From NCBI GenBank assembly GCA_030433215.1, contig JAUIMC010000015.1, positions 1-64,000 on the forward strand: a DNA stretch of 64,000 nt, read 5' to 3'. This document shows, in pieces, positions 1 through 64,000 of the stretch. How positions within the stretch are numbered: the first letter of the stretch is position 1; every line of letters starts with the position of its first letter. The notes beneath the pieces were generated by a model. That model ran no database searches. It had not been told where the DNA came from and worked only from the letters and a program-made list of their open reading frames with translations. The stretch comes from Alphaproteobacteria bacterium (GTDB lineage Bacteria > Pseudomonadota > Alphaproteobacteria > Caulobacterales > Parvularculaceae). Both the position numbers and the translations under genes were made by a program.

Positions 1-447
1 ATGGTCGAAGCCGGGCAGATGGCGGAGCTTTCCAACGTTGCCGAACTGGATCAACACGTCGCGCTGTGGCAGCAGGATGACACTTCGGCGGCCCCAATCG
101 GATTCATTCTAAGCATGGAAGGCAGCTGGGCGGTGCCCGATCCTTCGTACATTGAACGCTGGTACAACATGGGGCTGCGGATTCTGGGGCCAGCTCATTA
201 CGGCCCGGACGATTACGGTCACGGGACCGGCAGCAAAGGTGGCCTGAAAGAGAAGGGCCCGGCGCTGCTGCGTGAAATGGATCGCGTCGGCATGCTGCTG
301 GATGTGACTCACCTGTCTGACGAATGTTTCTGGCAGTCGCTGGACATTTACACCGGTCCGGTCCTGGCCAGCCATCACAATTGCCGAGCTCTCGTGCCGG
401 GCGACCGACAACTGGATGATGAACAGATTCAGGCGTTGCTGAAACGG
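1..447 (+). pseudogene. Membrane dipeptidase (peptidase M19), fragment broken at both ends
   Basis: This is an internal piece of a renal-dipeptidase-type M19 zinc peptidase, an enzyme family that hydrolyses dipeptides. The family signature is clear: a glycine-rich GHGTGSKGGL segment, then LLREMDRVGMLLDVTHLSDE and ASHHNCRALVPGDRQ, which carry the metal-binding His and Asp/Glu region. Family resemblance stops at the LLKR near base 447, where a glycine-rich strand would normally follow. The frame then runs into sequence that belongs to the opposite-strand neighbour. The start of the protein lies before the window, so the ATG at base 1 is probably internal. From memory it most resembles planctomycete-type M19 enzymes rather than alphaproteobacterial ones, but I cannot verify that. 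It may be a natural break or an assembly chimera. Confidence 0.7.
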
Positions 448-449
448 CG

Positions 450-877
450 TTGCGCGCTGCATCCGAAATCGGCTCCTGCGGCGTTTCCTCTTCTTCGGCG
501 AGCGTCACCGGCGCATCGTTGAAAATATCGATGACGATGGAATCCCCGGCGCTTTTCGAGGTGCGCACGGGGCAATTGCAGGTCAGGGAGAGAACGAGCG
601 CGCGGCTGTTTTCGCCGTCGATCACGCGCGCATTGAGAACGCGATGAGCCTTGCGCTTGTCGATAATGTCCGACAGCTCAAAGGCGTAATCCTTTTCCGG
701 AAACGTGATTTCGATCTTCCGGTCCGATGTGGCGATGCGCCAGCCGGCCGGAGCCTTCGGGATAACGAGGCGCGAATAATCGCCATGCTCGCCCGCCCGC
801 ACGGAAACGGTTTCGCCCGCCGCAAGAGCTGCGGCGGGGACGAGAATCATAAAGGCGATGAAGAAGATGCGCCTCAT
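450..877 (-). CDS. Secreted AMIN-like protein next to motA, C-terminus lost at junction
   Basis: The N-terminus is a signal peptide (MRRIFFIAFMILVPAAALAA) followed by a beta-rich region of about 110 residues with alternating hydrophobic strands (YSRLVIPKAPAGWRIA, RKIEITFPEKDYAFELSD). This resembles the AMIN-like N-terminal domain of large periplasmic TPR proteins encoded beside motA/motB in alphaproteobacteria; that assignment is from memory. It starts one base into the motA stop (TGATG), so the two genes are translationally coupled and a motility role is likely. Reading continues open past base 450, but there the sequence becomes the antisense of the M19 dipeptidase, so everything after residue ~142 is not genuine. 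The natural gene was probably much longer. Confidence 0.55.
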
Positions 878-1746
878 CAGGCAGCCTCCTTCTTCAGAAG
901 CTTCAGGGCCTCGTCAATATCCGAGAAGCCGGGCCGGTCATGGCCCGGAATGTTCCGGCGCGCCACCTCGACGCACATTTGCGGCGAGTGCATCTGAAGA
1001 TGGGCGACGATGCATTCGCGAATGAGTTTATAGAAACGTTGTTCCTGTGCGTTGACCTCGAGGATGCGGTTCGCAAACGGGCCGACGAGAGAATAGGCGA
1101 GGAAAACGCCTAGAAACGTCCCGACAAGCGCGCCGCCGATCATCTGGCCGAGAACTTCCGGCGGCTTGTCGATGGACGCCATGGTCTTGATGACGCCGAG
1201 CACCGCCGCGACGATGCCGAGGGCGGGGAGGGCGTCGGCGATGTTCTGCAAGGCGTGACCGCCATGCAGGCTTTCCTCGTGCATGGCCTCAAGCTGTTTT
1301 TCCAGAAGATCTTCCACCTGATGCGGGTTGTCGAAATTCATCAGGATGGAGCGAATGGTGTCGCAAATGATGTCGGTTGCGTCGTGATCCTTGGCGATTT
1401 TCGGATAACGCTGGAAGATCGTCGACTCGGCGGGATTTTCGATATGCGCTTCCGCCTGCACCGGGCTTTCCTTGGCGACGCGCAGCAGTTCGTACATCAG
1501 GCAAAGAAGGTCCTGGTAATCCTTCTTCTTCCATTTCGGGCCGGCGAGGGCTTTCATGAAGTCGCCGCCCACATGCATGATGGTGCCGAAGTCATTGCTG
1601 ACGACGAAGGCGCCGACGGCGGCGCCGCCGATGATCATCATCTCATAGGGCAGGGAATGGAGAATAATCTCCATCTTGCCGCCGGCCATGAGATAGCCGC
1701 CGAAGACCATGAAGACCGTAATGACAATGCCAAGGATGGGTCCCAT
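877..1746 (-). CDS. motA: Flagellar motor stator protein MotA
   Basis: Inner-membrane stator subunit that, with MotB, forms the proton channel driving flagellar rotation. At 289 residues it has the usual MotA length. Two N-terminal membrane segments (GPILGIVITVFMVFGGYLMAG and MMIIGGAAVGAFVV) are followed by a cytoplasmic charged loop (RYPKIAKDHDATDIICDTIRSI) that contacts FliG. Two further helices carry the conserved prolines of the channel (DALPALGIVAAVLGVIKTM and IGGALVGTFLGVFLAYSLVGP). It is the last recognised motor gene of the leftward block fliL, DUF6468-like, motE, motA. No motB is adjacent; the next gene downstream is the AMIN-like gene cut by the junction, so motB may have been lost from view there or lie elsewhere. 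Confidence 0.95.
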   Translation of the reverse strand: MGPILGIVITVFMVFGGYLMAGGKMEIILHSLPYEMMIIGGAAVGAFVVSNDFGTIMHVGGDFMKALAGPKWKKKDYQDLLCLMYELLRVAKESPVQAEAHIENPAESTIFQRYPKIAKDHDATDIICDTIRSILMNFDNPHQVEDLLEKQLEAMHEESLHGGHALQNIADALPALGIVAAVLGVIKTMASIDKPPEVLGQMIGGALVGTFLGVFLAYSLVGPFANRILEVNAQEQRFYKLIRECIVAHLQMHSPQMCVEVARRNIPGHDRPGFSDIDEALKLLKKEAA

Positions 1747-1834
1747 AAACGCCCGCAGTGAGTGTGTGCAACTTTAACGTCTCGCTTAACCTGTATTTCA
1801 CGGAGAAGTTAATCTTCGCTGAAATTAAGTGCGG

Positions 1835-2377
1835 TTATTGCGCGAGTTGCTGCGAGCGATTGGCGAGAATGACGCTGACGAGATAGGCCTTTTCGGAGTC
1901 CATGCTGGCGACGACGCGGGCGGCCTGTTCGTTGTTCATCGCCGACAGGAGGCCGGCGGCGAATTTGGAATCCATCTCGTTGATAATCTTGCCGGCCTGG
2001 TCGGGCTTCATGCCCTCATAGATGGCCGCAAGCTTCGTAATGTCTTCGTTGCGCGCGTCCTTGACGACCTGAATCTTGTCCTGAAGCTCGCCATTGGCGT
2101 CTTCGAGCTCGGCGAGACGCTTTGTGATCTGCGCCTCATAGGTTTTCAGCTCGGCTTCGCGGTCGGCGATGGCGGTTTCGCGGCGGTCGAGCGAATACAT
2201 CCTGTCCTTGACGGCCGACGCCAGATCGCCGTCGACGCAGGCGCCCGCGGCGGGCATATCGCCTTCCACAAGCCCGGACGACGCCTTGCCGGACGCTTCG
2301 GAAGCGAGCACGGCGATGCGGCCGATAAAAGAGGCGAAGAATACGACGCCCAGGACTAAAAGCGCTCTCGTCTTCAT
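1835..2377 (-). CDS. motE: MotE-like flagellar periplasmic protein
   Basis: A 180-residue protein with one N-terminal membrane anchor or signal (RALLVLGVVFFASFIGRIAVL), a coiled coil at roughly residues 60-110 (SLDRRETAIADREAELKTYE...) and a C-terminal MgtE-N-like helical repeat (KLAAIYEGMKPDQAGKIINEMD, LLSAMNNEQAARVVASMD). This is the architecture of alphaproteobacterial MotE, described in Rhizobium as a periplasmic factor for the stator component MotC. The gene lies three bases after the DUF6468-like gene and upstream of motA, which supports a motor or stator role. No motC is seen here, so the exact partner is unknown. Confidence 0.75.
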   Translation of the reverse strand: MKTRALLVLGVVFFASFIGRIAVLASEASGKASSGLVEGDMPAAGACVDGDLASAVKDRMYSLDRRETAIADREAELKTYEAQITKRLAELEDANGELQDKIQVVKDARNEDITKLAAIYEGMKPDQAGKIINEMDSKFAAGLLSAMNNEQAARVVASMDSEKAYLVSVILANRSQQLAQ

Positions 2378-2380
2378 GAT

Positions 2381-2980
2381 TTACCCGGCGATTTTTTTCA
2401 TTTTGCGCTGGTTGCGGGCTGTCATGAGCGCGGCTTTCACCTTGGCCGCCGATTTCGCTTTTGCTTTCGCGGCGGCGGGCGTTTCCTCTTCGTCGATGTC
2501 GAGATAGGAGACATTGTCGCTGGCGTCCCTGCCGCCTGGCGCGCGCGTGCCGGGCCCGTCGGGGTCCGGACCGTCAACAAGGAAGAAATCTATCTGTTCG
2601 TCGAGGCGCTCCTGCAGCGCTTTCGCCTTGGCGAGGCGCGCATCGAGCTCGGCGCCGGCTTTGCCCGTCGCGTCATTGACGTCGCGGATCGCGATTTCGG
2701 CAAGCTCGGAGATGACGTCGATCATTTCCGTCAGTTGCGGCAGGATGTCCTTGGTTTCCTCAATCAACGGCGTCAGCTCGTTGATGCTTTGCGTGCTCGA
2801 TTCCTTCGCCATGGTGACGGTCGCCCGCGCCTGGTCGACCGTGTGCGACATGGTCGCAATCGTCGCGCCAAGACCTTTTTCGGTGTTCTTCAGCGCTTCG
2901 AGTTTGCGGCTGAGGATGAAGCAGTAAAATGTCGCGGCGCCGGATGCGGCGAGCAACATAAAATCAATGATCATCTCCAT
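2381..2980 (-). CDS. DUF6468-like membrane-anchored coiled-coil protein of the flagellar block
   Basis: A 199-residue protein with an N-terminal membrane segment (MIIDFMLLAASGAATFYCFIL), a long cytoplasmic helical region with Gln/Glu heptads up to about residue 130, and a basic Ala/Lys-rich tail ending RNQRKMKKIAG. The family assignment (DUF6468, found in alphaproteobacterial flagellar clusters) is from memory of size, context and the N-terminal RKLEAL/GLG pattern. It sits 12 bases after fliL and 3 before motE, so it is almost certainly cotranscribed with motility genes. The molecular function is not known. Confidence 0.6.
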   Translation of the reverse strand: MEMIIDFMLLAASGAATFYCFILSRKLEALKNTEKGLGATIATMSHTVDQARATVTMAKESSTQSINELTPLIEETKDILPQLTEMIDVISELAEIAIRDVNDATGKAGAELDARLAKAKALQERLDEQIDFFLVDGPDPDGPGTRAPGGRDASDNVSYLDIDEEETPAAAKAKAKSAAKVKAALMTARNQRKMKKIAG

Positions 2981-2992
2981 TACAAAGGCCCC

Positions 2993-3667
2993 TCAGGTTA
3001 AGACGAATTCGGTAATGAGAACATTCTGGACATTCGCGTCCGGAACGATGGCGCGTACACGCCGGAGAATTTGAGCGCGCAGGCGCGACATGGCCGCCGG
3101 ATCTTCCAGCACCTCGCTGTCCACCGAGCGCAGAAACGTGTTCAGGACATCCTGAACGTAAAATCCGTTGTCGAGAAGCTGGTCGGCGCCATCGTCATCG
3201 GTTTCCAGAACGAGCGAAATTTTAAGGTGCTTCGAGCGGCCGATAGGCGCGATCGACACCACCATCGGGTCCATCACGACGAAAGTGGCGTGCTGCGAAT
3301 GCTGGACTTCGCCGAGCGGTTTCACATCGCTTTTTTTATCGCCGCCATGTCCGCCGCCATGACTCTTGTCGGCTTTTTTCTTCTTTTCTTTTTCGGCCTG
3401 TTTTTCTTCTTCGCATTCTGCAAGCGCAGCCGCATCTGTTTCGTGGCCGTCGGCGTCATGCGCATCGCCGGCTTTTATGCAGGCGGCGTTTTCTTCTTTT
3501 GCGCCGGGCGTCAGTACGAAAGCGGCGCCGCCCGCGACGCCGGCGGCGACAACGCCGGCGGCGATCATCGGAATGAGCGCGAGACCTTTGGCCTTTGGCG
3601 CCTCTTCGGCTTCCTCGTCCGCAGCGCCGTTTTCGGCTTCGGACTCTTTTGGCGTTTCGTTCGACAC
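2993..3667 (-). CDS. fliL: Flagellar basal body-associated protein FliL
   Basis: Single-pass inner-membrane protein that surrounds and supports the stator. After a charged, acidic cytoplasmic N-terminus comes one membrane helix (LALIPMIAAGVVAAGVAGGAAFVL), a His/Lys/Asp-rich linker (KKKKADKSHGGGHGGDKKSD) and the C-terminal FliL domain with FVVMDPMVVSIAP, KHLKISLVLET and the ending NVLITEFVLT. I place the start at the GTG at 3667, which has AGGTG 9 bases upstream; an in-frame ATG at 3703 has no ribosome site. First gene of the leftward flagellar unit and divergent from fliF. The long histidine-rich linker is unusual compared with short FliL proteins. Confidence 0.88.
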   Translation of the reverse strand: MSNETPKESEAENGAADEEAEEAPKAKGLALIPMIAAGVVAAGVAGGAAFVLTPGAKEENAACIKAGDAHDADGHETDAAALAECEEEKQAEKEKKKKADKSHGGGHGGDKKSDVKPLGEVQHSQHATFVVMDPMVVSIAPIGRSKHLKISLVLETDDDGADQLLDNGFYVQDVLNTFLRSVDSEVLEDPAAMSRLRAQILRRVRAIVPDANVQNVLITEFVLT

Positions 3668-3806
3668 GACTTGAGCGCACCTGTTGATTTCGAAACGCAC
3701 CATAGACAGGCAAACGTAAACCCTAAATTAATCATACCCCCGGAAATTAACCATGAAATTTCAGGAATGCGCCGCCTGTCGCGGCCCGTCCTCCGGTGGC
3801 TTTGGT

Positions 3807-5333
3807 ATGTTCAAACTTGCATCTGTCTGGAACGAAATGTCGCTCTCAAGGAAGGTCATCCTTGCGGGTGTTTTGGTGGCGACCCTGATCGTTTTATCGG
3901 CGGTCATGAACATGGCCACAAAGCCGCGCATGGCCTTTTTATACGGGGGGCTGGATGCGTCGGCGGCGGGGGACGTCCTGGGCGCGCTTGAGGCGATGGA
4001 CGTCGAGGCCGAGGTTCGGGGCGAGGCGATCTATGTGCCGGAAAACCGCCGCGACTCTCTTCGCATGGCGCTCGCCCGTCAGGGCCTGCCCCAGCAGGGC
4101 CAGCCCGGCTTTGAACTTCTTGACGAACTGAACGGCTTTGCAACGACTTCGGAAATGTTTGACGCCGCCTATTGGCGCGCCAAGGAGGGCGAGCTAGCGC
4201 GCACGCTGCTGGCGACGCCCGGCGTGAAATCGGCGCGCGTACACATTGCGGTTCCGAAATCATCCTCATTCGCACGCCGCCGCAGGCCGCCCAGCGCCTC
4301 TGCGACCATCACCATGAGCCGCGGCCGGCTCGACATGCAGCAGGCCACGTCGATGCGGTATCTGCTCGCGCTCGCCGTGCCGGACATGGAGCCGGAGCAG
4401 GTGGCGATCATCGACAGCGTCAACGGCGTGATCCTGAAGCCGGGGGCTGGCGATCCGGTCATCCAGGCCGAAGGCGACAGCCTCGACCGCGAACGCCGGC
4501 TTGAAGCCAATCTTATGGACCTTATCGAGGCGCGGGTCGGCCCCGGCAACGCCCGGGTGACGGTCTCCCTCGATATCGACCGCGAGCGCGAAACGGTTTC
4601 CGAGCGTATTCTCGATCCGGAAAGCCGGGTGATGATGGGCCGCGAGACGACGGAAATGCAGGAATCGGAAAGCGGCGGCTCGTCTGGCGCGGTTACGGTC
4701 GCCAGCAATCTGCCCGACGGCGACGCCGGGGGGCAATCGTCGCAATCGAATTCCTCGCGCAGCGAAACCAACGAACAGACGCGTTTCGATATTTCCGAAG
4801 TCAACCGGCAGCGTGAAAAACTGCCGGGCGCGATCTCCCGTGTCCATGTGGCGGTGCTCGTCAATAATGTTCCGGGCGAAGACGGCGCGGAACCGGCGCC
4901 GCGCGCGGAAGGCGAACTTGAATCCATCCGCGAACTGGTGACCGCCGCTGTCGGCTATGATGAAGCGCGCGGCGACATCGTCACCGTGAAGTCCATGCCG
5001 TTCCATGAATTTGAAGCGGTGGAAACGCCGGAGAAAACAGGCGGCATTATGCTGTGGGCGCAACAGAACGTCATGTCGATCCTGCAGATCGTCATCCCGG
5101 CGATCGTCGTCATCGTGCTCGGCATGTTCGTTCTGAAGCCGGTCCTCACCCAGGATATTGGCGGTGCATCACAGGCGCCTGCGCTTCTTGCCGCAGAACC
5201 GGCGGACGCGCAGCCGGCCGCCCAGATCGCCCGCTCGCCGCTTGAAGAACTGCGCGACCTCAGCGCTTCGGACAAGGAGGCGACGGCCACGCTGCTCAAA
5301 GAATGGCTCGGCGATACGGAACGGGCGGCGTAA
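3807..5333 (+). CDS. fliF: Flagellar MS-ring protein FliF
   Basis: Builds the membrane-embedded MS ring of the flagellar basal body. It has two membrane helices, one near the N-terminus (VILAGVLVATLIVLSAVM) and one near the C-terminus (ILQIVIPAIVVIVLGMFVL), flanking the YscJ/FliF ring-building domains. Hallmarks are PRMAFLYGGLDASAAGDVL, ARTLLATPGVKSARVHIAVPK and YLLALAVPDMEPEQVAIIDSVNG. The C-terminal cytoplasmic tail (ATATLLKEWLGD) matches the FliG-binding segment. The chosen start (MFKLASVW) fits family length and has GGTGG seven bases upstream; an in-frame ATG at 3753 would add 18 atypical residues. First gene of the rightward unit fliF-fliH-fliN-fliP-fliG. Confidence 0.93.
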   Translation: MFKLASVWNEMSLSRKVILAGVLVATLIVLSAVMNMATKPRMAFLYGGLDASAAGDVLGALEAMDVEAEVRGEAIYVPENRRDSLRMALARQGLPQQGQPGFELLDELNGFATTSEMFDAAYWRAKEGELARTLLATPGVKSARVHIAVPKSSSFARRRRPPSASATITMSRGRLDMQQATSMRYLLALAVPDMEPEQVAIIDSVNGVILKPGAGDPVIQAEGDSLDRERRLEANLMDLIEARVGPGNARVTVSLDIDRERETVSERILDPESRVMMGRETTEMQESESGGSSGAVTVASNLPDGDAGGQSSQSNSSRSETNEQTRFDISEVNRQREKLPGAISRVHVAVLVNNVPGEDGAEPAPRAEGELESIRELVTAAVGYDEARGDIVTVKSMPFHEFEAVETPEKTGGIMLWAQQNVMSILQIVIPAIVVIVLGMFVLKPVLTQDIGGASQAPALLAAEPADAQPAAQIARSPLEELRDLSASDKEATATLLKEWLGDTERAA

Positions 5334-5933
5334 ATGGCGGCGGGCTCGGTCAATTTTGCGAAAGACGCTGAGGCGAAATCGGTGCGCATACCGTCCTTGC
5401 CGGGGCGCCGTCACGGCGACGGCGCGTCTGTCGACGTCGACTCGGACGGGTACAAGGCTGGATTTGACGCCGCATCCCGGGAGTTCATGGCGCAGCTCGA
5501 AGAGCAGGAAGCCTGGCACGAGGATTTTACGAAAAAGACGGGCGACATGCTCGCCGAGATGGATGCGCGGTATCGCAGCGAATGCCTTGCGCTGATTGCG
5601 CGGCTTTTCGCCGCCGCCGCGCCGACCCTGGCGCGGCGCTCCTCGCTTGCGGACATCATGCAGCTGATCGAAGAGCGCGTCGTGCAAGGCAAGTCGGATC
5701 TTATTCTAAGAGCGCATCCGACGCTTGTGGCGCATCTCCCGGACAAAGAAAGCCGTATTCTTTCTTCCTCGCCGGAAGTCACGCTGATCCGCGACGAGAC
5801 CTGCGCCCCTGCAACGGTTGATGCGAAATGGAAAAACGGCGGGCTGTTTCATGATCCCGACGGGCTGATCGAAGAAGTGCTGCGCGCGCTTGAAGGGGAG
5901 ACGGCCGCGCAAGAGGAGACGGGCGATGAGTGA
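5334..5933 (+). CDS. FliH-like flagellar export/assembly protein
   Basis: A 199-residue, mostly helical and acidic protein beginning immediately after the fliF stop. The region YKAGFDAASREFMAQLEEQEAWHEDF and the following EMDARYRSECLALIARLFAAAAPTLAR resemble FliH, the regulator of the FliI export ATPase, and its alphaproteobacterial equivalent FlbE. The position between fliF and fliN agrees: in Caulobacter flbE lies between fliG and fliN. Sequence similarity in this family is weak, so the call leans on context. It overlaps fliN by eight bases (ATGAGTGA), implying coupled translation. Confidence 0.65.
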   Translation: MAAGSVNFAKDAEAKSVRIPSLPGRRHGDGASVDVDSDGYKAGFDAASREFMAQLEEQEAWHEDFTKKTGDMLAEMDARYRSECLALIARLFAAAAPTLARRSSLADIMQLIEERVVQGKSDLILRAHPTLVAHLPDKESRILSSSPEVTLIRDETCAPATVDAKWKNGGLFHDPDGLIEEVLRALEGETAAQEETGDE

Positions 5934-6264
5934 AGAGAAAAACGAAGTGACGGCGGTGGACAACGCAAGCGATGAAGACATCATCGCCGATGTTCTTGAC
6001 GGCGGCGATGGCGGCGCGGGAAACCGTAACATCCTCGAACTGCCGGTGCGCATCATGGTGTCCATCGGTTCGGCGAAAATCACCATCCAGCAATTGCTGG
6101 CGATGACCAAGGATACCGTGATCGACCTTGAACAACTGATCGAGGACCCGGTGGACATTTTCGTGGGCGACCGCCTGATCGCAAAGGGCGAGCTTGTGGA
6201 AGCCAAGGAAAACGAGAACGGCATCGGCGTGAAAATGCTCGAAATCTGCGGGCTCGGTAACTAG
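5926..6264 (+). CDS. fliN: Flagellar motor switch protein FliN
   Basis: C-ring component of the rotor switch. The 112-residue protein has a variable acidic N-terminus and a C-terminal surface-presentation-of-antigens (SpoA) domain: LPVRIMVSIGSAKITIQQLLAMTKDTVIDLEQ, then VDIFVGDRLIAKGELVE and IGVKMLEICG. An upstream in-frame ATG at 5890 would add an Arg-rich stretch that is just the end of the fliH-like gene in another frame, so 5926 is the start. It overlaps the preceding gene by eight bases. Confidence 0.92.
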   Translation: MSEEKNEVTAVDNASDEDIIADVLDGGDGGAGNRNILELPVRIMVSIGSAKITIQQLLAMTKDTVIDLEQLIEDPVDIFVGDRLIAKGELVEAKENENGIGVKMLEICGLGN

Positions 6265-6283
6265 GCCAGGGAAGGGCGAGGGG

Positions 6284-7051
6284 ATGAGGCGCGTGAGGGC
6301 GTTTTTGGCGTTGGCGCTTGCGGCGGCGGTGGTTTTCATCGCAGAGCCGGCGGCGGCGCAGACGCTTGGCGACGCGGGCGATCCGTTGCGCGAAACCGCC
6401 GAAGCGGTCGCGGAAGGCGGCTTTTCAAAACGCATCATCCAGATGTTCCTGCTCGTCACGGTGCTGAGCCTTGCGCCCGGCATCGCGATGATGGTCACCT
6501 GCCTGCCTTTCATGCTGATCGTCCTGTCGATCCTGCGCCAGGGCGTCGGCCTGCAGCAGGCGCCGCCGAACATGCTGATCGTCAGTGTCGCGATTTTTCT
6601 GACCTATTTTGTCATGGAGCCGGTCTTCAAGGAGGCCTGGACCGCCGGCGTGCAGCCGCTTCTGGACGGCGCGATCAGCGAAGAATCCGCTTTTTCGCTG
6701 ACCATGCAGCCGTTCCGGATGTTTATGGAAGCGCGCGTTGATCAGGGCGCCGTTGAGATTCTGATGGATGCGCGGCCGCTGGAAACGCCCCTGCCGGCGG
6801 ATGGCGGAACGCCGCTCTCTATGCTGGTGCCGGCCTTTGTTCTTTCTGAAATTCAGCGCGCTTTTGAAATCGGCTTCATCGTGCTTTTACCGTTTCTCAT
6901 CATTGATCTTCTGATCGCCTCGATCCTGATGGCGATGGGGATGATGATGGTGCCGCCGGCGATCGTGTCGTTGCCGTTCAAGGTGGCTTTCTTTGTCCTG
7001 ACCAATGGCTGGGTCGCCGTTTCCGGCGCGCTTGTGAGAGGGTATTCGTAA
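6284..7051 (+). CDS. fliP: Flagellar export gate protein FliP
   Basis: Core membrane subunit of the flagellar type III export gate. The 255 residues include a cleavable signal peptide (about 25 residues, ending EPAAAQ) and four membrane segments. Family signatures are visible: MVTCLPFMLIVLSILRQGVG and the C-terminal PAFVLSEIQRAFEIGFIVLLPFLIIDLL followed by MAMGMMMVPPAIVSLPFK. It overlaps fliG by one base (TAATG). FliQ, FliR and FlhB, its gate partners, are not in this window. Confidence 0.95.
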   Translation: MRRVRAFLALALAAAVVFIAEPAAAQTLGDAGDPLRETAEAVAEGGFSKRIIQMFLLVTVLSLAPGIAMMVTCLPFMLIVLSILRQGVGLQQAPPNMLIVSVAIFLTYFVMEPVFKEAWTAGVQPLLDGAISEESAFSLTMQPFRMFMEARVDQGAVEILMDARPLETPLPADGGTPLSMLVPAFVLSEIQRAFEIGFIVLLPFLIIDLLIASILMAMGMMMVPPAIVSLPFKVAFFVLTNGWVAVSGALVRGYS

Positions 7052-8172
7052 TGGCGACGGCGTTGCAAAAAACGGATATGCGCGGCGGCAAAACCGATCT
7101 GGCGCGCACCGACACCCGCTACGAAAACTGGTTCACGAAAGCCCATAAAGCGGCGATCGTGCTCGCGTCGCTAAGCGCGGAATCCGCCGCGGCGATTGTC
7201 GAGGACATGTCCGACAATGAGTTGCGGGTGTTCGCAAAAGCCTTTTCGGAACTGAAATCCGTGTCGCCGCAGCTGTTGCAGGCGGTGGCCGAGGAATTCA
7301 TCGCCGAGATCGGTCAGGAAGACAACAATCTCGCCGGCGGGCCCGATGAGGCGCGCCGCGTTTTGGCGCTGATGGCGCAGGAAGAACGGGCGGACCGCAT
7401 TCTGTCAAATATGGGCGGCGGCGGCGACTCGGCTGTCTGGCCGCGCATCGAAAAACTGGAAGATCAGGAGCTGGCGGAGTATATCCAGGCCCAGCGCATG
7501 CCGGTCGCGGCGGCGATTATTTCCAAGCTTTCTCACGAAAAGACCGCCAGCGTTCTCGATATCGCGGAAGGCGATTATGCGCAGCGCATCCTCCTGGAGC
7601 TCGCTCGTAAACAGCCGCCTTCAGGCGAGGCGCTAGAAGCGATCGCCAATGTGCTGGAAGAGGAACTGTTGAAGTCTTCCGGCGCCGGCGACGAAGATGA
7701 GGGAGAAGACGGGGAAGAGCCCAAGCCCAAGAACAATGCGGGCGCCGCCGTTGGCGAAATCATCAACTACCTGCCGGGCGCGAAGCGCGACGCTTTGCTT
7801 GAACATTTCAAGGCTGCTGATCCGGAAATCGGCGCGGCTGTCAGAAAAGCCATCCTGACGTTTGAAGAATTGCATGCGCGCATGCCTGCGGCGGGCGCCA
7901 CGGCGCTGCTGCGCGATCTCGACCGGGAAGTGCTGTTGAAGGCTATCAAATTCGGCGAAACCAACGCCCAGGAGACGGTTGAATTTTTGTTCGGCAACAT
8001 CTCCAAGCGCATGGTCGAACAATACAAGGAAGAACTCGCCGAAATGGAAACGCCCCCGGAAACCGAGGGCGAAACGGCGCAGCGCGAGGTCACGAGCGCC
8101 GTGCGCGCGCTTGTCGCGCAGGGCGAGTTCAAGCTTATTGCGCTTCAGGAAGAAGAAGCGCCGGCGGCTTAA
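7051..8172 (+). CDS. fliG: Flagellar motor switch protein FliG (divergent)
   Basis: Rotor protein that contacts the stator MotA and links FliF to the C ring. The N-terminal domain (KAAIVLASLSAESAAAIVEDMSDNELRVFAKAF), middle domain (KLSHEKTASVLDIAEGDYAQRILLELAR) and C-terminal torque domain (LLRDLDREVLLKAIKFG...FLFGNISKRMVEQYKEEL) are in the usual order. The charged residues of the torque helix are kept. Two oddities: the middle-domain EHPQ motif is replaced by QRMP, and an acidic low-complexity insert (GAGDEDEGEDGEEPKPKN) separates middle and C-terminal domains. In most genomes fliG follows fliF directly; here it comes after fliP. Its ATG overlaps the fliP stop. Confidence 0.88.
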   Translation: MATALQKTDMRGGKTDLARTDTRYENWFTKAHKAAIVLASLSAESAAAIVEDMSDNELRVFAKAFSELKSVSPQLLQAVAEEFIAEIGQEDNNLAGGPDEARRVLALMAQEERADRILSNMGGGGDSAVWPRIEKLEDQELAEYIQAQRMPVAAAIISKLSHEKTASVLDIAEGDYAQRILLELARKQPPSGEALEAIANVLEEELLKSSGAGDEDEGEDGEEPKPKNNAGAAVGEIINYLPGAKRDALLEHFKAADPEIGAAVRKAILTFEELHARMPAAGATALLRDLDREVLLKAIKFGETNAQETVEFLFGNISKRMVEQYKEELAEMETPPETEGETAQREVTSAVRALVAQGEFKLIALQEEEAPAA

Positions 8173-8175
8173 GGG

Positions 8176-8631
8176 CTATTTGTCGAGAACGCCCGGCCAG
8201 TTTTCGTCCCCGGCGGCGACAAAGCCAGGAATGTCCGTCTCCCAGCGCGCCTGGATCTCATCATTATAATTGAGATAGAGCTTTCCCTCGAAAATCGTCC
8301 AGTTTTCCGGATTGCCGCGGGCCGTGTAGTCCTGCGAGACCGCCCAGGCGCAATAGCCGCCATATTGGGGCGCGTATTTTTCCGGCTCGGTTTTGAACGC
8401 GGCGAGATTGTCGGCCGAGGCGAAGCGCCATTGCGCGCCGTTATACTCCGTAGAAAATGATTTATCGCCTTTCACCGGCTTTGCTTCGGTGAAATAGGCG
8501 ACCGCGTCATAGCCGTCGAGGGCGTTATTCGAGAAGCGGCCGGTATAGACCGGGTCCTTGGCGAATGCCGTTCCGGCGGCGGAGGCCGTGAAAAAGAGTG
8601 CGGCGAAGGCGAAGACAAGGCGTTTGATCAT
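8176..8631 (-). CDS. Secreted YHS-domain protein
   Basis: A 151-residue exported protein with signal peptide (MIKRLVFAFAALFFTASAAGTAFA) and a YHS-type domain: LDGYDAVAYFTEAKPVKGDKSF, WRFASADNLAAFKTEPEKYAPQYGGYCAWAV. The AVAYF, W-F and YGGYCA positions are those of the YHS family, often linked to metal handling or membrane-protein quality, but without an agreed reaction. The remainder (NWTIFEGKLYLNYNDEIQ) is common in this subgroup. It converges with fliG with a three-base gap and is not part of the flagellar unit. Confidence 0.8.
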   Translation of the reverse strand: MIKRLVFAFAALFFTASAAGTAFAKDPVYTGRFSNNALDGYDAVAYFTEAKPVKGDKSFSTEYNGAQWRFASADNLAAFKTEPEKYAPQYGGYCAWAVSQDYTARGNPENWTIFEGKLYLNYNDEIQARWETDIPGFVAAGDENWPGVLDK

Positions 8632-8747
8632 GGCTGGCTCCCGGGCCGGCGCCGGGAAACGCCCCGCGCCTTATTCCCAAACCCTAGGGCGGCGGCGTCC
8701 GCCCGCCAAATCAAGCAAGATCACATCATCGCGACGCGGAAGGCGGG

Positions 8748-9998
8748 TCAGTCGTTTTCTTCGCCGCCTTTCTTCTTGGCGGAAGACTCTTCCTTCGGTT
8801 CCTCAGGCGGAAGGCTTTCCACATGCAGCGTCCGGGTCGGATAGGCGAAGTCGATGCCTTCATCCTCGAAGGCCTTGTGGATGTTCAGAAGCACTTCGTG
8901 ATTGACGTCCATATAGGTCTTGTAGGCGCGGTCCTCGATCCAGAAGACGGATTCGAAATTGATCGAGCTGTCGGCGTATTCTTTCAGATGCGACCGCTCG
9001 AAGCGCGCCTTTTCGACCGGCTCGACGGCTTTCTCGATGAGCTCCGGGATTTTGCGCAGCTTTTCATGGGGCGTCTGGTAAAGAACGCCAACCGTGACGA
9101 GCGAGCGCCGTTCGTCCATGCGCCGGTAGTTGCGAATTTCCTTGTCCAGCAATTGCGAGTTGGCGACGATGATTTCCTCGCCGGAAAGCGAGCGGATGCG
9201 CGTCGTCTTCATCCCGATCTTTTCAACATCGCCCCAATAGTCTCCCTGATCGAAGCTGATGAAGTCGCCGCGCAGGAACGGCTGGTCGAAAACGATGGCG
9301 AAGGATGAGAAGAGGTCCTTGAAGATCGACTGCGCCGCAAGGCCGACGGCGATGCCGCCGACGCCGAGCCCGGCGATCAGCGCCGTGATCTCGATATTGA
9401 GATTGGACAGGATCATCAAGAAAGCGATGCTCCATACGGCGATGGAGACAAGCGTCTTGATAAGATTGATGGCGTTGGTGAGGACGCCCGATTGCGCCGA
9501 CGCCGTGTCGGCGTAACCGACGATCCCGGCGGTCAGGAGTTCGCGCGCCCAGGCCGCGAGCTGGATGATGCCGATGATGATGGCGAGCGTGCGTGCAATG
9601 CCGCCCCAGCCTTCGGGAATGATCGGGAAGAACGGCATGACCAGCGCCGCCGCGATCACCAGCAGAAAGAGTGAACTTGTCTTGCTGATAAGGCGCGAAA
9701 TGACGTTGATCGGGTCGTAATAGCCCTTTTTCTTGCGCTTGATGATTCCGGCGACGAGGGCGCGGATGATCCTCAGGACGAGAAAAACGGCGATCCAGGC
9801 GCCGACGGCGACCGCAAATTCCGAGCCGTTGGCCTGAATCCAGTCCCAGCCCTCCTGAAGACGAGGCCCGAGCTTGTCGAAAAACGAATCAACGCCCTCG
9901 GTCGCGTCTTCGACCGCGTTTCCGGCGTTTTCGCCGCCTTCTCCGCCCGGCGCGCTGGCCGGGTTCGCCTGAGCGGCGCCATAGCTAAAGTATTTCAT
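8748..9998 (-). CDS. MscS-family mechanosensitive ion channel
   Basis: Predicted pressure-release channel of the inner membrane. The 416 residues start with an extracytoplasmic segment, then membrane helices at roughly residues 60-85, 105-130, 135-160 and 180-205. The pore helix and beta-domain signature follow: GLGVGGIAVGLAAQSIFKDLFSSFAIVFDQPFLRGDFISF, where the Gly/Ala-rich TM3 and the QPF.. GD motif are diagnostic. The cytoplasmic domain contains VANSQLLDKEIRNYRRM, and the C-terminus is acidic/lysine-rich. Stand-alone gene; the 116-base gap on its 3' side and 153-base gap on its 5' side show no clear regulatory motif. Confidence 0.9.
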   Translation of the reverse strand: MKYFSYGAAQANPASAPGGEGGENAGNAVEDATEGVDSFFDKLGPRLQEGWDWIQANGSEFAVAVGAWIAVFLVLRIIRALVAGIIKRKKKGYYDPINVISRLISKTSSLFLLVIAAALVMPFFPIIPEGWGGIARTLAIIIGIIQLAAWARELLTAGIVGYADTASAQSGVLTNAINLIKTLVSIAVWSIAFLMILSNLNIEITALIAGLGVGGIAVGLAAQSIFKDLFSSFAIVFDQPFLRGDFISFDQGDYWGDVEKIGMKTTRIRSLSGEEIIVANSQLLDKEIRNYRRMDERRSLVTVGVLYQTPHEKLRKIPELIEKAVEPVEKARFERSHLKEYADSSINFESVFWIEDRAYKTYMDVNHEVLLNIHKAFEDEGIDFAYPTRTLHVESLPPEEPKEESSAKKKGGEEND

Positions 9999-10151
9999 GG
10001 GGTTGCCCCGCGCTTCCCTATGTCATCCGTGATGATGTGTCCCTCATCCAAAACAGGCAGGAGCCGGGAATGTTCCTCTGGAAAACCCGATATTTTGGCT
10101 GGGCCCCGGCGCGTGATAAGGAAAAACCATGGGGAAGCAGGGAGATGACGC

Positions 10152-11918
10152 ATGCTGAAAAGGCTCGCCGCTGCGGGGACGGTTTTCGTGGGCGCCGCTC
10201 TTTACGCCGGCGCCGCTTCGGCTGCGCCCGCTGAGGAGCTCGAAGCTCTTTTTGAAAATTACTGGGCGAACGAAATGGCCGAAGATCCGTTCGCGGCGAC
10301 ACAGTCGGGCGTTCCCGGATATGACGACAAAATTCCGGGCGTCGCGCCGTCGGACTATGCGCGCCGCCGGGACGAAGCCGAAGCGTTTCTGACCCGGCTT
10401 GAGGAAATCGACCGCAGCGAGGTCGATGAGAATGTCGCGCTCAGCGCCGATCTGCTTGAATTCATTCTGAAACACGATGTGACGCTCGCCGCCTATGACA
10501 GCTGGCGCATTCCCTTTCTCGCGGATACAGGCTTTCACACGGATTTCGGTTATATCGTCGGCGCGACGTCTTTCCGCAGCGAAGCCGATTACGAAAACTA
10601 TATTACGCGGCTGAAAGCGCTGCCGGCCTATATCGATCAGAATATTGAGAACATGCGCCAAGGCCTTGCGGACGGGTTCACGCAGCCGAAGGAAATCCTG
10701 CCCTATATTCTTCCTTCTTTTGAGGCGCAGGTGAAAGACAACGCCGCGGCGCATCCCTATTACGCGCCTTTCAAGTCGATGCCGGCGTCAGTCCCGTCTC
10801 GGCGCCAGTCGGCCTTGCGCCAGGAAGGCAGGACCGTTCTTGAAGACGAAGTCATTCCGGCGTTCGCGCGCCTGGCGGAGTTCATTCAAGACGAATATAT
10901 GCCGGGCGCGCGAGAGACGCTCGGCGCCTATGATCTGCCGAATGGGCGCGAGTATTATCGCGACCTGGTGCGCTATTACACGACCCTCGACACGGTGACG
11001 CCGGAAAGCATCCATGCGCTCGGCCTTCGCGAAGTGGCGCGCATCCGCAAGGAGATGAACGCCGTCATCGCCGAAACCGGTTTCAGCGGTACGTTCGATG
11101 AGTTTGTGACTTTTCTGCGCACAGACAAACAGTTCTATCCCAAAACCCCGGAAGCGCTGCTGGAGCGCGCGGCGTGGATCGCCAAGGACATTGACGGGCG
11201 CTTGCCCGGCTATTTCGGCAAGCTGCCGCGCCAGCCCTATTCGGTGGAGCCGGTGCCTGCGGAAATCGCCCCGAACTACACGACCGGCCGTTATGTCTCG
11301 GCGCCGCCTGGCGGCGCGCGCGGCGGGCAATATTGGGTGAACACCTATGCCCTCGACAAACGCCCGTTCTACGAAATGACGGCGCTGACCCTGCACGAAG
11401 CCGTGCCCGGCCATCATCTTCAAAATGCGCTGGGGCTTGAGATCGAGAATGCGCCGGAATTCCGCAAGCAGTTCTATCCGCACGCTTTCGGGGAGGGCTG
11501 GGGGCTTTATTCGGAAAAGCTCGGCGTTGAAATGGGCGTCTATCAAACGCCCTATGACGATTTCGGCCGGCTTTCCATGGAGATGTGGCGCGCCTGCCGT
11601 CTCGTCATCGATACCGGCATTCACGCCAAAGGCTGGACTCGCCAGCAGGCGCTCGACTATCTCGCCGACAACACCGCCTTGTCGCTGCACAATGTGCAGA
11701 CGGAAGTCGACCGTTACATCGCCTGGCCGGGTCAGGCGCTTGCCTACAAGATGGGCGAACTGACCTTGTGGGAGTTGCGGGCGAAAGCCGAACGCGAGCT
11801 GGGCGAGGATTTCGACGTGCGCGAATTCCATGACGCCGTGCTCACCGCCGGCGGCTTGCCGCTCGATATCCTGCGCGACCGGATCGACGCCTATATTGCA
11901 GATAAGAAAGCGGAATAG
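10152..11918 (+). CDS. DUF885 family putative metallopeptidase, exported
   Basis: A 588-residue protein with signal peptide (LAAAGTVFVGAALYAGAASA) and a DUF885 domain spanning the rest. The characteristic LTLHEAVPGHHLQ motif lies at about residues 413-424, with His415 and Glu416 as the likely zinc-site residues, and a downstream FGEGWGLYSEKLG supplies the second conserved glutamate region. The fold relates to gluzincin peptidases; the substrate is unknown. AGGGAG lies seven bases before the ATG. The acetyltransferase gene follows after eight bases and may be cotranscribed. Confidence 0.88.
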   Translation: MLKRLAAAGTVFVGAALYAGAASAAPAEELEALFENYWANEMAEDPFAATQSGVPGYDDKIPGVAPSDYARRRDEAEAFLTRLEEIDRSEVDENVALSADLLEFILKHDVTLAAYDSWRIPFLADTGFHTDFGYIVGATSFRSEADYENYITRLKALPAYIDQNIENMRQGLADGFTQPKEILPYILPSFEAQVKDNAAAHPYYAPFKSMPASVPSRRQSALRQEGRTVLEDEVIPAFARLAEFIQDEYMPGARETLGAYDLPNGREYYRDLVRYYTTLDTVTPESIHALGLREVARIRKEMNAVIAETGFSGTFDEFVTFLRTDKQFYPKTPEALLERAAWIAKDIDGRLPGYFGKLPRQPYSVEPVPAEIAPNYTTGRYVSAPPGGARGGQYWVNTYALDKRPFYEMTALTLHEAVPGHHLQNALGLEIENAPEFRKQFYPHAFGEGWGLYSEKLGVEMGVYQTPYDDFGRLSMEMWRACRLVIDTGIHAKGWTRQQALDYLADNTALSLHNVQTEVDRYIAWPGQALAYKMGELTLWELRAKAERELGEDFDVREFHDAVLTAGGLPLDILRDRIDAYIADKKAE

Positions 11919-11926
11919 GCGCGCCC

Positions 11927-12469
11927 ATGACGTCGTTTTCTGTCCCGGCGCTTCAGACCGACCGGCTCATCCTGCGCGAACACCGGCTTGAGGATTTCGA
12001 CTCCATTGCAGAAATGTGGCGCGATCCCGAAGTGACGCGCTATATCAGCGGCAAGCCGCGCCCGGAAGAAGAGGCATGGACGAAGTTCCTGCGCGACGCC
12101 GGCCATTGGGCGCATCTCGGCTATGGCTATTGGATCGTAACGGAAACGGCCACCGGCGCTGTTGTAGGACAAGCCGGATTTGCGGATTTCAAGCGCGACC
12201 TGACGCCTTCCATCAAAGGCGAGCCGGAACTGGGGTACGCTTTCTGCGCCCATGTTCATGGCAAGGGGTACGCCAGCGAGGCGGTTCGCGCCGTCGTCGC
12301 CTGGGGCGATCAGCATTTCACCACCGACCAGCGCATGTCCTGTATCGTCGGTCCGCAAAACGCCGCCTCGTTGAGGGTGGCGGAGAAATGCGGCTTTCGC
12401 GAGACGGGGCGCGCGGACTATCACGGCGAGGTCGTTATTCTCCACCGGGACGTTTTCAACCGTTCTTGA
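11927..12469 (+). CDS. GNAT N-acetyltransferase, RimJ/RimL-like
   Basis: A 180-residue acetyl-CoA-dependent acetyltransferase of the ribosomal-protein-acetylase-like GNAT subgroup. It opens with the typical LQTDRLILREHRLEDFDSIAEMW, carries the acetyl-CoA loop in HVHGKGYASEAVRAVVAWG, and ends with NAASLRVAEKCGFRETGRADYHGE, the conserved N-x-x-S/K-x-x-E-x-x-G-F region. The substrate cannot be told from sequence. The 3' end overlaps the convergent malonyl-CoA synthetase gene by 14 bases. Confidence 0.88.
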   Translation: MTSFSVPALQTDRLILREHRLEDFDSIAEMWRDPEVTRYISGKPRPEEEAWTKFLRDAGHWAHLGYGYWIVTETATGAVVGQAGFADFKRDLTPSIKGEPELGYAFCAHVHGKGYASEAVRAVVAWGDQHFTTDQRMSCIVGPQNAASLRVAEKCGFRETGRADYHGEVVILHRDVFNRS

Positions 12470-13964
12470 AAGCGTCCTTGAACTCTTCGCGCAGAACCTG
12501 TTTTTGCACCTTGCCCATAGTGTTGCGGGGGAGCGCGTCCATTGGGAAGAATTTGCGCGGACGCTTAAACTTCGCCAGCGAAGACAGGGCGGCGGCGAGC
12601 GCTTCGTCATCGGGCGGGTCTCCATCGGCAACGATAACCGCAATGACGCCTTCGCCCATATCCGCATGGTGCACGCCCACAACCGCGCTTTCGGCAACGC
12701 CCGGCAAGGCATCGAGAATCTGTTCTATTTCGACAGGGTAGATGTTGAAGCCGCCGGCGATAATGAGATCCTTTTCGCGTCCCGCCAGCGTCAGCCGTCC
12801 GTCGCCGTCGAGCGTTCCCACATCGCCGGTCTTGAACCAGCCGTCTTCGGTGAACGCCTCTTCCGTCTTGTCGGGCTTGTTCCAGTAGCCCGCGCAGATA
12901 TTCGGGCCTTTGACTTCCACTTCGCCGGGCGCGCCGTTTTCTCCGGCGATGCGCACCGATATGCCGGGCAGGGCGTAGCCCACCGTGCCCGCCACGCGTT
13001 CGCCTTCCAGCGGGTTGGAGGCGATCATGCCAGCCTCCGACATGCCGTAGCGCTCGAGAATGCGGTGGCCCGTGCGCGCTTCGAAGGCGTTAAACGCCTC
13101 GACGGTGAGCGGCGCCGACCCGGATATGAATAGCCGCATATGCGCCGCATCGTCTTTGGTAAACTCCTTTTCGCCGAGAAGACGCGAGTAAAAAGTCGGC
13201 ACGCCCATCATCACGCTGGCGCGGGGCAGGGCCTTGCGGACCGCGCCCGCATCGAATTTCGGCAGGAACAGGATTTCGCAGGCGCTCAGCATCGCCGTGT
13301 GTAGCGCGACGAAAAGCCCGTGAATATGAAAGATCGGCAGCGCATGGAGAAGCACGTCTTCGCCCGAAAACCCCCAGAGCGCATTCAAGGTCTTCGCATT
13401 GGAGGCGAGGTTCTCATGGGTCAGCATGGCGCCTTTGGAGCGGCCCGTAGTGCCGGACGTGTAAAGAATGACCGCGAGGTCATCTTTCCCGCGCGGCTCG
13501 ACGACGTTGATCGGTTCGACGGTGAAGGCCGTATCGCGCAGGGTGCCGGCGCCGTCTTCGCCTAAGGTCAGCACATGCTCGACGCCGATCTCCTTGGCCA
13601 TATGCGCCAGCTCGTCATGGCGCTCGCGCGTGCAGACGAATATTTTCGGGCCGGCGTCTTCGATAAAATATTTCACCTCATCGGCCGTATAGGCGGTGTT
13701 GAGCGGCACATAGACGAGCCCCAAGCGCATGGCGCCGAGATAGAGCGCGACATTTTCCGGCGACTTGTCGACCTGCACCACGATGCGGTCGCCCGGCCGC
13801 GCGCCGAGATGGAAAAGGCTGCTCGCCATTTCCGCTGACAGGGTGTTCATGTCGCCATAGGAAAGGCGGCAGGGGCGGCTTTCGTCGATGAGGGTGAGGA
13901 ACGGCTTGTCGGGGGCGCCGTCATAGACGGCTTTGAGGGCTGCGAAGAAATTTTCATTGCTCAT
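12456..13964 (-). CDS. Malonyl-CoA synthetase-like acyl-CoA ligase (MatB family)
   Basis: ANL-superfamily enzyme, 502 residues, expected to activate malonate (or methylmalonate) with ATP and CoA. The AMP-binding signature is LAVILYTSGTTGRSKGAML. MatB-like positions follow: LPIFHIHGLFVALHTAMLS, ERYGMSEAGMIASNPLEGERVAGTVGYALPG, and the catalytic lysine near the end in LPRNTMGKVQKQVLRE. The SNP..GERVAGTVG block is what points to MatB rather than general fatty-acyl ligases. No malonyl-CoA decarboxylase or malonate transporter is adjacent, so specificity remains an inference. Confidence 0.8.
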   Translation of the reverse strand: MSNENFFAALKAVYDGAPDKPFLTLIDESRPCRLSYGDMNTLSAEMASSLFHLGARPGDRIVVQVDKSPENVALYLGAMRLGLVYVPLNTAYTADEVKYFIEDAGPKIFVCTRERHDELAHMAKEIGVEHVLTLGEDGAGTLRDTAFTVEPINVVEPRGKDDLAVILYTSGTTGRSKGAMLTHENLASNAKTLNALWGFSGEDVLLHALPIFHIHGLFVALHTAMLSACEILFLPKFDAGAVRKALPRASVMMGVPTFYSRLLGEKEFTKDDAAHMRLFISGSAPLTVEAFNAFEARTGHRILERYGMSEAGMIASNPLEGERVAGTVGYALPGISVRIAGENGAPGEVEVKGPNICAGYWNKPDKTEEAFTEDGWFKTGDVGTLDGDGRLTLAGREKDLIIAGGFNIYPVEIEQILDALPGVAESAVVGVHHADMGEGVIAVIVADGDPPDDEALAAALSSLAKFKRPRKFFPMDALPRNTMGKVQKQVLREEFKDAFKNG

Positions 13965-14132
13965 GGGCGGGTTTTAGCGCGCCGGCCTCTCTTTGCGAAG
14001 GCGCGCGCCCGCTCTCGCTGTGAGGGTGCAGCTTGATGGCGGGCGGGGCGGGAGGGGGCCCGCGCGCCCCGTCAAGGTCTGGCGCCGTAGGCCCTGACGC
14101 GCTAAACCCTGTCTTCGTCAAGGGGTTAGGTC
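13965..14132. other. Intergenic region upstream of squalene-hopene cyclase
   Basis: This 168-base gap separates the divergent malonyl-CoA synthetase and shc genes. It contains GCTAAACC at 14101-14108, resembling the -10 box of Caulobacter-type housekeeping promoters, but no convincing -35 element at the proper distance. A purine-rich AGGGGTTAGG precedes the shc ATG. Nothing else stands out. Confidence 0.3.
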
Positions 14133-16286
14133 ATGTTCGACGAAAAGGAAGCCGGCGCGGACAAGCGCTCCAATTTCGACCGCCAGCTCGGCGCCTCGAT
14201 TGAGGCGGCGGCGGACTGGATCGCCGAGCGTCAGAAACCGGAAGGCTATTGGGTCGGCCGGCTTGAATCCAACGCCTGCATGGAGGCGCAGTGGATTCTG
14301 GCGCTCTGGTTCATGGGGCTTGAGGACCATCACCTTCGCCCGCGCCTTGCGCAATCCTTGCGCGAGACCCAGCGCGAAGACGGCTCCTGGCAGATTTATC
14401 ACGAAGCTCCCGCCGGCGACATCAACACGACGGTTGAGGCCTATGCGGCGCTGCGCTCCATGGGCGACGCCAAGGATGCGCCGCACATGGTTCGCGCGCG
14501 CGAATGGATCATGTCGAAGGGCGGGCTTAAAAACATCCGCGTCTTCACGCGCTACTGGCTGGCGCTGATTGGCGAGTGGCCGTGGACGAAGACGCCGAAC
14601 CTGCCGCCGGAAGTGATCTTCTTTCCCAACTGGTTTGTCTTTTCGATCTACAATTTCGCGCAATGGGCGCGCGCGACCCTGATGCCCATCGCGGTTCTGT
14701 CTGCGCGCCGGCCGTCGCGGCCCCTGCCTGCGGAACGCCGCCTCGACGAGCTCTTTCCTGAAGGTCGCGAGAAATACGATTATGCCTACCCTGAAAAGCC
14801 GGGTTCCGGGTTCGCGGAAGCTTTCTTCCTGACCGCCGACAAGGTGCTGCACGCACTGCAGGGCTTCGGCGACACGGCGGGCATCGGTCTTGCGCGCAAG
14901 GGCGCGGTTTCCCGCGCGCTTGAATGGATCATCAAGCACCAGGACGCCGACGGCGTCTGGGGCGGCATCCAGCCGCCATGGATCTATTCCCTGATGGCGC
15001 TTTATAATGAAGGCTATGCGCACGATCACTCAGTCGTCGCCAAGGGCCTCGCGGCGCTCGACGATCCGCGCTGGCGCGTCGATGTAGGCGAGGCGACCTG
15101 GATACAGGCGTCGACGAGCCCCGTCTGGGACACCGAACTGACGCTGCTGGCGCTTGAAGACTGCGATCTCAATGAACGCCATGATGCGGAAGTCGAAAAG
15201 GCGCTCGACTGGCTCCTTTCCCAGCAGGTCTTGCGCAAAGGCGACTGGAGCGTCAAATGTCCGAAGCTCGAACCCGGCGGCTGGGCCTTCGAATATAAGA
15301 ATTACTTCTATCCCGATACGGACGATACGGCGGTGGCGCTGATCGCGCTCGCGCCGTTCCGCAACAAGAAAAACTTTTCCTCCCCCGTTTACGGGGGAGG
15401 TGTCGCCGAAGGCGACGGAGGGGGCGGGTTGCAAGAACCCCCTCAGTCCGCTTCGCGGACAGCTCCCCCGCAAGCAGGGGAGCAGAGATCTGCACGCGTC
15501 GAAGAGGCGATCGAGAAGGGCGTCGAATGGCTCATCGGCATGCAGTGCAAAAACGGCGGCTGGGGCGCCTTCGACAAGGACAATGACAAGCAGATCCTGA
15601 CCAAGATTCCCTTCTGCGATTTCGGTGAAGCGCTCGATCCGCCCTCGGTCGACGTCACCGCGCATATCATCGAAGCCTTCGGCAAGCTCGGCATCCGCAA
15701 GGACCATCCGGTCATGGTGCGCGCGCTCGATTATATCCGCGCCGAGCAGGAGGCGGACGGAGCCTGGTTCGGACGCTGGGGCGTCAATTATGTCTATGGC
15801 ACGGGCGCGGTCCTGCCGGCGCTCGAGGCCATCGGCGAGGACATGACGCAAGGTTACATCCGCAAGGCCTCGGACTGGCTGATCCTGCATCAGAACGAGG
15901 ATGGCGGCTGGGGCGAATCTTGCGCCTCCTATATGGACGTCAAACAGATGGGCCGGGGCAAATCAACCGCCTCACAGACCGCCTGGGCGCTGATGGGCCT
16001 CGCCGCCGTGGGCCGCGCTGAGGATGAGCGCTCCATTGCCGACGGCGTCCAGTTCCTGATCGAGCGCCAGAAAGACGGAACCTGGGAAGAGCCGGAATAT
16101 ACCGGCACAGGGTTCCCCGGCTACGGCGTCGGCCAGCACATCAAGCTCACCGACCCGCAATTGCAGGACCGGCTAAAGCAGGGTCCCGAACTCTCCCGCG
16201 CCTTCATGATCAACTACAATCTCTACCGCCATTATTTCCCTATGATGGCGATGGGACGGGTGCGGAAGATGATGGCGGGCGCTTAA
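14133..16286 (+). CDS. shc: Squalene-hopene cyclase with an in-frame repeat insertion
   Basis: Membrane-associated triterpene cyclase that converts squalene to hopene, the first committed step to hopanoids. Repeated QW motifs are present (QREDGSWQIY, HQDADGVWGG, CKNGGWGAFDKDN, HQNEDGGWGE), and the catalytic DXDD acid is D395-T-D-D398. The 717 residues exceed the family norm (about 630-680) because residues ~414-454, between the DXDD strand and the next helix (RVEEAIEKGVEWLIGMQ), are encoded by a palindromic intergenic-type repeat. The frame is kept, so the protein could remain functional if this surface loop tolerates the Gly/Pro-rich insert. The 3' end overlaps the convergent serine hydrolase gene by four bases. 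Confidence 0.95.
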   Translation: MFDEKEAGADKRSNFDRQLGASIEAAADWIAERQKPEGYWVGRLESNACMEAQWILALWFMGLEDHHLRPRLAQSLRETQREDGSWQIYHEAPAGDINTTVEAYAALRSMGDAKDAPHMVRAREWIMSKGGLKNIRVFTRYWLALIGEWPWTKTPNLPPEVIFFPNWFVFSIYNFAQWARATLMPIAVLSARRPSRPLPAERRLDELFPEGREKYDYAYPEKPGSGFAEAFFLTADKVLHALQGFGDTAGIGLARKGAVSRALEWIIKHQDADGVWGGIQPPWIYSLMALYNEGYAHDHSVVAKGLAALDDPRWRVDVGEATWIQASTSPVWDTELTLLALEDCDLNERHDAEVEKALDWLLSQQVLRKGDWSVKCPKLEPGGWAFEYKNYFYPDTDDTAVALIALAPFRNKKNFSSPVYGGGVAEGDGGGGLQEPPQSASRTAPPQAGEQRSARVEEAIEKGVEWLIGMQCKNGGWGAFDKDNDKQILTKIPFCDFGEALDPPSVDVTAHIIEAFGKLGIRKDHPVMVRALDYIRAEQEADGAWFGRWGVNYVYGTGAVLPALEAIGEDMTQGYIRKASDWLILHQNEDGGWGESCASYMDVKQMGRGKSTASQTAWALMGLAAVGRAEDERSIADGVQFLIERQKDGTWEEPEYTGTGFPGYGVGQHIKLTDPQLQDRLKQGPELSRAFMINYNLYRHYFPMMAMGRVRKMMAGA
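15380..15483. repeat. Multi-hairpin palindromic repeat inserted in shc
   Basis: Five consecutive perfect hairpins lie within 104 bases. Their stems are 15380-15388/15391-15399 (CTCCCCCGT), 15402-15407/15411-15416 (GTCGCC), 15418-15424/15438-15444 (GAGGGGG), 15446-15451/15455-15460 (GTCCGC) and 15462-15468/15477-15483 (GCTCCCC). In addition the left arm (about 15393-15424) and right arm (about 15438-15469) form a long imperfect inverted repeat around CGGGTTGCAAGAA. This organisation is typical of extragenic palindromic elements seen between genes in many alphaproteobacteria, but here it lies inside a coding region and is read through in frame. Confidence 0.85.
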
Positions 16287-17467
16287 TTTTTCGCGTTATT
16301 CAGGAACGGTTCCGCGATCGCGCCGGCGAGGCCGTGAACATCGCGCGGATTGTTCATATTGCTGAGGATCGCAATGGAAAGCCCTTCTTCGGGATAAACC
16401 GAAAGATGCGCCCGCGATCCTTGTTGCGAGCCGCTGTGATGAAACAGCGTGCGGCCCTTGTCGTCTTTTTCGTTGCGCCAGCCGAGCCCGACGCCGAGTT
16501 CTTCCCCGGCGTTGGTGTGCTGGCGGGTGAAGATCTCCGTAAAGACGGCGTCTGAGAAAAAGCCAGGCGCCAGATGGAGCGCGCCATAGGCGGCCACGGC
16601 TTCCGCGTCGCCGACGAGGCCGCCGCCGGCGATCTTGTAGGCGGAGTTCAGCGGCGAGGCGTTGACCACCGGTCCGTACCGGTCCGCCGACAGCTCGGGA
16701 TATTCTTCCCGGCTGCTGTAGAATTCCGTGCGGTTCGGGACGATGGCGAACATGTCATCGACGGCGACGTCTTCAATGCCGGCGGGGGCCAGGATTTTTT
16801 CATGAAGGAGTTCTTCGAACCTGCGCCCCGCCGCCGCTTCCAGGACGAGCTCGGCCAGCGAATAGCCGAAGGTGGAATATGCATAGGCCTCGCCCGGCGG
16901 GGCGAGCAGCGGATCGTCCGCAAAGATCGCAAGGATCGCGGCGGCGTCCGGGTAAGGGCGCGTGTCGATGGCGCCGCCGGGCTGCGCCGGGTCCGTGTCT
17001 TTCGGGAGATAGGAGCGGATGCCCGCAAGATGGCCGAGAAGTTGGCGCAGGGTGATTGGCGCGCCCTTGTCGGGAAAGGCCGGCACATAGGCGCGGATGT
17101 CTTCGTCAAGATCGAGCGCGCCTTCTTCCGCGAGCATGGCGGCGATATCGGCGGCGAAGAGCTTTGACAGGCTGGCGAGGCGGAAACGCGTATCGCGCGT
17201 TACGCGCGCGCCGGTTTCGAGATTGGCCACGCCGAAGGCTTCCGACCAGACAATCTCGCCGTCGCGGATAACGGCGACCGACATGCCGGGAATGCGGTGT
17301 TCGCTCATGCTCGCTTCGATCGCCATGGCAGCTTCCGCCGCAGGGCCGGGTTCGAGCAGGATTGCAACCTCCTGCGCCGGCGCAGAAGCAGCCGGCGCGG
17401 GCGCGTCAGTGCAGGCCGAAAACAGCGCCGCGCCTAGAAACAGCGCGGGTAAAGCGATGGAACGCAT
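16283..17467 (-). CDS. Serine hydrolase lipoprotein, beta-lactamase/PBP fold
   Basis: A 394-residue envelope protein with a lipoprotein signal (LFLGAALFSAC, lipidated Cys19) and a class C beta-lactamase/esterase fold. The active-site S-x-x-K is S99-L-S-K102 in FRLASLSKLFAADI; the second motif tyrosine lies in YAYSTFGYSLAEL, and HHSGSQQGSRAH supplies the third (H-S-G) motif. The sequence MSVAVIRDGEIVWSEAFGVANLETG at the N-terminus is typical of esterase/peptidase members rather than true antibiotic resistance enzymes. Substrate unknown. Stand-alone, convergent with shc. Confidence 0.88.
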   Translation of the reverse strand: MRSIALPALFLGAALFSACTDAPAPAASAPAQEVAILLEPGPAAEAAMAIEASMSEHRIPGMSVAVIRDGEIVWSEAFGVANLETGARVTRDTRFRLASLSKLFAADIAAMLAEEGALDLDEDIRAYVPAFPDKGAPITLRQLLGHLAGIRSYLPKDTDPAQPGGAIDTRPYPDAAAILAIFADDPLLAPPGEAYAYSTFGYSLAELVLEAAAGRRFEELLHEKILAPAGIEDVAVDDMFAIVPNRTEFYSSREEYPELSADRYGPVVNASPLNSAYKIAGGGLVGDAEAVAAYGALHLAPGFFSDAVFTEIFTRQHTNAGEELGVGLGWRNEKDDKGRTLFHHSGSQQGSRAHLSVYPEEGLSIAILSNMNNPRDVHGLAGAIAEPFLNNAKN

Positions 17468-17539
17468 GGTCTCTCCTCATTCTCTTGCCGAGACCATCAT
17501 CGCCTTGAACGCAACATCTGGACTCTCGTCACGGGCTTG

Positions 17540-18664
17540 CTAGCCGCACCCGCCATCCATTTCCGAAATCCAGCCGGAAATCAACGCCACGCCTTCCTCA
17601 TGCGCCACGGCGCGGCCGAGCTCGGGCATCATGGCGCCGGGATCGGTGGTGTCCATGCGAAAGACGGTGATGGAAAGATCGGGCCTTCCCGGCACGATGT
17701 CATAGGGCCGCCCGCCCGTGCCGCGGCCCGCTGCGATGGGCGCTTTGCAATTGCCCATGGCGGGGCCGGAGGCGTCCGGTTCGAGATTAAGCCCGGATGT
17801 GTCCGCGGGCCCGTCCGGGTTGTGGCAATGGCTGCAATTGGCGTCGAGATAGGCCCGCGCGCGTGCGTCGAGGGGTTCGGCTTCATCGCTCCAGTCGACA
17901 TTGCGCGGCGCCGGCGTTTCGATCTCGCCGGTGAGCAATCCTTTCGCCAGCCAGTGGTCGAGTTGGTTGAAGCCGGGCGCGAAGCTTGAAGCTTTGTTCA
18001 GATGCCGCGCCTTGGGGCCGATGGGCTTGATCTCTTTCGTCGTCGCATTGTCGGCGTGACATCCAACGCATTGATTGGCGTTGGGGACGAGATAAGCGAA
18101 GGGCTCCATGCGCCCGCCGCCTGCATCGTTCTCGCGGATCAGCGTCAGGCGCTTGACGTCGCCGGTGCGTTTTAAAACCGCGTCCGTCTGGTCCTCGTTC
18201 CAGACATAAGGAAGGGCGTCCCAGCCTGCTTCGCGATGCACGAGCACGCGGGTTTCGATAAGGCGCAGATGGTCGAGCGCCATTTCACCGTCATAGAGCT
18301 TGCGTTCTTTGCCGGTCAGGACGTCGCCCGTCCATTCGTTATCCGGAACCGGATAATAGAAGGTCTTGGTGATGACCGTGCCCACAGGAAAATCGAAAGC
18401 GTCGTTCGGATCATAGACCGCCGGCGCGCCATCCGGCGTCCAGACAGTTCTCAGCTTCAGCGCGTAATCGGAAAAGAGCGGCGTTGCGAGGTCGTAGGGC
18501 GTGACGCCGTCGCTGAGGCGCAGCGCGCCGTCTTTCGCCGCGATCATGCCCCAGTCGCTCAAATGTTCCGGGTTTTCGTCCGCGTGATAGGTCGGCGCCG
18601 GGCCTTGCGAACAGGCGGCGAGCGAAAGGCCGAACAGCGCAACAGCGGCGAGACGAGACATCAT
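17540..18664 (-). CDS. Diheme c-type cytochrome lipoprotein (SO2930/HNE_0200 family)
   Basis: A 374-residue exported lipoprotein (lipobox LSLAAC, Cys18) with two heme-binding CxxCH motifs: CVGCH at 199-203 and CSHCH at 277-281. The N-terminal part (LSDWGMIAAKDGALRLSDGVTPYDLATPLFSDYALKLRTVW) is diagnostic of an uncharacterised family named after Hyphomonas neptunium HNE_0200 and Shewanella SO2930 (TIGR03806). It should carry two c-type hemes on the outer face of the inner membrane or on the outer membrane. Its ATGA overlap with the upstream beta-helix gene implies tightly coupled expression and a joint function. The reaction is unknown. Confidence 0.88.
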   Translation of the reverse strand: MMSRLAAVALFGLSLAACSQGPAPTYHADENPEHLSDWGMIAAKDGALRLSDGVTPYDLATPLFSDYALKLRTVWTPDGAPAVYDPNDAFDFPVGTVITKTFYYPVPDNEWTGDVLTGKERKLYDGEMALDHLRLIETRVLVHREAGWDALPYVWNEDQTDAVLKRTGDVKRLTLIRENDAGGGRMEPFAYLVPNANQCVGCHADNATTKEIKPIGPKARHLNKASSFAPGFNQLDHWLAKGLLTGEIETPAPRNVDWSDEAEPLDARARAYLDANCSHCHNPDGPADTSGLNLEPDASGPAMGNCKAPIAAGRGTGGRPYDIVPGRPDLSITVFRMDTTDPGAMMPELGRAVAHEEGVALISGWISEMDGGCG

Positions 18665-19887
18665 AAGCCGGCGAGGGGGCCGTTAAGTTCGATCGCCGGC
18701 AGTTTATCAAAGGCGCAGTCATGCACGCCGGCGTCGGCCACATGCGGGTTCTTGTTGTCGTTGGGGCCGTCGACATTCACGACTTGCGCCTCGCCGTTCT
18801 GAACGCACAGCACGTCCTGCGGCCCTGAAAGCGCCGGGTCCACATAGCCGTCCCAGAGAACGTCCGGAAGGCTGCCCAGCGGCCCCGCGACCGCGACTTT
18901 CAGCGCCTGAAGCTCGAGGCCGTCCGGATTATTGCCGCCGCCCTCGAACGCATTGCCATAGACATAAATGCCGTCCGGATAGGGATCGAAATCGGCTTCC
19001 ATGCCCTCAGCGGCGAGACCGGAAGAAAAGACGCTCGAGACGATGACATTGGCGGTCTTGTTGTTTTCGATCCGGTTGTTGAAAATCTCCACCTGATCGT
19101 TGGAATTGATCACGACGCCCGAGCCCGCCGGAACGGAGGCGACGGCGGTGCCTTTAAGTGCGAAATTCTTCGTGTTGTTTTCGTAGATCTCGTTGTCATA
19201 GACGCGGGTGCGCGCGCCCGGCTGTTTCAGGTTCGGCATGTTGAAAACGAGGATGCCGCCGGTGTTGTTGGTGGCGACATTGCCGTAAACATCGGCGTCG
19301 AAAGTATTCTCGATTTCGATCCCGGCGACATTGTATTCCGCGCGGTTGTTGCGGATGACGACATTCTGCGACTGGCCGATATAAAGTCCGGCGTCCGAGG
19401 CGCCGATGGCGACGGATTCTTCCATAAGCAGGTTTTTGACCTGAACGGGATAGATTCCATAGGCGCCGTTTTCGGTTTCCGGGCCGCCGGTCCATTCGGT
19501 TCTGACGCGGCGGATGACGATGTTCTCGCCCTCTGAGATTTTCAGCGCGTCGCCTTTTGTGTCCTCGATGGCGAGGTCTTCGATGGTGAAGTCGCTCGCC
19601 GTGACGAGAAGGCCTTCGGCGCCGGCGATCTGGTCCTTGAAGGTCAGGACCGTCTTGTCCATGCCGGCGCCTTTGATGGTGACGCCGTCGACGGTGAGAC
19701 TCAAGGAGCGGTCGAAGGCGAAGCGCCCCTCGGGAATCTCGATAACGTCGCCGGGTTCAGCGTCGAGGAGCGCGGTCATCAGGGTTTCCTGATAGGAGGC
19801 GTCGCCCGCCGGGGCCGCTTCCTGTTTTTCACCGCAGGCGGCGACCGTCAGCAATGCTGCGCTCGCGAAAACCAGTTTTCTCATCAT
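18661..19887 (-). CDS. Parallel beta-helix repeat lipoprotein, partner of diheme cytochrome
   Basis: A 408-residue exported lipoprotein (LLTVAACGEK, Cys19) built of right-handed parallel beta-helix turns: ENIVIRRVRTEW, KNLLMEESVAIGASDAGLYIGQSQNVVIRNNRAEYNVAGIEIENTFDADVYGNVATNNTGGILVFNM. Such N-rich repeats occur in pectate-lyase-like and carbohydrate-binding proteins. It matches the TIGR03805-type family that regularly accompanies the HNE_0200 cytochrome family. The C-terminal half has a cysteine pair (VLCVQNGEA and VHDCAFD) that could form a disulfide. A carbohydrate ligand is a reasonable guess only. Confidence 0.85.
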   Translation of the reverse strand: MMRKLVFASAALLTVAACGEKQEAAPAGDASYQETLMTALLDAEPGDVIEIPEGRFAFDRSLSLTVDGVTIKGAGMDKTVLTFKDQIAGAEGLLVTASDFTIEDLAIEDTKGDALKISEGENIVIRRVRTEWTGGPETENGAYGIYPVQVKNLLMEESVAIGASDAGLYIGQSQNVVIRNNRAEYNVAGIEIENTFDADVYGNVATNNTGGILVFNMPNLKQPGARTRVYDNEIYENNTKNFALKGTAVASVPAGSGVVINSNDQVEIFNNRIENNKTANVIVSSVFSSGLAAEGMEADFDPYPDGIYVYGNAFEGGGNNPDGLELQALKVAVAGPLGSLPDVLWDGYVDPALSGPQDVLCVQNGEAQVVNVDGPNDNKNPHVADAGVHDCAFDKLPAIELNGPLAGL

Positions 19888-19986
19888 GCCGTCCTCGTCT
19901 CCTGCGCCTTATTCTTGATTTCCGGCGCGGCCCCTTACAGCATCCGATGATGCCGGAATCGGGCGGGGAATAAAAGGAAGCTTTGC

Positions 19987-21486
19987 ATGTCACTGACGCG
20001 GCGGAACCTGATGCAGTCCGGCGGCGCCGGGGCAATCCTGTTGACCGCCGCCAGCGCCTGTGCGCGCTCCGATCAGGCGGGCTCGAACGATCTCGCCGAA
20101 CTCGACGGCGCGGAGACGGCGGCGCGCATCCGCTCCGGCGATCTCGGGCCTTTGGAAGCTGTCGAAGCCGCGATCGCGCGGGCCGAGCGCATCGACCCGA
20201 AAATCAACGCTATCGTCACCCGGACTTTCCGGCGCGCGCGCGAAGATGCGCGGCGGGCGGAGGGGACCGCCGCCGGTCCCTGGGCGGGCGTGCCGACTTT
20301 CGTGAAGGACCTCGATGACGTAACCGGCGTTTCGACCCGCTTCGGCAGCCGCGCCTTTCCCGGCTATAAGGGCGGCGAACAAACGCCGTTTATCAACGCG
20401 TTTCTCGGCCTGGGCGTCGTCAGTCTCGGCAAGTCGGCGACGCCGGAATTCGGCCTTTCCGCGACGACCGAGCCCATCGCCACCGGCAAGACGCGCAATC
20501 CTTGGAACACGGACTATTCCTCCGGCGGCTCTTCGGGCGGGGCTGCGGCGCTGGTCGCCAGCGGCGTTGTCCCTATCGCCCATGCGAGCGACGGCGGCGG
20601 CTCGATCCGCATTCCCGCGTCCTGCTGCGGCAATGTTGGCCTTAAAGTTTCGCGGGGCCGCAACCCGCAAGCGCGTTCGGAAGACGATATCGGACCGATT
20701 ACCCTCGCCGTTCACGGCGTTCAGACGCGCACCGTGCGCGACACGGCGGCGGTCGCCGCGGCGCTGGCCTTGTCGTCAAGCGAAAGCGGTCTTGCGCCGC
20801 TGCCGCTTATCACCGCGCCGGGCAAGGAGCGCCTGCGCATCGCGCTCGCCCCGCGCGGCCTCGCCGGGAGAGAGCCCGATCCGGCGGTGAAACAGGCCAC
20901 GGAGGAGGTCGCGGCCCTTTGCGCCGATCTCGGTCATCATGTTGAGGAGGCGCCGGCGCCTGTCGATGCAGGCCTGTCCGAGGATTTCACCCTCTATTGG
21001 GCCGCTTTTGCGCAAGCGGCCGTCTCGCTCTGGGAGGAGACGTTCCACCTGCCGCGCAACGCCATTGCGTTCGAGCCTTTCACCATCGGTCTCGCCGATC
21101 GTTTCGAGCGGGAGGAAGCGTTGTTTCCCGCCGCCATTGAACGATTGCAGGCCGTGGTCCCGCGCATGAACGCGTTCCATGAGCAATATGACCTCATCCT
21201 GTCGCCGGTGCTGACGGCGCCGCCGCCTGAGATCGGCTATCTCGGCGCAACGCTCGATTATGAAACGCTGATGCAGCGCCTGACGGACTATGTTCAGTAC
21301 ACAGTCCTTTACAATATTACGGGCGCGCCGGCGATTTCCCTCCCGCTTTCCATGTCGCCGGAAGGGCTTCCCATCGGCGCCATGTTCGGCGCGCCTATGG
21401 GCCGGGAGGACAGGCTTCTTGCGCTCGCCTATGAGCTGGAAGAAGCGAGGCCCTGGGTCGGACGGCGGCCGTCTGTCTGGGGATAG
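19987..21486 (+). CDS. Exported amidase (amidase-signature family)
   Basis: A 499-residue Ser-cisSer-Lys hydrolase. Catalytic residues are visible as K107 ([10 protein letters not shown]), S182 in the GGSSGG motif, and nucleophile S206 in [11 protein letters not shown]; the 24-residue distance between the two serines is as expected. The N-terminus [13 protein letters not shown]...LLTAASAC has a twin-arginine motif and a lipobox, so it is probably folded in the cytoplasm, exported by Tat and lipidated at Cys25. The substrate (aryl or acyl amide) cannot be deduced. The 99-base gap before it is its likely promoter region, shared with the divergent beta-helix gene. Confidence 0.88.
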
Positions 21487-21623
21487 CGCGAGGAAATTGT
21501 CCGCTAGCGTACATGACTTCAGCAATTTGACTTTGGCCGCCAGCCTTGGCTAATTGAAATTCAGGGCGCAAAGCGCCGGTTCATCCGGCCTGCGGGGCAA
21601 TTTCATTTTTTCATATCGGGCAA
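21487..21623. other. Intergenic region before the Crp/Fnr regulator
   Basis: This 137-base gap contains a short hairpin-like GGGCGCAAAGCGCC at about 21563-21576 and an AT-rich stretch (CAATTTCATTTTTTCATATC) just before the regulator. No TTGAT-N4-ATCAA Fnr box was found. There is no obvious terminator behind the amidase gene. Confidence 0.3.
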
Positions 21624-22352
21624 ATGGCTGAACAAGAAAAACCTACCGCCAACCGTTTGTTGAAATCTCTGAGCGAAGAAAGCTGGCGAACGCTGAGCCC
21701 TTATCTCGAAGAGGACGAGTTGCGGCATCGGGAATCCATCACCGTCCCCAATGAACCGATCGAGCACATTTACTTCGTCGAACGCGGCCTTCTTTCGGTT
21801 GTAGCTCCCGGGCCGGCAGGACGCAGGGCGGAAGTGGGGCTGATCGGCTATGAAGGCATGTCGGGCGCTCCGGCGATTCTGGGGCTTGAGACCAGCCCGC
21901 TCGACACCTTCGTGCAGCGGCCGGGGTCGGCGCTGCGTATCCGCAGGGAGAATCTACGGCGCTGCGTTCAGGAAGATCACGCCCTCAAGGAGTCCCTTCT
22001 CAAATTCATGCATATCATGACGACCCAGACCGCCTATACGGCCTTCGCCAACGCCCATGGGCGGCTGGAAGAGCGCCTCGCGCGTTGGCTGGTCATGTAT
22101 CATGACCGGGTCGACGGCGACGAACTGCCCCTCGTTCATGAGTTCCTCGCGATGATGCTTGCCGTGCGCCGTCCCGGCGTGACGGAGGCCGTGCACAATC
22201 TTGAAGGCCATGGCGTCATCAAGGCGCGGCGCGGCAATGTCACCATCGTGAACCGCGAGGGGCTTATCGAAAAAGCGGGCGGCTTTTACGGGCAGCCTGA
22301 GGCGGAATACAATCGGATATTCGCGACGCAGCCCGAGACAGCAAAAGTCTAG
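21624..22352 (+). CDS. Crp/Fnr-family transcriptional regulator
   Basis: A 242-residue DNA-binding regulator. The N-terminal cyclic-nucleotide-binding-like domain covers about residues 20-125 ([45 protein letters not shown]). A dimerisation helix ([45 protein letters not shown]) leads into a winged HTH ([43 protein letters not shown]). No cysteine cluster of true Fnr proteins is present, so it is not an Fe-S oxygen sensor. This subgroup (LAxxLxVRRPGVT) is common in alphaproteobacteria with unknown effectors. The stop overlaps the convergent purQ by four bases. Confidence 0.9.
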
Positions 22353-23011
22353 GAAACCGCCTCGATCAGCCCTTTGAAGAAGGCCGCGCCGTCTGTGCCG
22401 CCAAGCAGCGGCGAGATCACCCGCTCGGGATGAGGCATCATGCCGAGGACATTGCCGGAATCGTTGATCAGGCCGGCGATGTCGCGGGCCGAGCCGTTCG
22501 GATTGTCCACATAGCGGAACGCAACCCGGCCTTCGCCTTCGAGGCGGTCGAGGGTTTCGTCGTCAGCGTAATAATTGCCGTCATGATGGGCGACCGGGAA
22601 ATTCACATAGGCGCCTTTTTCAAAGCCGCGAGTGAAGATTGACTGGTTGTTCTCGACCCTCAAGGCCACTGTGCGGCACACGAAGTCGAGCCCTGCATTG
22701 CGCATCAGCGCGCCGGGCAGGAGGCCCGTTTCGCACAGGACCTGAAAGCCGTTGCACACGCCGATCACCGGCGCGCCGGCCTTCGCCTTGTCGATCACCG
22801 CCTGCATGATCGGCGATTTCGCCGCCATGGCGCCGGCGCGAAGATAGTCGCCATAGGAAAAGCCGCCGGGCAGGGCGTAAAAATCCGCGTCGGGCAAGTC
22901 CGTGTCGCCATGCCAGACCATGGCCGGCTTTGCGCCGGTCGCCTGTTCGAGCGCGACAGCGATGTCGCGGTCGCAATTGGAGGCGGGAAAAACGATCACA
23001 GCGGTTTTCAT
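22349..23011 (-). CDS. purQ: Phosphoribosylformylglycinamidine synthase glutaminase subunit PurQ
   Basis: Glutamine amidotransferase subunit of the FGAM synthase complex (PurL-PurQ-PurS), delivering ammonia in step four of purine synthesis. The 220-residue class I glutaminase has its nucleophile at Cys86 ([14 protein letters not shown]), an oxyanion glycine strand ([17 protein letters not shown]) and the His-Glu pair in [12 protein letters not shown]. The start is at [16 protein letters not shown]; an earlier in-frame ATG at 23044 adds eleven residues with no homology. It ends the leftward purine unit. Confidence 0.95.
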
Positions 23012-23021
23012 GGCAGGTCCG

Positions 23022-23705
23022 TCACTGATTGGTCTTGTTTTCAAAGGCGGCGATGAGATTGTCCGAGTCCGTCACCCATCCGAAGACATTCTCGAAATTC
23101 CAGAGCGTGGCGTCGCGCACGAAATCCGGCCCCGCATGGTTCATGGCGTCTTCAACAAGCACGGGCCAGTATTCTTCGAAATAAGCGTCGCGCGCCGTGC
23201 TTTCGACGCAGACATTGGTGGCGATGCCGGTAAAGAAGAGCGTGCGGATATTGTGCGTGCGCAGATCATTGTCCAGCGTCGTGCCCGCAAAGCCGCTATA
23301 GCGGGATTTGCGGATGACGATATCGCCGGGCTCGGGCTTCAGATCGTCGACGATTTCCCAGTCCCAGGTGTCATGGATCAACAGCTTGCCTTCAAGCTCG
23401 GGCCGCGCGCGCATGGTGCGCAAGGACAGCTCTTTATGATAATTCGGCGAGCGCGGACCGCCGGCGTCCGATAGGTCCGGTTTGTAGCCCACTTGAAGAT
23501 AGACGATTTTGACGCCGGCTTTTCGCGCCTTGGCGATCAGCGCCTTGTTCGCGGCGACGACGTCGGCGGCCTTGGAAATGTCATGGCCGGCAAGATCGAG
23601 CATGCCGCCTTTCGAGGCGAAGGCGTTCTGCATGTCCACCACAACGAGCGCCGACTGGGCGAGATCGACATCGACCGGATCGGGCTTGGCGGCGAGTTTG
23701 ACCAT
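23022..23705 (-). CDS. RutB-like isochorismatase-family cysteine hydrolase
   Basis: A 227-residue amidohydrolase of the isochorismatase fold with a complete D24-K133-C166 catalytic triad ([29 protein letters not shown]). The C-terminal region ([22 protein letters not shown]...NVFGWVTD) closely resembles RutB, the ureidoacrylate amidohydrolase of the Rut pyrimidine-degradation pathway. No other rut gene is in the window; instead it lies between purS (17 bases away) and purQ (10 bases away) on the same strand. It may hydrolyse a urea-type amide made in nucleotide metabolism, but that is inference. Confidence 0.85.
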
Positions 23706-23722
23706 GATGTCGTTCAGGCGCC

Positions 23723-23965
23723 TCAGGCGAGAATTTCGATGGCGTAATTTTCCATCACCGGATTGGCGAGCAGCTTTTTACACATGTCTTCGGCTTTGGC
23801 GCGGGCGGCGGCCTCGTCGGTTTCGGCGAGTTTCATCTCGATCACCTTGCCCTGACGCACGCCTTCCGCGCCTTCGAAGCCGAGACCGGCAAGCGCGCTT
23901 TCGATGGCCGCGCCTTGCGGATCAAGGACGCCGTTTTTCAGGGTGATGGTGATTTTCGCTCTCAT
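23723..23965 (-). CDS. purS: Phosphoribosylformylglycinamidine synthase subunit PurS
   Basis: Small 80-residue structural subunit that bridges PurQ and PurL in the three-part FGAM synthase. The beta-alpha-beta-beta-alpha-beta pattern and family residues are clear: MRAKITITLKNGVLDPQGAAIESALAGLGFEGAEGVRQGKVIEMKL and the C-terminal DMCKKLLANPVMENYAIEIL. Normally purS is directly followed by purQ; here a RutB-like gene intervenes. Confidence 0.95.
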   Translation of the reverse strand: MRAKITITLKNGVLDPQGAAIESALAGLGFEGAEGVRQGKVIEMKLAETDEAAARAKAEDMCKKLLANPVMENYAIEILA

Positions 23966-24054
23966 GAGGCCCCAAAGTCGCGGGCGATCGCCCGCCTGTC
24001 GCTGTCTTTAGGGGCTGATACACCGGGCCGGGATGGGGTGCAATGCGCGCGAGG

Positions 24055-24576
24055 TCAGTGAATGAGCGGACCCGGCGCATGCCCGGCATAGCCGTCGAGC
24101 TGGCGATAGGCCGCCGCCGCCATGCCGGCGAGGAACCGCGCCGCCTCGCGGCGTTCGCGCTCCTTCCAGGACGCTTCGAGCTCCTGGGCGCGCAGGGCTG
24201 AGTTCTCGCGCACGATCAGCGCATGGGCGAGCTGGGCGTCGCGGCGCTCGCGCGCCGTGGGCGGGCCGCCGGAATAAAGCGCCTGCGATTCGATCTCTTT
24301 GAGCTTCCTGATGGTCTCGATGCGCTCTTCGGGCGTGGTCGACGTCTCGGGGCTGTCTTCTCCGGCGTCTTTCTGGGCTGCGCGCCGGGCCGCGGCTTCC
24401 GCCGCCTGATTCGAATCGGCGCTCGCCTGTTTGCGGCGATTGGCCTCCGCTTCGGGGGATTGGGACTGGCTCTGGAGCGCGTCGGCGGTTTTGCCCGTGG
24501 CTGCGGCAGGGCGCACAGATCCCGCCGCGCCAGACGTGGCGCGCCCGGTAGCATAGCTGAACACCGAATAAGCCAT
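24055..24576 (-). CDS. Hypothetical Ala/Gln/Arg-rich protein
   Basis: A 173-residue protein I do not recognise. The N-terminal half is low complexity (AATGKTADALQSQSQSPEAEANRRKQ, then alanine and acidic runs). The C-terminal half is probably one long charged helix (PEERIETIRKLKEIESQAL, QELEASWKERERREAARFLAGMAAAAYRQLDGY). No signal peptide, membrane helix or cysteine is present. It sits between purC (101 bases upstream) and purS (89 bases downstream) on the same strand, so it is probably transcribed with purine genes, though nothing suggests an enzymatic role. Confidence 0.55.
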   Translation of the reverse strand: MAYSVFSYATGRATSGAAGSVRPAAATGKTADALQSQSQSPEAEANRRKQASADSNQAAEAAARRAAQKDAGEDSPETSTTPEERIETIRKLKEIESQALYSGGPPTARERRDAQLAHALIVRENSALRAQELEASWKERERREAARFLAGMAAAAYRQLDGYAGHAPGPLIH

Positions 24577-24677
24577 AGCGGCTTAAGAGTATCCCCAGAA
24601 AGTTTGCCGCTCTGTTTCCGAAAAAGGGCGCTTGGTAAACGCGCCGGCAAGGTTTCGTTCACCATGCCGGCGGGATT

Positions 24678-25454
24678 TTACTTTTCGTTGTCGGAAACCA
24701 GGACCGGGCCCGACTGGCCCGAGCTTTCGTTCTCGCGCAGGATGCCGAGGCGGCGCGCCACTTCGCGATAGGCGTCGGTGACGTCGCCGAGATCCTTGCG
24801 GAAGCGGTCCTTGTCCATGATGTGGCCGGTTTCGATGTCCCAGAGCCGGCAGGAATCCGGGCTGATTTCATCAGCCACGATGAGGCGCATCATGTCGCCC
24901 TCATATTGCCGGCCGAATTCGATCTTGAAGTCGATCAGCTTGATGCCGGCCGCCGCGAACAGACCCGACAGGAAGTCGTTCACGCGCAGGGCCAGCGCCA
25001 TCATGTCGTCGATTTCCTGGGGGTTGGCCCAGTTGAAGGCGGTGATGTGCTCCTCGGAGACCAGCGGATCGCCAAGCTCGTCGCTCTTGAAATAGAACTC
25101 GATGACCGAGCGGGGCAGGGCCGTGCCTTCCTCGATGCCGAGGCGCTTTGAGATCGAGCCGGCGGCGTAATTGCGCACAACCACTTCCAGCGGCACGATT
25201 TCCACATGGCGCACCAGCTGCTCGCGCATATTGAGGCGCTTGATGAAATGGGTCGGCACGCCGATGCGCTCGAGCCCGGTCATGATGAATTCTGAGATCC
25301 GGTTGTTGAGGACCCCTTTGCCTTCGAGAACCGCTTTTTTCTGGTTATTGAAGGCCGTGGCGTCGTCCTTGAAATACTGGATGATGGTGCCGGGCTCGGG
25401 CCCTTCGAAGAGGATTTTCGCCTTGCCTTCGTAGATTTGTTTGCGGCGGGCCAT
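24678..25454 (-). CDS. purC: SAICAR synthetase PurC
   Basis: Phosphoribosylaminoimidazole-succinocarboxamide synthase, which joins aspartate to CAIR with ATP in purine synthesis. The 258-residue protein has the family start [23 protein letters not shown], a nucleotide-binding region ([26 protein letters not shown]), the motif [27 protein letters not shown], and [10 protein letters not shown] and [13 protein letters not shown]. An in-frame ATG 111 bases earlier is rejected because the extra residues have no family match. First gene of the leftward set purC, hypothetical, purS, rutB-like, purQ. Confidence 0.96.
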
Positions 25455-25732
25455 TTTTATTAGTCCTTTCAGCGCCTTGCAGGCGGAGAGGCCGGCGCAG
25501 GGCGAGTTATTCCAAGGGCGGGCCGCGCCGATTCCGGCTGCGAGCCCTCCCGTTTTGGCTAGCACGGCTGGCGCGGCGGGAGAAGCGGGGGTTTACGCTC
25601 CCCGGGGGGTGATGAAAAGCCCCCGGCGGCGGGCGGGCCCGACAATTTTCCGCCCTGCATTGCGCCGCGCCCGAACCGGCATTAAGTACCCCAACAAGGT
25701 CCCGTTTTTATTGCGAGTTTGGAGAGCAGCCC
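25455..25732. other. Divergent promoter region with strong hairpin between purC and ATPase zeta gene
   Basis: This 278-base region separates two divergent genes. It holds a GC-rich hairpin with stem CCGGGGG (25602-25608) and CCCCCGG (25620-25626) around an A-rich loop. As neither flanking gene ends here, it cannot be an ordinary terminator for them; it could be a leader attenuator about 150 bases before purC, or a structural repeat. No purine riboswitch consensus was recognised. Confidence 0.35.
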
Positions 25733-26056
25733 ATGACGACCTTCGATGATCGCGAGAATAAGTTTGAGAACAAATTCGCCCATGACGCGGAGCTTCGCTT
25801 CAAGGCGGAAGCACGCCGGAACAAGCTTTTGGGCCTGTGGGCGGCTGACTTGATGGGTAAAAGCGGGGCGGACGCCGAGGCCTACGCCAAGGAAGTCATC
25901 AAGGCCGATTTCGAGGAAGCCGGCGACGAAGACGTTTTCCGCAAGATTCGGGGCGATTTCGACGCCGCCGGGGTGAATCAGTCGGACCACCAGATTCGCC
26001 GCCAGATGACCGATTTGCTCGCCGAGGCCGTCCAGCAGCTTCAAAAAGGCGAATAA
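25733..26056 (+). CDS. F-type ATPase inhibitor zeta subunit (DUF1476)
   Basis: A 107-residue helical protein of the DUF1476 family, characterised in Paracoccus as the zeta subunit that inhibits F1-ATPase hydrolysis in alphaproteobacteria. The start MTTFDDRENKFENKFAHDAELRFKAEARRNKLLGLWAADLMG is the conserved inhibitory N-terminus and the four-helix body follows. GGAGAG precedes the ATG by seven bases. It is normally encoded apart from the atp operon, as here. Its presence supports an alphaproteobacterial host. Confidence 0.93.
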   Translation: MTTFDDRENKFENKFAHDAELRFKAEARRNKLLGLWAADLMGKSGADAEAYAKEVIKADFEEAGDEDVFRKIRGDFDAAGVNQSDHQIRRQMTDLLAEAVQQLQKGE

Positions 26057-26091
26057 GCACGCGGGGCCTCATCCGCTGACGGGGGAGCGCC

Positions 26092-26715
26092 ATGATCGAG
26101 GGGACGGCTTTTGCGCTGTTTTTAAGCGGCGCGCTCCTGCTCAACATCACGCCCGGGCCGGACATGGCTTTCACGCTGGCGTCGTCGGCGCGGGGCGGAA
26201 CCCGCGCCGGGATCGCCGCGGCGTTCGGCGTCGGCGCCGGGGCTCTGGGCTGGGCCGTCGCGGCGGCGGCGGGACTCGCCGCGCTCTTGGCCGCGTCGGA
26301 GCATGCGCTGACCATCATCAAGATCGCCGGCGGGCTTTATCTTCTCTATCTCGCTTTCCGCGTCATCATGGAGAAGAAGCAGACCGGGGAGACGAGCGGC
26401 GCGGGCAGCGCCGTGAAGGCGTTTCGCGCCGGCGCGCTCACCAATCTTCTCAATCCGAAAGTCGGTCTTTTCTTTCTCGCTTTCCTGCCGGGCTTCGTTC
26501 AGCCGGACGCGGGCAATCCCGCCTTCCAGATCTTCCTTCTCGGCGCGGTCTTCAGTTTCACGGGAACCTGCGTTCTCGTCATGGTCGCGCTTGCGGCCGG
26601 CGCCTTGCGCGCAAGACTGGTTGACAGTCCGGGCGCGCAAAGAGGCATGAAAGCGCTTTCCGCCAGCGTCTATGGCGGCCTCGGCCTTTATCTCCTGACG
26701 TCGCAATCGAAATAG
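26092..26715 (+). CDS. LysE-family translocator
   Basis: A 207-residue inner-membrane exporter of the LysE/RhtB type with about six membrane helices. The family signature is LLNITPGPDMAFTLASSARGGTRAGIAAAFGVGAGALGW near the N-terminus, and RAGALTNLLNPKVGLFFLAFLPGFV in the middle. Such proteins export amino acids or analogues; the substrate is not predictable. GGGGGAG precedes the ATG. It starts 35 bases after the zeta gene and could be cotranscribed. Confidence 0.9.
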   Translation: MIEGTAFALFLSGALLLNITPGPDMAFTLASSARGGTRAGIAAAFGVGAGALGWAVAAAAGLAALLAASEHALTIIKIAGGLYLLYLAFRVIMEKKQTGETSGAGSAVKAFRAGALTNLLNPKVGLFFLAFLPGFVQPDAGNPAFQIFLLGAVFSFTGTCVLVMVALAAGALRARLVDSPGAQRGMKALSASVYGGLGLYLLTSQSK

Positions 26716-26719
26716 AAGC

Positions 26720-27076
26720 TCAGCGCCGGCGCGCTTTCGCCGGGGCAGGCTGCAAGCGGAGCGGAAAGAGCGGGATGGGCTTGCCCTTGTCGTCGTCTTT
26801 CTCCTCACGCGGCAGCAGGAACACCGCCGTGCCCATGGAGCCGGCGCCCCAGGTGATCATCATCACGACCATCAGCATGACGACCGCCATCGGGCCCACG
26901 GACGATTCCCTTACCAGCGCGCCAAGCCCGCCAATGTCGAACCAGATCAGGGCGGCGACGAAGATCCAGCCGCTCACCGTGCCGATGAAAAGATGCGTCA
27001 GCAGGAAGCGCACCAGCCGCCAGTCGACGCCCTTTCGGGAGCGGCCGGTCGCTGCGCTGTCTTCACGGGGGTCCAT
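26720..27076 (-). CDS. Small conserved-looking membrane protein, unknown function
   Basis: A 118-residue protein with a hydrophilic N-terminus, two membrane helices (FLLTHLFIGTVSGWIFVAALIWFDIGG and VGPMAVVMLMVVMMITWGAGSMGTAVFLL) and a basic proline-rich tail (FPLRLQPAPAKARRR). The composition and the GAGSMGTAVF turn look like a genuine alphaproteobacterial membrane protein, but I cannot name a family. It converges with the LysE gene, four bases apart. Confidence 0.65.
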   Translation of the reverse strand: MDPREDSAATGRSRKGVDWRLVRFLLTHLFIGTVSGWIFVAALIWFDIGGLGALVRESSVGPMAVVMLMVVMMITWGAGSMGTAVFLLPREEKDDDKGKPIPLFPLRLQPAPAKARRR

Positions 27077-27219
27077 AGTGAAAATCTATATCCGCCAGAG
27101 GTTCCGCGCATTGCGGCATGACGCCGCCAGCCTGTCCCGCCTCGCTGCTATTGCCGCCTGGGATTTGCGCCGTGCTGGGCTAGGATGGCCGCAAATAGAA
27201 CATAACGAGGAGAGGGCTC
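27077..27219. other. Divergent intergenic region upstream of an SDR gene
   Basis: This 143-base gap lies between the small membrane protein and the divergent SDR gene. It includes TTGCGC (27165) followed by GCTAGGAT (27179), a weak promoter-like pair with only eight bases between, and a good ribosome site (CGAGGAGAG) before the SDR start. No other feature seen. Confidence 0.25.
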
Positions 27220-27993
27220 ATGGGACGCGTCAGCGGAAAGAAGGTGGTGATTACCGGCGGGGCGCAGGGGCTGGGCGCCTGTTTTGCGCGCATGCTGGCC
27301 GACGAAGGCGCGAAGGTTTTCCTGACCGATGTAAACGGCGAGGGCGCGGAGAAGACCGCCGCCGCGATCAATGAAAAACACGCCGGCGCCGCCGCTTCCA
27401 TCAAGCATGACGTGACCAGCGCCGACGACTGGAAGGCGGCGCTCGAAGCGGCGTCCGCGTTCATGGGCGGCGTCGACACGCTCATCAACAATGCCGGGGT
27501 CGGGTCCTTCGGCAGCATCGAGACGGAAACGCAGGAGAACTGGCGGCGCACGCAGTCCATCGACGTCGATTCCATTTTCACCGGCACGCAGCTGGCGATG
27601 CCTTATCTCAAAGCCTCTCAGCCGGGCTCGATCATCAATATCTCCTCGGTGGCGGGTCTCATCGCCGACGGCAATATGATCGCCTACAATGCCGCGAAAG
27701 CGGCGGTCTGGATGATGACCAAATCCATCGGCCTCCACTGCGCGCGGGCGGGTTATGATATCCGCTGCAATTCCGTGCACCCCGTGTTCACCCGCACGCC
27801 GATTATCGACCCGCTGATCGAAATGGGCGGCGGCGGCGACGACGGCGAGAAGCGCCTTGTCCAGCAGATCCCCTGGCGCCGCCTCGCGGAGCCGGAGGAT
27901 GTGGGCTATTGCATCCTTTATCTGGCCTCTGACGAATCGCGCTTCATCAACGCTTCGGAGTTCAAGATCGACGGCGGCATCACGGCGCAATAG
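27220..27993 (+). CDS. SDR-family oxidoreductase, hydroxysteroid/alcohol dehydrogenase-like
   Basis: A 257-residue NAD(P)-dependent classical short-chain dehydrogenase. Cofactor motif TGGAQGLGACFARML (residues 11-25), acidic strand end FLTDVNGEG suggesting NAD preference, NNAGVGSFG, catalytic serine region SIINISSVAGL, and Y-x-x-x-K in AYNAAKAAVWMMTKS. The C-terminal VGYCILYLASDESRFINASEFKIDGGITAQ is typical. It resembles 3-hydroxysteroid and cyclic-alcohol dehydrogenases; the substrate is unresolved. Confidence 0.9.
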   Translation: MGRVSGKKVVITGGAQGLGACFARMLADEGAKVFLTDVNGEGAEKTAAAINEKHAGAAASIKHDVTSADDWKAALEAASAFMGGVDTLINNAGVGSFGSIETETQENWRRTQSIDVDSIFTGTQLAMPYLKASQPGSIINISSVAGLIADGNMIAYNAAKAAVWMMTKSIGLHCARAGYDIRCNSVHPVFTRTPIIDPLIEMGGGGDDGEKRLVQQIPWRRLAEPEDVGYCILYLASDESRFINASEFKIDGGITAQ

Positions 27994-28031
27994 GCGCCGG
28001 GTGCGCTTAATCTGAGGCCGGCGGTTAACTT

Positions 28032-28056
28032 TTGACTGACCCGGCCGCGCTAAACC
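28032..28056 (+). promoter_or_regulatory. Putative Caulobacter-type housekeeping promoter of lemA
   Basis: TTGACT at 28032-28037 and GCTAAACC at 28049-28056 are separated by 11 bases. The Caulobacter vegetative sigma-factor consensus is TTGACGS, 10-14 bases, GCTANAWC, so both boxes and the spacing fit with a single mismatch in the -10 box. The site lies 100 bases before the LemA start. A short hairpin (AACCCCG 28053-28059 with CGGGGTT 28069-28075) overlaps the -10 end. Confidence 0.45.
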
Positions 28057-28155
28057 CCGTGCGGATTGCGGGGTTCGGGCGAACCCCCTAAACTGACAGG
28101 GAAATTCCGCCGCGCGGCGAGACGGGGCGCGCGGCCCAGCAACAAAGGAGACGCC

Positions 28156-28719
28156 ATGTCCGGCATTCTCATTTTCCTCGGCCTTGTCGTCGTTGTCGTT
28201 GTTTTCGTCATCACGATTTACAACCGCATCGTCGCGCTTTCTCAGCGCACGGAGCAGGCCTTCGCCGACGTGGACGTGCAGCTGAAGCAGCGCCATGACC
28301 TGATCCCCAATCTCGTGGAGACGGTGAAAGGCTACGCGACGCATGAACGCGAGACCCTGAACGAGGTCATTGAAGCGCGCAACGCCGCGCAGGCCGCGCA
28401 CGGGCCGGCCGAGCAAGGTGCGGCGGAAGGCGTTCTCGGCGCCGCTTTGGGCAAGCTCTTCGCGCTCGCCGAGGCCTATCCCGATCTCAAGGCCAACACG
28501 AACTTCCTCGAGCTTCAAAACGAACTGTCCGACGTTGAGAACAAGATCGCCGCGGCGCGGCGCTTCTTCAACAATGCGGTGCAGGAGTTCAACACGGCGA
28601 TCCAGCAGATCCCGGGCAATCTCGTGGCGCCGCTCGGCGGCTTCAGCCAGAAGGAATATTTCGAAATTCCCGAAGGCAGCCGCGCCCAGATCGAAACCGC
28701 GCCGGAAGTGAAGTTCTAA
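28156..28719 (+). CDS. LemA family protein
   Basis: A 187-residue membrane-anchored helical protein. It has one N-terminal membrane helix (LIFLGLVVVVVVFVITIYN) followed by the LemA signature FADVDVQLKQRHDLIPNLVETVKGYATHERETLNEV, and later YPDLKANTNFLELQNELSDVENKIAAARRFFNNAVQEFNT. The start is set by AAAGGAG ahead of the ATG at 28156; an upstream in-frame ATG has no homology. LemA genes are usually paired with an M48 protease gene, as here with one acetyltransferase between. Function is not established. Confidence 0.93.
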   Translation: MSGILIFLGLVVVVVVFVITIYNRIVALSQRTEQAFADVDVQLKQRHDLIPNLVETVKGYATHERETLNEVIEARNAAQAAHGPAEQGAAEGVLGAALGKLFALAEAYPDLKANTNFLELQNELSDVENKIAAARRFFNNAVQEFNTAIQQIPGNLVAPLGGFSQKEYFEIPEGSRAQIETAPEVKF

Positions 28720-28721
28720 CC

Positions 28722-29345
28722 ATGCCTGATGGGCGGCCCGTCTTGCGCGCCGCCGGGATGGACGATGCGGACGCGGCGGCGGATATCCTCGCCGCCGCCT
28801 TCGCCGCCGACCCGGTGATGCGCTGGACATTCGGGGGGAACGGCGCCTTTCATACGATCTTTTATGAACTCGCCCGCGGGGTCTATTTGAAGCACGGCTT
28901 CGGGCATATTGCGGAAGGTGGTTCTGGCGAGCATAGGGCGGCGACGCTCTGGCTTCCGGCCGGCGTTCCCCTGAACCTGCCGCAACTGAATCAATTAAGG
29001 ATCGCGTCGTCGGTGATCCGCCATGGAGGTTTCAGCGCCGCCGCGCGCGCGCTGAAGGTCGCGGACATCCTCGAAACACATCATCCGGAAGAGCCGCATT
29101 TTTATCTTTTTGCTGTGGGCGTGGCGCCGCGCGCGCGAGGGAAAGGGCTTGGCGGCGCGCTGTTGCGCGAAGGCCTGAAACGCGCCGACCAAGAGGGCGC
29201 GCTCGCCTATCTCGAAAACTCCAACCCGAAAAACACGCCGCTTTACGAACGGCTCGGCTTTCGGGTGACGGCGCCGTTGCCTTTGCCGGAGGGCGCGCCG
29301 CCGCTGCTTTCCATGCTGCGCGCGCCAGGCGAGGAGGCGGCGTAA
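28722..29345 (+). CDS. GNAT N-acetyltransferase
   Basis: A 207-residue acetyltransferase of the GNAT fold, closest by pattern to the group opening ADAAADILAAAFAADPVMRWTFG. The acetyl-CoA binding segment is LFAVGVAPRARGKGLGGALLREGLKRAD, where R-G-K-G-L-G is the pyrophosphate loop, and the C-terminal NSNPKNTPLYERLGFRVTAPLPLP closes the fold. It lies two bases after lemA and overlaps the M48 gene by one base, so the three are one transcription unit. Substrate unknown. Confidence 0.88.
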   Translation: MPDGRPVLRAAGMDDADAAADILAAAFAADPVMRWTFGGNGAFHTIFYELARGVYLKHGFGHIAEGGSGEHRAATLWLPAGVPLNLPQLNQLRIASSVIRHGGFSAAARALKVADILETHHPEEPHFYLFAVGVAPRARGKGLGGALLREGLKRADQEGALAYLENSNPKNTPLYERLGFRVTAPLPLPEGAPPLLSMLRAPGEEAA

Positions 29346-30310
29346 TGGGCGCCTTCGGCCTTCAGACCCATATCTGGAACAACAATCTGAAATCTCTCGT
29401 CCTGCTGGCGGGGTTTCCGGTTTTGTTGCTGCTTTTGATGTACGGGCTGTCGGTCGGTTATGTGGGGCTCACCGAGCCAATCAATACTGTCGGCGAGGGC
29501 ATGATGCTCGCCTTACAGCATTTGCAGCGGCTCTGGCCTTTCGCTTTTCTCGGCGCGGGGCTGTGGTTCGTCATCGCCTGCTTTTCCTATCAGTCGATCA
29601 TCGAGGCGTCTGTCGGTGCGCGTAGCCTGACGCGAAAAGAGGCGCCGGAACTTTATAATCTGCTTGAAAATCTCTGCGTTTCGCGCGGCCTCACCATGCC
29701 GAAGCTCAACATCATCGAGACGCCGGCCTTGAACGCCTTCGCCAGCGGCCTCTCGGAAAAAAGCTACACGGTGACGGTGACGCGCGGGCTCATCGAAACC
29801 CTCGACCGGGACGAGATTGAGGCGGTGCTCGCCCATGAGCTGACCCACATCATGAACAAGGATGTGCGGCTTTTGATCATCGCCGTGATCTTCGTCGGGG
29901 TCTTCTCTTTTTTCGGCGAGCTTGTCTTCCGCAACATGTTCTATCGCGGCGTCAGGATCGGCGGACATACACGCTCGCGCAGCGGCGACAGCCGCGGCGG
30001 AGGCATTCTCATTCTTATCGCCATCGCCCTGATCGTCATCGCCTATGTGCTGGCGCTCGTCATCCGCTTTTCCCTGTCGCAAAAGCGCGAATATCTCGCC
30101 GACGCCGGCGCGGCGGAGCTGACCCGCAATCCCGACGCCATGATCTCGGCTCTGAAGAAGATCTCCGGCCATTCGACCGTCGACGCGCCGAACGACATCC
30201 AGCAGATGATGGTCGACAATGCCCATCCCTTCGCCGGCGTTTTCGCCACGCACCCGCCTATAGAAAAACGCATTGGCGCGCTGGTGAAATTTGCGGGCGG
30301 CCTCGCTTAA
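29345..30310 (+). CDS. M48 family metalloprotease (HtpX-like)
   Basis: A 321-residue zinc protease of the inner membrane. Two N-terminal membrane helices (SLVLLAGFPVLLLLLMYGLSV and LWPFAFLGAGLWFVIACF) precede the catalytic region PALNAFASGLSEKSYTVTVTRGLIETLDRDEIEAVLAHELTHIMNKD with the HELTH zinc site. Two further helices follow, then the third zinc ligand region REYLADAGAAELTRNPDAM. It ends FATHPPIEKRIGAL. This is the domain plan of HtpX-type membrane quality-control proteases. Overlaps the preceding GNAT gene by one base, downstream of lemA. Confidence 0.93.
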   Translation: MGAFGLQTHIWNNNLKSLVLLAGFPVLLLLLMYGLSVGYVGLTEPINTVGEGMMLALQHLQRLWPFAFLGAGLWFVIACFSYQSIIEASVGARSLTRKEAPELYNLLENLCVSRGLTMPKLNIIETPALNAFASGLSEKSYTVTVTRGLIETLDRDEIEAVLAHELTHIMNKDVRLLIIAVIFVGVFSFFGELVFRNMFYRGVRIGGHTRSRSGDSRGGGILILIAIALIVIAYVLALVIRFSLSQKREYLADAGAAELTRNPDAMISALKKISGHSTVDAPNDIQQMMVDNAHPFAGVFATHPPIEKRIGALVKFAGGLA

Positions 30311-31074
30311 GCAGCAGTCCTCTTGCCGAAGCCTTTGTCGGTCTTCATCAGCCTGTCCCAGAACCGGAAATAAAGCCCGTAATTGGCGCTGTAATCGGTG
30401 TGGTGAACATCGTGATGCGTGGCCGAGATGACATGCCGTCCGAAAAGTCCATGAGTCAGCCGGCGCGGCAGGATTTCCCAGCCTGCATGATTGGTGATGC
30501 TGACGACGGTCATGAAGATCAGCAGGAAGAAGACGACCCCCACATGGATCGGGATGAAAAACGTCGCGAGCGGCAGCGGCCAGGCGCTGATGAGCGACTC
30601 CCAGGGGTGAAAGGAAAAGCCCGCCCAGGGCGTCGGATGGCGCGAGCGGTGATGGGCGAGATGCATGGCGCGAAACAGTTTCGGGTGATGCATCGCCCGG
30701 TGCGACCAGTAGAAATACGCGTCATGGATCGCAAGATAGAGGAAGGCGGAAACGGGCGCCCACAGCCAGTCGCCGATCCCGTTCATCTCCGTATAGATCG
30801 CCGTGCCGCCATGTTTGAACGCCTCGATGACGATCGCGCCAGGCGCGGCGTAAATCAGCGACGACAGAAGCGACATGCGGATTTCGAAGGACACGATTTT
30901 CCGCGTCGGCCGCACCGGCGACAGGCGCGTCGCCCGGACCTTTTCTTCGGGCCGACCCCATAACAGCCAGTAGAAGAGCCCGGCGACCGCGAAATAGCGC
31001 GCCCAGATGATCGCGGTGAGCGCGGCGTAGGTGAACGCCAGCTCGCCAGCGCTGATGTCGGAAAGCCAATTCAT
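30307..31074 (-). CDS. Sterol desaturase/fatty acid hydroxylase family di-iron membrane enzyme
   Basis: A 255-residue membrane enzyme with the three histidine clusters of the family: HDAYFYWSHRAMHH, HLAHHRSRHPTPW and HHDVHHTDYSANYGLYFRFWDRLM. Several membrane helices surround them. The family includes sterol desaturases, fatty-acid and carotenoid-ring hydroxylases. It abuts the carotenoid genes in divergent orientation (60 bases from crtY), so a role in modifying carotenoid or another isoprenoid (such as hopanoid) is plausible, possibly a ring hydroxylase comparable to CrtG; the sequence alone does not decide. Overlaps the M48 gene end by four bases. Confidence 0.85.
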   Translation of the reverse strand: MNWLSDISAGELAFTYAALTAIIWARYFAVAGLFYWLLWGRPEEKVRATRLSPVRPTRKIVSFEIRMSLLSSLIYAAPGAIVIEAFKHGGTAIYTEMNGIGDWLWAPVSAFLYLAIHDAYFYWSHRAMHHPKLFRAMHLAHHRSRHPTPWAGFSFHPWESLISAWPLPLATFFIPIHVGVVFFLLIFMTVVSITNHAGWEILPRRLTHGLFGRHVISATHHDVHHTDYSANYGLYFRFWDRLMKTDKGFGKRTAA

Positions 31075-31134
31075 CAGCGACTTCTAGCGAAATTCCGTTA
31101 GACTGTCATCGAAGGCAAGGAGCCGAAAACCGGC

Positions 31135-32310
31135 ATGAGCGACATTGATCTGGCGATATTGGGCGGCGGCCTGGCGGGGGGCCTTGCGGCGCTCGCGCTC
31201 AAGCGCCGCCGGCCGGATTTGTCCGTCAAGCTGATCGAGGCGGGGCCGCGGCTCGGCGGCGAGCACACCTGGTCGTTTCATGACACGGACCTGACGCCTG
31301 AGGGCATGGCGCTCATCGAACTGCTGATCTCCTGTCGCTGGCCGGCGCAGCAGGTGAAATTCCCGGCTTATGAACGCCGCCTATCCACCGGCTACAATTC
31401 CATCGCCTCATCGCGGTTTCATGACGTGCTGATGGAAGCGCTCGGCGCAAGCGTTGTGCTCGGCGGTTCCGTTGAGAAAGCCGCGCCCGAAACCGTCACG
31501 TTAAGCTCCGGCGAAACCATCCGCGCCAACGCCGTGCTCGACTGTCGCGGCGGCGTTTCATCGCCGCATCTGAAGCTTGGCTTCCAGAAATTTGTCGGCC
31601 AGGAGTTGCGGCTCGCCGCGCCGCATGGCCTCGACGCGCCGATCATCATGGACGCCACCGTGCCGCAGCTCGACGGCTATCGTTTCATTTATGTGCTTCC
31701 TTTCGACGAACGCACCGTGCTGATCGAGGATACGCGCTATGCGGATGGCCCCGACCTGCCGGTCGAAGTCTTTCGCAAGGAGATCGCCGGTTACGCGGCG
31801 GCTCAAGGCTGGCGCATCGACGAAATTATCCGCGAGGAAGAGGGCGTGTTGCCGATCGCGCTCGGCGGCGACATCGACGGCTTTTGGGATGAAAAGCTGC
31901 AAGATGTCGACGGCGCCGTGGCGCGGGGCGGCATGCGCGCCGGACTGTTTCATCCGCTAACCGGCTATTCGCTGCCGGACGCCGTTGCGCTGGCGCTTGA
32001 GATCGCCGGGCAGGACGACCTTTCCGCGCCTGCTCTCTATAATGTGACCAGAGGCTATTCGACGCGGGTCTGGCGCGAACGCAGTTTTTATCGCTTTCTG
32101 ACGCGCATGTTGTTTCTCGCAGCGTCGCCCGAAAACCGTTACGGCGTGCTTCAACGGTTCTATAAAATGCCCCTGCCGCTGATCGAACGGTTTTATGCGG
32201 GGCGGTCGAGTTTTGCTGACAGGGCGCGCATCCTGATGGGCAAGCCGCCGGTGCCGGTCTTCAAGGCGGCGGGCGTGATGCGCGAACAAAGCGTGATGGA
32301 AAACGGATAG
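31135..32310 (+). CDS. crtY: Lycopene beta-cyclase CrtY
   Basis: FAD/NAD(P)-binding cyclase that closes both ends of lycopene to give beta-carotene. The 391 residues begin with the dinucleotide fold DLAILGGGLAGGLAALAL and the diagnostic GEHTWSFHDTDL. FIYVLPFDERTVLIEDTRYAD is the second conserved block, and GMRAGLFHPLTGYSLPDAVALA and NRYGVLQRFYKMPLPLIERFYAG mark the C-terminal half. First gene of crtY-crtI-crtB; six bases separate it from crtI. Confidence 0.95.
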   Translation: MSDIDLAILGGGLAGGLAALALKRRRPDLSVKLIEAGPRLGGEHTWSFHDTDLTPEGMALIELLISCRWPAQQVKFPAYERRLSTGYNSIASSRFHDVLMEALGASVVLGGSVEKAAPETVTLSSGETIRANAVLDCRGGVSSPHLKLGFQKFVGQELRLAAPHGLDAPIIMDATVPQLDGYRFIYVLPFDERTVLIEDTRYADGPDLPVEVFRKEIAGYAAAQGWRIDEIIREEEGVLPIALGGDIDGFWDEKLQDVDGAVARGGMRAGLFHPLTGYSLPDAVALALEIAGQDDLSAPALYNVTRGYSTRVWRERSFYRFLTRMLFLAASPENRYGVLQRFYKMPLPLIERFYAGRSSFADRARILMGKPPVPVFKAAGVMREQSVMENG

Positions 32311-32316
32311 GAACGC

Positions 32317-33825
32317 ATGGGCGAAGTCAAGAAAGCGGCGGTCATCGGTTCGGGATTTGGCGGACTGGCGCTCGCCATCCGGCTGCAATCGGCGGGCGTT
32401 CAGACGACGATCTTTGAAAAGCGCGACATGCCGGGCGGGCGCGCTTATGTCTACAAGCAAGACGGTTTCACGTTCGATGCGGGGCCGACGGTCATCACCG
32501 ACCCGTCCGCGCTGGAAGAACTGTTCGCGCTGACGGGCCGCCAGCTTTCCGATTATGTGGAGCTCATCAATGTGGATCCGTTCTACCGGCTTTGCTGGGA
32601 AGACGGCTACACATTTGACTATTGCAGCGACGAGGAACGGCTATACGAACAGATTGAGGCGAAGAACCCGGAAGACCTCGAAGGCTACAAGCGGTTTTAC
32701 GAATTCTCCGAAAAGGTTTTCGAGGAAGGCTATTTAAAGCTCGGGGCCGTGCCGTTCCTCAATTTCTGGTCGATGATCCGCGTCGCGCCGCAACTGACGC
32801 AACTGCAAAGTTTCCGCAGCGTTTACGGGCGGCTCTCCGATTTCATCAAGGACCCGCAACTGCGTCAGGCTTTCAGCTTTCACACGCTGCTTGTGGGCGG
32901 CGATCCGTTCAAGACCTCGTCCATTTATGCGCTTATTCACGCGCTGGAACGCAAATGGGGCGTGTGGTTCCCGCGTGGCGGCACCGGCGCGCTGGTGTCG
33001 GGACTGGCGCGGTTTTTCACCGATCTCGGCGGCAAGATTTATCTGAACGCGCCTGTGGCGGAACTGATCACGAAAGACGGGCTCATTGATGAGGTCGTAT
33101 TGGAAGACGGGCGCCGCGAGCGCTTTGACGCCGTGGCGTCCAACGCCGACATCGTGCACACTTACGACAAGCTTCTCGGCAAGGATGCGCGCGGCGCGCA
33201 GATGGGCCGGACGCTGAAAGGAAAACGCTTTTCCAATTCGCTGTTCGTCGCCTATTTCGGCCTGAAACGAAAGCATGACCATCTGGCGCATCACTCGATC
33301 CTGTTCGGGCCGCGCTATCGTGAACTGATTTCGGAGATCTTTTCCGGCCCCGACCTGCCCGAGGATTTCTCGCTTTATCTGCACATGCCGACCAAGACCG
33401 ACCCGGCGCTGGCGCCTGAAGGCTGCTCGACTTTTTACGCCCTGGCGCCGGTGCCTAATCTCGAAAAGGCGGATATCGACTGGGCGGTGGAAGGGCCAAA
33501 ATATCGCGACCGCATCCTCGACTATCTCGAAAAGCGCTACATACCGGGCCTGCGTGAGGACCTCGTGACGAGCCATATCTTCACGCCCGCGGATTTCGAG
33601 ACCGAATTGAACGCCCATGCGGGATCGGCCTTCTCCATCGAGCCGATCCTGACGCAATCGGCCTATTTCCGCACCCATAACCGCGACGATAAAATTCCCA
33701 ATCTCTATTTCGCGGGCGCCGGCACGCATCCGGGCGCCGGCGTGCCAGGCGTCGTCGGCTCGGCGAAAGCGACGGCGAGCCTGATGCTGGAGGACCTGGC
33801 CCCCGCGATCAAGGCCGCGCAATAG
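32317..33825 (+). CDS. crtI: Phytoene desaturase CrtI
   Basis: FAD-dependent enzyme that introduces four double bonds into phytoene to form lycopene. The 502-residue protein opens with AAVIGSGFGGLALAIRLQSAGV...EKRDMPGGRAYVYKQDGFTFDAGPTVIT and ends with the bacterial-type phytoene dehydrogenase signature NLYFAGAGTHPGAGVPGVVGSAKATASLML. Length and motifs are standard. Its TAG stop overlaps the crtB GTG start by one base (TAGTG). Confidence 0.96.
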   Translation: MGEVKKAAVIGSGFGGLALAIRLQSAGVQTTIFEKRDMPGGRAYVYKQDGFTFDAGPTVITDPSALEELFALTGRQLSDYVELINVDPFYRLCWEDGYTFDYCSDEERLYEQIEAKNPEDLEGYKRFYEFSEKVFEEGYLKLGAVPFLNFWSMIRVAPQLTQLQSFRSVYGRLSDFIKDPQLRQAFSFHTLLVGGDPFKTSSIYALIHALERKWGVWFPRGGTGALVSGLARFFTDLGGKIYLNAPVAELITKDGLIDEVVLEDGRRERFDAVASNADIVHTYDKLLGKDARGAQMGRTLKGKRFSNSLFVAYFGLKRKHDHLAHHSILFGPRYRELISEIFSGPDLPEDFSLYLHMPTKTDPALAPEGCSTFYALAPVPNLEKADIDWAVEGPKYRDRILDYLEKRYIPGLREDLVTSHIFTPADFETELNAHAGSAFSIEPILTQSAYFRTHNRDDKIPNLYFAGAGTHPGAGVPGVVGSAKATASLMLEDLAPAIKAAQ

Positions 33826-34799
33826 TGACCGCCGCGGAGACGGAAGCGCGGCTTGCAGAGCATGGCGCGGAGAGCATCGCCAAAGGATCGAAAAGTTTCG
33901 CGCTCGCCTCTTTGCTGTTTGGCAAGGCGATGCAAGCTGATGTCCACATGCTTTATGCCTGGTGCCGTCATTGCGACGATGTGATTGACGGACAGACGCT
34001 CGGCGGCGACGCGCCCGACGGCAGACTTTCCCGCGAAGACATGCACAACCGGCTGGAGTTGTTGCGCGCGCAAACGAAGATGGCGCTGAACGGGGAGCGC
34101 ACCAGGGTTCCCGCCTTCGACGGGTTCTCGGGCGTCGCCGCGCGCCGGCGCATTCCCGAAGCCTATCCCATGGACCTCCTCGACGGCTTCGCCCACGACG
34201 CCGAAGGCCGGACTTATGAAACGCTCGATGCGCTGATGGACTATTGCTACGGCGTCGCCGGCGTCGTCGGGGTGATGATGGCGATTGTTATGGGTGTCTC
34301 GCCTGAAGACGAAGAAACGCTCGACCGCGCCTGCGATCTCGGGCTCGCCTTTCAGCTCACCAATATCTGCCGCGATGTCGTCGATGACGCAGAAGGCGGG
34401 CGGATCTACCTGCCGCTCGACTGGTTGAAGCAGGCCGGCGTGCCGGGAACGCCGGAAGCCTTGCGCGACCCCGCGAACCGTAATGCGATCGCCTCCGTCG
34501 TTGCGAAGGTGCTGAGGGAAGCCGACCGCTATTACGATTCATCGAGAGAGGGCGCGCGGCGTTTGCCCATGCGCGCTGCGGCGGCGGTGCTCGCCGCGCG
34601 CAATGTCTATCGCGAGATCGGACGCAAGGTTGAAAGGCTTGGGCCCGCTGCATGGGACAAACGCACAGTCATATCCAATCCGAGAAAATTATGGCTCGCC
34701 GCGTCGGGCATGGCTGCAAGCGGCGCGCAGGCGGCGTTCTTGCGCAGGCGTCCTTTAAGGCCGCGCGGCGATCTTTGGACAAGGCCTTCGAGAAGCTAA
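33825..34799 (+). CDS. crtB: Phytoene synthase CrtB
   Basis: Squalene/phytoene synthase-family enzyme that joins two geranylgeranyl diphosphates into phytoene. The two Asp-rich motifs are HCDDVIDG (near residue 50) and LTNICRDVVDDAEGGRIYLP (near residue 180), with GVAGVVGVMMAIVMG between. It uses a GTG start inside the crtI stop. The 324-residue length is normal, though the last 25 residues (RRRPLRPRGDLWTRPSRS) are basic and lie next to a palindromic repeat that starts just after the stop. Confidence 0.95.
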   Translation: MTAAETEARLAEHGAESIAKGSKSFALASLLFGKAMQADVHMLYAWCRHCDDVIDGQTLGGDAPDGRLSREDMHNRLELLRAQTKMALNGERTRVPAFDGFSGVAARRRIPEAYPMDLLDGFAHDAEGRTYETLDALMDYCYGVAGVVGVMMAIVMGVSPEDEETLDRACDLGLAFQLTNICRDVVDDAEGGRIYLPLDWLKQAGVPGTPEALRDPANRNAIASVVAKVLREADRYYDSSREGARRLPMRAAAAVLAARNVYREIGRKVERLGPAAWDKRTVISNPRKLWLAASGMAASGAQAAFLRRRPLRPRGDLWTRPSRS

Positions 34800-34813
34800 C
34801 TTGTGTCCGCTCT

Positions 34814-34881
34814 TTCCCGCGAAAGCGGGAATCCATATTTTGAAATCAACACGGGTGGGCTGGACCCCCGCCTGCGCGGGG
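34814..34881. repeat. Extragenic palindromic repeat pair after crtB
   Basis: Two hairpins lie in the gap between the convergent ends of crtB and crtZ: TTCCCGC (34814-34820) with GCGGGAA (34825-34831) around GAAA, and CCCCGC (34866-34871) with GCGGGG (34876-34881). Translated, the two halves give the widely seen RKRES and WTPACAGM peptides of a dispersed proteobacterial repeat family. It may also help end transcription of both operons. It differs in sequence from the repeat inside shc. Confidence 0.8.
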
Positions 34882-34897
34882 ATGAGCGGTCTTTTTA

Positions 34898-35392
34898 TTA
34901 AGCTTTCGCCGGCGTGCGCATGGTCTTGTCCTGCGTTGCGGCAAGCATTGTTTTCAAGCGTTGCGGCGATGGCGCGAAAATGAAGCCGAAAGAAACGCAG
35001 CCATGCTTGCCTTCGACGGCGTGATGTAGCCGGTGCGCCTGCACGACGCGGGCGAGATAGCCTTTTTTCGGTCTCAGGCCGAAATCGATCCGGCGATGCA
35101 CGAGAATGTCGTGAAAGAAGAAATAGATGAGGCCGTAGCCGAGAATGCCGAGGCCTGCCGCCAGCGCCAGCGGCGTTCCGTGGACGCCGAAATACATCAG
35201 CACCATGGAAGGGATCGCGAAAAAGACGGCGAACCAGTCGTTTTTCTCGAACGCCCCTTCGCGGGGTTCATGATGGGATTTGTGTAAGGACCACAAGAAG
35301 CCGTGCATCACATATTTATGGGTGATCCAGGCGACCGTCTCCATCAGGAGGATGAAACCGATCAGAACTGCAATGAAGGCGAGGGCGTCCAT
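34898..35392 (-). CDS. crtZ: Beta-carotene hydroxylase CrtZ
   Basis: Membrane di-iron hydroxylase that adds 3-hydroxyls to beta-ionone rings, converting beta-carotene to zeaxanthin. The 164-residue protein has the complete set of histidine clusters: HKYVMHG, HKSHHEPREGAFEKNDWFAVFF, HDILVHRR and HRLHHAVEGKHGCVSFGF. The start at MDALAFIAVLIGF is chosen because upstream in-frame sequence is the antisense end of crtE-proximal DNA with no family match. It lies nine bases after crtE on the same strand. Confidence 0.93.
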   Translation of the reverse strand: MDALAFIAVLIGFILLMETVAWITHKYVMHGFLWSLHKSHHEPREGAFEKNDWFAVFFAIPSMVLMYFGVHGTPLALAAGLGILGYGLIYFFFHDILVHRRIDFGLRPKKGYLARVVQAHRLHHAVEGKHGCVSFGFIFAPSPQRLKTMLAATQDKTMRTPAKA

Positions 35393-35400
35393 GATGCGCG

Positions 35401-36354
35401 TCAGGCTTTCTTGGTCAGCGCCTTGAATTTCGCTTCGACGGCGCGGGCAAGATCGGCGAGCGGCGCCCCGGCGCCGCAATCGACGCGGTTCGCCGCCTTG
35501 ACCGCTTCGTCGATCCAGTGGCTTGCCGTCATATTCGCCTTGCGCGCGCCCATCAAGGTGACGACGGTGGTGCGGTTTTCATCCTTGCCGGAATCCTTGC
35601 CGGTCTGGCTTTCGTCGCATTCGGCGTCGATGACGTCGTCGAAGGTCTGATAGGCGAGGCCGAGCGCGGCGCCGAACTGCTCCATGGCGTCGATCTCGAT
35701 GGTGCGCGCCCCGGCGATGACGGCGCCAATGCCGGCGGCGGCGGAGAACAGGGCGCCGGTCTTTTCAAGGTGGCTTTGCTCGACCTCGCGCATGCCGCCA
35801 TGCGGCGCGCCGCCGGTGCGGGAGAGATCGCTTTCCTGTCCGCCGGCGAGACCGTCAACGCCAATGGCGTCGGCGAGCTTTTCCGTCGCGATGAGACGCC
35901 GTTGCGGATCGACGCCGTCCATTTTCGCAAGCGTGCGAAAAGCTTCGTTGACGAGCGTGATGGAGGCGAGAATGCCGACGCCCTCGCCATAAGCCACATG
36001 GGTGGCGAGCCCGTTCCGGCGCAGATGCGCGTCGTCCATGCAAGGCAGGTCGTCGACGATCAGCGAGGCGGCGTGGATCATTTCAACCGCGCAAGCGGCG
36101 TCGAGGGCTTCCGCTGCGTCGCCGCCGCATTGCCGGCAGGCGAGCATGGTCATGATCGGGCGCAGTCTTTTGCCTGGGGAAAACGCCCCATGGGCAATGG
36201 CCCCTCTCAACCCCTGATTGTCCGGATTAAAGGGCAGAAGCTCCGCCAGCCGCTTCTCGGTATCCTGGCGAAGCGAGGCCGCCAGCAATTGAAACTGATT
36301 TGTCGAGAGTTCCAGTGAAGGCGGGCTCGCGCCGGGCGCCGCTGATCCGTCCAT
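35401..36354 (-). CDS. crtE: Geranylgeranyl diphosphate synthase CrtE
   Basis: Prenyl transferase that elongates farnesyl diphosphate to the C20 precursor of carotenoids. With the start at 36354 it is 317 residues; GAGG lies about eight bases upstream of this ATG, and a longer frame from 36483 adds 43 residues without homology. First Asp-rich motif DDLPCMDD at 101-108 with the family substrate loop GKRLRPIMTMLAC before it, and the second in YQTFDDVIDAECDE. Five carotenoid genes in this window suffice for zeaxanthin. Confidence 0.92.
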   Translation of the reverse strand: MDGSAAPGASPPSLELSTNQFQLLAASLRQDTEKRLAELLPFNPDNQGLRGAIAHGAFSPGKRLRPIMTMLACRQCGGDAAEALDAACAVEMIHAASLIVDDLPCMDDAHLRRNGLATHVAYGEGVGILASITLVNEAFRTLAKMDGVDPQRRLIATEKLADAIGVDGLAGGQESDLSRTGGAPHGGMREVEQSHLEKTGALFSAAAGIGAVIAGARTIEIDAMEQFGAALGLAYQTFDDVIDAECDESQTGKDSGKDENRTTVVTLMGARKANMTASHWIDEAVKAANRVDCGAGAPLADLARAVEAKFKALTKKA

Positions 36355-36536
36355 CGCAACCTCAAATTTCCCAGCGGCCATCGTGCCCGCTTTTCGCAGC
36401 AGGCGCAAACTGAATCCGCCGTCGGCGGGCCGCGCCAGGGCGGCTTTTTGCGAATGCGAGAGAACGGACGCCCCCGCGATCACATTCTTGTGAAAAAATC
36501 CGTACAGGAATAATCAGTCGAAAGCGGCGAGCGTTT
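36355..36536. other. Upstream region of crtE
   Basis: This 182-base gap lies between the ends of the PuuB-like gene and the crtE start, both leftward. It should contain the crtE promoter; an AT-rich piece around 36490-36515 is a candidate, but I could not find clear -35 and -10 boxes. A partial TGTGATC (leftward, about 36480-36486) resembles half of the palindrome described elsewhere but lacks the second half. Confidence 0.3.
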
Positions 36537-37823
36537 CTAAACGCCGAGCGCGTCGCGCATCCGGTACCAGCTCATGCCGAGCGCAAGCATCGGTCCGCCT
36601 ACGATGTCCGCCGCAGGAATGCGAAAATGCTTGGTTTCATCGAAAAGATCAATGCCCGTTTCCTTGCCGCGAACGGCGTCGGCGAACATTTCCCCGACAA
36701 TATGCCCGCAATTCACGCCGTGCCCGGCATAGCCTTGCGCATAAAAAACATTGTCGCTGACCTTGCCGATGAGCGGCACGCGGTTCAGCGGGATGCCGAT
36801 AACGCCGCCCCATGAAAATTCGACCCGCGTATTTTTCAGCTGAGGAAATATCCGGCGCATGCGCGGCGCGAGCTCGCCTTCGATGTCATCGATATCGCGG
36901 TTGGAGTAGGTGCAGCGTCCGCCAAAAAGAAGCCGCCGGTCGCCGGTGAGGCGGAAATAGTCGAGCACCCAGTTGGAATCGCAGATTGCGAGATTGCTGG
37001 GCAGCAGTTCTTCCGCCAGGTCGTCACTCAAGGGTTCAGTGGCGATGACGTAGGTTTTCGCCGGCAGCATGTAGCCGGAGAGTTTTTCCTTTTCGAGCAT
37101 GTGATAGGCGTTGCCCGCGAGAATCACATATTTGGCTGAGACCTTGCCGTTGGCGGTATGGACGACCGGCGCGGGACCGTGGTCGACAGCGGTGACGGGC
37201 GTTCCTTCGAAAATTTTGACGCCGTTCTTCTCCGCCGCCGCCGCTTCGCCGAGAAGCAGGTTCAGGGGGTGGCAATGGGCGCCGCGATGGTCGATCAGGC
37301 CGCCCACATAAGCGTCCGTGGCCATGTGCTTGCGCAAGCCGGGGCCGTCCGCCAGTTCGACGACCCCGTCCATGCCGTGTTCGGCGTAATCGGCGAACTC
37401 TTCTTCGAGGGCCTTCATTTGCCGCGCATTCAGCGCGACCGTCGCCGCGCCGCGCACATAGTCGCACTTGATGTCGTATTTCTGCATGCGCGCTTCGACG
37501 ATCTCATTGCCGAGATAGCGCGTCTTCCAGAGAAATTCCTCCGCCTTCGGGCCCATCTGTTTGACGAGTTCGCCTTCGCCGGACCAGCCGCCCAGAACCT
37601 GACCGCCATTGCGGCCGGAGGCGCCCCAGCCGATGCGGTTGGCTTCGAGCAGAACGACCGAATGGCCGCGTTCGGCGAGCGACAAGGCCGAGGCGACGCC
37701 GGTGAAACCGCCGCCGACAATGACAATCTCGGTTTCGATGTCTTCACTGAGAACGGGCCGGTCCGGCGCGGTCTGCGCGCTGGCGGCGTAATAGGAAGGA
37801 GCGTGGGCTTGTCTTGCTTGCAT
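36537..37823 (-). CDS. FAD oxidoreductase, gamma-glutamylputrescine oxidase-like (PuuB)
   Basis: A 428-residue DAO-type flavoenzyme. The N-terminal FAD fold is TEIVIVGGGFTGVASALSLAERGHSVVLLEANRIGWGASGRNGGQVLGGWSG, a pattern characteristic of PuuB/OrdL-like amine oxidases. The C-terminal half has LFGGRCTYSNRD, FSWGGVIGIPLNRVPLIGKVSDNVFYAQGYAGHGVN. In the Puu pathway this enzyme oxidises gamma-glutamylputrescine to the aldehyde. Last gene of the leftward operon GS2, aminotransferase, GS1, oxidase, which supports an amine-degradation role. Confidence 0.85.
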   Translation of the reverse strand: MQARQAHAPSYYAASAQTAPDRPVLSEDIETEIVIVGGGFTGVASALSLAERGHSVVLLEANRIGWGASGRNGGQVLGGWSGEGELVKQMGPKAEEFLWKTRYLGNEIVEARMQKYDIKCDYVRGAATVALNARQMKALEEEFADYAEHGMDGVVELADGPGLRKHMATDAYVGGLIDHRGAHCHPLNLLLGEAAAAEKNGVKIFEGTPVTAVDHGPAPVVHTANGKVSAKYVILAGNAYHMLEKEKLSGYMLPAKTYVIATEPLSDDLAEELLPSNLAICDSNWVLDYFRLTGDRRLLFGGRCTYSNRDIDDIEGELAPRMRRIFPQLKNTRVEFSWGGVIGIPLNRVPLIGKVSDNVFYAQGYAGHGVNCGHIVGEMFADAVRGKETGIDLFDETKHFRIPAADIVGGPMLALGMSWYRMRDALGV

Positions 37824-37834
37824 AAGGTCCAGCG

Positions 37835-39226
37835 TCAGAACGCCTGAAGGTAGGAATCGTATTCAAAATCGGTGACGCGCTCATTCGCCTTTTGCATTTC
37901 CTGGCGTTTCAGCGCGCCGTAAACCTGCGAGAAGAGATCGCCGAAGGCGGGCGCCAGAATTTTCCCCTGTGAAAAGGCTTCGAGCGCGCCTTCCCAGGAG
38001 GCCGGAACTTTCTCCGCGCCGGATTCATAGGCGTTGCCTTGGGTTTCGGGCGGCGGCGTCAGCTTGCTTTCAACGCCATGCAGGACGCCCGCAAGCAGCG
38101 CCGCCAGCAAAAGATAGGGGTTGGCGTCGGCGCCGGCGATGCGGAATTCAAAGCGGCGGTTGGCGCTTGCGTCATTCGGCACACGGATCGCCGCCGTGCG
38201 GTTTTCATAGCCCCAGGTGAGGGAAGTCGGGGCGTGGCTCGCATCCTGAAACCGGCGGTAGGAATTGAGATGCGGCGCAAGGAAAATCATCGCCTCGGGC
38301 GCTGCGCAAAGCAGGCCTGCAATCGCCTGCTCGAGAAGCGCGGAGCCTTTCTCGTCATTGCCGGCGAAGACATTCGCGCCCTTGCCGTCGAGCATGCTCA
38401 TATGAACATGCAGGCCGTTGCCGGCGAGATCGCCGAAGGGTTTGGCCATGAAAGTGGCGATCAGCCCGTGTTTCGCGGCGACGCCTTTGACCGTCCGGCG
38501 GAAGAGGACGGTCTGGTCTGCGGCGGCGACGACGTCCAGCTGGTGCATCAGGTTGACTTCGAACTGTCCGGCGCCGCCTTCGACGATCGCCGCGCCGAGA
38601 TCGATGCCTTGCGCGTCGCAGGCGGCGTAAAGATCGCTGAAGAACGGTCCGTAGGCGTCGAGCTCCGACATCGCATACATGCGCGCGTCGCTGATGCGCC
38701 GCCCGGTCGCCGCGGATTTCGGGGTCAGCGGGCGGCCTAGCTCGTCGGATTCCTGTGACAAGAGATAGAATTCAAGCTCCAGCGCCGCGACCGGGTGAAG
38801 GTCCCGGGCCGCGAGGCGGGCTTTCATGTCGATCAGCAATTGCCGGGGGTCGGCGGGAAACGCCCCGCCGTCTTCATCGCCCATCATCAGCATGACCTGG
38901 GCTGCGGGCTCGTCCGCCCAGGGGCAGGGGGAAAGACCGGCGCCGACCGGGAAGCAGAGCCCGTCCACATCGCCGGTTTCGAGAACAAGGCCGTTCTCCA
39001 TGACGTCATAGCCCCAGACATCGACGCCGATCAGCGAGCGCGGCATCCTGAGGCCGCTGTCGAAGAGTTTGAGGGCCGCGGCGGCGGGCAGGCGCTTGCC
39101 GCGCAAGACGCCGTTGAGGTCGGAGAGAAAGACATCGACGAATTTGAGATCGGGCGTCGCGCCGAAAAATTTTTCGGCGCGCGCTTTCATCTCTTCAAGG
39201 TCTTTGTGTCTTTCTTCATTGGCCAT
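37835..39226 (-). CDS. Glutamine synthetase family protein, gamma-glutamylpolyamine synthetase-like (PuuA)
   Basis: A 463-residue ATP-dependent ligase of the glutamine synthetase fold. It has the N-terminal FVDVFLSDLNGVLRGKRLPAA strand, metal-site regions ALELEFYLL and NGLHVHMSMLDGKGANVF, and EFRIAGADANPYLLLAALLAG at the C-terminus. The absence of the usual adenylylation loop and the GS-III-unlike length fit the PuuA group, which couples glutamate to putrescine or similar amines. It is the second GS-like gene of this operon, distinct in sequence from the one at 40602-41951, suggesting two amine substrates or a hetero-oligomer. Confidence 0.85.
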   Translation of the reverse strand: MANEERHKDLEEMKARAEKFFGATPDLKFVDVFLSDLNGVLRGKRLPAAAALKLFDSGLRMPRSLIGVDVWGYDVMENGLVLETGDVDGLCFPVGAGLSPCPWADEPAAQVMLMMGDEDGGAFPADPRQLLIDMKARLAARDLHPVAALELEFYLLSQESDELGRPLTPKSAATGRRISDARMYAMSELDAYGPFFSDLYAACDAQGIDLGAAIVEGGAGQFEVNLMHQLDVVAAADQTVLFRRTVKGVAAKHGLIATFMAKPFGDLAGNGLHVHMSMLDGKGANVFAGNDEKGSALLEQAIAGLLCAAPEAMIFLAPHLNSYRRFQDASHAPTSLTWGYENRTAAIRVPNDASANRRFEFRIAGADANPYLLLAALLAGVLHGVESKLTPPPETQGNAYESGAEKVPASWEGALEAFSQGKILAPAFGDLFSQVYGALKRQEMQKANERVTDFEYDSYLQAF

Positions 39227-39233
39227 GATGCGC

Positions 39234-40598
39234 TCAGACGTCCAGTTCCTTCGCCGTCAGGTCGAGGGCCCGGCGGATGCGCGTGAACATCTCATCGATT
39301 TCCGCTTCCGAGATGACGAGCGGCGGGCACAGGAACATGGCGTCGCCCACGGCGCGCATCACGACGCCGGAATTGAAACAATGATTGCGGCAGGTGAGGC
39401 CGGCATGACCGCCGGGTTCGAACCGCGCTTTCGTTTTCTTGTCCTTGACGATTTCCAGGGCGCCCAGAAGGCCGACGCCGCGCGTCTGCCCCACGAGCGG
39501 ATGATCGTCGAGCGTCTTCAGTTTTGCCTGGAAATAGCGGGAGATTTCCGCGCCGCGTGCGCCTACAAGTCCGAGCTCGTCGAGAAGCTCGATATTGCGG
39601 ATGGCGACGGCGGCGGCGACCGGGTGGCCGGAATAGGTGAAGCCGTGGGCCATTTCCGTATCGGCGTTGATGATCGGGTCCGACATGCGCTTGTTCATCG
39701 CCACGGCGGAGAGCGGCACATATCCGCTGGTGACGCCTTTCGCCATGGTCATGATGTCCGGCGTGAAGCCGTATTTCTGGCAGCCGAACCATTCGCCCGT
39801 GCGCCCGAAGCCGCAGATCACTTCATCGGCCCATAACAGGATGTCGTATTTCCGGCAGATGCGTTCGATCTCCTGCCAGTAGCCTTCCGGCGGGAGCATC
39901 AGCCCGCCGGCGCCCATGACGGGTTCGCCCGCAAAGGCCGCGACATTCTCCGGTCCAAGCTCGAGGATCTTGTCCTCGACAGCTTTTGCGCAGCGCAGGC
40001 CGAAATCGCGTTCGCTCTCGCCGTCTTGCGCATACTCATAATAATGCGGCGGCGGGCCCACATGATGGAAGCGCGGCAGGGGAAGGTCGAAAATCCCTTG
40101 CATGAAAGGCAGGCCGGAAAGGCTTGCCCCGGCGACGGTCGAGCCATGATAGGCGCGCTCGCGCGAGATGATGGCTTTCTTGTCGGGCTTGCCTTCGAGA
40201 TTCCAGTAATACCAGATCAGCTTGATCGCCGTGTCGACGGCTTCGGACCCGGAGCTGCCGAAAGTGATCTGGTCGAGCCCTTCGGGGGTCTTTTCCGCGA
40301 TGAGATCGGCAAGCTTCGCCGCATAGGGCGTCGTCGTCTGGAAGAAGAGATTGTAATAGCTCAGGGTCTTCATGGTCTCGGCGGCGGCGTCCACCAGCTC
40401 CTGGCGGCCATAGCCGATATTGACGCACCACAGTCCCGCCATGCCGTCGATGATCTCGTTGTCATCCTCGTCATAGATGTAAACGCCATCGGCGCGGGTA
40501 ATGACGCGGGGGCCCGTCTCGCGCAGTTCATGATGCGTCGTGAAGGGGTGGAGATGGTGCGCGCTGTCGAGCGCCTTGATGTCGAGATTGGTTTTCAT
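39234..40598 (-). CDS. Class III aminotransferase, putrescine/polyamine-pyruvate type
   Basis: A 454-residue PLP enzyme of the omega-aminotransferase class. Recognisable blocks: YIYDEDDNEIIDGMAGLWCVNIGYGRQELVDAA at the start, TFGSSGSEAVDTAIKLIWYYW (cofactor phosphate site), LLWADEVICGFGRTGEWFG, and the PLP lysine in MAKGVTSGYVPLSAVAM. The pattern is close to SpuC-type putrescine/polyamine:pyruvate aminotransferases. Located three bases from GS2 and seven from GS1 in the same operon, so a role in amine nitrogen removal is likely. Confidence 0.88.
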   Translation of the reverse strand: MKTNLDIKALDSAHHLHPFTTHHELRETGPRVITRADGVYIYDEDDNEIIDGMAGLWCVNIGYGRQELVDAAAETMKTLSYYNLFFQTTTPYAAKLADLIAEKTPEGLDQITFGSSGSEAVDTAIKLIWYYWNLEGKPDKKAIISRERAYHGSTVAGASLSGLPFMQGIFDLPLPRFHHVGPPPHYYEYAQDGESERDFGLRCAKAVEDKILELGPENVAAFAGEPVMGAGGLMLPPEGYWQEIERICRKYDILLWADEVICGFGRTGEWFGCQKYGFTPDIMTMAKGVTSGYVPLSAVAMNKRMSDPIINADTEMAHGFTYSGHPVAAAVAIRNIELLDELGLVGARGAEISRYFQAKLKTLDDHPLVGQTRGVGLLGALEIVKDKKTKARFEPGGHAGLTCRNHCFNSGVVMRAVGDAMFLCPPLVISEAEIDEMFTRIRRALDLTAKELDV

Positions 40599-40601
40599 GG
40601 C

Positions 40602-41951
40602 TTACACATTGACCATCAGATACCGCACGTCCCAGGGCGAGAGCACGCTGGAGCGGTGTTCGAATTCGGAATGCTTGATCGCGGCGTAGGTGTCGACGAA
40701 GCCTTCGCCGAGATATTTTTTGAGGGCGTCGGATTCGGAAAAAGTATCGATGCTTTCCGTCAAGGTTGCAGGCAGCGGGCTGTCGCTGTCGTCATAGCCC
40801 TGGCCAACATATTCCGCGCGCGGCTCGATCTTGTCGACCATGCCGGCGTATCCGCAGACCAGCGAGGCGGCGATGGCGAGATAGGGATTGATGTCGGCGC
40901 CGGAGATGCGGTTTTCGACGCGCCGGGCTTCGGGTCCGCTTGACGGCACGCGCAATCCCACCGTGCGGTTTTCGCGCCCCCAATGGGTGTTGGTGGGCGC
41001 GCTCATATAGGCTTCGAAGCGGTTGAAGGAGTTGGTGTAGGGGGCAAAGAGCGGCATCGCGGCAGGGAGGTGCGCCTGAAGTCCGCCGATGAAGTGGCGG
41101 AAGGTCGCCGAATCTTCGCCTTCCTTGTCGGCGAAAATATTTTTGCCGGTCTTGCGGTCAACAACGCTCTGGTGAAGGTGGATCGAGGAGCCGCTTTCAT
41201 CCGCATAAGGCTTCGCCATGAAAGTGACGAACATGCCGTGACGTTTGGCGACCTGACGGGCGAGGCGTTTGAACAGGAAAAGCTGGTCGGCGACCTTCAT
41301 CGCCTCGCCGTGGCGGATGTTCACCTCGAACTGGCAGGGCCCGTCTTCGTGGATCAGCGTTTCAAGGTCGATATGCTGGATGTCGCAGAACTGGTAGAGC
41401 TCCTCGAACAGCTTGTCGAACTCGTCGATGGCGTCGAGGGAATAAACATGCTGGCCGAATTCGCGAAGCCCTGAGGCGCCGTCGGGCGCGCGCGGCTCCA
41501 GCACCACGTCGTTGAAACGCGCGATGAGATAGAATTCGACTTCCGGCCCGACGATCGGCGTCCAGCCTTTCTGGTGATAAAGCTCCACGACATTGCGCAG
41601 CACCTGACGCGGGGCCATCTTGAACGGCTCGCCCTGGTCCGTGAACGCATCGCAGATCACCGCCATGGTGGCGTCGGTGTTCCACGGCGCCAGATGGATC
41701 GTGTCGAGATCCGGCGCCAGCACGAGATCGCGCTCGGTGCCGGGCACATGATCGTTATAGATCATCTCGCCGTGAACGGAGATCGTATAGGTGCCTTCGG
41801 GAATGCGAAGGCTCTTGTTTTCGAGGCTTGAAAGGAACAGGCCCGGCAGCATGTTCTTGCCGCGCGCATTGCCGCTCATGTCCGGCGTCAGACAGGACAC
41901 GTCGCCGATGCGGCGCTCGCGCATCCATTCCTTCAGTTCATTCAGCTCCAT
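40602..41951 (-). CDS. Second glutamine synthetase family protein (PuuA-like)
   Basis: A 449-residue GS-fold ligase, first gene of the leftward amine operon. It has CLTPDMSGNARGKNMLPG, GPEVEFYLIAR (metal site), CQFEVNIRHGEAMKVADQLFLFKR, SGSSIHLHQSVVDRKTGKNIFAD and NRISGADINPYLAIAASLVCG. The N-terminus lacks an extended domain, as in PuuA. The start ATG is followed by ELNELKEWMRERRIGD; a 295-base gap to the divergent GntR gene holds its promoter and a palindrome. Confidence 0.86.
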   Translation of the reverse strand: MELNELKEWMRERRIGDVSCLTPDMSGNARGKNMLPGLFLSSLENKSLRIPEGTYTISVHGEMIYNDHVPGTERDLVLAPDLDTIHLAPWNTDATMAVICDAFTDQGEPFKMAPRQVLRNVVELYHQKGWTPIVGPEVEFYLIARFNDVVLEPRAPDGASGLREFGQHVYSLDAIDEFDKLFEELYQFCDIQHIDLETLIHEDGPCQFEVNIRHGEAMKVADQLFLFKRLARQVAKRHGMFVTFMAKPYADESGSSIHLHQSVVDRKTGKNIFADKEGEDSATFRHFIGGLQAHLPAAMPLFAPYTNSFNRFEAYMSAPTNTHWGRENRTVGLRVPSSGPEARRVENRISGADINPYLAIAASLVCGYAGMVDKIEPRAEYVGQGYDDSDSPLPATLTESIDTFSESDALKKYLGEGFVDTYAAIKHSEFEHRSSVLSPWDVRYLMVNV

Positions 41952-42246
41952 AATTCACCTTGAGCGCTGGCGCGCGGCTCATAAGGGCCGGCGCGAAACG
42001 CCTGCTATTGTTTTTTGACCGTCCGGCTCGTCCCGCTCCGTTAGGCTTCGAAAGGAGAGGCCGTGAAGGCGGCGGTCTTGCGCCGATCAATCTACCAAAA
42101 ACCGGCCTAACGAAAGACGAAAGAACGCTCGCGGCTCAAACGTGATCACAAAATACGGCGGCCCTTTCATTTCCGCAAGTCCCCAGAAGCGGATGGTTTC
42201 AGTTTGGTTTACTCAGTTTTGCCTTTCCTTTGGAGGGTGAAGCCCT
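41952..42246. other. Divergent control region between amine operon and GntR gene
   Basis: This 295-base gap contains the presumed back-to-back promoters for the leftward amine operon and the rightward regulator. It holds a near-palindrome CGTGATCACA (42141-42150), an AT-rich segment around 42200-42220, and the GGAGGG ribosome site of the regulator. No protein of credible length or composition is encoded here. Confidence 0.5.
42141..42150. promoter_or_regulatory. Putative operator CGTGATCACA (copy 1)
   Basis: Nine of ten bases match the perfect palindrome TGTGATCACA found at 45149 and 46795. It lies 190 bases before GS2 and 97 before the GntR gene. Placement in the shared control region fits autoregulation by a GntR dimer. 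Confidence 0.5.
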
Positions 42247-43017
42247 ATGGTCTGGAAAGGCGAGATCACGAGGGAGAAAAAGGGTCCGGTGACGGCTGCA
42301 AAAGCGCCTTTGCGGATTGTGACGTCTGGCGCGCCGAAGACAGATGCTGGCGGACGCAGCGCCGCCGTGCATGAAACGGTTTATGAACGCCTGCGCTGGG
42401 CGATCATGTCCGGTCAGCTTGAGCCGGGGCGGGCCCTTTCTGTGCGTTCGCTGGCGGCTGAGTTCGGAGTCAGCGCCATGCCGGCCCGCGAAGCGATCCG
42501 CCAGCTTGCGGCGCTCGGCGCCCTCGAATTCACGCCCACGCGGCGGGTCGCCGTGGCGCAGATGACCCCGGAAAAACTGAGCGAGCTTAGCGATGCGCGC
42601 CTCGCCCTAGAACCGGCGCTGGCGGCGCGCGCCCTGACCGCGCTCGACGGTGATGCAAATGCGCGCGAAAAGCTCGCGGCGAAGCTTCTCGATATTGACG
42701 AAACGCTCGACAAGTCGATCAAGCAAGGCGACAGCGCCGCCTATGCGCGGCTGAACAGCGAATTTCACTTTACGCTTTACGAGGCCGCAGACGCCCCGGT
42801 CTATCTCGGTCTCGTGGAAAGCCTCTGGCTTCAGACCGGTCCGTTCATGCGCGTTGTGATCGGGCGGCTCGGCACGGCGGCGCTCGAAGACGACCAGCAC
42901 AAGGAAGTCGTCGAGGCCTTGCGCGCCGGAGACGCCAAAAAGCTCGAGACCGCCATTCGCGACGACATCAAGCAAGGCATGACCAATATCGCCCGCGGCT
43001 ATTCTGCCGAAGAGTAA
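42247..43017 (+). CDS. GntR-family regulator with FCD effector domain
   Basis: A 256-residue transcription factor. The winged-helix N-terminus is VHETVYERLRWAIMSGQLEPGRALSVRSLAAEFGVSAMPAREAIRQLAALGALEF, the FadR/VanR-type HTH. The C-terminal all-helical FCD domain (ARLALEPALAARALTAL, LNSEFHFTLYEAADAPVYLGLVESLWLQTGPFMRVV, DDQHKEVVEALRAGDAKKLETAIRDDIKQGM) contains the Asp/His positions that bind metal and a small acid. GGAGGG precedes the ATG. Divergent from the amine operon, whose regulator it likely is. The 3' end overlaps the amidohydrolase gene by 19 bases. Confidence 0.9.
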   Translation: MVWKGEITREKKGPVTAAKAPLRIVTSGAPKTDAGGRSAAVHETVYERLRWAIMSGQLEPGRALSVRSLAAEFGVSAMPAREAIRQLAALGALEFTPTRRVAVAQMTPEKLSELSDARLALEPALAARALTALDGDANAREKLAAKLLDIDETLDKSIKQGDSAAYARLNSEFHFTLYEAADAPVYLGLVESLWLQTGPFMRVVIGRLGTAALEDDQHKEVVEALRAGDAKKLETAIRDDIKQGMTNIARGYSAEE

Positions 43018-45047
43018 ACCTTTTCGCCGCCGAACCAGGTTTCGAGCACGTTTGTGTCGCTGATTTTGTCCGCGTCGCCGCTCTCGGCGAGCGCGAAAAT
43101 GTCCTGATCGAGAATGGCGAAGTCGGCCTTTTTGCCGGGTTCGAGCGAGCCTGTGACATCCGCCTGTTTCAGGGCTTTCGCCGCATTGATCGTATAGGCG
43201 TCGACCGCATCGTAGATCGAGATCGCCTGCGCCTCATTGAGCGGCGGCGGGCCGAAGATGGCGCGGTTGACGGCGCCTTCGATGTTGACGAAGGGGCGCG
43301 GGTCGATGGTGTCCACCGGCGCATCGGAGCCGGCGATCAGCATGCCGCCGGCGGCCTTGATTGCGGCGGCGGGATAGGCGTTCTGAAAATAATAGCCGTC
43401 CGGATTGTAGAGGCCTTCGGGTCCGTCGGCGCGGTCAACAAAAGGAATGACCGTGGTGTCGTACTGACCGTCCGAGGACGCCCAGGCGAAGGTGAAAGAG
43501 GCGTAGATATCGTTTTGCGCAAAGCGCGCCTGGTCTTCCGGACGCACCACCTGCAAATGCGTGATGATATGCTTGTGGTCCGTGGCGTTTTCGGCCTGCG
43601 CCGCCTCGATGGCGTCGAGCGACGTTTGCACGGCGCGGTCGCCGATGGCGTGAATGTGCCAGGTGAAGTCCGCCGCATCGCCTTCGCGGACATAGTCCAT
43701 GATCATGTCTTCCGGATGCTGAAGAACGCCGTTCGACTGCGTGCATTGCAAGGGGTGATAGCCGTGCTCGGCCTTGAACGCGGCCGCATCCGGCGTTTCG
43801 CCGGCGGCGATCTGCGCGCGGGTTTCGACGCAAAGCGCGCTGTCTGTGTCCACATAGCCCGCGATCTTCACCCACTGCGCTTCCTCGTCCCATTCGTAAA
43901 TCGGTTGCAGATAGTCATGGGAAAAGGCGCCGTTGGGGAGCGTCGGCGGATCGGACAGGGGATCGCCCTCAAGAACGCCGTCCGCGAACAGCTTCAGGAA
44001 GTCTGCTTCCAGCAGCGGCTCGGCGGCGTATTTCTCCCGGATCGCTTTCGCCTCGCCCAGAAGCGCGCCGTAATCGACCGTTCCGTCTTCGCCGGCATAA
44101 GCGCCGGGGTCGAAATAAAGCGCCAGATGCGCCCGGGCATGGAATTCGCCCTTGTCGAGCAGCGCGTCGTAAATATCGAGACTTTCCGGATCGGCGGCCG
44201 CATCGAGGAAGGCGGTGATGCCGCGGGGGAGGGTGACGTCCATCAACAGCTCCGGCGAAGCCCGGCGCTTTTCCATGCCGGCTTCGAGCAGGCTGCCCGC
44301 GCCGATGGCCTCCAGCGCGTAAGCTTCCGTCAGGCGCCCGTTGGGCTCGCCGGTTTCGTCGACGCCGATATAGGGCGCGAGATCGGGAAACTCGCTCGAT
44401 AGCGTGTCTTTGGAAAAGCCGACGACTTCGCCCTCGGCGTTTTCAGCGCGGGCGAGCGCAACGGAATTCACAGCATAATGATGGCCGTCGCTGCCGCGCA
44501 GGATCACCGGCTTTTCCATAGAGACGAAGTCGAGCGCTTCGCGCACGCTCGCGAAGCGCTCGCCCGGCTGGTTGCCGGCGGCGAAGTTCCACGACATGAC
44601 GACAAGCCAGTCGTCTTCGGCCATGTCGGGACGCGCCGTGCAGTCGGCGGCGTAATCGGCGATTTCCGCCAGCGTCATGGGCGCGTTTTCGAGCGTGCAG
44701 GTGGGCACCGGCATGGCGCTGATCGGGTGTATATGCGCGTCGTGAAGACCGGGCAGGACGAGGCGGCCCTGAAGGTCCACGACCTCATAGCCGTCTTCGT
44801 CCATCATCGCGCCGAGCCGGTCCTCGCCGAGAAGCTCGACGATTTCGTCGCCGCTGACGATCATGCCGGCGGCGAATTCCCGGTCGGGATTGGCGGTGTA
44901 GATGCGGCCATTGGTGAAGAGGATGTCTTTCGCGTCGCCGGACGCGCCGCTGGCGCCCTCTGGTGCGGGCGCGCTTTCCTGTCCGCCGCAGGCGGCGAGG
45001 GACAGGAGTGCGGCTGTGCAAAGGCTGAGAGAAAGACGTGTTTTCAT
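42999..45047 (-). CDS. Exported amidohydrolase lipoprotein (YtcJ-like, amidohydrolase 3)
   Basis: A 682-residue metal-dependent hydrolase of the amidohydrolase superfamily. Lipoprotein signal LCTAALLSLAAC (Cys20). Metal-site motifs: HDAHIHP, HIHAIGDRAVQTSLDAIEAA, ITHLQVVRPEDQARF and the final aspartate in IAGSDAPVDTIDPR. The C-terminal beta-sandwich returns with ADVTGSLEPGKKADFAILDQDIF. Family members cleave amide bonds such as formamides or N-acyl compounds. Divergent from the sulfotransferase gene, with a perfect TGTGATCACA in the gap. It could release an amine that the neighbouring Puu-like enzymes degrade; this is inference. Confidence 0.88.
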   Translation of the reverse strand: MKTRLSLSLCTAALLSLAACGGQESAPAPEGASGASGDAKDILFTNGRIYTANPDREFAAGMIVSGDEIVELLGEDRLGAMMDEDGYEVVDLQGRLVLPGLHDAHIHPISAMPVPTCTLENAPMTLAEIADYAADCTARPDMAEDDWLVVMSWNFAAGNQPGERFASVREALDFVSMEKPVILRGSDGHHYAVNSVALARAENAEGEVVGFSKDTLSSEFPDLAPYIGVDETGEPNGRLTEAYALEAIGAGSLLEAGMEKRRASPELLMDVTLPRGITAFLDAAADPESLDIYDALLDKGEFHARAHLALYFDPGAYAGEDGTVDYGALLGEAKAIREKYAAEPLLEADFLKLFADGVLEGDPLSDPPTLPNGAFSHDYLQPIYEWDEEAQWVKIAGYVDTDSALCVETRAQIAAGETPDAAAFKAEHGYHPLQCTQSNGVLQHPEDMIMDYVREGDAADFTWHIHAIGDRAVQTSLDAIEAAQAENATDHKHIITHLQVVRPEDQARFAQNDIYASFTFAWASSDGQYDTTVIPFVDRADGPEGLYNPDGYYFQNAYPAAAIKAAGGMLIAGSDAPVDTIDPRPFVNIEGAVNRAIFGPPPLNEAQAISIYDAVDAYTINAAKALKQADVTGSLEPGKKADFAILDQDIFALAESGDADKISDTNVLETWFGGEKVYSSAE

Positions 45048-45148
45048 GGTTTTGCCCCGATGTTTTGCCCCGATCCGGGGTCGCGGCGGCGAGGCTTTCC
45101 TCCCTCCGCGAATTCTGCATCATGGCGCGCATGATGATCGCCATCGGA

Positions 45149-45158
45149 TGTGATCACA
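45149..45158. promoter_or_regulatory. Putative operator TGTGATCACA (copy 2)
   Basis: Perfect ten-base palindrome, preceded by GA and followed by AG. It is 101 bases before the amidohydrolase start (leftward) and 46 before the preferred sulfotransferase start (rightward), in the divergent control region. An open frame beginning at the GTG inside this palindrome is less likely to be the real start. Confidence 0.55.
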
Positions 45159-45203
45159 AGTGAAAAGGCTGATTTTTGTGATGACGCCGCAAGGCAGGCT
45201 CCG

Positions 45204-46793
45204 GTGAGCGACAGGAACGCCGAAATCGCAGCGGCGCTGCGGGAAGGATTCGCGGCGCTCAACGCCGGCGAGCCGAAAAGGGCGGCCGAGTTCTGCCGGC
45301 GCGCGCTTTCCTTCGACCGCGCCAATCCGGAGGCGCATTTCCTCGTCGGGCTCGTCGCCGCGGACATGAAAGACTACAAAACGGCTGTCAGCGCCTTCGG
45401 CTCGGTCACGAAGATCAAGCCGGATCACGCCGCCGCCTGGGGGCATTTGGCGCAGATCTTCATGCGCCTCGGCCAGCCGGCTCGCGCCGAGCAGACGGTT
45501 GAGAAGGCGAAAGCTGCTTTCGACGGCGACGCGGCGGTCGCCGACCTCATCGGCATGGTGTCCTCATCTCTCGGCAATCAGACGGCGGCGAAAGACTGGT
45601 ATCAGCGCGCTATCGAAAAAGCGCCGGACCGGCCGGTCTACAAAGTCAATCTTGCGACGGCGCTCACCTTCCTCGGCGAGACGGACGCGGCGGAAGATAC
45701 GCTGACGGCGCTGCTGCGCGGCAATGAAGACATCGCCCAGGCGCAATGGCTGTTGTCTTCCGTCAAAAAGGCCGAAGACCCGGCGCGCGCGGATAGGCTG
45801 ATGGAAAAGGCCGCCGCCGCGCGCGATCCGCATTCGCGCGCCTTCCTCGCCTACGGCGCCGGCAAGGAATATGAAGACTGCGAGGCATGGGCGAAGGCGT
45901 TCGCGGCCTTCGACCTTGGCGCCAAGGCGAAACGCTCGACTCTCGACTATGACGAAAAAGCCGATGAAGCTCGGTTTGAGGCCATAAAATCCACCTTTAC
46001 GGCGGACTGGGCGGCGGAAAAGCGCGAAGGCCATGTCGATCCGTCGGCGATCTTTGTCGTTGGCCAGCCGCGCACCGGCACGACGCTGATCGAGCGCATC
46101 ATTACGAGCCATTCCATGGCCGAATCCGCAGGCGAGTTGCAGCAGTTCGGCCTTTCCGTGCGGCGCTTGTCGGAGGGCGCTTTTTCCGACCGCTTTGCGC
46201 CGGAGGCCATCGAGGCGTCGGCGCGGGTGGATGCGGCGGCGCTGGGCAAGGAATATCTGCGCGCGTCCGCGGTGATGCGCAAAGGCGCGCCGCGCTTTGT
46301 CGACAAGCTGCCGGGCAACTATTTTTATATTCCGCTGATCCTCGCCGCGCTGCCGAACGCCCGCATCGTTCACCTGACGCGCAATCCCATGGACAGCTGC
46401 TTTGCGAGCTTCAAACAGCTTTTCGCCGAAGCCTATTTCCATTCCTACGACCAGCTTGAAATGGCGCGCCATCATGCGCGCTATCTGAAACTGATGGATC
46501 ACTGGCGCGCGCTCTTTCCGGGGCGTTTCCTCGACATTTCCTATGAGGAAACGGTCGCTGACACAGAGCCGCATGCGCGCCGGCTGATCGATTTTCTGGG
46601 GCTCGACTGGGAAGAGCAGTGCCTTGCCTTCCATGAACAAAAGGGCGCAGTGGCGACGGCCAGCGCCGTTCAGGTCCGCGAAAAACCGCACAGCCGGTCC
46701 GTGGGGCGGTGGCGGCGCTATGAGGCCGAGCTTGCGCCCATGCGCGCCGAGATTGAGGCGGCGGGCGTCTGCGGACTTGCAGACGCGAAATAG
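45204..46793 (+). CDS. TPR-repeat sulfotransferase family protein
   Basis: A 529-residue protein with about five N-terminal tetratricopeptide repeats (FAALNAGEPKRAAEFCRRALSFDRANPEAHFLVGLVAADMKDYKTAVSAFGSVTKIKPDHAAAWGHLAQIF). A C-terminal sulfotransferase domain follows. The PAPS-binding loop is FVVGQPRTGTTLIERIITSHS and the 3'-phosphate region is HLTRNPMDSCFASFKQLF. The GTG at 45204 follows AAGGCAGG by five bases; the frame stays open to a GTG at 45150 inside a palindrome. Such genes often neighbour TonB receptor genes in alphaproteobacteria, as here, but the sulfated target is unknown. Confidence 0.82.
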   Translation: MSDRNAEIAAALREGFAALNAGEPKRAAEFCRRALSFDRANPEAHFLVGLVAADMKDYKTAVSAFGSVTKIKPDHAAAWGHLAQIFMRLGQPARAEQTVEKAKAAFDGDAAVADLIGMVSSSLGNQTAAKDWYQRAIEKAPDRPVYKVNLATALTFLGETDAAEDTLTALLRGNEDIAQAQWLLSSVKKAEDPARADRLMEKAAAARDPHSRAFLAYGAGKEYEDCEAWAKAFAAFDLGAKAKRSTLDYDEKADEARFEAIKSTFTADWAAEKREGHVDPSAIFVVGQPRTGTTLIERIITSHSMAESAGELQQFGLSVRRLSEGAFSDRFAPEAIEASARVDAAALGKEYLRASAVMRKGAPRFVDKLPGNYFYIPLILAALPNARIVHLTRNPMDSCFASFKQLFAEAYFHSYDQLEMARHHARYLKLMDHWRALFPGRFLDISYEETVADTEPHARRLIDFLGLDWEEQCLAFHEQKGAVATASAVQVREKPHSRSVGRWRRYEAELAPMRAEIEAAGVCGLADAK

Positions 46794-46794
46794 A

Positions 46795-46804
46795 TGTGAT
46801 CACA
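46795..46804. promoter_or_regulatory. Putative operator TGTGATCACA (copy 3)
   Basis: Perfect copy of the palindrome, again preceded by GA, directly after the sulfotransferase stop codon and 268 bases upstream of the TonB receptor start. It is well placed to control the receptor gene and the genes behind it. Confidence 0.55.
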
Positions 46805-47072
46805 TAATTTGACGACTTGGGATTGCTCCAAACTCACCTTGGGTAAAAGGGTGTGAGTGGTAACCTTTTGTTTATATTGGGTGATATTTTGGCGGTGCGC
46901 ATGCCGGGCGTGATATTTTCGTCGCGTTGCAGCAAAAAAAGTCCCGTTTGGGATCGCGAAAACGCACTCTTTATTGTGAGAATCCGGCTTTATTGTTACG
47001 AATTTGCGACTGGAATCGCGGCGCGCATCCGCGCCGATTCGCGCCGCCCGGCGCCATCAGGAGGGGTCTAAA
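46805..47072. other. Long AT-richer leader of the TonB receptor gene
   Basis: This region is visibly lower in GC than its surroundings (TTTTGTTTATATTGGGTGATATTTTGG near 46865 and repeated AT runs to 47000), ending with a strong ribosome site AGGAGGGG nine bases before the receptor ATG. It must contain the receptor promoter and a long 5' leader. No known riboswitch was recognised. Confidence 0.45.
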
Positions 47073-49388
47073 ATGAAACCGACCGGACTTCATAAAAAGA
47101 TGTTGCTTGCCGGCTGTTCCGCAGGCGCGATGTTCGCCTCGCAGGCGACGCTGGCGCAGGACGAGATCATCGTCACCGCCCAGAAACGTGCTGAATCGAT
47201 TCAGGATGTGCCGCTGGCGATCACGGCGCTGTCCGGCGAGTTCACGCGCGAGGTCAATCTCGACGACGTCAAGGACCTCGTGAAATTCACGCCGGGGGTC
47301 ACCGGCAACTCCGCGGACAGTTTCATCGACACGCTGTCCATGCGCGGCATTCTCACCAATGATTTCGGCGCCGGCGGCGATCCGTCTATCGGCCTTTTCA
47401 AGAACGGACTTTATCAGGGCCGCAACGGCGCGGTGGTGACGAGCCTTTACGACATGGAGCGCGCGGAAGTGCTGCGCGGTCCGCAAGGGTTCCTGTTCGG
47501 GCGCAACGCCATCGGCGGCGCTATCTCCGTTCATACGGCGCGGCCGAATTTCGACGGCGTCAACGGCTATGTCGAAGCTGATGTCGCCGAGCGCAACCGC
47601 TTCTTTGGCGAAGGCGCGGTCAATATTCCGCTGTCGGACGTTTTCGCCGTGCGCATCGCCGGCTATGGCGGCCATGAAGACGGCTATGTGGATAACGCCT
47701 CTTTCCCGAACAACGACCCGCTGATCGAACCCGAGAAATATGCGGGCCGCTTCTCGGCGCTCTACAGCGACGGCCCTTTTGAGGCTTTTTTCACGGCGGA
47801 ATATGAGGAGCGCAAGCAGTCGGGATCGGTTTACCGGGCGACGGAAGGCGGGCCCGGCTGGGATAATCTTGTCGATATATTCGGCGTTTCCCTCGGCGGC
47901 GACGGGCGCGACATCGACAGCGACCTGCAGCTTGGCGAGGCGGACGATTCGGAGATTTTGAGCTTTGGTCTGGAGCTGACCTATGATCTCGGCGGCGCGT
48001 TCATCACCTCGCTTACCGGCTACAAGGATCACGATTATTACTACGCCGAGGATTTCGACGGCACGCCGCTCGGGATCAACGCCTACGCACAGGACCAGAC
48101 CGGCAATTATTTCGAGCAGGAAGTGCGGGTCGTTTCCGACACCGACGGGCCGCTCTCCTGGTATGCGGGCGCGAGCTTCTACAATGAAGAAATCGACGTT
48201 CTCTTCACGCAAGGCGCCGATGAAGAGGTGATGTGCGAATTCTACTGGAGCTATTACGGCATCAACTCCTGCTCCGATTATTTCGCCTATTACTACTACA
48301 CATTCACCTCGACCCCGGAAGGGCTGGTCGAGAGCAACGCCGTCAGCGGGCGCTATCACGGCTGGGCGGCTTATGTGGACGCCACGCTGGCGCTGTCTGA
48401 CAGGTTCGATATCGGCGTTGGAATCCGCTATTCGAAAGACGTCAAGAAATTCTCCATCAGCGGCCTTCCGGTCATGAGCGATCTCGGCCCTTATTTCGGG
48501 GTCGGCTTCACGACGGCTGAACCGCTCGAAGACAAGCAGAGCTGGGATGCGTTTACGCCGCGTTTCATCGCGCGCTTTTATCCGAGCGACAACTGGACGC
48601 TTTTCGCCAGCGCCACGCGCGGCTTCAAATCCGGCGGCTATGGCAGCTTCTTCATCTCGCCGTCGAGCGTCACCTATTGCGGGCCTTTCGACGACAGCTG
48701 TCTCAATCTGACCAATGCGGATGCTTCGCCCAACGCCTTCGATCCGGAGAAGGTCTGGTCCTATGAGGCGGGCGTTAAGGGTTCGCTCTTCGGCGGCGCG
48801 ACGCGCGTCGACGCTAACGTCTATTATTATCAGTACAAAGACCTCCAGGTAAACGTGCCCGGCACGGGCGGCGGCATTCTTGTCGACAATGTCGGCGATG
48901 TGAAAGGCTGGGGCTTCGAGGCGTCCACCAACACCGATCTCGGCGAATATTTCGATCTTTATTTCGCCGGGGCCTATGCAGACACCGACGTCACCAATGC
49001 GGAGCCGCTTTGCGACGGCACGCTCGATTGCGAAGGCTCCGCGCTCGGCCATGTGCCGAAAGTCTCTGCTTCAGCGGCCTTGCGCTTCAACTATCCGGTC
49101 GCGGGCGGCACGATGAAAGCGTCAGCCGAAGCTTTCGGCCAGTCCAAGACTTATGGCGGATTGTTGAAACCGGATTACGCGGTCAATGACGCTTATGTCG
49201 ATCTTTCCCTGCGCTACGGTTATGCGTCGGATGCGGGCTGGAGCGTCATCGGTTATGTGGAGAACGTCACCAACGCGCTTTATTATGACGGCGTTTCGGA
49301 AGGCGGGAACTTTATTCCGGCGCACTATTTCGGCCCGAGCCGGCCGCGCACCTTCGGCATCTTGATGACCTACGAATTCGGGGGCTGA
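47073..49388 (+). CDS. TonB-dependent outer-membrane receptor
   Basis: A 771-residue receptor for active uptake of a small molecule across the outer membrane. Signal peptide ends ATLAQ; the N-terminal plug has DEIIVTAQKRAESIQDVPLAITALSG, FTPGVTGNS, MRGI and ERAEVLRGPQGFLFGRNAIGGAISV. The barrel ends in the usual aromatic terminus (RTFGILMTYEFGG). Three cysteine pairs spaced 6-12 residues apart and a Tyr-rich stretch near 48240-48310 suggest disulfide-closed outer loops. The ATG at 47073 is supported by AGGAGGGG. Downstream genes on the same strand include an aldehyde dehydrogenase and an aminotransferase, hinting that the imported compound is an amine or amide. Confidence 0.93.
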   Translation: MKPTGLHKKMLLAGCSAGAMFASQATLAQDEIIVTAQKRAESIQDVPLAITALSGEFTREVNLDDVKDLVKFTPGVTGNSADSFIDTLSMRGILTNDFGAGGDPSIGLFKNGLYQGRNGAVVTSLYDMERAEVLRGPQGFLFGRNAIGGAISVHTARPNFDGVNGYVEADVAERNRFFGEGAVNIPLSDVFAVRIAGYGGHEDGYVDNASFPNNDPLIEPEKYAGRFSALYSDGPFEAFFTAEYEERKQSGSVYRATEGGPGWDNLVDIFGVSLGGDGRDIDSDLQLGEADDSEILSFGLELTYDLGGAFITSLTGYKDHDYYYAEDFDGTPLGINAYAQDQTGNYFEQEVRVVSDTDGPLSWYAGASFYNEEIDVLFTQGADEEVMCEFYWSYYGINSCSDYFAYYYYTFTSTPEGLVESNAVSGRYHGWAAYVDATLALSDRFDIGVGIRYSKDVKKFSISGLPVMSDLGPYFGVGFTTAEPLEDKQSWDAFTPRFIARFYPSDNWTLFASATRGFKSGGYGSFFISPSSVTYCGPFDDSCLNLTNADASPNAFDPEKVWSYEAGVKGSLFGGATRVDANVYYYQYKDLQVNVPGTGGGILVDNVGDVKGWGFEASTNTDLGEYFDLYFAGAYADTDVTNAEPLCDGTLDCEGSALGHVPKVSASAALRFNYPVAGGTMKASAEAFGQSKTYGGLLKPDYAVNDAYVDLSLRYGYASDAGWSVIGYVENVTNALYYDGVSEGGNFIPAHYFGPSRPRTFGILMTYEFGG

Positions 49389-49411
49389 CGCCCGCCGTCA
49401 CTTGAGAAAAC

Positions 49412-49439
49412 GCGCGCCCGTTGCGTATGACGGGCGCGC
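49412..49439 (+). terminator. Hairpin after TonB receptor
   Basis: A perfect nine-base stem GCGCGCCCG (49412-49420) with CGGGCGCGC (49431-49439) and a ten-base loop, 24 bases after the receptor stop. There is no T-run behind it, so it may stabilise the receptor transcript or partly terminate it ahead of the next gene. Confidence 0.5.
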
Positions 49440-49454
49440 CAAACCGGACTGGCT

Positions 49455-50282
49455 ATGATCATTAAAACCGGCGTTCTCTTTCAGGCCTTCAAATATCTGG
49501 TCTACGCGCTGCTGGCGGTCAACACCGGTCACTTCTTCCTCGAAAACTTTGCAGGCAGCGCCGTCACCTATGGCGACGGCATGGGCCTGCGCGACGTCAT
49601 CGTCGCCTATACGGACTCCATCGACACCGCCGCCTGGCTGGTGCTTCTCTTGCTGCTTGAGCTCGAGACCTTCGTCCTGCCGGACCATATCAAGGCCTGG
49701 GCGGAGTGGACGATCAACATCCTGACCGTCATCTGTTTCGCGATCATCCTCTATGCGCTTTATGGCTATATCGCGACGCTCTGGATTCCCCTCGGTTTTG
49801 AACCTTACGCCGGCGCCGATCCCTGCACGCTGGTGGGAACGAATGTCAGCTACGCCCTCGCGCTTGACGATTATGTGCCGCTCACGGCTGACAACTGTCT
49901 TACGCTCGCTGATGAGGCTTACTTCCACCCCGAAGCCAATCTCCTGGCGACGCCGGAGAATTTGAGCAATATCAGCCGTCTTGCCTGGACGGACGTGGTC
50001 AACGCCAGCATCTGGGTGGTCATTGTTGCGGTGCTTGAGCTTGAGGTTTATCTGCATTCCTCGAAGCTTTTCGGCACGAAGTTCTTTTTCGCCTATAAGT
50101 CCGCGAAACTGCTGTTTTACGGAACGCTTTTTGTCTGCGCTTATTACTGGTGGATGCTTGGCGAGCCCTGGGACGCATGGGATGCGTTTTTATGGCTGGT
50201 CGCGTTCTTCTTCATCGAGATGAACATGCTCTCCTGGCAGGAAGAGAACGCGCAAAAGCGAAAAGCAGGCAAGCTCCTCTGA
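49455..50282 (+). CDS. Unknown polytopic membrane protein
   Basis: A 275-residue protein of no family I can name. About six membrane segments are visible: residues 5-30 (FQAFKYLVYALLAVNTGHFFLENF), 58-75 (AAWLVLLLLLELETFV), 83-110 (WTINILTVICFAIILYALYGYIATLW), 183-200 (SIWVVIVAVLELEVYL), 213-232 and 241-258. A ~70-residue loop between segments three and four contains two cysteines (DPCTLVG, DNCLTLA). Two LELE motifs in helices recur symmetrically (LLELETFVL and VLELEVYLH), suggesting an internal duplication of a three-helix unit. It lies between the receptor and aldehyde dehydrogenase genes. Confidence 0.7.
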   Translation: MIIKTGVLFQAFKYLVYALLAVNTGHFFLENFAGSAVTYGDGMGLRDVIVAYTDSIDTAAWLVLLLLLELETFVLPDHIKAWAEWTINILTVICFAIILYALYGYIATLWIPLGFEPYAGADPCTLVGTNVSYALALDDYVPLTADNCLTLADEAYFHPEANLLATPENLSNISRLAWTDVVNASIWVVIVAVLELEVYLHSSKLFGTKFFFAYKSAKLLFYGTLFVCAYYWWMLGEPWDAWDAFLWLVAFFFIEMNMLSWQEENAQKRKAGKLL

Positions 50283-50319
50283 GCCGCCGCCTGGCCGGCG
50301 GTCAACAAACTGGTGTGTT

Positions 50320-51813
50320 ATGAGATTTTCGAAATCGGTCGCTGATGCGCTTCAGGGCGTATCCTTGCGCGGCGACGCCTTCATCAATGGCGCATTCCGC
50401 CCTGCGAAAAGCGGCGAGACCCTGCCATGCGTGACGCCCATTGATGGGGCTGAGATCGCGCGTCTTGCGGCCTGCGACGTCGGCGATGTTGAAGACGCGG
50501 TCGCCGCCGCGCGCGCGAGTTTTGAGGCAGGCCATTGGCGCAAGCTGGCGCCGCGCGAGAAAAAGAAGATCCTTTTCGCCTTCGCCGACAAGCTCGAGGC
50601 TCACGCCGAAGAACTGGCGCTCATCGAAACCCTCGACATGGGCAAGCCCATTGCGAACACCAAAAGCGCCGATATTCCGCTCGTCATCCAGACCGTGCGC
50701 TACTACGCCGAAGCCATCGACAAGGTGAATGACGAGCTTGGGCCTTCGCCCCATAACGCCGTCTCCATGATCGTGCGCGAGCCTTTGGGCGTCGTCGGCG
50801 CGGTGACGCCCTGGAATTTCCCGCTTCTGATGGCCTCGTGGAAGTTCGCCCCGGCGCTGGCGACCGGCAATTCGGTTGTGATGAAGCCGGCGGAGCAGGC
50901 GAGCCTTTCCATGTTGCGCGCGGCGGAGCTCGCTATGGAAGCGGGGCTCCCCGAAGGCGTCCTCAATGTCGTGCCGGGCGAGGGGGCGAAAGCCGGCAAG
51001 GCGCTGGCTTTGCACATGGATGTGGATGGGATCGTCTTCACCGGCTCTACGGCGGTGGGCAAGCTGATCATGGGCTACGCCGCGCAATCGAATCTCAAGC
51101 GCGTCGGCCTCGAATGCGGCGGCAAGAGCCCCCAGATCGTCATGGAAGACTGCCCCGATTTCGACGCCGCGGCGGACGCGGCGGCCTGGGCCGTGTTTTA
51201 CGATCAGGGGCAGGTTTGCACTGCGGGGACGCGGCTTCTCGTGCAGAACTCCATCAAGAAAGAGTTCCTCGAAAAAGTCGCCGCCGTCGCGAAAGGTCTC
51301 GCGCCCGGCGATCCCCTCGATCCGGAAACGAAATTCGGCGCCCTCGTCGACGAGGCGCAGATGAACACCGTGCTCGGCTATATCCGCAAAGGGAACGAAG
51401 AAGGCGCGACCTTGTTGGCTGGGGGCGAGCGCGCGCATGGGCAAAGCGGCGGCTTTTACGTGGAGCCGACGATTTTCGACGGCGTCGACAATAAGATGAC
51501 CATCGCCCAGGAGGAGATTTTCGGTCCGGTCATTTCCGCCATCGGCTTTGACGATTTCGACGAGGCCATGACCATCGCGAACGACACCATTTACGGGCTT
51601 GCGGCGGGCATATGGACCAGCAATATCAACACCGCCCATCGCGCCGCGCGGGTTTTGCGCGCGGGCAATGTGTGGGTCAATTGCTGGGACGGCAGCGACA
51701 TCACCACGCCCTTCGGCGGCTTCAAGCAATCCGGCTTCGGCCGCGACCGCTCCTTGCATGCGCTCGACAAATACACCGAGCTCAAGACCATCTGGATGCA
51801 ACTGTCTGAGTAG
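50320..51813 (+). CDS. Aldehyde dehydrogenase (PuuC-like)
   Basis: A 497-residue NAD(P)-dependent aldehyde dehydrogenase. Key elements: GVVGAVTPWNFPLLMASWKFAPALATGNSVVMKPAEQ (cofactor site), catalytic glutamate in LECGGKSPQIV, catalytic cysteine in DQGQVCTAGTRLLVQ, and EEIFGPVIS and PFGGFKQSGFGRD. The pattern fits gamma-glutamyl-gamma-aminobutyraldehyde/betaine-aldehyde-type enzymes, which would take the aldehyde produced by the PuuB-like oxidase. Followed by the aminotransferase gene 12 bases later. Confidence 0.9.
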   Translation: MRFSKSVADALQGVSLRGDAFINGAFRPAKSGETLPCVTPIDGAEIARLAACDVGDVEDAVAAARASFEAGHWRKLAPREKKKILFAFADKLEAHAEELALIETLDMGKPIANTKSADIPLVIQTVRYYAEAIDKVNDELGPSPHNAVSMIVREPLGVVGAVTPWNFPLLMASWKFAPALATGNSVVMKPAEQASLSMLRAAELAMEAGLPEGVLNVVPGEGAKAGKALALHMDVDGIVFTGSTAVGKLIMGYAAQSNLKRVGLECGGKSPQIVMEDCPDFDAAADAAAWAVFYDQGQVCTAGTRLLVQNSIKKEFLEKVAAVAKGLAPGDPLDPETKFGALVDEAQMNTVLGYIRKGNEEGATLLAGGERAHGQSGGFYVEPTIFDGVDNKMTIAQEEIFGPVISAIGFDDFDEAMTIANDTIYGLAAGIWTSNINTAHRAARVLRAGNVWVNCWDGSDITTPFGGFKQSGFGRDRSLHALDKYTELKTIWMQLSE

Positions 51814-51825
51814 GACCGAAAGACT

Positions 51826-53160
51826 ATGACGAACGAAACCCAACCCGGACGCAATGACTGGCTTCAGTCTTACTGGATGCCCTTCACGCCGAATAAAGCC
51901 TTCAAGGCGTCCCCGCGCATCTATGAAAGCGCCGAAGGGGTTTATTACAAGACCAGCGACGGACGGACGATCCTCGACAGCTTTTCAGGGCTTTGGTGCT
52001 GCAATCTCGGACACCGCCATCCGAAAATTTCCGAAGCGATCAAGGCCCAGGTAGACGAGCTCGACTATTCGAATTCGTTCAATTTCGGCCACCCCAAAAT
52101 CTTCGAACTCGCCAATGTCCTCGCCGATCAGTTTCCTGGCGATCTAGACCATGTGTTTTTCGTCAATTCCGGCTCGGAAGCGGCGGATACGGCGCTGAAA
52201 CTCGCCATCGCCTATCAGCGCCACAAAGGCGAGGGGACGCGCACCCGCCTTATCGGCCGCGTCAACGGTTATCACGGGGTCGGTTTCGGCGGCATCTCCG
52301 TCGGCGGCATGGTCAATAACCGCAAATATTTCGGCAGTCTGTTGCCCGGCGTCGATCATCTGAGTTTTCCCTACGACCCGGCGACGCAAAGCTTTACGCG
52401 CGGCGAACCCGACGCCGATGTTGAACCTTACATGAGCCAGCTCGAAGAGATCATCGCGCTGCATGACGCTTCGACCATCGCGGCGGTGATGGTTGAGCCC
52501 TTCGCCGGATCGGGCGGGGTTTTCATACCGCCGAAAAATTATTTGAAGCGTCTGCGCGAAGTGACGAAGAAGCACGGCATCTTGTTGATCGTCGACGAAG
52601 TCATCTCCGGCTTCGGCCGCATGGGCGCGCCGAACGCCGCGAGCCATTACGGGGTCGAGCCGGACATCGTGACGGTCGCCAAGGCGATCAACAACGCAGC
52701 CGTGCCCATGGGTGCGGCGATAGTCAGGAAGGAAATCTACGACACCTTCATGGAAGCGATGCCGGCAGGCGTCGAGTTTTTCCACGGCTACACCTATTCC
52801 GGCCATCCGCTGGCGGCGGCGGCGGCGCTCGCGGCGCAGGAGGTCTTCAGGACCGAGGGCGTTTACGAACACGCCCGCGAGCTGGCGCCCTATTTCGAGG
52901 AGGGCGTCCACTCCCTCAAGGGCGAGCCTAACGTCGTGGATATCCGCAATATCGGCCTCGCCGCCGGGATCACGGTTGCGGCGCGGGACGGCGCGCCGGG
53001 GGCCCGGGGCGGGGAGGTGTTTCTCAAGACCTATGAGGAAGGCGTCGCGATCCGCGCCAATGGCGACAATCTCGCCGTCGCGCCGATCCTGACCATGGGG
53101 CGGGCCGAAATCGACCAGACTATTGAGGCCCTCAGAAAGGGCCTGCGGGCGGCGGCCTGA
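51826..53160 (+). CDS. Omega-amino acid (beta-alanine):pyruvate aminotransferase
   Basis: A 444-residue class III PLP aminotransferase. The opening SYWMPFTPNKAFKASPRIYESAEGVYYKTSDGRTILDSFSGLWCCNLGHRHPKI is characteristic of beta-alanine/omega-amino acid:pyruvate enzymes. The cofactor motif is VNSGSEAADTALKLAIAY, the metal-like Asp pocket is LLIVDEVISGFGRMG, and the PLP lysine lies in TVAKAINNAAVPMGAAIV. It differs clearly from the aminotransferase at 39234-40598. In a polyamine route it would remove the amino group of beta-alanine or GABA. Confidence 0.9.
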   Translation: MTNETQPGRNDWLQSYWMPFTPNKAFKASPRIYESAEGVYYKTSDGRTILDSFSGLWCCNLGHRHPKISEAIKAQVDELDYSNSFNFGHPKIFELANVLADQFPGDLDHVFFVNSGSEAADTALKLAIAYQRHKGEGTRTRLIGRVNGYHGVGFGGISVGGMVNNRKYFGSLLPGVDHLSFPYDPATQSFTRGEPDADVEPYMSQLEEIIALHDASTIAAVMVEPFAGSGGVFIPPKNYLKRLREVTKKHGILLIVDEVISGFGRMGAPNAASHYGVEPDIVTVAKAINNAAVPMGAAIVRKEIYDTFMEAMPAGVEFFHGYTYSGHPLAAAAALAAQEVFRTEGVYEHARELAPYFEEGVHSLKGEPNVVDIRNIGLAAGITVAARDGAPGARGGEVFLKTYEEGVAIRANGDNLAVAPILTMGRAEIDQTIEALRKGLRAAA

Positions 53161-53326
53161 AAAAAGCCGCCATTGGGCGCAAGGCTCGGCGCAGGGCTGG
53201 CCAGCCCGGCCCGCTCCCGGGGCTCGCGTTGCCTCTGGCCTCAAAGGCCGTTAGAACCGGCCCGCTCCGGATCAGGGTCATCCGGAAAGGGTTGAAACGA
53301 ACCGGAACAGCGGCAGGGACCAATAC
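53161..53326. other. Intergenic region before yfgM-like gene
   Basis: A 166-base GC-rich gap between the aminotransferase and a GTG-started gene on the same strand. Short inverted pieces (GGCCAGCCCGGCC near 53197-53210) could form a weak hairpin ending the catabolic transcript. No clear promoter boxes found. Confidence 0.3.
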
Positions 53327-54169
53327 GTGGCCAACGAAGACAGCGCGTTAAGAGAAGTAGATGAGGCGCTTGAAGAAGAGCGCCAATGGGCGTTTTTCCG
53401 GGATAACGGGCCGGCGCTGATCGTCGGGGCGGTCCTGCTCGTGGCGGGCGTCGCCGGCTGGCAGGGGTGGTCGCATATGCGCACCCAGGCCGCCGAGGAG
53501 CAGGCGCTTGAATTCGACAACGCTGTCGATCTTCTCGCCCAGGATCCAACGGCGGGCCGCACGGCGCTCGCCGCCGTGGCCGAGGACGGCGGCGGCTATG
53601 GCGCGCTTGCGGCGTTGCGTCAGGCGAACTCCTACGCCGCCGGCGGGGAGCGCCTCAGAGCCATCGAGATTTATCGCGAGATTGCGAATGGCGATGCGCC
53701 GCGCAGGCTTCGCGAATTTGCGCAATTGCGCGCGGCCCTGCTGTCTCTCAATGACGGGCGCGATGCGGTGATGGGCGATCTCGGCGACCTTGCGGAAGGC
53801 GAGGGAGCTTACAGCTATCACGCCCGGGAAATTCTCGGCGTCGCGTCGCTCAACGAAAAAGATTACGAAAGCGCTGTGGTCGCCTTCAACGAATTATCGC
53901 TCGACATGAATGCGCCCGAAGGCGTGCGCGAGCGCGCGACGGAATTCGCCCAGCTCGCTGAAGAAGCAAGAGCAGGCGTGAACATTTTCGGCGAGTTGCG
54001 CCTTGAAGACGTTACGAGCACCCTCGGAGTCGATGACCCCGCCGCGCCGGGAGAAGACGCTGCAACGGCGAACGGGGATGCGCCGGAAGAAGCGTTGGAG
54101 GAGACGGCGGACGCTGTTGAACCGGGCGCCGCCGAAGACGACCATGACGATCACAGTCACGAAGAGTAG
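53327..54169 (+). CDS. YfgM-like periplasmic tetratricopeptide protein
   Basis: A 280-residue protein with one N-terminal membrane anchor (GPALIVGAVLLVAGVAGWQGW) preceded by a cytoplasmic acidic helix (DEALEEERQWAFFRDN), then TPR-like helices (LAAVAEDGGGYGALAALRQANSYAAGG) and an acidic His/Asp-rich tail ending DDHDDHSHEE. This matches YfgM/TPR_21 proteins, partners of the SecYEG translocon and periplasmic chaperones. Start is the GTG at 53327. The order yfgM, bamB, der is conserved in many proteobacteria and supports the call. Confidence 0.82.
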   Translation: MANEDSALREVDEALEEERQWAFFRDNGPALIVGAVLLVAGVAGWQGWSHMRTQAAEEQALEFDNAVDLLAQDPTAGRTALAAVAEDGGGYGALAALRQANSYAAGGERLRAIEIYREIANGDAPRRLREFAQLRAALLSLNDGRDAVMGDLGDLAEGEGAYSYHAREILGVASLNEKDYESAVVAFNELSLDMNAPEGVRERATEFAQLAEEARAGVNIFGELRLEDVTSTLGVDDPAAPGEDAATANGDAPEEALEETADAVEPGAAEDDHDDHSHEE

Positions 54170-54172
54170 ATC

Positions 54173-55570
54173 ATGAAGCTTTCCCCGTTCTGGCGCAGCC
54201 TTGTCGCCGCCTTCGCTTTCGCCTTTCTGGCCGGCTGCGGCTCCAATCCGATCACCAATCTCTTCAGCGGCGACGAAGAAGACGATCCCAATGCGCCCGA
54301 TGAAGAGGACCGGATTTCGATCCTGGCGCTGGAGCGCGATCTGTCTCCCGATCCGCGCTATTCGAGCATGACGGTCGAGACGCCGCCGCCCTACGTCAAT
54401 TCCTCCTGGACGCAGCCGGGCGGCGAAGCGGACCACACGCTGCACCACCTCGCCGCGCCGCTTGAAATGAACACGCTCTGGAAGGCGGATGTGGGCGACG
54501 CCTCGCCCCGCCGCGCGCGGCTGACCTCGCCGCCGATCGTCGTCGACGACCGCGTGTTCGTGATGGACGCCGCCGCAAACATTTCGGCGTTCAACGCCGA
54601 GGACGGCGAACTCGTCTGGCGTACGGAGCTAACGCCTGACATCGACGAGCGCTTCCGCATCCGGGAAATCTTCCGCGGGCCCGACCCGGCGGAAATCGGC
54701 TTTGGCGGCGGCGTCGCCTATGAGCAGGGACGCATCTTCGTCACCTCGGGCTTCGGGTTCGTCGCGGCCCTCGACGCCCAGAGCGGCGAGGAGTTGTGGC
54801 GTATCGAGACCGAAGCGCCGGTCAGAACGCCGCCGACCGCCTATCGCGGCAAGGTCTATCTTTCGACCATCACCAATGAATTCATGGCGCTCAATCAGGA
54901 AACCGGCGCAAGCGAGTGGACCTTCCAGTCCTTCGAGGAAGCCGCGCGTTTCCTGTCTTCAGCGAGCCCGGCGGCCGCAGGCGATCTCGTGGTGGCGCCG
55001 TTCTCCTCCGGCGAACTCGTCGCCTTCATCGCCGACAACGGCCGCTCGGTCTGGGACATGACCTTGTCGCGGGAATCGCGCCTGACGGCGCTGTCGTCGC
55101 TCAACGACATTGCCGGCAGCCCGGTCATCGACCGCGGTCTCGTCTATGTGGTCAGCCATGGCGGGCGGTTTTCCGCCATCGACATCCGGTCCGGCCAGGC
55201 GGTGTGGGAAAAACCCGTGGCGAGCCTGCAAATGCCCTGGGTCGCGGGCGATTTCATCTATCTCGTCACCATTGAGGGCGAGCTTCTCTGCGTGACGCGC
55301 AATGACGGCGGCATTGTCTGGCTGACCCAGCTTCCCCGGTATGAGAAAGAGAAAAAGAAGAAGGGCCGCATCTCCTGGGCGGGTCCAGTCTTCGCCGGCG
55401 ACAGCCTTGTGCTTGTTTCCACCGATGAAGAAATGGTGCGGGTCAATCCGGCGACAGGTGAGATCATCGAGACCAAGGAAATCGACGGCGGCTCGGTCGT
55501 TGCGCCCGTTGTCGCCGGTGAGAAGATCTTTGTCCTGACGGAAAAAGGCAAGCTGATCGCCATCCGCTAA
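54173..55570 (+). CDS. bamB: Outer-membrane assembly lipoprotein BamB
   Basis: A 465-residue beta-propeller lipoprotein of the BAM complex, which inserts barrel proteins into the outer membrane. Lipobox FAFLAGCGSN (lipidated Cys22). Eight PQQ-type blades are recognisable by repeats such as VFVMDAAANISAFNAEDGELVWRTEL, FGFVAALDAQSGEELWRIET and VSHGGRFSAIDIRSGQAVWEKPV. An acidic segment (DEEDDPNAPDEED) follows the lipid anchor. Three bases after yfgM and 28 before der. Confidence 0.9.
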   Translation: MKLSPFWRSLVAAFAFAFLAGCGSNPITNLFSGDEEDDPNAPDEEDRISILALERDLSPDPRYSSMTVETPPPYVNSSWTQPGGEADHTLHHLAAPLEMNTLWKADVGDASPRRARLTSPPIVVDDRVFVMDAAANISAFNAEDGELVWRTELTPDIDERFRIREIFRGPDPAEIGFGGGVAYEQGRIFVTSGFGFVAALDAQSGEELWRIETEAPVRTPPTAYRGKVYLSTITNEFMALNQETGASEWTFQSFEEAARFLSSASPAAAGDLVVAPFSSGELVAFIADNGRSVWDMTLSRESRLTALSSLNDIAGSPVIDRGLVYVVSHGGRFSAIDIRSGQAVWEKPVASLQMPWVAGDFIYLVTIEGELLCVTRNDGGIVWLTQLPRYEKEKKKKGRISWAGPVFAGDSLVLVSTDEEMVRVNPATGEIIETKEIDGGSVVAPVVAGEKIFVLTEKGKLIAIR

Positions 55571-55598
55571 CGCAAGATGGCTTTGCAAGTGAGTTCTG

Positions 55599-56978
55599 AT
55601 GCCGGTGAAAATCGCTCTCGTGGGCCGGCCCAATGTCGGCAAGTCGACGCTGTTCAACCGGCTTGTCGGAAAGCGCCTCGCGCTGGTTGACGACACGCCC
55701 GGCGTCACCCGCGATCGCCGGGAAGGCGAAGCGACGCTGGGCGATCTCTCTTTTACGGTCATCGATACCCCGGGCCTTGAAGAGGCGCCGGAGGCCGCTC
55801 TTGAAGGGCGCATGCGCAAACAGACCGATGCGGCGGTGGCGGAAGCGGCGCTCTGTCTGTTTCTCATCGACGCGCGCGCGGGCGTCACCGCCCTCGACAC
55901 GACCTTCGCCAGCCTCCTGCGCGAAAGCGGCAAGCCGGTCGTCATTCTCGCCAACAAGGCCGAAGGCTCGGCGGGCGAGGCAGGATTTTACGACGCCTAT
56001 TCGCTTGGGCTGGGCGAGCCCATCGCGATATCCGCCGAACATGGCGAAGGCATGGGCGAGCTTTACACCGTATTGGAGCCGTTTCTGGCGGAAGCGGAAG
56101 AAGACGATCTGGAAGCCGACGACGAAGAAGTCGCCTGGGACAATCCTTTAAAGCCTTTGCGGGTTGCGATCATCGGCCGGCCAAACGCCGGCAAGTCGAC
56201 GCTCGTTAACCGCCTGATCGGCGAAGAGCGCCTGCTGACGGGTCCCGAAGCGGGCATCACGCGGGACTCGATTTCCGTCGAATGGACCTGGCGCGGCAAG
56301 GACCGCGACTGGCCGGTGAAACTGTTCGACACGGCGGGTATGCGGCGCAAGTCGCGCGTGCAGTCCAAGTTGGAGAAACTCTCGGTCGCCGACGCCCTGC
56401 GCGCGATCAAGTTCTCGGAGGTGACAGTGCTTCTCCTCGATGCGGAGCACCCCTTCGACAAGCAGGATTTGCAGATCGCCGATCTTGCCTTGCGCGAGGG
56501 GCGCGCACTCGTCATCGGCGTCAACAAATGGGACCTCATTGAAGACAAAGACGCGAAAGTCCGCGAGCTCCGGGAGATGGCGGCGCGCCTTCTGCCCCAG
56601 GCGCCGGGCCTTCCCATCGTCACCCTTTCCGCGCTGACAGGCGGGGGCATACGCCGCCTGATGCCGGCGGTGGTGCAGGTCTATATCGACTGGAACGCGC
56701 GGGTGAAAACGCCGGAGCTCAATGAATGGCTTCACGAAGCGGTGGGGCGTCATGCGCCGCCGGCGGTCTCCGGCCAGCGCATCAAGATCCGCTATATCGC
56801 CCAAACGAAAACACGGCCGCCGACCTTCGTCGCGCAATGCACGCGCGCGGAAGATCTGCCCGCCGCCTATAAGCGCTATCTCATCAACGGCATCCGCGAG
56901 GCCTTCGACATCAAGGCGGTGCCGGTGCGGCTTATTCTGAAAAAGCCGGACAATCCTTATGCGAAGGACAAGTCCTAG
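55599..56978 (+). CDS. der: Ribosome biogenesis GTPase Der (EngA)
   Basis: Double-GTPase needed for 50S ribosome maturation. The 459 residues contain two G domains: [14 protein letters not shown] with [10 protein letters not shown] and DTPGLEE, and [14 protein letters not shown] with [11 protein letters not shown] and NKWDLIED. The C-terminal KH-like domain ends [57 protein letters not shown]. All G1-G5 motifs intact. The stop overlaps that of the convergent SDR gene by four bases. Confidence 0.97.
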
Positions 56979-57715
56979 GCGCCGCTCCACTCCTTAAACG
57001 AGATGCGCAAGGGATCGCGCTCTTCGCGCGTCAGCACATGGAACACCAGCGGCAACAGCTCATCCGGAACGGGCAGGGTTTGCGGATCCTCGCCCGGCAT
57101 GGCGAGCTTGCGCATGTCTGTGCGCATGGGGCCGGGGCTGATGAGCGAGACATGCACCTTCGTTTTCGCGGTTTCCTCGGCGTAGGTCCTGAGCAGCATG
57201 TCGAAAGCGGCTTTCGTGACCGCATAGCTTCCCCAGAAGGCTTTCGGCGCTTCGCCGCCGACCCGTGAGGAAAGCCCGACCACCCGCGCATCCGCCGATT
57301 GGCGGAGCATGGGATCGAGGGCGCGCAACAGCCGCCAGTTCGCCGTGACGTTAAGGTCGAGCGTATGGGTCCAGACTTTCGGGTCGATATCGGGCACAGG
57401 CGCCAGTTCGCCGAGACTGCCCGCGTTCAGAACCAGAATGTCGAGCGCGGGAAAGCGGTCTTTCAGCGCGCCGGCGAGCTGTTCGATCCCGTCTCCGGAA
57501 ACGAGGTCCATGGGGATGAGCGAGGCCTTGCCGCCCGCGGCGCGGATTTCGTCGTCGAGTTCCTCGAGCGCGCCGGCGGTTCTCGCCAGCGCCAGCACAT
57601 GGGCCCCGGCTTTCGCCAGTCCTAGCGCGATCGAACGCCCGATGCCGCGCGAGGCGCCGGTGACGAGGGCGGTTTTGCCCGTGAAATCGGGAAAGGCAAG
57701 GTCAGGAGCGGCCAT
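56975..57715 (-). CDS. SDR-family NAD(P)-dependent oxidoreductase
   Basis: A 246-residue classical short-chain dehydrogenase. Motifs: [20 protein letters not shown] (cofactor), [11 protein letters not shown], serine region [11 protein letters not shown], and [18 protein letters not shown] with Y-x-x-x-K. The later [18 protein letters not shown] is typical of YciK-like members. It overlaps the upstream mnmH by 14 bases, so the two are cotranscribed, but a functional link is not obvious. Confidence 0.9.
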
Positions 57716-58790
57716 GAATGAGTTCCTTGTTTGCCGGGCTCAATAGGGCGGAAGCGATGTCTTCCGCAACCCGCGCGAATGTCGCGCCGTCGAGGGCCTC
57801 CAGGGAAAACCGGGCGAGGGGCTGTCCCGCGCGCCCGCGCTTGCGGCTGCGGGCATAGGCGGGGTCGTAATGCTCCCGCATCAGCGCTTCGGCGAGGCTG
57901 CGCCAATGGCCGGCCTCCGCCATGGCCCGCCACTCGGCGACCGCTTCCTTGGCATGAAAGGGTCTTAGCCGCTCGATCGCCTCGCCGGCCGCCTTGCCGT
58001 CGGCGATGATGTCTTCATAGGCGGAAAGAAGATAGGGCGCGCGGGTTTGCGGGGCTGCTTCGATGACGATACGCGGCGCCTCGAGCATGGTTCGCCAGAG
58101 CCGTTGGGGAATCTCGCAGCGCCCGATGCGGTTCGATTCCGCTTCAACGAGGATGGGCTCTGACAGGTCGAATCCGCGCAAGCGTTCGAAAATCAGCGTT
58201 TCAAAATGTTTTTGCTCTGGCTGCGGATCATTGGTGAAGCCGCCGAAGACGGAACCGCGATGATTGGCGAAGGCCTCGAGATCGAGGACCTGAACTCCTG
58301 CGGCGCCCGCCGCACGCAGGATGTCCGATTTTGCGGTGCCGGTCTGGCCGTCGATCAGGACCACAGGCAGGGATGCGTCATCGTCCCGAAGCGCTGCAAC
58401 GACAGCCCGCCGCCAGGTCTTGTAGCCGCCTTTGAGAACGCCGCAGCGCCAGCCGACCTGGGCGAGGATCGTCGCCATGGCGTTGGAGCGCATGCCGCCG
58501 CGCCAGCAATAGATCAGCGGGCGAAAACCGTTCGGTTTATCGGCAAGCGCGGTTTCGAGATGGGAGGCGACATTGCGGGCGACATAGGCCGCGCCCATGC
58601 GGCGGGCCTCGAAACGTGATCTCGTCTTGTAGACGGTCCCAACTTCGGCCCGTTCCAAATCGTTCAGTACAGGAAGGTTCAGGGCGCCGGGCAGATGGTC
58701 TTCCGCAAATTCGGATGGGCTGCGCACGTCCAGTATCGCGTCAAAACGGGACAGCGTCTCCGGGCTGATATCGCTGATCTCCTCAGTCAT
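57702..58790 (-). CDS. mnmH: tRNA 2-selenouridine synthase MnmH (SelU)
   Basis: Converts 2-thiouridine at the tRNA wobble position into 2-selenouridine using selenophosphate, via a geranylated intermediate. The 362 residues comprise an N-terminal rhodanese domain with its cysteine in LIYCWRGGMRSNAMA and a C-terminal P-loop domain (VLIDGQTGTAKSDILRAA). LEAFANHRGSVFGG is the typical family block. The start MTEEISDISPE is preferred; the frame is open further upstream without homology. Divergent from selD, whose product supplies the selenophosphate. Confidence 0.94.
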   Translation of the reverse strand: MTEEISDISPETLSRFDAILDVRSPSEFAEDHLPGALNLPVLNDLERAEVGTVYKTRSRFEARRMGAAYVARNVASHLETALADKPNGFRPLIYCWRGGMRSNAMATILAQVGWRCGVLKGGYKTWRRAVVAALRDDDASLPVVLIDGQTGTAKSDILRAAGAAGVQVLDLEAFANHRGSVFGGFTNDPQPEQKHFETLIFERLRGFDLSEPILVEAESNRIGRCEIPQRLWRTMLEAPRIVIEAAPQTRAPYLLSAYEDIIADGKAAGEAIERLRPFHAKEAVAEWRAMAEAGHWRSLAEALMREHYDPAYARSRKRGRAGQPLARFSLEALDGATFARVAEDIASALLSPANKELIHGRS

Positions 58791-58869
58791 GGCTGACCCG
58801 CTAATATGGCTTGCGCAACAAAAATAGAAGTGTACTAGATTTTTATCGACCCCAAGCAAGGAGATTGGA

Positions 58870-59916
58870 ATGTCCGCCGAGCCTCGCCTGACCTCTCTTG
58901 CGCATGGGGGCGGTTGCGGCTGCAAGATCGCGCCGAATGTTTTGCGGGAGATTTTGGGCGATTTGACGGGCGCCGCCGGCCATGAGGCGCTCCTCGTGGA
59001 TGCGGCGACCAGCGACGACGCGGCGGTCTACAAGATTTCCGATGACGCCGCGCTGATCGCGACCACCGACTTTTTCATGCCCATCGTGGACGATCCGTAC
59101 GATTTCGGACGAATCGCGGCGACCAACGCCCTCTCCGACGTGTACGCCATGGGCGGGCGGCCGATTTTCTGCCTCGCCATTACCGGCATGCCGCTGGACA
59201 AGATGGCTGGCGACACCATCAAGCGCATTCTTGAAGGCGGGCGCAGCGTCGCCGAAGCGGCGGGAGCGCCCGTGGCGGGCGGCCACTCCATCGATTCCGC
59301 GGAGCCGATCTATGGCCTCGCCGCCATGGGGCTCGTCCATCCGGACCGCATTCTCAAAAATAACGGGGCGAAGCCGGGCGACGTTCTCATTCTCGGCAAG
59401 CCGCTCGGGGTCGGCATTTTCAGCGCCGCCTTGAAGAAGGGGTTGCTGCCGCCGGAAGGCTATGACGAGATGATCGCCGCGACGACGCTTTTGAATCGTC
59501 CGGGCGCTGATCTCGCCGGGATCGACGGCGTTCACGCCATGACCGACGTCACCGGCTTCGGTCTTCTCGGCCATCTGAGCGAAATCTGCCGCGCGAGCGG
59601 CGTCGCTGCGGCGGTGGATGAAAGCGCCGTGCCGGTGTTCGCCATTGCCCGCGAACTCGCGGCCGGGGGCGTCAAGACCGGCGCCAGCGGGCGCAACTGG
59701 GAAAGCGTGAAGGACCTGGTTGAGGCCCCGCAGGGCTGGGCCGAAGCCTCGCGCGACATGCTTGCCGATCCGCAGACTTCCGGAGGGCTGCTCGTGTCCT
59801 GCACGGCCGACGCGGCCGACGCCGTGCTGGCCGCGTTTCGCGAGCACGGCCACGACGCCGCAACGGTGATTGGCGCCGTGACGCAAGGCGCGCCGAAGAT
59901 CCGGATCGAGACTTAG
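58870..59916 (+). CDS. selD: Selenide, water dikinase SelD
   Basis: Makes selenophosphate from selenide and ATP. The 348-residue protein has its active site HGGGCGCKI with Cys16 (not selenocysteine) and Lys19, followed by DDAAVYKISDDAALIATTDFFMPIVDDPYDFGRIAATNALSDVYAMGG, which holds the Asp cluster binding ATP/Mg. The C-terminal TDVTGFGLLGHLSEICRASG and DPQTSGGLLVSC are conserved. Divergent from mnmH with 79 bases between. No selA, selB or Sec tRNA gene is seen here, so the visible purpose is tRNA modification. Confidence 0.96.
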   Translation: MSAEPRLTSLAHGGGCGCKIAPNVLREILGDLTGAAGHEALLVDAATSDDAAVYKISDDAALIATTDFFMPIVDDPYDFGRIAATNALSDVYAMGGRPIFCLAITGMPLDKMAGDTIKRILEGGRSVAEAAGAPVAGGHSIDSAEPIYGLAAMGLVHPDRILKNNGAKPGDVLILGKPLGVGIFSAALKKGLLPPEGYDEMIAATTLLNRPGADLAGIDGVHAMTDVTGFGLLGHLSEICRASGVAAAVDESAVPVFAIARELAAGGVKTGASGRNWESVKDLVEAPQGWAEASRDMLADPQTSGGLLVSCTADAADAVLAAFREHGHDAATVIGAVTQGAPKIRIET

Positions 59917-59941
59917 AGCGCCGGAGAAGCGCGGGGGGCGG

Positions 59942-61429
59942 CTATGCGAGCGTCCGTTTCAGCGCATCCGCCCAGCCGGCGAGATTGCGCGCGCGCAAGT
60001 CAGGGGCCATGGCCGGCTGGAAGCGCGCATCGAGCCGCCAGCGTTCTGCGATCTCCTCCGTGTCTTGAAAAACGCCCGCCTGGAGCCCCGCGAGATAAGC
60101 CGCGCCGAGCGCCGTCGTTTCGAGAATTTTCGGACGCTCCACGGGCAGGCCCAGAATATCCGCGAGGAACTGCATCAGCCAGTCATTGGCGACCATGCCG
60201 CCGTCGACGCGCAGGGTTTTCGTTTCCGCGCCGTCTTTGGCGATGGCGGTCATGAGGTCCGCTGTCTGGTAGACGACGCTTTCGAGCGCGGCGCGCGCGA
60301 ACTCCGCGCGGCCGGAGGCGCGCGTCAGGCCGGAAATCAGGGCGTGGGCGTTCGGCGCCCAGTGCGGCGCGCCGAGCCCGGTGAAGGCCGGGACCAGATA
60401 AACGCCGTTATTCGTCTCGATGCTTTCCGCGAGCGCCGCAGTTTCGCCTGCGTCCTTGATGATCTGCAATTCGTCGCGCAGCCATTGCACCGCCGCGCCG
60501 GCGATGAAGATCGAGCCTTCGAGGGAATAGGTTGTCTCCCCGCCAAGCCGATAGGCGATGGTGGAAAGCAGCTTGTTGCGGGAGACAAGGGGCGTGTCGC
60601 CGGTATTGATGAGGACGAAACAGCCCGTGCCATAGGTGCTTTTGATGTCGCCGGGCGCGAAACAGGCCTGGCCGAAGGCGGCCGCCTGCTGGTCGCCGGC
60701 GACGCCGCAGATCGGCAGGGCGCGCCCGAAAAATTCCGGGTCCGTGGCGCCGAAATCGGTGGCGCAGTCGCGCACTTCCGGCAGGATATCCCTCGGCACA
60801 CGGAATGTCTCCAAAAGCGCCTCATCCCAGCAATGCTCGTGAATATTGTAGAGCGCGGTGCGGCAGGCGTTGGTCGCGTCGGTTGCGTGGACCTTGCCGC
60901 CGGTCAGCCGCCAGATGAGAAAGGAGTCCACCGTGCCGAAGGCAAGTTCGCCGGTTTCGGCGCGCGCTCTGGCGCCGTCCACATGATCGAGAATCCACGC
61001 CGCTTTTGTCGCGGAGAAATAGGGATCGACGATCAGCCCGGTGCGTGCGGCGACATGGGGCTCCGCGCCTTCCTCGCGCAGCCGGGCGCAAAGATCGCCG
61101 GTGCGCCGGTCCTGCCAGACAATGGCGTTGTAGACGGGCGCGCCCGTCGCGCGATCCCAGACGATGGTCGTTTCGCGCTGATTGGTGACGCCGAAGGCCA
61201 CGACCTCGCCGGATTTTTCAGCCTCCTGGAAAGCCTTGCGCGCGGTTTCCAGCGTCGTCTTCCAGATGTCTTCCGGGTCATGCTCGACCCAGCCGTCCTT
61301 CGGGTAATGCTGGGGAAATTCGGCTTGCGCAGCGGCGACAATCGCGCCCGCGCGGTCGAAGACGATGGCGCGGCTAGACGTCGTGCCCTGATCGATCGCC
61401 AGAATATATGGCGGTTCAAACTGGCTCAT
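59942..61429 (-). CDS. glpK: Glycerol kinase GlpK
   Basis: Phosphorylates glycerol to sn-glycerol 3-phosphate using ATP. A FGGY-family kinase of 495 residues: [40 protein letters not shown] with the glycerol-binding Arg-Glu pair, [13 protein letters not shown], and [14 protein letters not shown]. The C-terminal block is [56 protein letters not shown] lies before the chosen ATG at 61429; 14 extra upstream residues are not family-like. No glpF, glpD or regulator adjoins it. Confidence 0.96.
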
Positions 61430-61623
61430 GGCTCTCCCTTTGGCGCTTCCGGTCCTGCGCCCGGTCTTCATTGTTTTCCCTCAGTCTACAGCGAGTTGCG
61501 CCCGCGCAGGAACCCCGCCGGAACCTTGTTGGCGCGCTCATACCGCAGGCCCCTGATTTTCCGTTTTCAGGCGCCGGGAACGCTGATAGGCAAAGAGCCG
61601 AAAAATCCGAATGGAGGGCGGAA
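61430..61623. other. Divergent intergenic region between glpK and the metallo-hydrolase gene
   Basis: This 194-base gap should contain promoters for both flanking genes. A ribosome site GGAGGG precedes the hydrolase ATG. No clear operator or promoter boxes were found, and no coding sequence of credible composition. Confidence 0.25.
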
Positions 61624-62499
61624 ATGAAGAAAATTTTAGGGGCCGGCATGTTGGCGCTGGCCGGCGCATGTTCGCAGGGAGATGGCGCCAAAGAAGCGGC
61701 GGAAGAGTCTGCGGGCGCGGACACCGTCGATCATATGCGTCTTTATGCGTTCGATTGCGGGCGCATCCGGATGAACGATCTGTCGCTCTTCACGCAAGGC
61801 GACGAATATGACGGACGCACCAATGACGCTGCGGTGATGTGCTTTCTGATCCGCCATCCCGACGGCGATCTCCTCTGGGATGCGGGCCTGCCGACGGCGA
61901 TTCACGACGCCGGCGCCGAGGGCGTCGAGTCCGGCCCCTTTTTCATGACCATGCCGAAGACGATTGAAGGCCAGCTTGCCGAGATCGGCGTGACGGTTGA
62001 GGATATCGAGTACTTCTCGCCATCGCATTCGCATTTCGACCATATTGGCGACGCCAACCGTTTCGCCGGCGCCACGCTGATCATCGACAAGGACGAACGC
62101 GCCCATATGTTCCGCGAAGAGGCGCGCGCTGACCAACAGTCTTTCCCGCTCTATAATGCGCTTGAGAACGCCGAGACCGTCGAGTTTGATGGCGACCATG
62201 ACGTTTTCGGCGACGGCAAGGTGAAAATCCTCGCCATGCCCGGCCACACGCCGGGGCATACATCGCTTCTCGTGCAGCTCGACAATGAAGGGCCTGTGTT
62301 GCTCTCGGGCGATCTCTATCACCTCGAGGAGTCGCGCGAGAACAGTTACGTTCCGAAATTCAACACCAATGTCGAAGACACGCTGGCGTCCATGGACCGC
62401 TTCGAGCAGATCGCGGCGGACATGAACGCCCGCGTCGTCATCCAGCATGTGACGGCCGACTATGAAGACCTGCCGCGCTTGCCGGGCTATCTGGATTAG
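61624..62499 (+). CDS. Metallo-beta-lactamase-fold lipoprotein, N-acyl homoserine lactonase-like
   Basis: A 291-residue secreted hydrolase with a lipoprotein signal (MLALAGACSQ, Cys16). The zinc-binding HxHxDH motif is SHSHFDHIGD, with the next ligand region MPGHTPGHTSLLV and then LLSGDLYHL (Asp) and VIQHVTADYEDL (His). The layout (MRLYAFDCGRI at the start, FLIRHPDGDLLWDAGLP) is that of the AHL-lactonase-like MBL subgroup. As a periplasmic or surface lipoprotein it could open lactone rings of signals or other esters; activity is not proven. Divergent from glpK and ended by a strong terminator. Confidence 0.85.
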   Translation: MKKILGAGMLALAGACSQGDGAKEAAEESAGADTVDHMRLYAFDCGRIRMNDLSLFTQGDEYDGRTNDAAVMCFLIRHPDGDLLWDAGLPTAIHDAGAEGVESGPFFMTMPKTIEGQLAEIGVTVEDIEYFSPSHSHFDHIGDANRFAGATLIIDKDERAHMFREEARADQQSFPLYNALENAETVEFDGDHDVFGDGKVKILAMPGHTPGHTSLLVQLDNEGPVLLSGDLYHLEESRENSYVPKFNTNVEDTLASMDRFEQIAADMNARVVIQHVTADYEDLPRLPGYLD

Positions 62500-62507
62500 A
62501 AGAGCCG

Positions 62508-62541
62508 GGTCCCCACGCTTTAAGCGTGGGGACCGCTTCTT
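62508..62541. terminator. Strong bidirectional rho-independent terminator
   Basis: A perfect 13-base stem GGTCCCCACGCTT (62508-62520) with AAGCGTGGGGACC (62522-62534) lies between two converging genes, followed by a T-rich tail (CTTCTTTTAAT). On the opposite strand the base before the stem is purine-rich. It serves the metallo-hydrolase gene and likely also the TonB receptor gene on the minus strand. Confidence 0.9.
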
Positions 62542-64000
62542 TTAATACTGCAAGCTCACCCTTGCGCCATATGTGGCGGGTCTTCCCGGAGCGGCGACGT
62601 CCGCAAGGCCGCCCGGGCCGATGAAGAAATTGCGGGTTTCATCGTAATTCGTATTGAAGATGTTCCGTCCCCAGAGCGCCAGCTCCCAGCGTCCGTCATC
62701 GGGACCGACCGCAAGCTGGGCATTGGCGAGCCAGTAATCGCCGACTGCATAGGCGGCGCCGAGCAGGGGCAGGGACAGCGTGTCGCGATAGGAATAATCG
62801 AAGCGCGCGCGCGCCGACCAGCCTTCCGCGACGGCGGTTTCCGTCTCGATGAAGCCCTGATAGCTCACATTCGGAAAGCCGAGATCCTGTCCCGCGCGGT
62901 CAACATAGACCGCCATGCCCGACGCGCCTGAGGCGGCGGTGTCGAGGTCGGTGAAGGAGGTGAACTCCCCGGTCTTGTAGCCAAGCGACTGGCCGAGCGT
63001 CAGCCAGGGCGCGGGCGAGAGGATCACTTCCAGCTCGCCGCCCCAGATTTCGCTGTCGGCGTTGACGATGCGCCCGACAATCGCGCTCGTCGCAGGATCG
63101 AAGATCGCCGACTGCACCTGCTGGTCCTTGTAATCGTAATAGAAGCCGGCGGCGTTCAGTTGGGCGACCTCGCCGAAATCTTTTTTAAGACCGACTTCAA
63201 AGGCGTTGAGTTTTTCCGGATTGAAGGGCGTCAGGGCGTTCGGGTTCAGCGTGTTGTAGGCGGTGAAGCCGCCGGATTTCACGCCGCGCGAGACATGCGC
63301 GTAAAGCAGCGTCTCTTCCCCCGGCTCGAACTCGACGCCGATCTTGCCGGAAAAATTGTCGGAATTGAGGTCGCGATTTTCGAGCGTGCCGTCGGCGAGT
63401 CCGTTGGCGAAGTTGACGGGTCCCGTGCCGAGGGAAAACGTGCCGAGATCGCGCAGCTTGCGCTCCTCGTCCTCGTAACGAAGCCCCGCAATCACCGAGA
63501 CGGTGTCTGTCAGCGCATAGTCGCCATGGATATAGGCGGCCATGGTGCGGACCTTTTGCTTGTAGGGCGTCGACACCGCGAAGCCGGGACCGAAGCTGGC
63601 GACGAAGTCCGACTGATAGAGCTCGTTGAGGTCTTCTTCCGAGTAATAGAGCCCGCCGACCCAGTTGAAGCGGTCCGTCTCGCCGGAGAGCCGCAATTCA
63701 TGGGACATGACGTCGGCGCTCGATTCGAAATAAACGCCGGCGCCGCCCACGGTCAGCGCGTCAAAATCATTGTACTCCTTGCGGTTCAGCACTTCATAGG
63801 CGCCGATATAGGTGAGCTGGGCCGCGCCGAGGCCGGCGTTCAGGGTCAGGCTCGCGCCCCAGCCTTCATTGTCGCGGAACGGGTGCTGGTCCTGGGCGAT
63901 GCCGGTCAGCGTTTCAAACGCCGCCGATGAGCCGTAGGACGTCTCGCGGCGCGCATGAGCGAGCGAGCCGTCGAGCAGGCTGTCATTGAAAAGCTGCAAG
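62542..64000 (-). CDS. TonB-dependent receptor, 5' part outside window
   Basis: C-terminal ~485 residues of an outer-membrane receptor; the signal peptide and plug lie beyond the right edge. The barrel strands are evident: WVGGLYYSEEDLNELY, VSVIAGLRYEDEERKL, FSGKIGVEFEPGEETLLYAHVSRGVKSGGFTAYN, LNAFEVGLKKDFGEVAQLNAAGFYYDYKDQQVQ. The protein ends in YGARVSLQY, a normal barrel C-terminus. Not closely similar in sequence to the receptor at 47073-49388. The ligand is unknown. Confidence 0.9.
   Translation of the reverse strand, partial: LQLFNDSLLDGSLAHARRETSYGSSAAFETLTGIAQDQHPFRDNEGWGASLTLNAGLGAAQLTYIGAYEVLNRKEYNDFDALTVGGAGVYFESSADVMSHELRLSGETDRFNWVGGLYYSEEDLNELYQSDFVASFGPGFAVSTPYKQKVRTMAAYIHGDYALTDTVSVIAGLRYEDEERKLRDLGTFSLGTGPVNFANGLADGTLENRDLNSDNFSGKIGVEFEPGEETLLYAHVSRGVKSGGFTAYNTLNPNALTPFNPEKLNAFEVGLKKDFGEVAQLNAAGFYYDYKDQQVQSAIFDPATSAIVGRIVNADSEIWGGELEVILSPAPWLTLGQSLGYKTGEFTSFTDLDTAASGASGMAVYVDRAGQDLGFPNVSYQGFIETETAVAEGWSARARFDYSYRDTLSLPLLGAAYAVGDYWLANAQLAVGPDDGRWELALWGRNIFNTNYDETRNFFIGPGGLADVAAPGRPATYGARVSLQY

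Follow-up and report, generated by a model that had tools for sequence, protein, structure and literature searches.

The RPEs of Rickettsia are palindromes of 105–146 bp that occupy intergenic sites as well as in-frame positions within conserved protein genes, and ten families have been named in R. conorii, according to two reviews (PMC2229807, PMC10969869). In-frame REPs of the GTAG and CGTC types were reported by Di Nocera et al. (2013) in many bacteria, with uvrA, UvrD/Rep helicase, dnaE2 and tRNA synthetase genes among the hosts, so that protein-coding insertions of this kind are already known; the authors add that recB of two Xanthomonas species carries different REPs at about the same site (PMC3733652). 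REPs are defined there as units of 20–40 bp with an unpaired tag, and the CGTC types, occurring mostly in Alphaproteobacteria, have a terminal tag beside an 8–9 bp stem. Two further systems involve palindromes of other kinds. The CIR repeats of Caulobacter, also Alphaproteobacteria, are palindromic, about 110 bp long, contain GANTC and stops in all frames, and are described as intergenic only (PMC2229807). In nematomorph mitochondria, both arms of coding palindromes encode conserved residues of the host protein (PMC6649704).

Here we describe a two-armed palindromic element located in frame within shc, the squalene--hopene cyclase gene, of a Parvularculaceae genome; "window" denotes the whole 64-kb stretch of DNA that was analysed. 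The element falls within the RPE size criterion of about 100–150 bp, its 45-nt arms (15380–15424 and 15438–15482) are 80% complementary, and like the RPEs it has several copies, both intergenic and in frame within conserved genes whose orthologues exist without the insert. The first-pass annotation had likened it to RPEs, which palindrome size, dispersal and in-frame placement bear out, but RPEs are not the sole precedent, given the REPs of free-living bacteria (PMC3733652). The element appears to work in the same way as an RPE, a likeness that carries no claim of membership, and its host belongs to another family of Alphaproteobacteria; here a single element family occupies an identical junction of one gene across several species, and some loops are shared by families that are unrelated to each other. 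Compared with REPs, the repeat unit is about 46 nt long with two hairpins, no GTAG occurs in the shc copy, and the CGTC on the reverse strand of the A arm has its GTC paired in the second stem. The REP paper presents one gene with REPs at the same site, whereas several such genes are found here (PMC3733652). The element resembles CIR in length and in being a palindromic repeat of Alphaproteobacteria, but it lacks GANTC and is located inside a gene. It shares with the nematomorph palindromes the long inverted repeats in coding sequence, but it represents extra sequence, absent from most orthologues.

Results

A palindromic element captured in the shc frame

A profile search assigned the shc frame to squalene--hopene cyclase (TIGR01507, 684.5 bits against a cut-off of 431), and the frame remains open across the element (Table 1). 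The local hairpin CCTCCCCCGT/ACGGGGGAGG is perfect over 10 bp; the others are GTCGCC/GGCGAC, GTCCGC/GCGGAC, a central GGGGG/CCCCC, and GCTCCCC/GGGGAGC, which has one mismatch once extended to 10 bp. The RNA fold of the element reached −71.4 kcal/mol, compared with −47.9 ± 4.3 kcal/mol for 200 dinucleotide shuffles, none of which equalled it (z −5.4). The open 717-aa frame, the complementary arms and the strong fold uphold the first-pass annotation in its claim that a palindromic repeat had been captured in frame inside shc; the palindrome itself stands, and its length is corrected from 104 bases to 105 nt with the boundaries listed in Table 1. The insertion was placed rightly, too, at residues 414–454 with about 40 residues added, although the extra residues span about 412–454 and the net gain is 36 aa. 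A DNA search and a word scan of the 64-kb window revealed no copy beyond the one in shc.

Table 1. Positions of shc, its catalytic motif and the parts of the inserted element.
Feature	Coordinates	Strand	Description
shc	14133..16286	+	Squalene--hopene cyclase, 717 aa; frame open across the element
DTDD	15315..15326	+	Residues 395–398; intact, upstream of the insertion
Element	15379..15483	+	Two-armed palindromic element, 105 nt, in frame within shc; SSPVYGGGVAEGDGGGGLQEPPQSASRTAPPQAGEQ
A arm	15379..15424	+	10-bp hairpin + 6-bp hairpin + GGAGGGGG
Inter-arm spacer	15425..15437	+	13 nt
B arm	15438..15483	+	CCCCCTCAG...CAGCTCCCCC...GGGGAGC; variant of the A arm

Five of the six frames of the shc copy are stop-free, compared with 3.2 of six expected from base composition, and over the 14 two-arm copies tested the stop-free frames amounted to 53 of 84. 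The DTDD motif, which we take to be the DXDD motif of squalene cyclases, is intact and lies upstream of the insertion as had been noted; the AlphaFold2 model puts it at the end of a coil and the start of a helix, not in the strand proposed earlier. In the same model residues 417–449 have pLDDT below 50 and lie between helices 396–409 and 448–469, and such very low confidence is what would be expected if the inserted peptide is, as is probable, a disordered loop. At the same position the Aac SHC has only residues 389–395. The dN/dS ratio between the window and Marinicaulis flavus was 0.068 before the insert and 0.061 after it, values which indicate strong purifying selection on both parts of the gene. 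Among 33 aligned SHC rows, the element is the sole minority insertion (at most 8 rows) of at least 10 residues.

Copies in this genome and in the family

The mobile repeat supposed by the first-pass annotation should have other genomic copies, and a DNA search together with a pattern scan located such copies in the window genome (3.75 Mb, 37 contigs). A 121-nt query gave 59 matches at E<=10 and about 20 distinct places with E <0.001, with 40 of the 55 first-look candidates scored. A strict A-arm pattern was counted at 15 places here and in none of 239 other genomes drawn from the class, none of them Parvularculaceae. DNA searches within the family, tried on six genomes, returned 17 to 80 matches per genome. 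For three of the 15 copies in the window genome, those in shc, aceF (the linker of pyruvate dehydrogenase E2) and mnmG, the reading frame continues through the element and both flanks show coding signal. Unlike the RAYT-mobilised REPs, the element resides in a genome (G000) without a match to the Y1/RAYT transposase profile PF01797, which leaves its presumed mobility without a known motor and counts against it; this profile matched in nine of the 36 genomes searched, eight of them above the cut-off.

The B-arm pattern occurs twice in the window genome, in both cases within genes (shc and aceF). A codon-usage score trained on this genus, which is not a gene finder, placed 11 of 14 B-arm copies from nine genomes of the genus in genes, against 1 of 13 A-only copies from the window genome only (Fisher p 0.0003). 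A preference of the B arm for genes is not counted as a finding, since the genome sets are unmatched and in G032 no more than 10 of the 31 B arms fall in genes; plain tolerance leaves the excess unaccounted for, and we regard it as an unexplained lead.

Two variant forms were seen in passing. In genome G076 a short variant of the palindrome, in most cases CCCCTCAGCCTRCCGGCAGCTCCCC, was matched 81 times, and no clear gene reads through this variant at loci L184, L192, L196 and L199. At loci L174, L190, L179, L323 and L324 a longer inner hairpin of the CCGGATAAATCCGG or CCGGGCGCGAGCCCGG type takes the place of the second hairpin of an arm, and these copies resemble one repeat nested within another.

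Filled and empty shc sites among relatives

SHC was found in 33 of 60 genomes, and loci were obtained for 30, of which 29 were assessable. Five of these 29 (window, G009, G010, G020 and G032) carry the element, and the other 24 have a short loop, which reads FRNDPKWKDKGIE in the nearest relative. Among these 24 is M. flavus (Parvularculaceae), the nearest named SHC relative, whose loop is the short canonical one. The residues in question are therefore absent from most relatives, as the first-pass annotation had foreseen, and an unrelated loop of similar length, the case that would have spoken against its reading, was not seen in shc. The codon junction, strand and frame are identical in all carriers. 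The four fully seen inserts keep the frame without stops, as do both seen ends of the fifth, that of G009, whose contigs break inside the element; the G010 copy (L034) is half-length, with the first half only, and in frame. The 79 named SHC loci, among which L129 ends at the site and L136 is uncovered there in the alignment, added no further carrier when RBC008, OFTM183 and NAT21 were taken as G032, G020 and G009. Inspection by eye made out no target-site duplication at the shc junctions. At the thirtieth locus, that of G018 (OFTM310; L050 / L129), the contig stops only a few bases from the site, and the repeat may be present there too.

An SHC tree was built from 33 rows with the insert columns removed, in which L039 was left out and G009 was represented by the 5′ part only. 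Presence and absence on this tree took five changes (5–95% range 5–5 over 200 bootstrap trees), and the starred branches alone force five, a count that does not separate gain from loss. Every shc carrier groups with empty relatives; the pairing of G009 with the empty L062 has a support of 88/87, below the star level. The AU test rejected the pairs window and G009 (p 0.016), L066 and L034 (p 0.0008), and window and L065 (p 0.00003).

It was considered whether the insertion arose only once or twice, the patchiness being due to loss together with exchange of short allele tracts between lineages, a reading that we find rather unlikely. The shc copies of the window and G009 are identical at 93 of 95 positions compared with 84–86% for the flanking coding DNA, a contrast not expected if members of a varied family had simply inserted independently, and the same altered residues, NK(K/R)N, flank both copies. 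The copies of G010 and G020 share the unusual variant GGCAGYACC despite the empty L077, sister to G020 in the tree, and the common junction and frame of all carriers point the same way. On the other hand, G032 comes from a different genus, its sister L080 is empty, and the identity of its SHC coding DNA to that of the window is no higher than 74–77%. Moreover, stepwise identities around the shc site show no visible recombination tract (upstream side only for G009), and other palindrome families have reached these loops in uvrA and glyS, where separate insertions would be needed. At least three origins, for window/G009, G010/G020 and G032, are likely, and the remaining pattern may be explained by loss or short-tract exchange.

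Other genes hit, and loops shared by unrelated palindromes

The first-pass annotation was right about shc, but the recurrence at this site and the many other genes hit had gone unseen. In-frame copies of the same element family were found in aceF (window genome, G023, which is M. flavus, G013 and G032; in G080 a B-arm match falls within the aceF match), pdhB (G032), mnmG (window genome and G023), a PcrA/UvrD-type helicase gene (G021), and glyS and uvrA of the genomes given below. G032 has further in-frame hosts in leuS, a second E2 gene, dnaE2, a 1709-aa frame and an unclassified 623-aa frame, and in total 10 of its 31 B-arm copies are in frame within genes (two of the 31 places were skipped, their surroundings being equal to another's). 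The matches of PcrA, leuS, dnaE2 and the second E2 were below the curated cut-off, at least some of them being frames cut by locus ends, and the ortholog comparison of empty sites was confined to hosts other than leuS, dnaE2, the second E2, the helicase, mnmG and the 1709-aa and 623-aa frames. Between species, the copies inside shc and aceF are closer to each other than the sequences that flank them (for aceF, 111 of 113 positions identical versus about 87%).

The loops of uvrA and glyS were each read at 30 loci. In uvrA, the A/B peptide was present in four (G016, G017, G032 and, up to the contig end, G080), a second kind of insert in four (G009, G007, G029, G031), short loops resembling the second kind in two (G061, G006), a third kind in one (G021), and another stem in one (G082); 16 had a short loop and two were unread. 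The site is filled in G016 and empty in G024, though the two are 97% and 93% identical on its two sides. In glyS, the A/B peptide was present in two (G009, G020), the second kind in four (G007, G021, G075, G026), the third kind in one (G084), and a possible remnant in one (G067); two had long non-palindromic loops (G012, G063; z near 0), 19 a short loop, and one ended at the site. Both loops are short in the window genome.

At the DNA level the sequence is ATCCTTCGAGACG...TCATCCTGAGGAGC for the second kind and CCCCTCTCCC...GGGAGAGGGG for the third, and both are further palindromic repeat families, unrelated to the A/B element. When 17 inserts of the three kinds, short remnants included, were folded against 100 shuffles each, 13 had z <= −4.4; weaker values were obtained for L202 (−3.0), L231 (−3.4), and the remnants L237 (−1.9) and L224 (0.3). 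The separate G082 stem (L209) had −2.5. The comparison of second- and third-kind DNA and folds was made without L208, L216 and L217. At E <=0.001 the second kind gave 31 matches in G009 and 30 in G021, and the third 22 in G021 and 23 in G084, these being matches and not copies; neither matched the window genome at this threshold. Stops are present in the uvrA match of G082 and in one of the two glyS matches of G026.

Several neighbouring observations were made. At locus L158 of G032, a gene for an SO2930-type diheme cytochrome adjoining shc carries an in-frame A/B element, so that two neighbouring genes are hit; its homologue in the window, as read from the sequences, lies at 17540-18664 (-). 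The mnmG genes at L014 (window genome, C36) and L163 (M. flavus) hold two palindromes each, which seem to stand in opposite order and orientation in the two genomes, and beside them stands TGTTCCACGTGGAACA, presumably a parS-like sequence. In G021 (L294, G021:C6), the second palindromic family occupies the aceF linker and a place by the lipoyl-domain match of the neighbouring gene, places which carry the A/B element in other genomes.

Discussion

The results are very probably explained by a dispersed, non-autonomous, REP/MITE-like palindrome that inserted in frame in a loop of SHC and is translated and tolerated; the best reading is that of an RPE-like protein-coding palindrome, repeatedly acquired by permissive loops. 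The repeat, presumably mobile, would enter shc in frame at the loop between two helices, and translation would add about 36 residues, probably disordered, that the enzyme tolerates at near-neutral cost. The element would suit life in a reading frame because it is GC-rich, several of its six frames are stop-free, and the inter-helix loop can accommodate the peptide. Gene-breaking copies would be removed by selection and those in permissive loops would persist, perhaps decaying later in frame, as in the relative with half an element. Within the family the shc loop has been occupied repeatedly, and comparable loops of other core proteins carry the same or unrelated palindromes. Since different repeats are found in the same loops, we argue that the loop, not the target sequence, decides survival.

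It is improbable that the element is kept for use, whether through a hairpin that slows ribosomes between helices, a stabilised shc message, or a Gly/Pro peptide that alters the enzyme. The strong fold, and the greater likeness of the shc and aceF elements than of their flanks between species, would agree with such a role, but most relatives live without the element, one carrier has lost half of it, and other loops accommodate unrelated palindromes just as well. Some yeast mitochondria skip hairpin insertions, and ribosome bypass or splicing could similarly leave the stretch untranslated; this is very hard to reconcile with shc inserts that stay in frame and stop-free wherever they are seen, with uvrA and glyS inserts that are largely stop-free apart from the two matches with stops, and with the lack of any Rfam family in the window at the gathering threshold, hence of any known intron. 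Least probable of all is misassembly, for although contigs break at the repeat in other genomes (in G009 and perhaps in G018), the flanks here make up the two parts of a single gene in a single frame, and the same insertion is present in genomes that were assembled separately.

Within the RPE-like reading, what is new, as far as the open-access literature searched goes, is the family of elements, its occurrence in this lineage and in shc, and the finding that certain loops are used again and again, both by this palindrome and by unrelated ones. The debate whether palindromic repeats make new protein or pass as annotation has so far been argued mostly from Rickettsia. In Parvularculaceae, a given insert in a housekeeping enzyme whose structure or family is known can be present in one genome and absent from a near relative, and M. 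flavus, a named strain, carries such inserts in aceF and mnmG; with these pairs and a named carrier, the effect of an insert, including that on an assayable hopanoid enzyme, and the movement of the element become directly testable. We tentatively suggest, as a bolder idea that is more doubtful than not, that a small number of core-protein loops (in shc, uvrA, glyS, and the lipoyl-linker regions of aceF and pdhB) are shared landing pads which unrelated palindrome families enter, leave and re-enter in frame, the mosaic A/B subtype possibly being specialised for genic life and its copies homogenised between species. If this is true, mobile palindromes would steadily supply proteins with new segments in bacteria other than Rickettsia.
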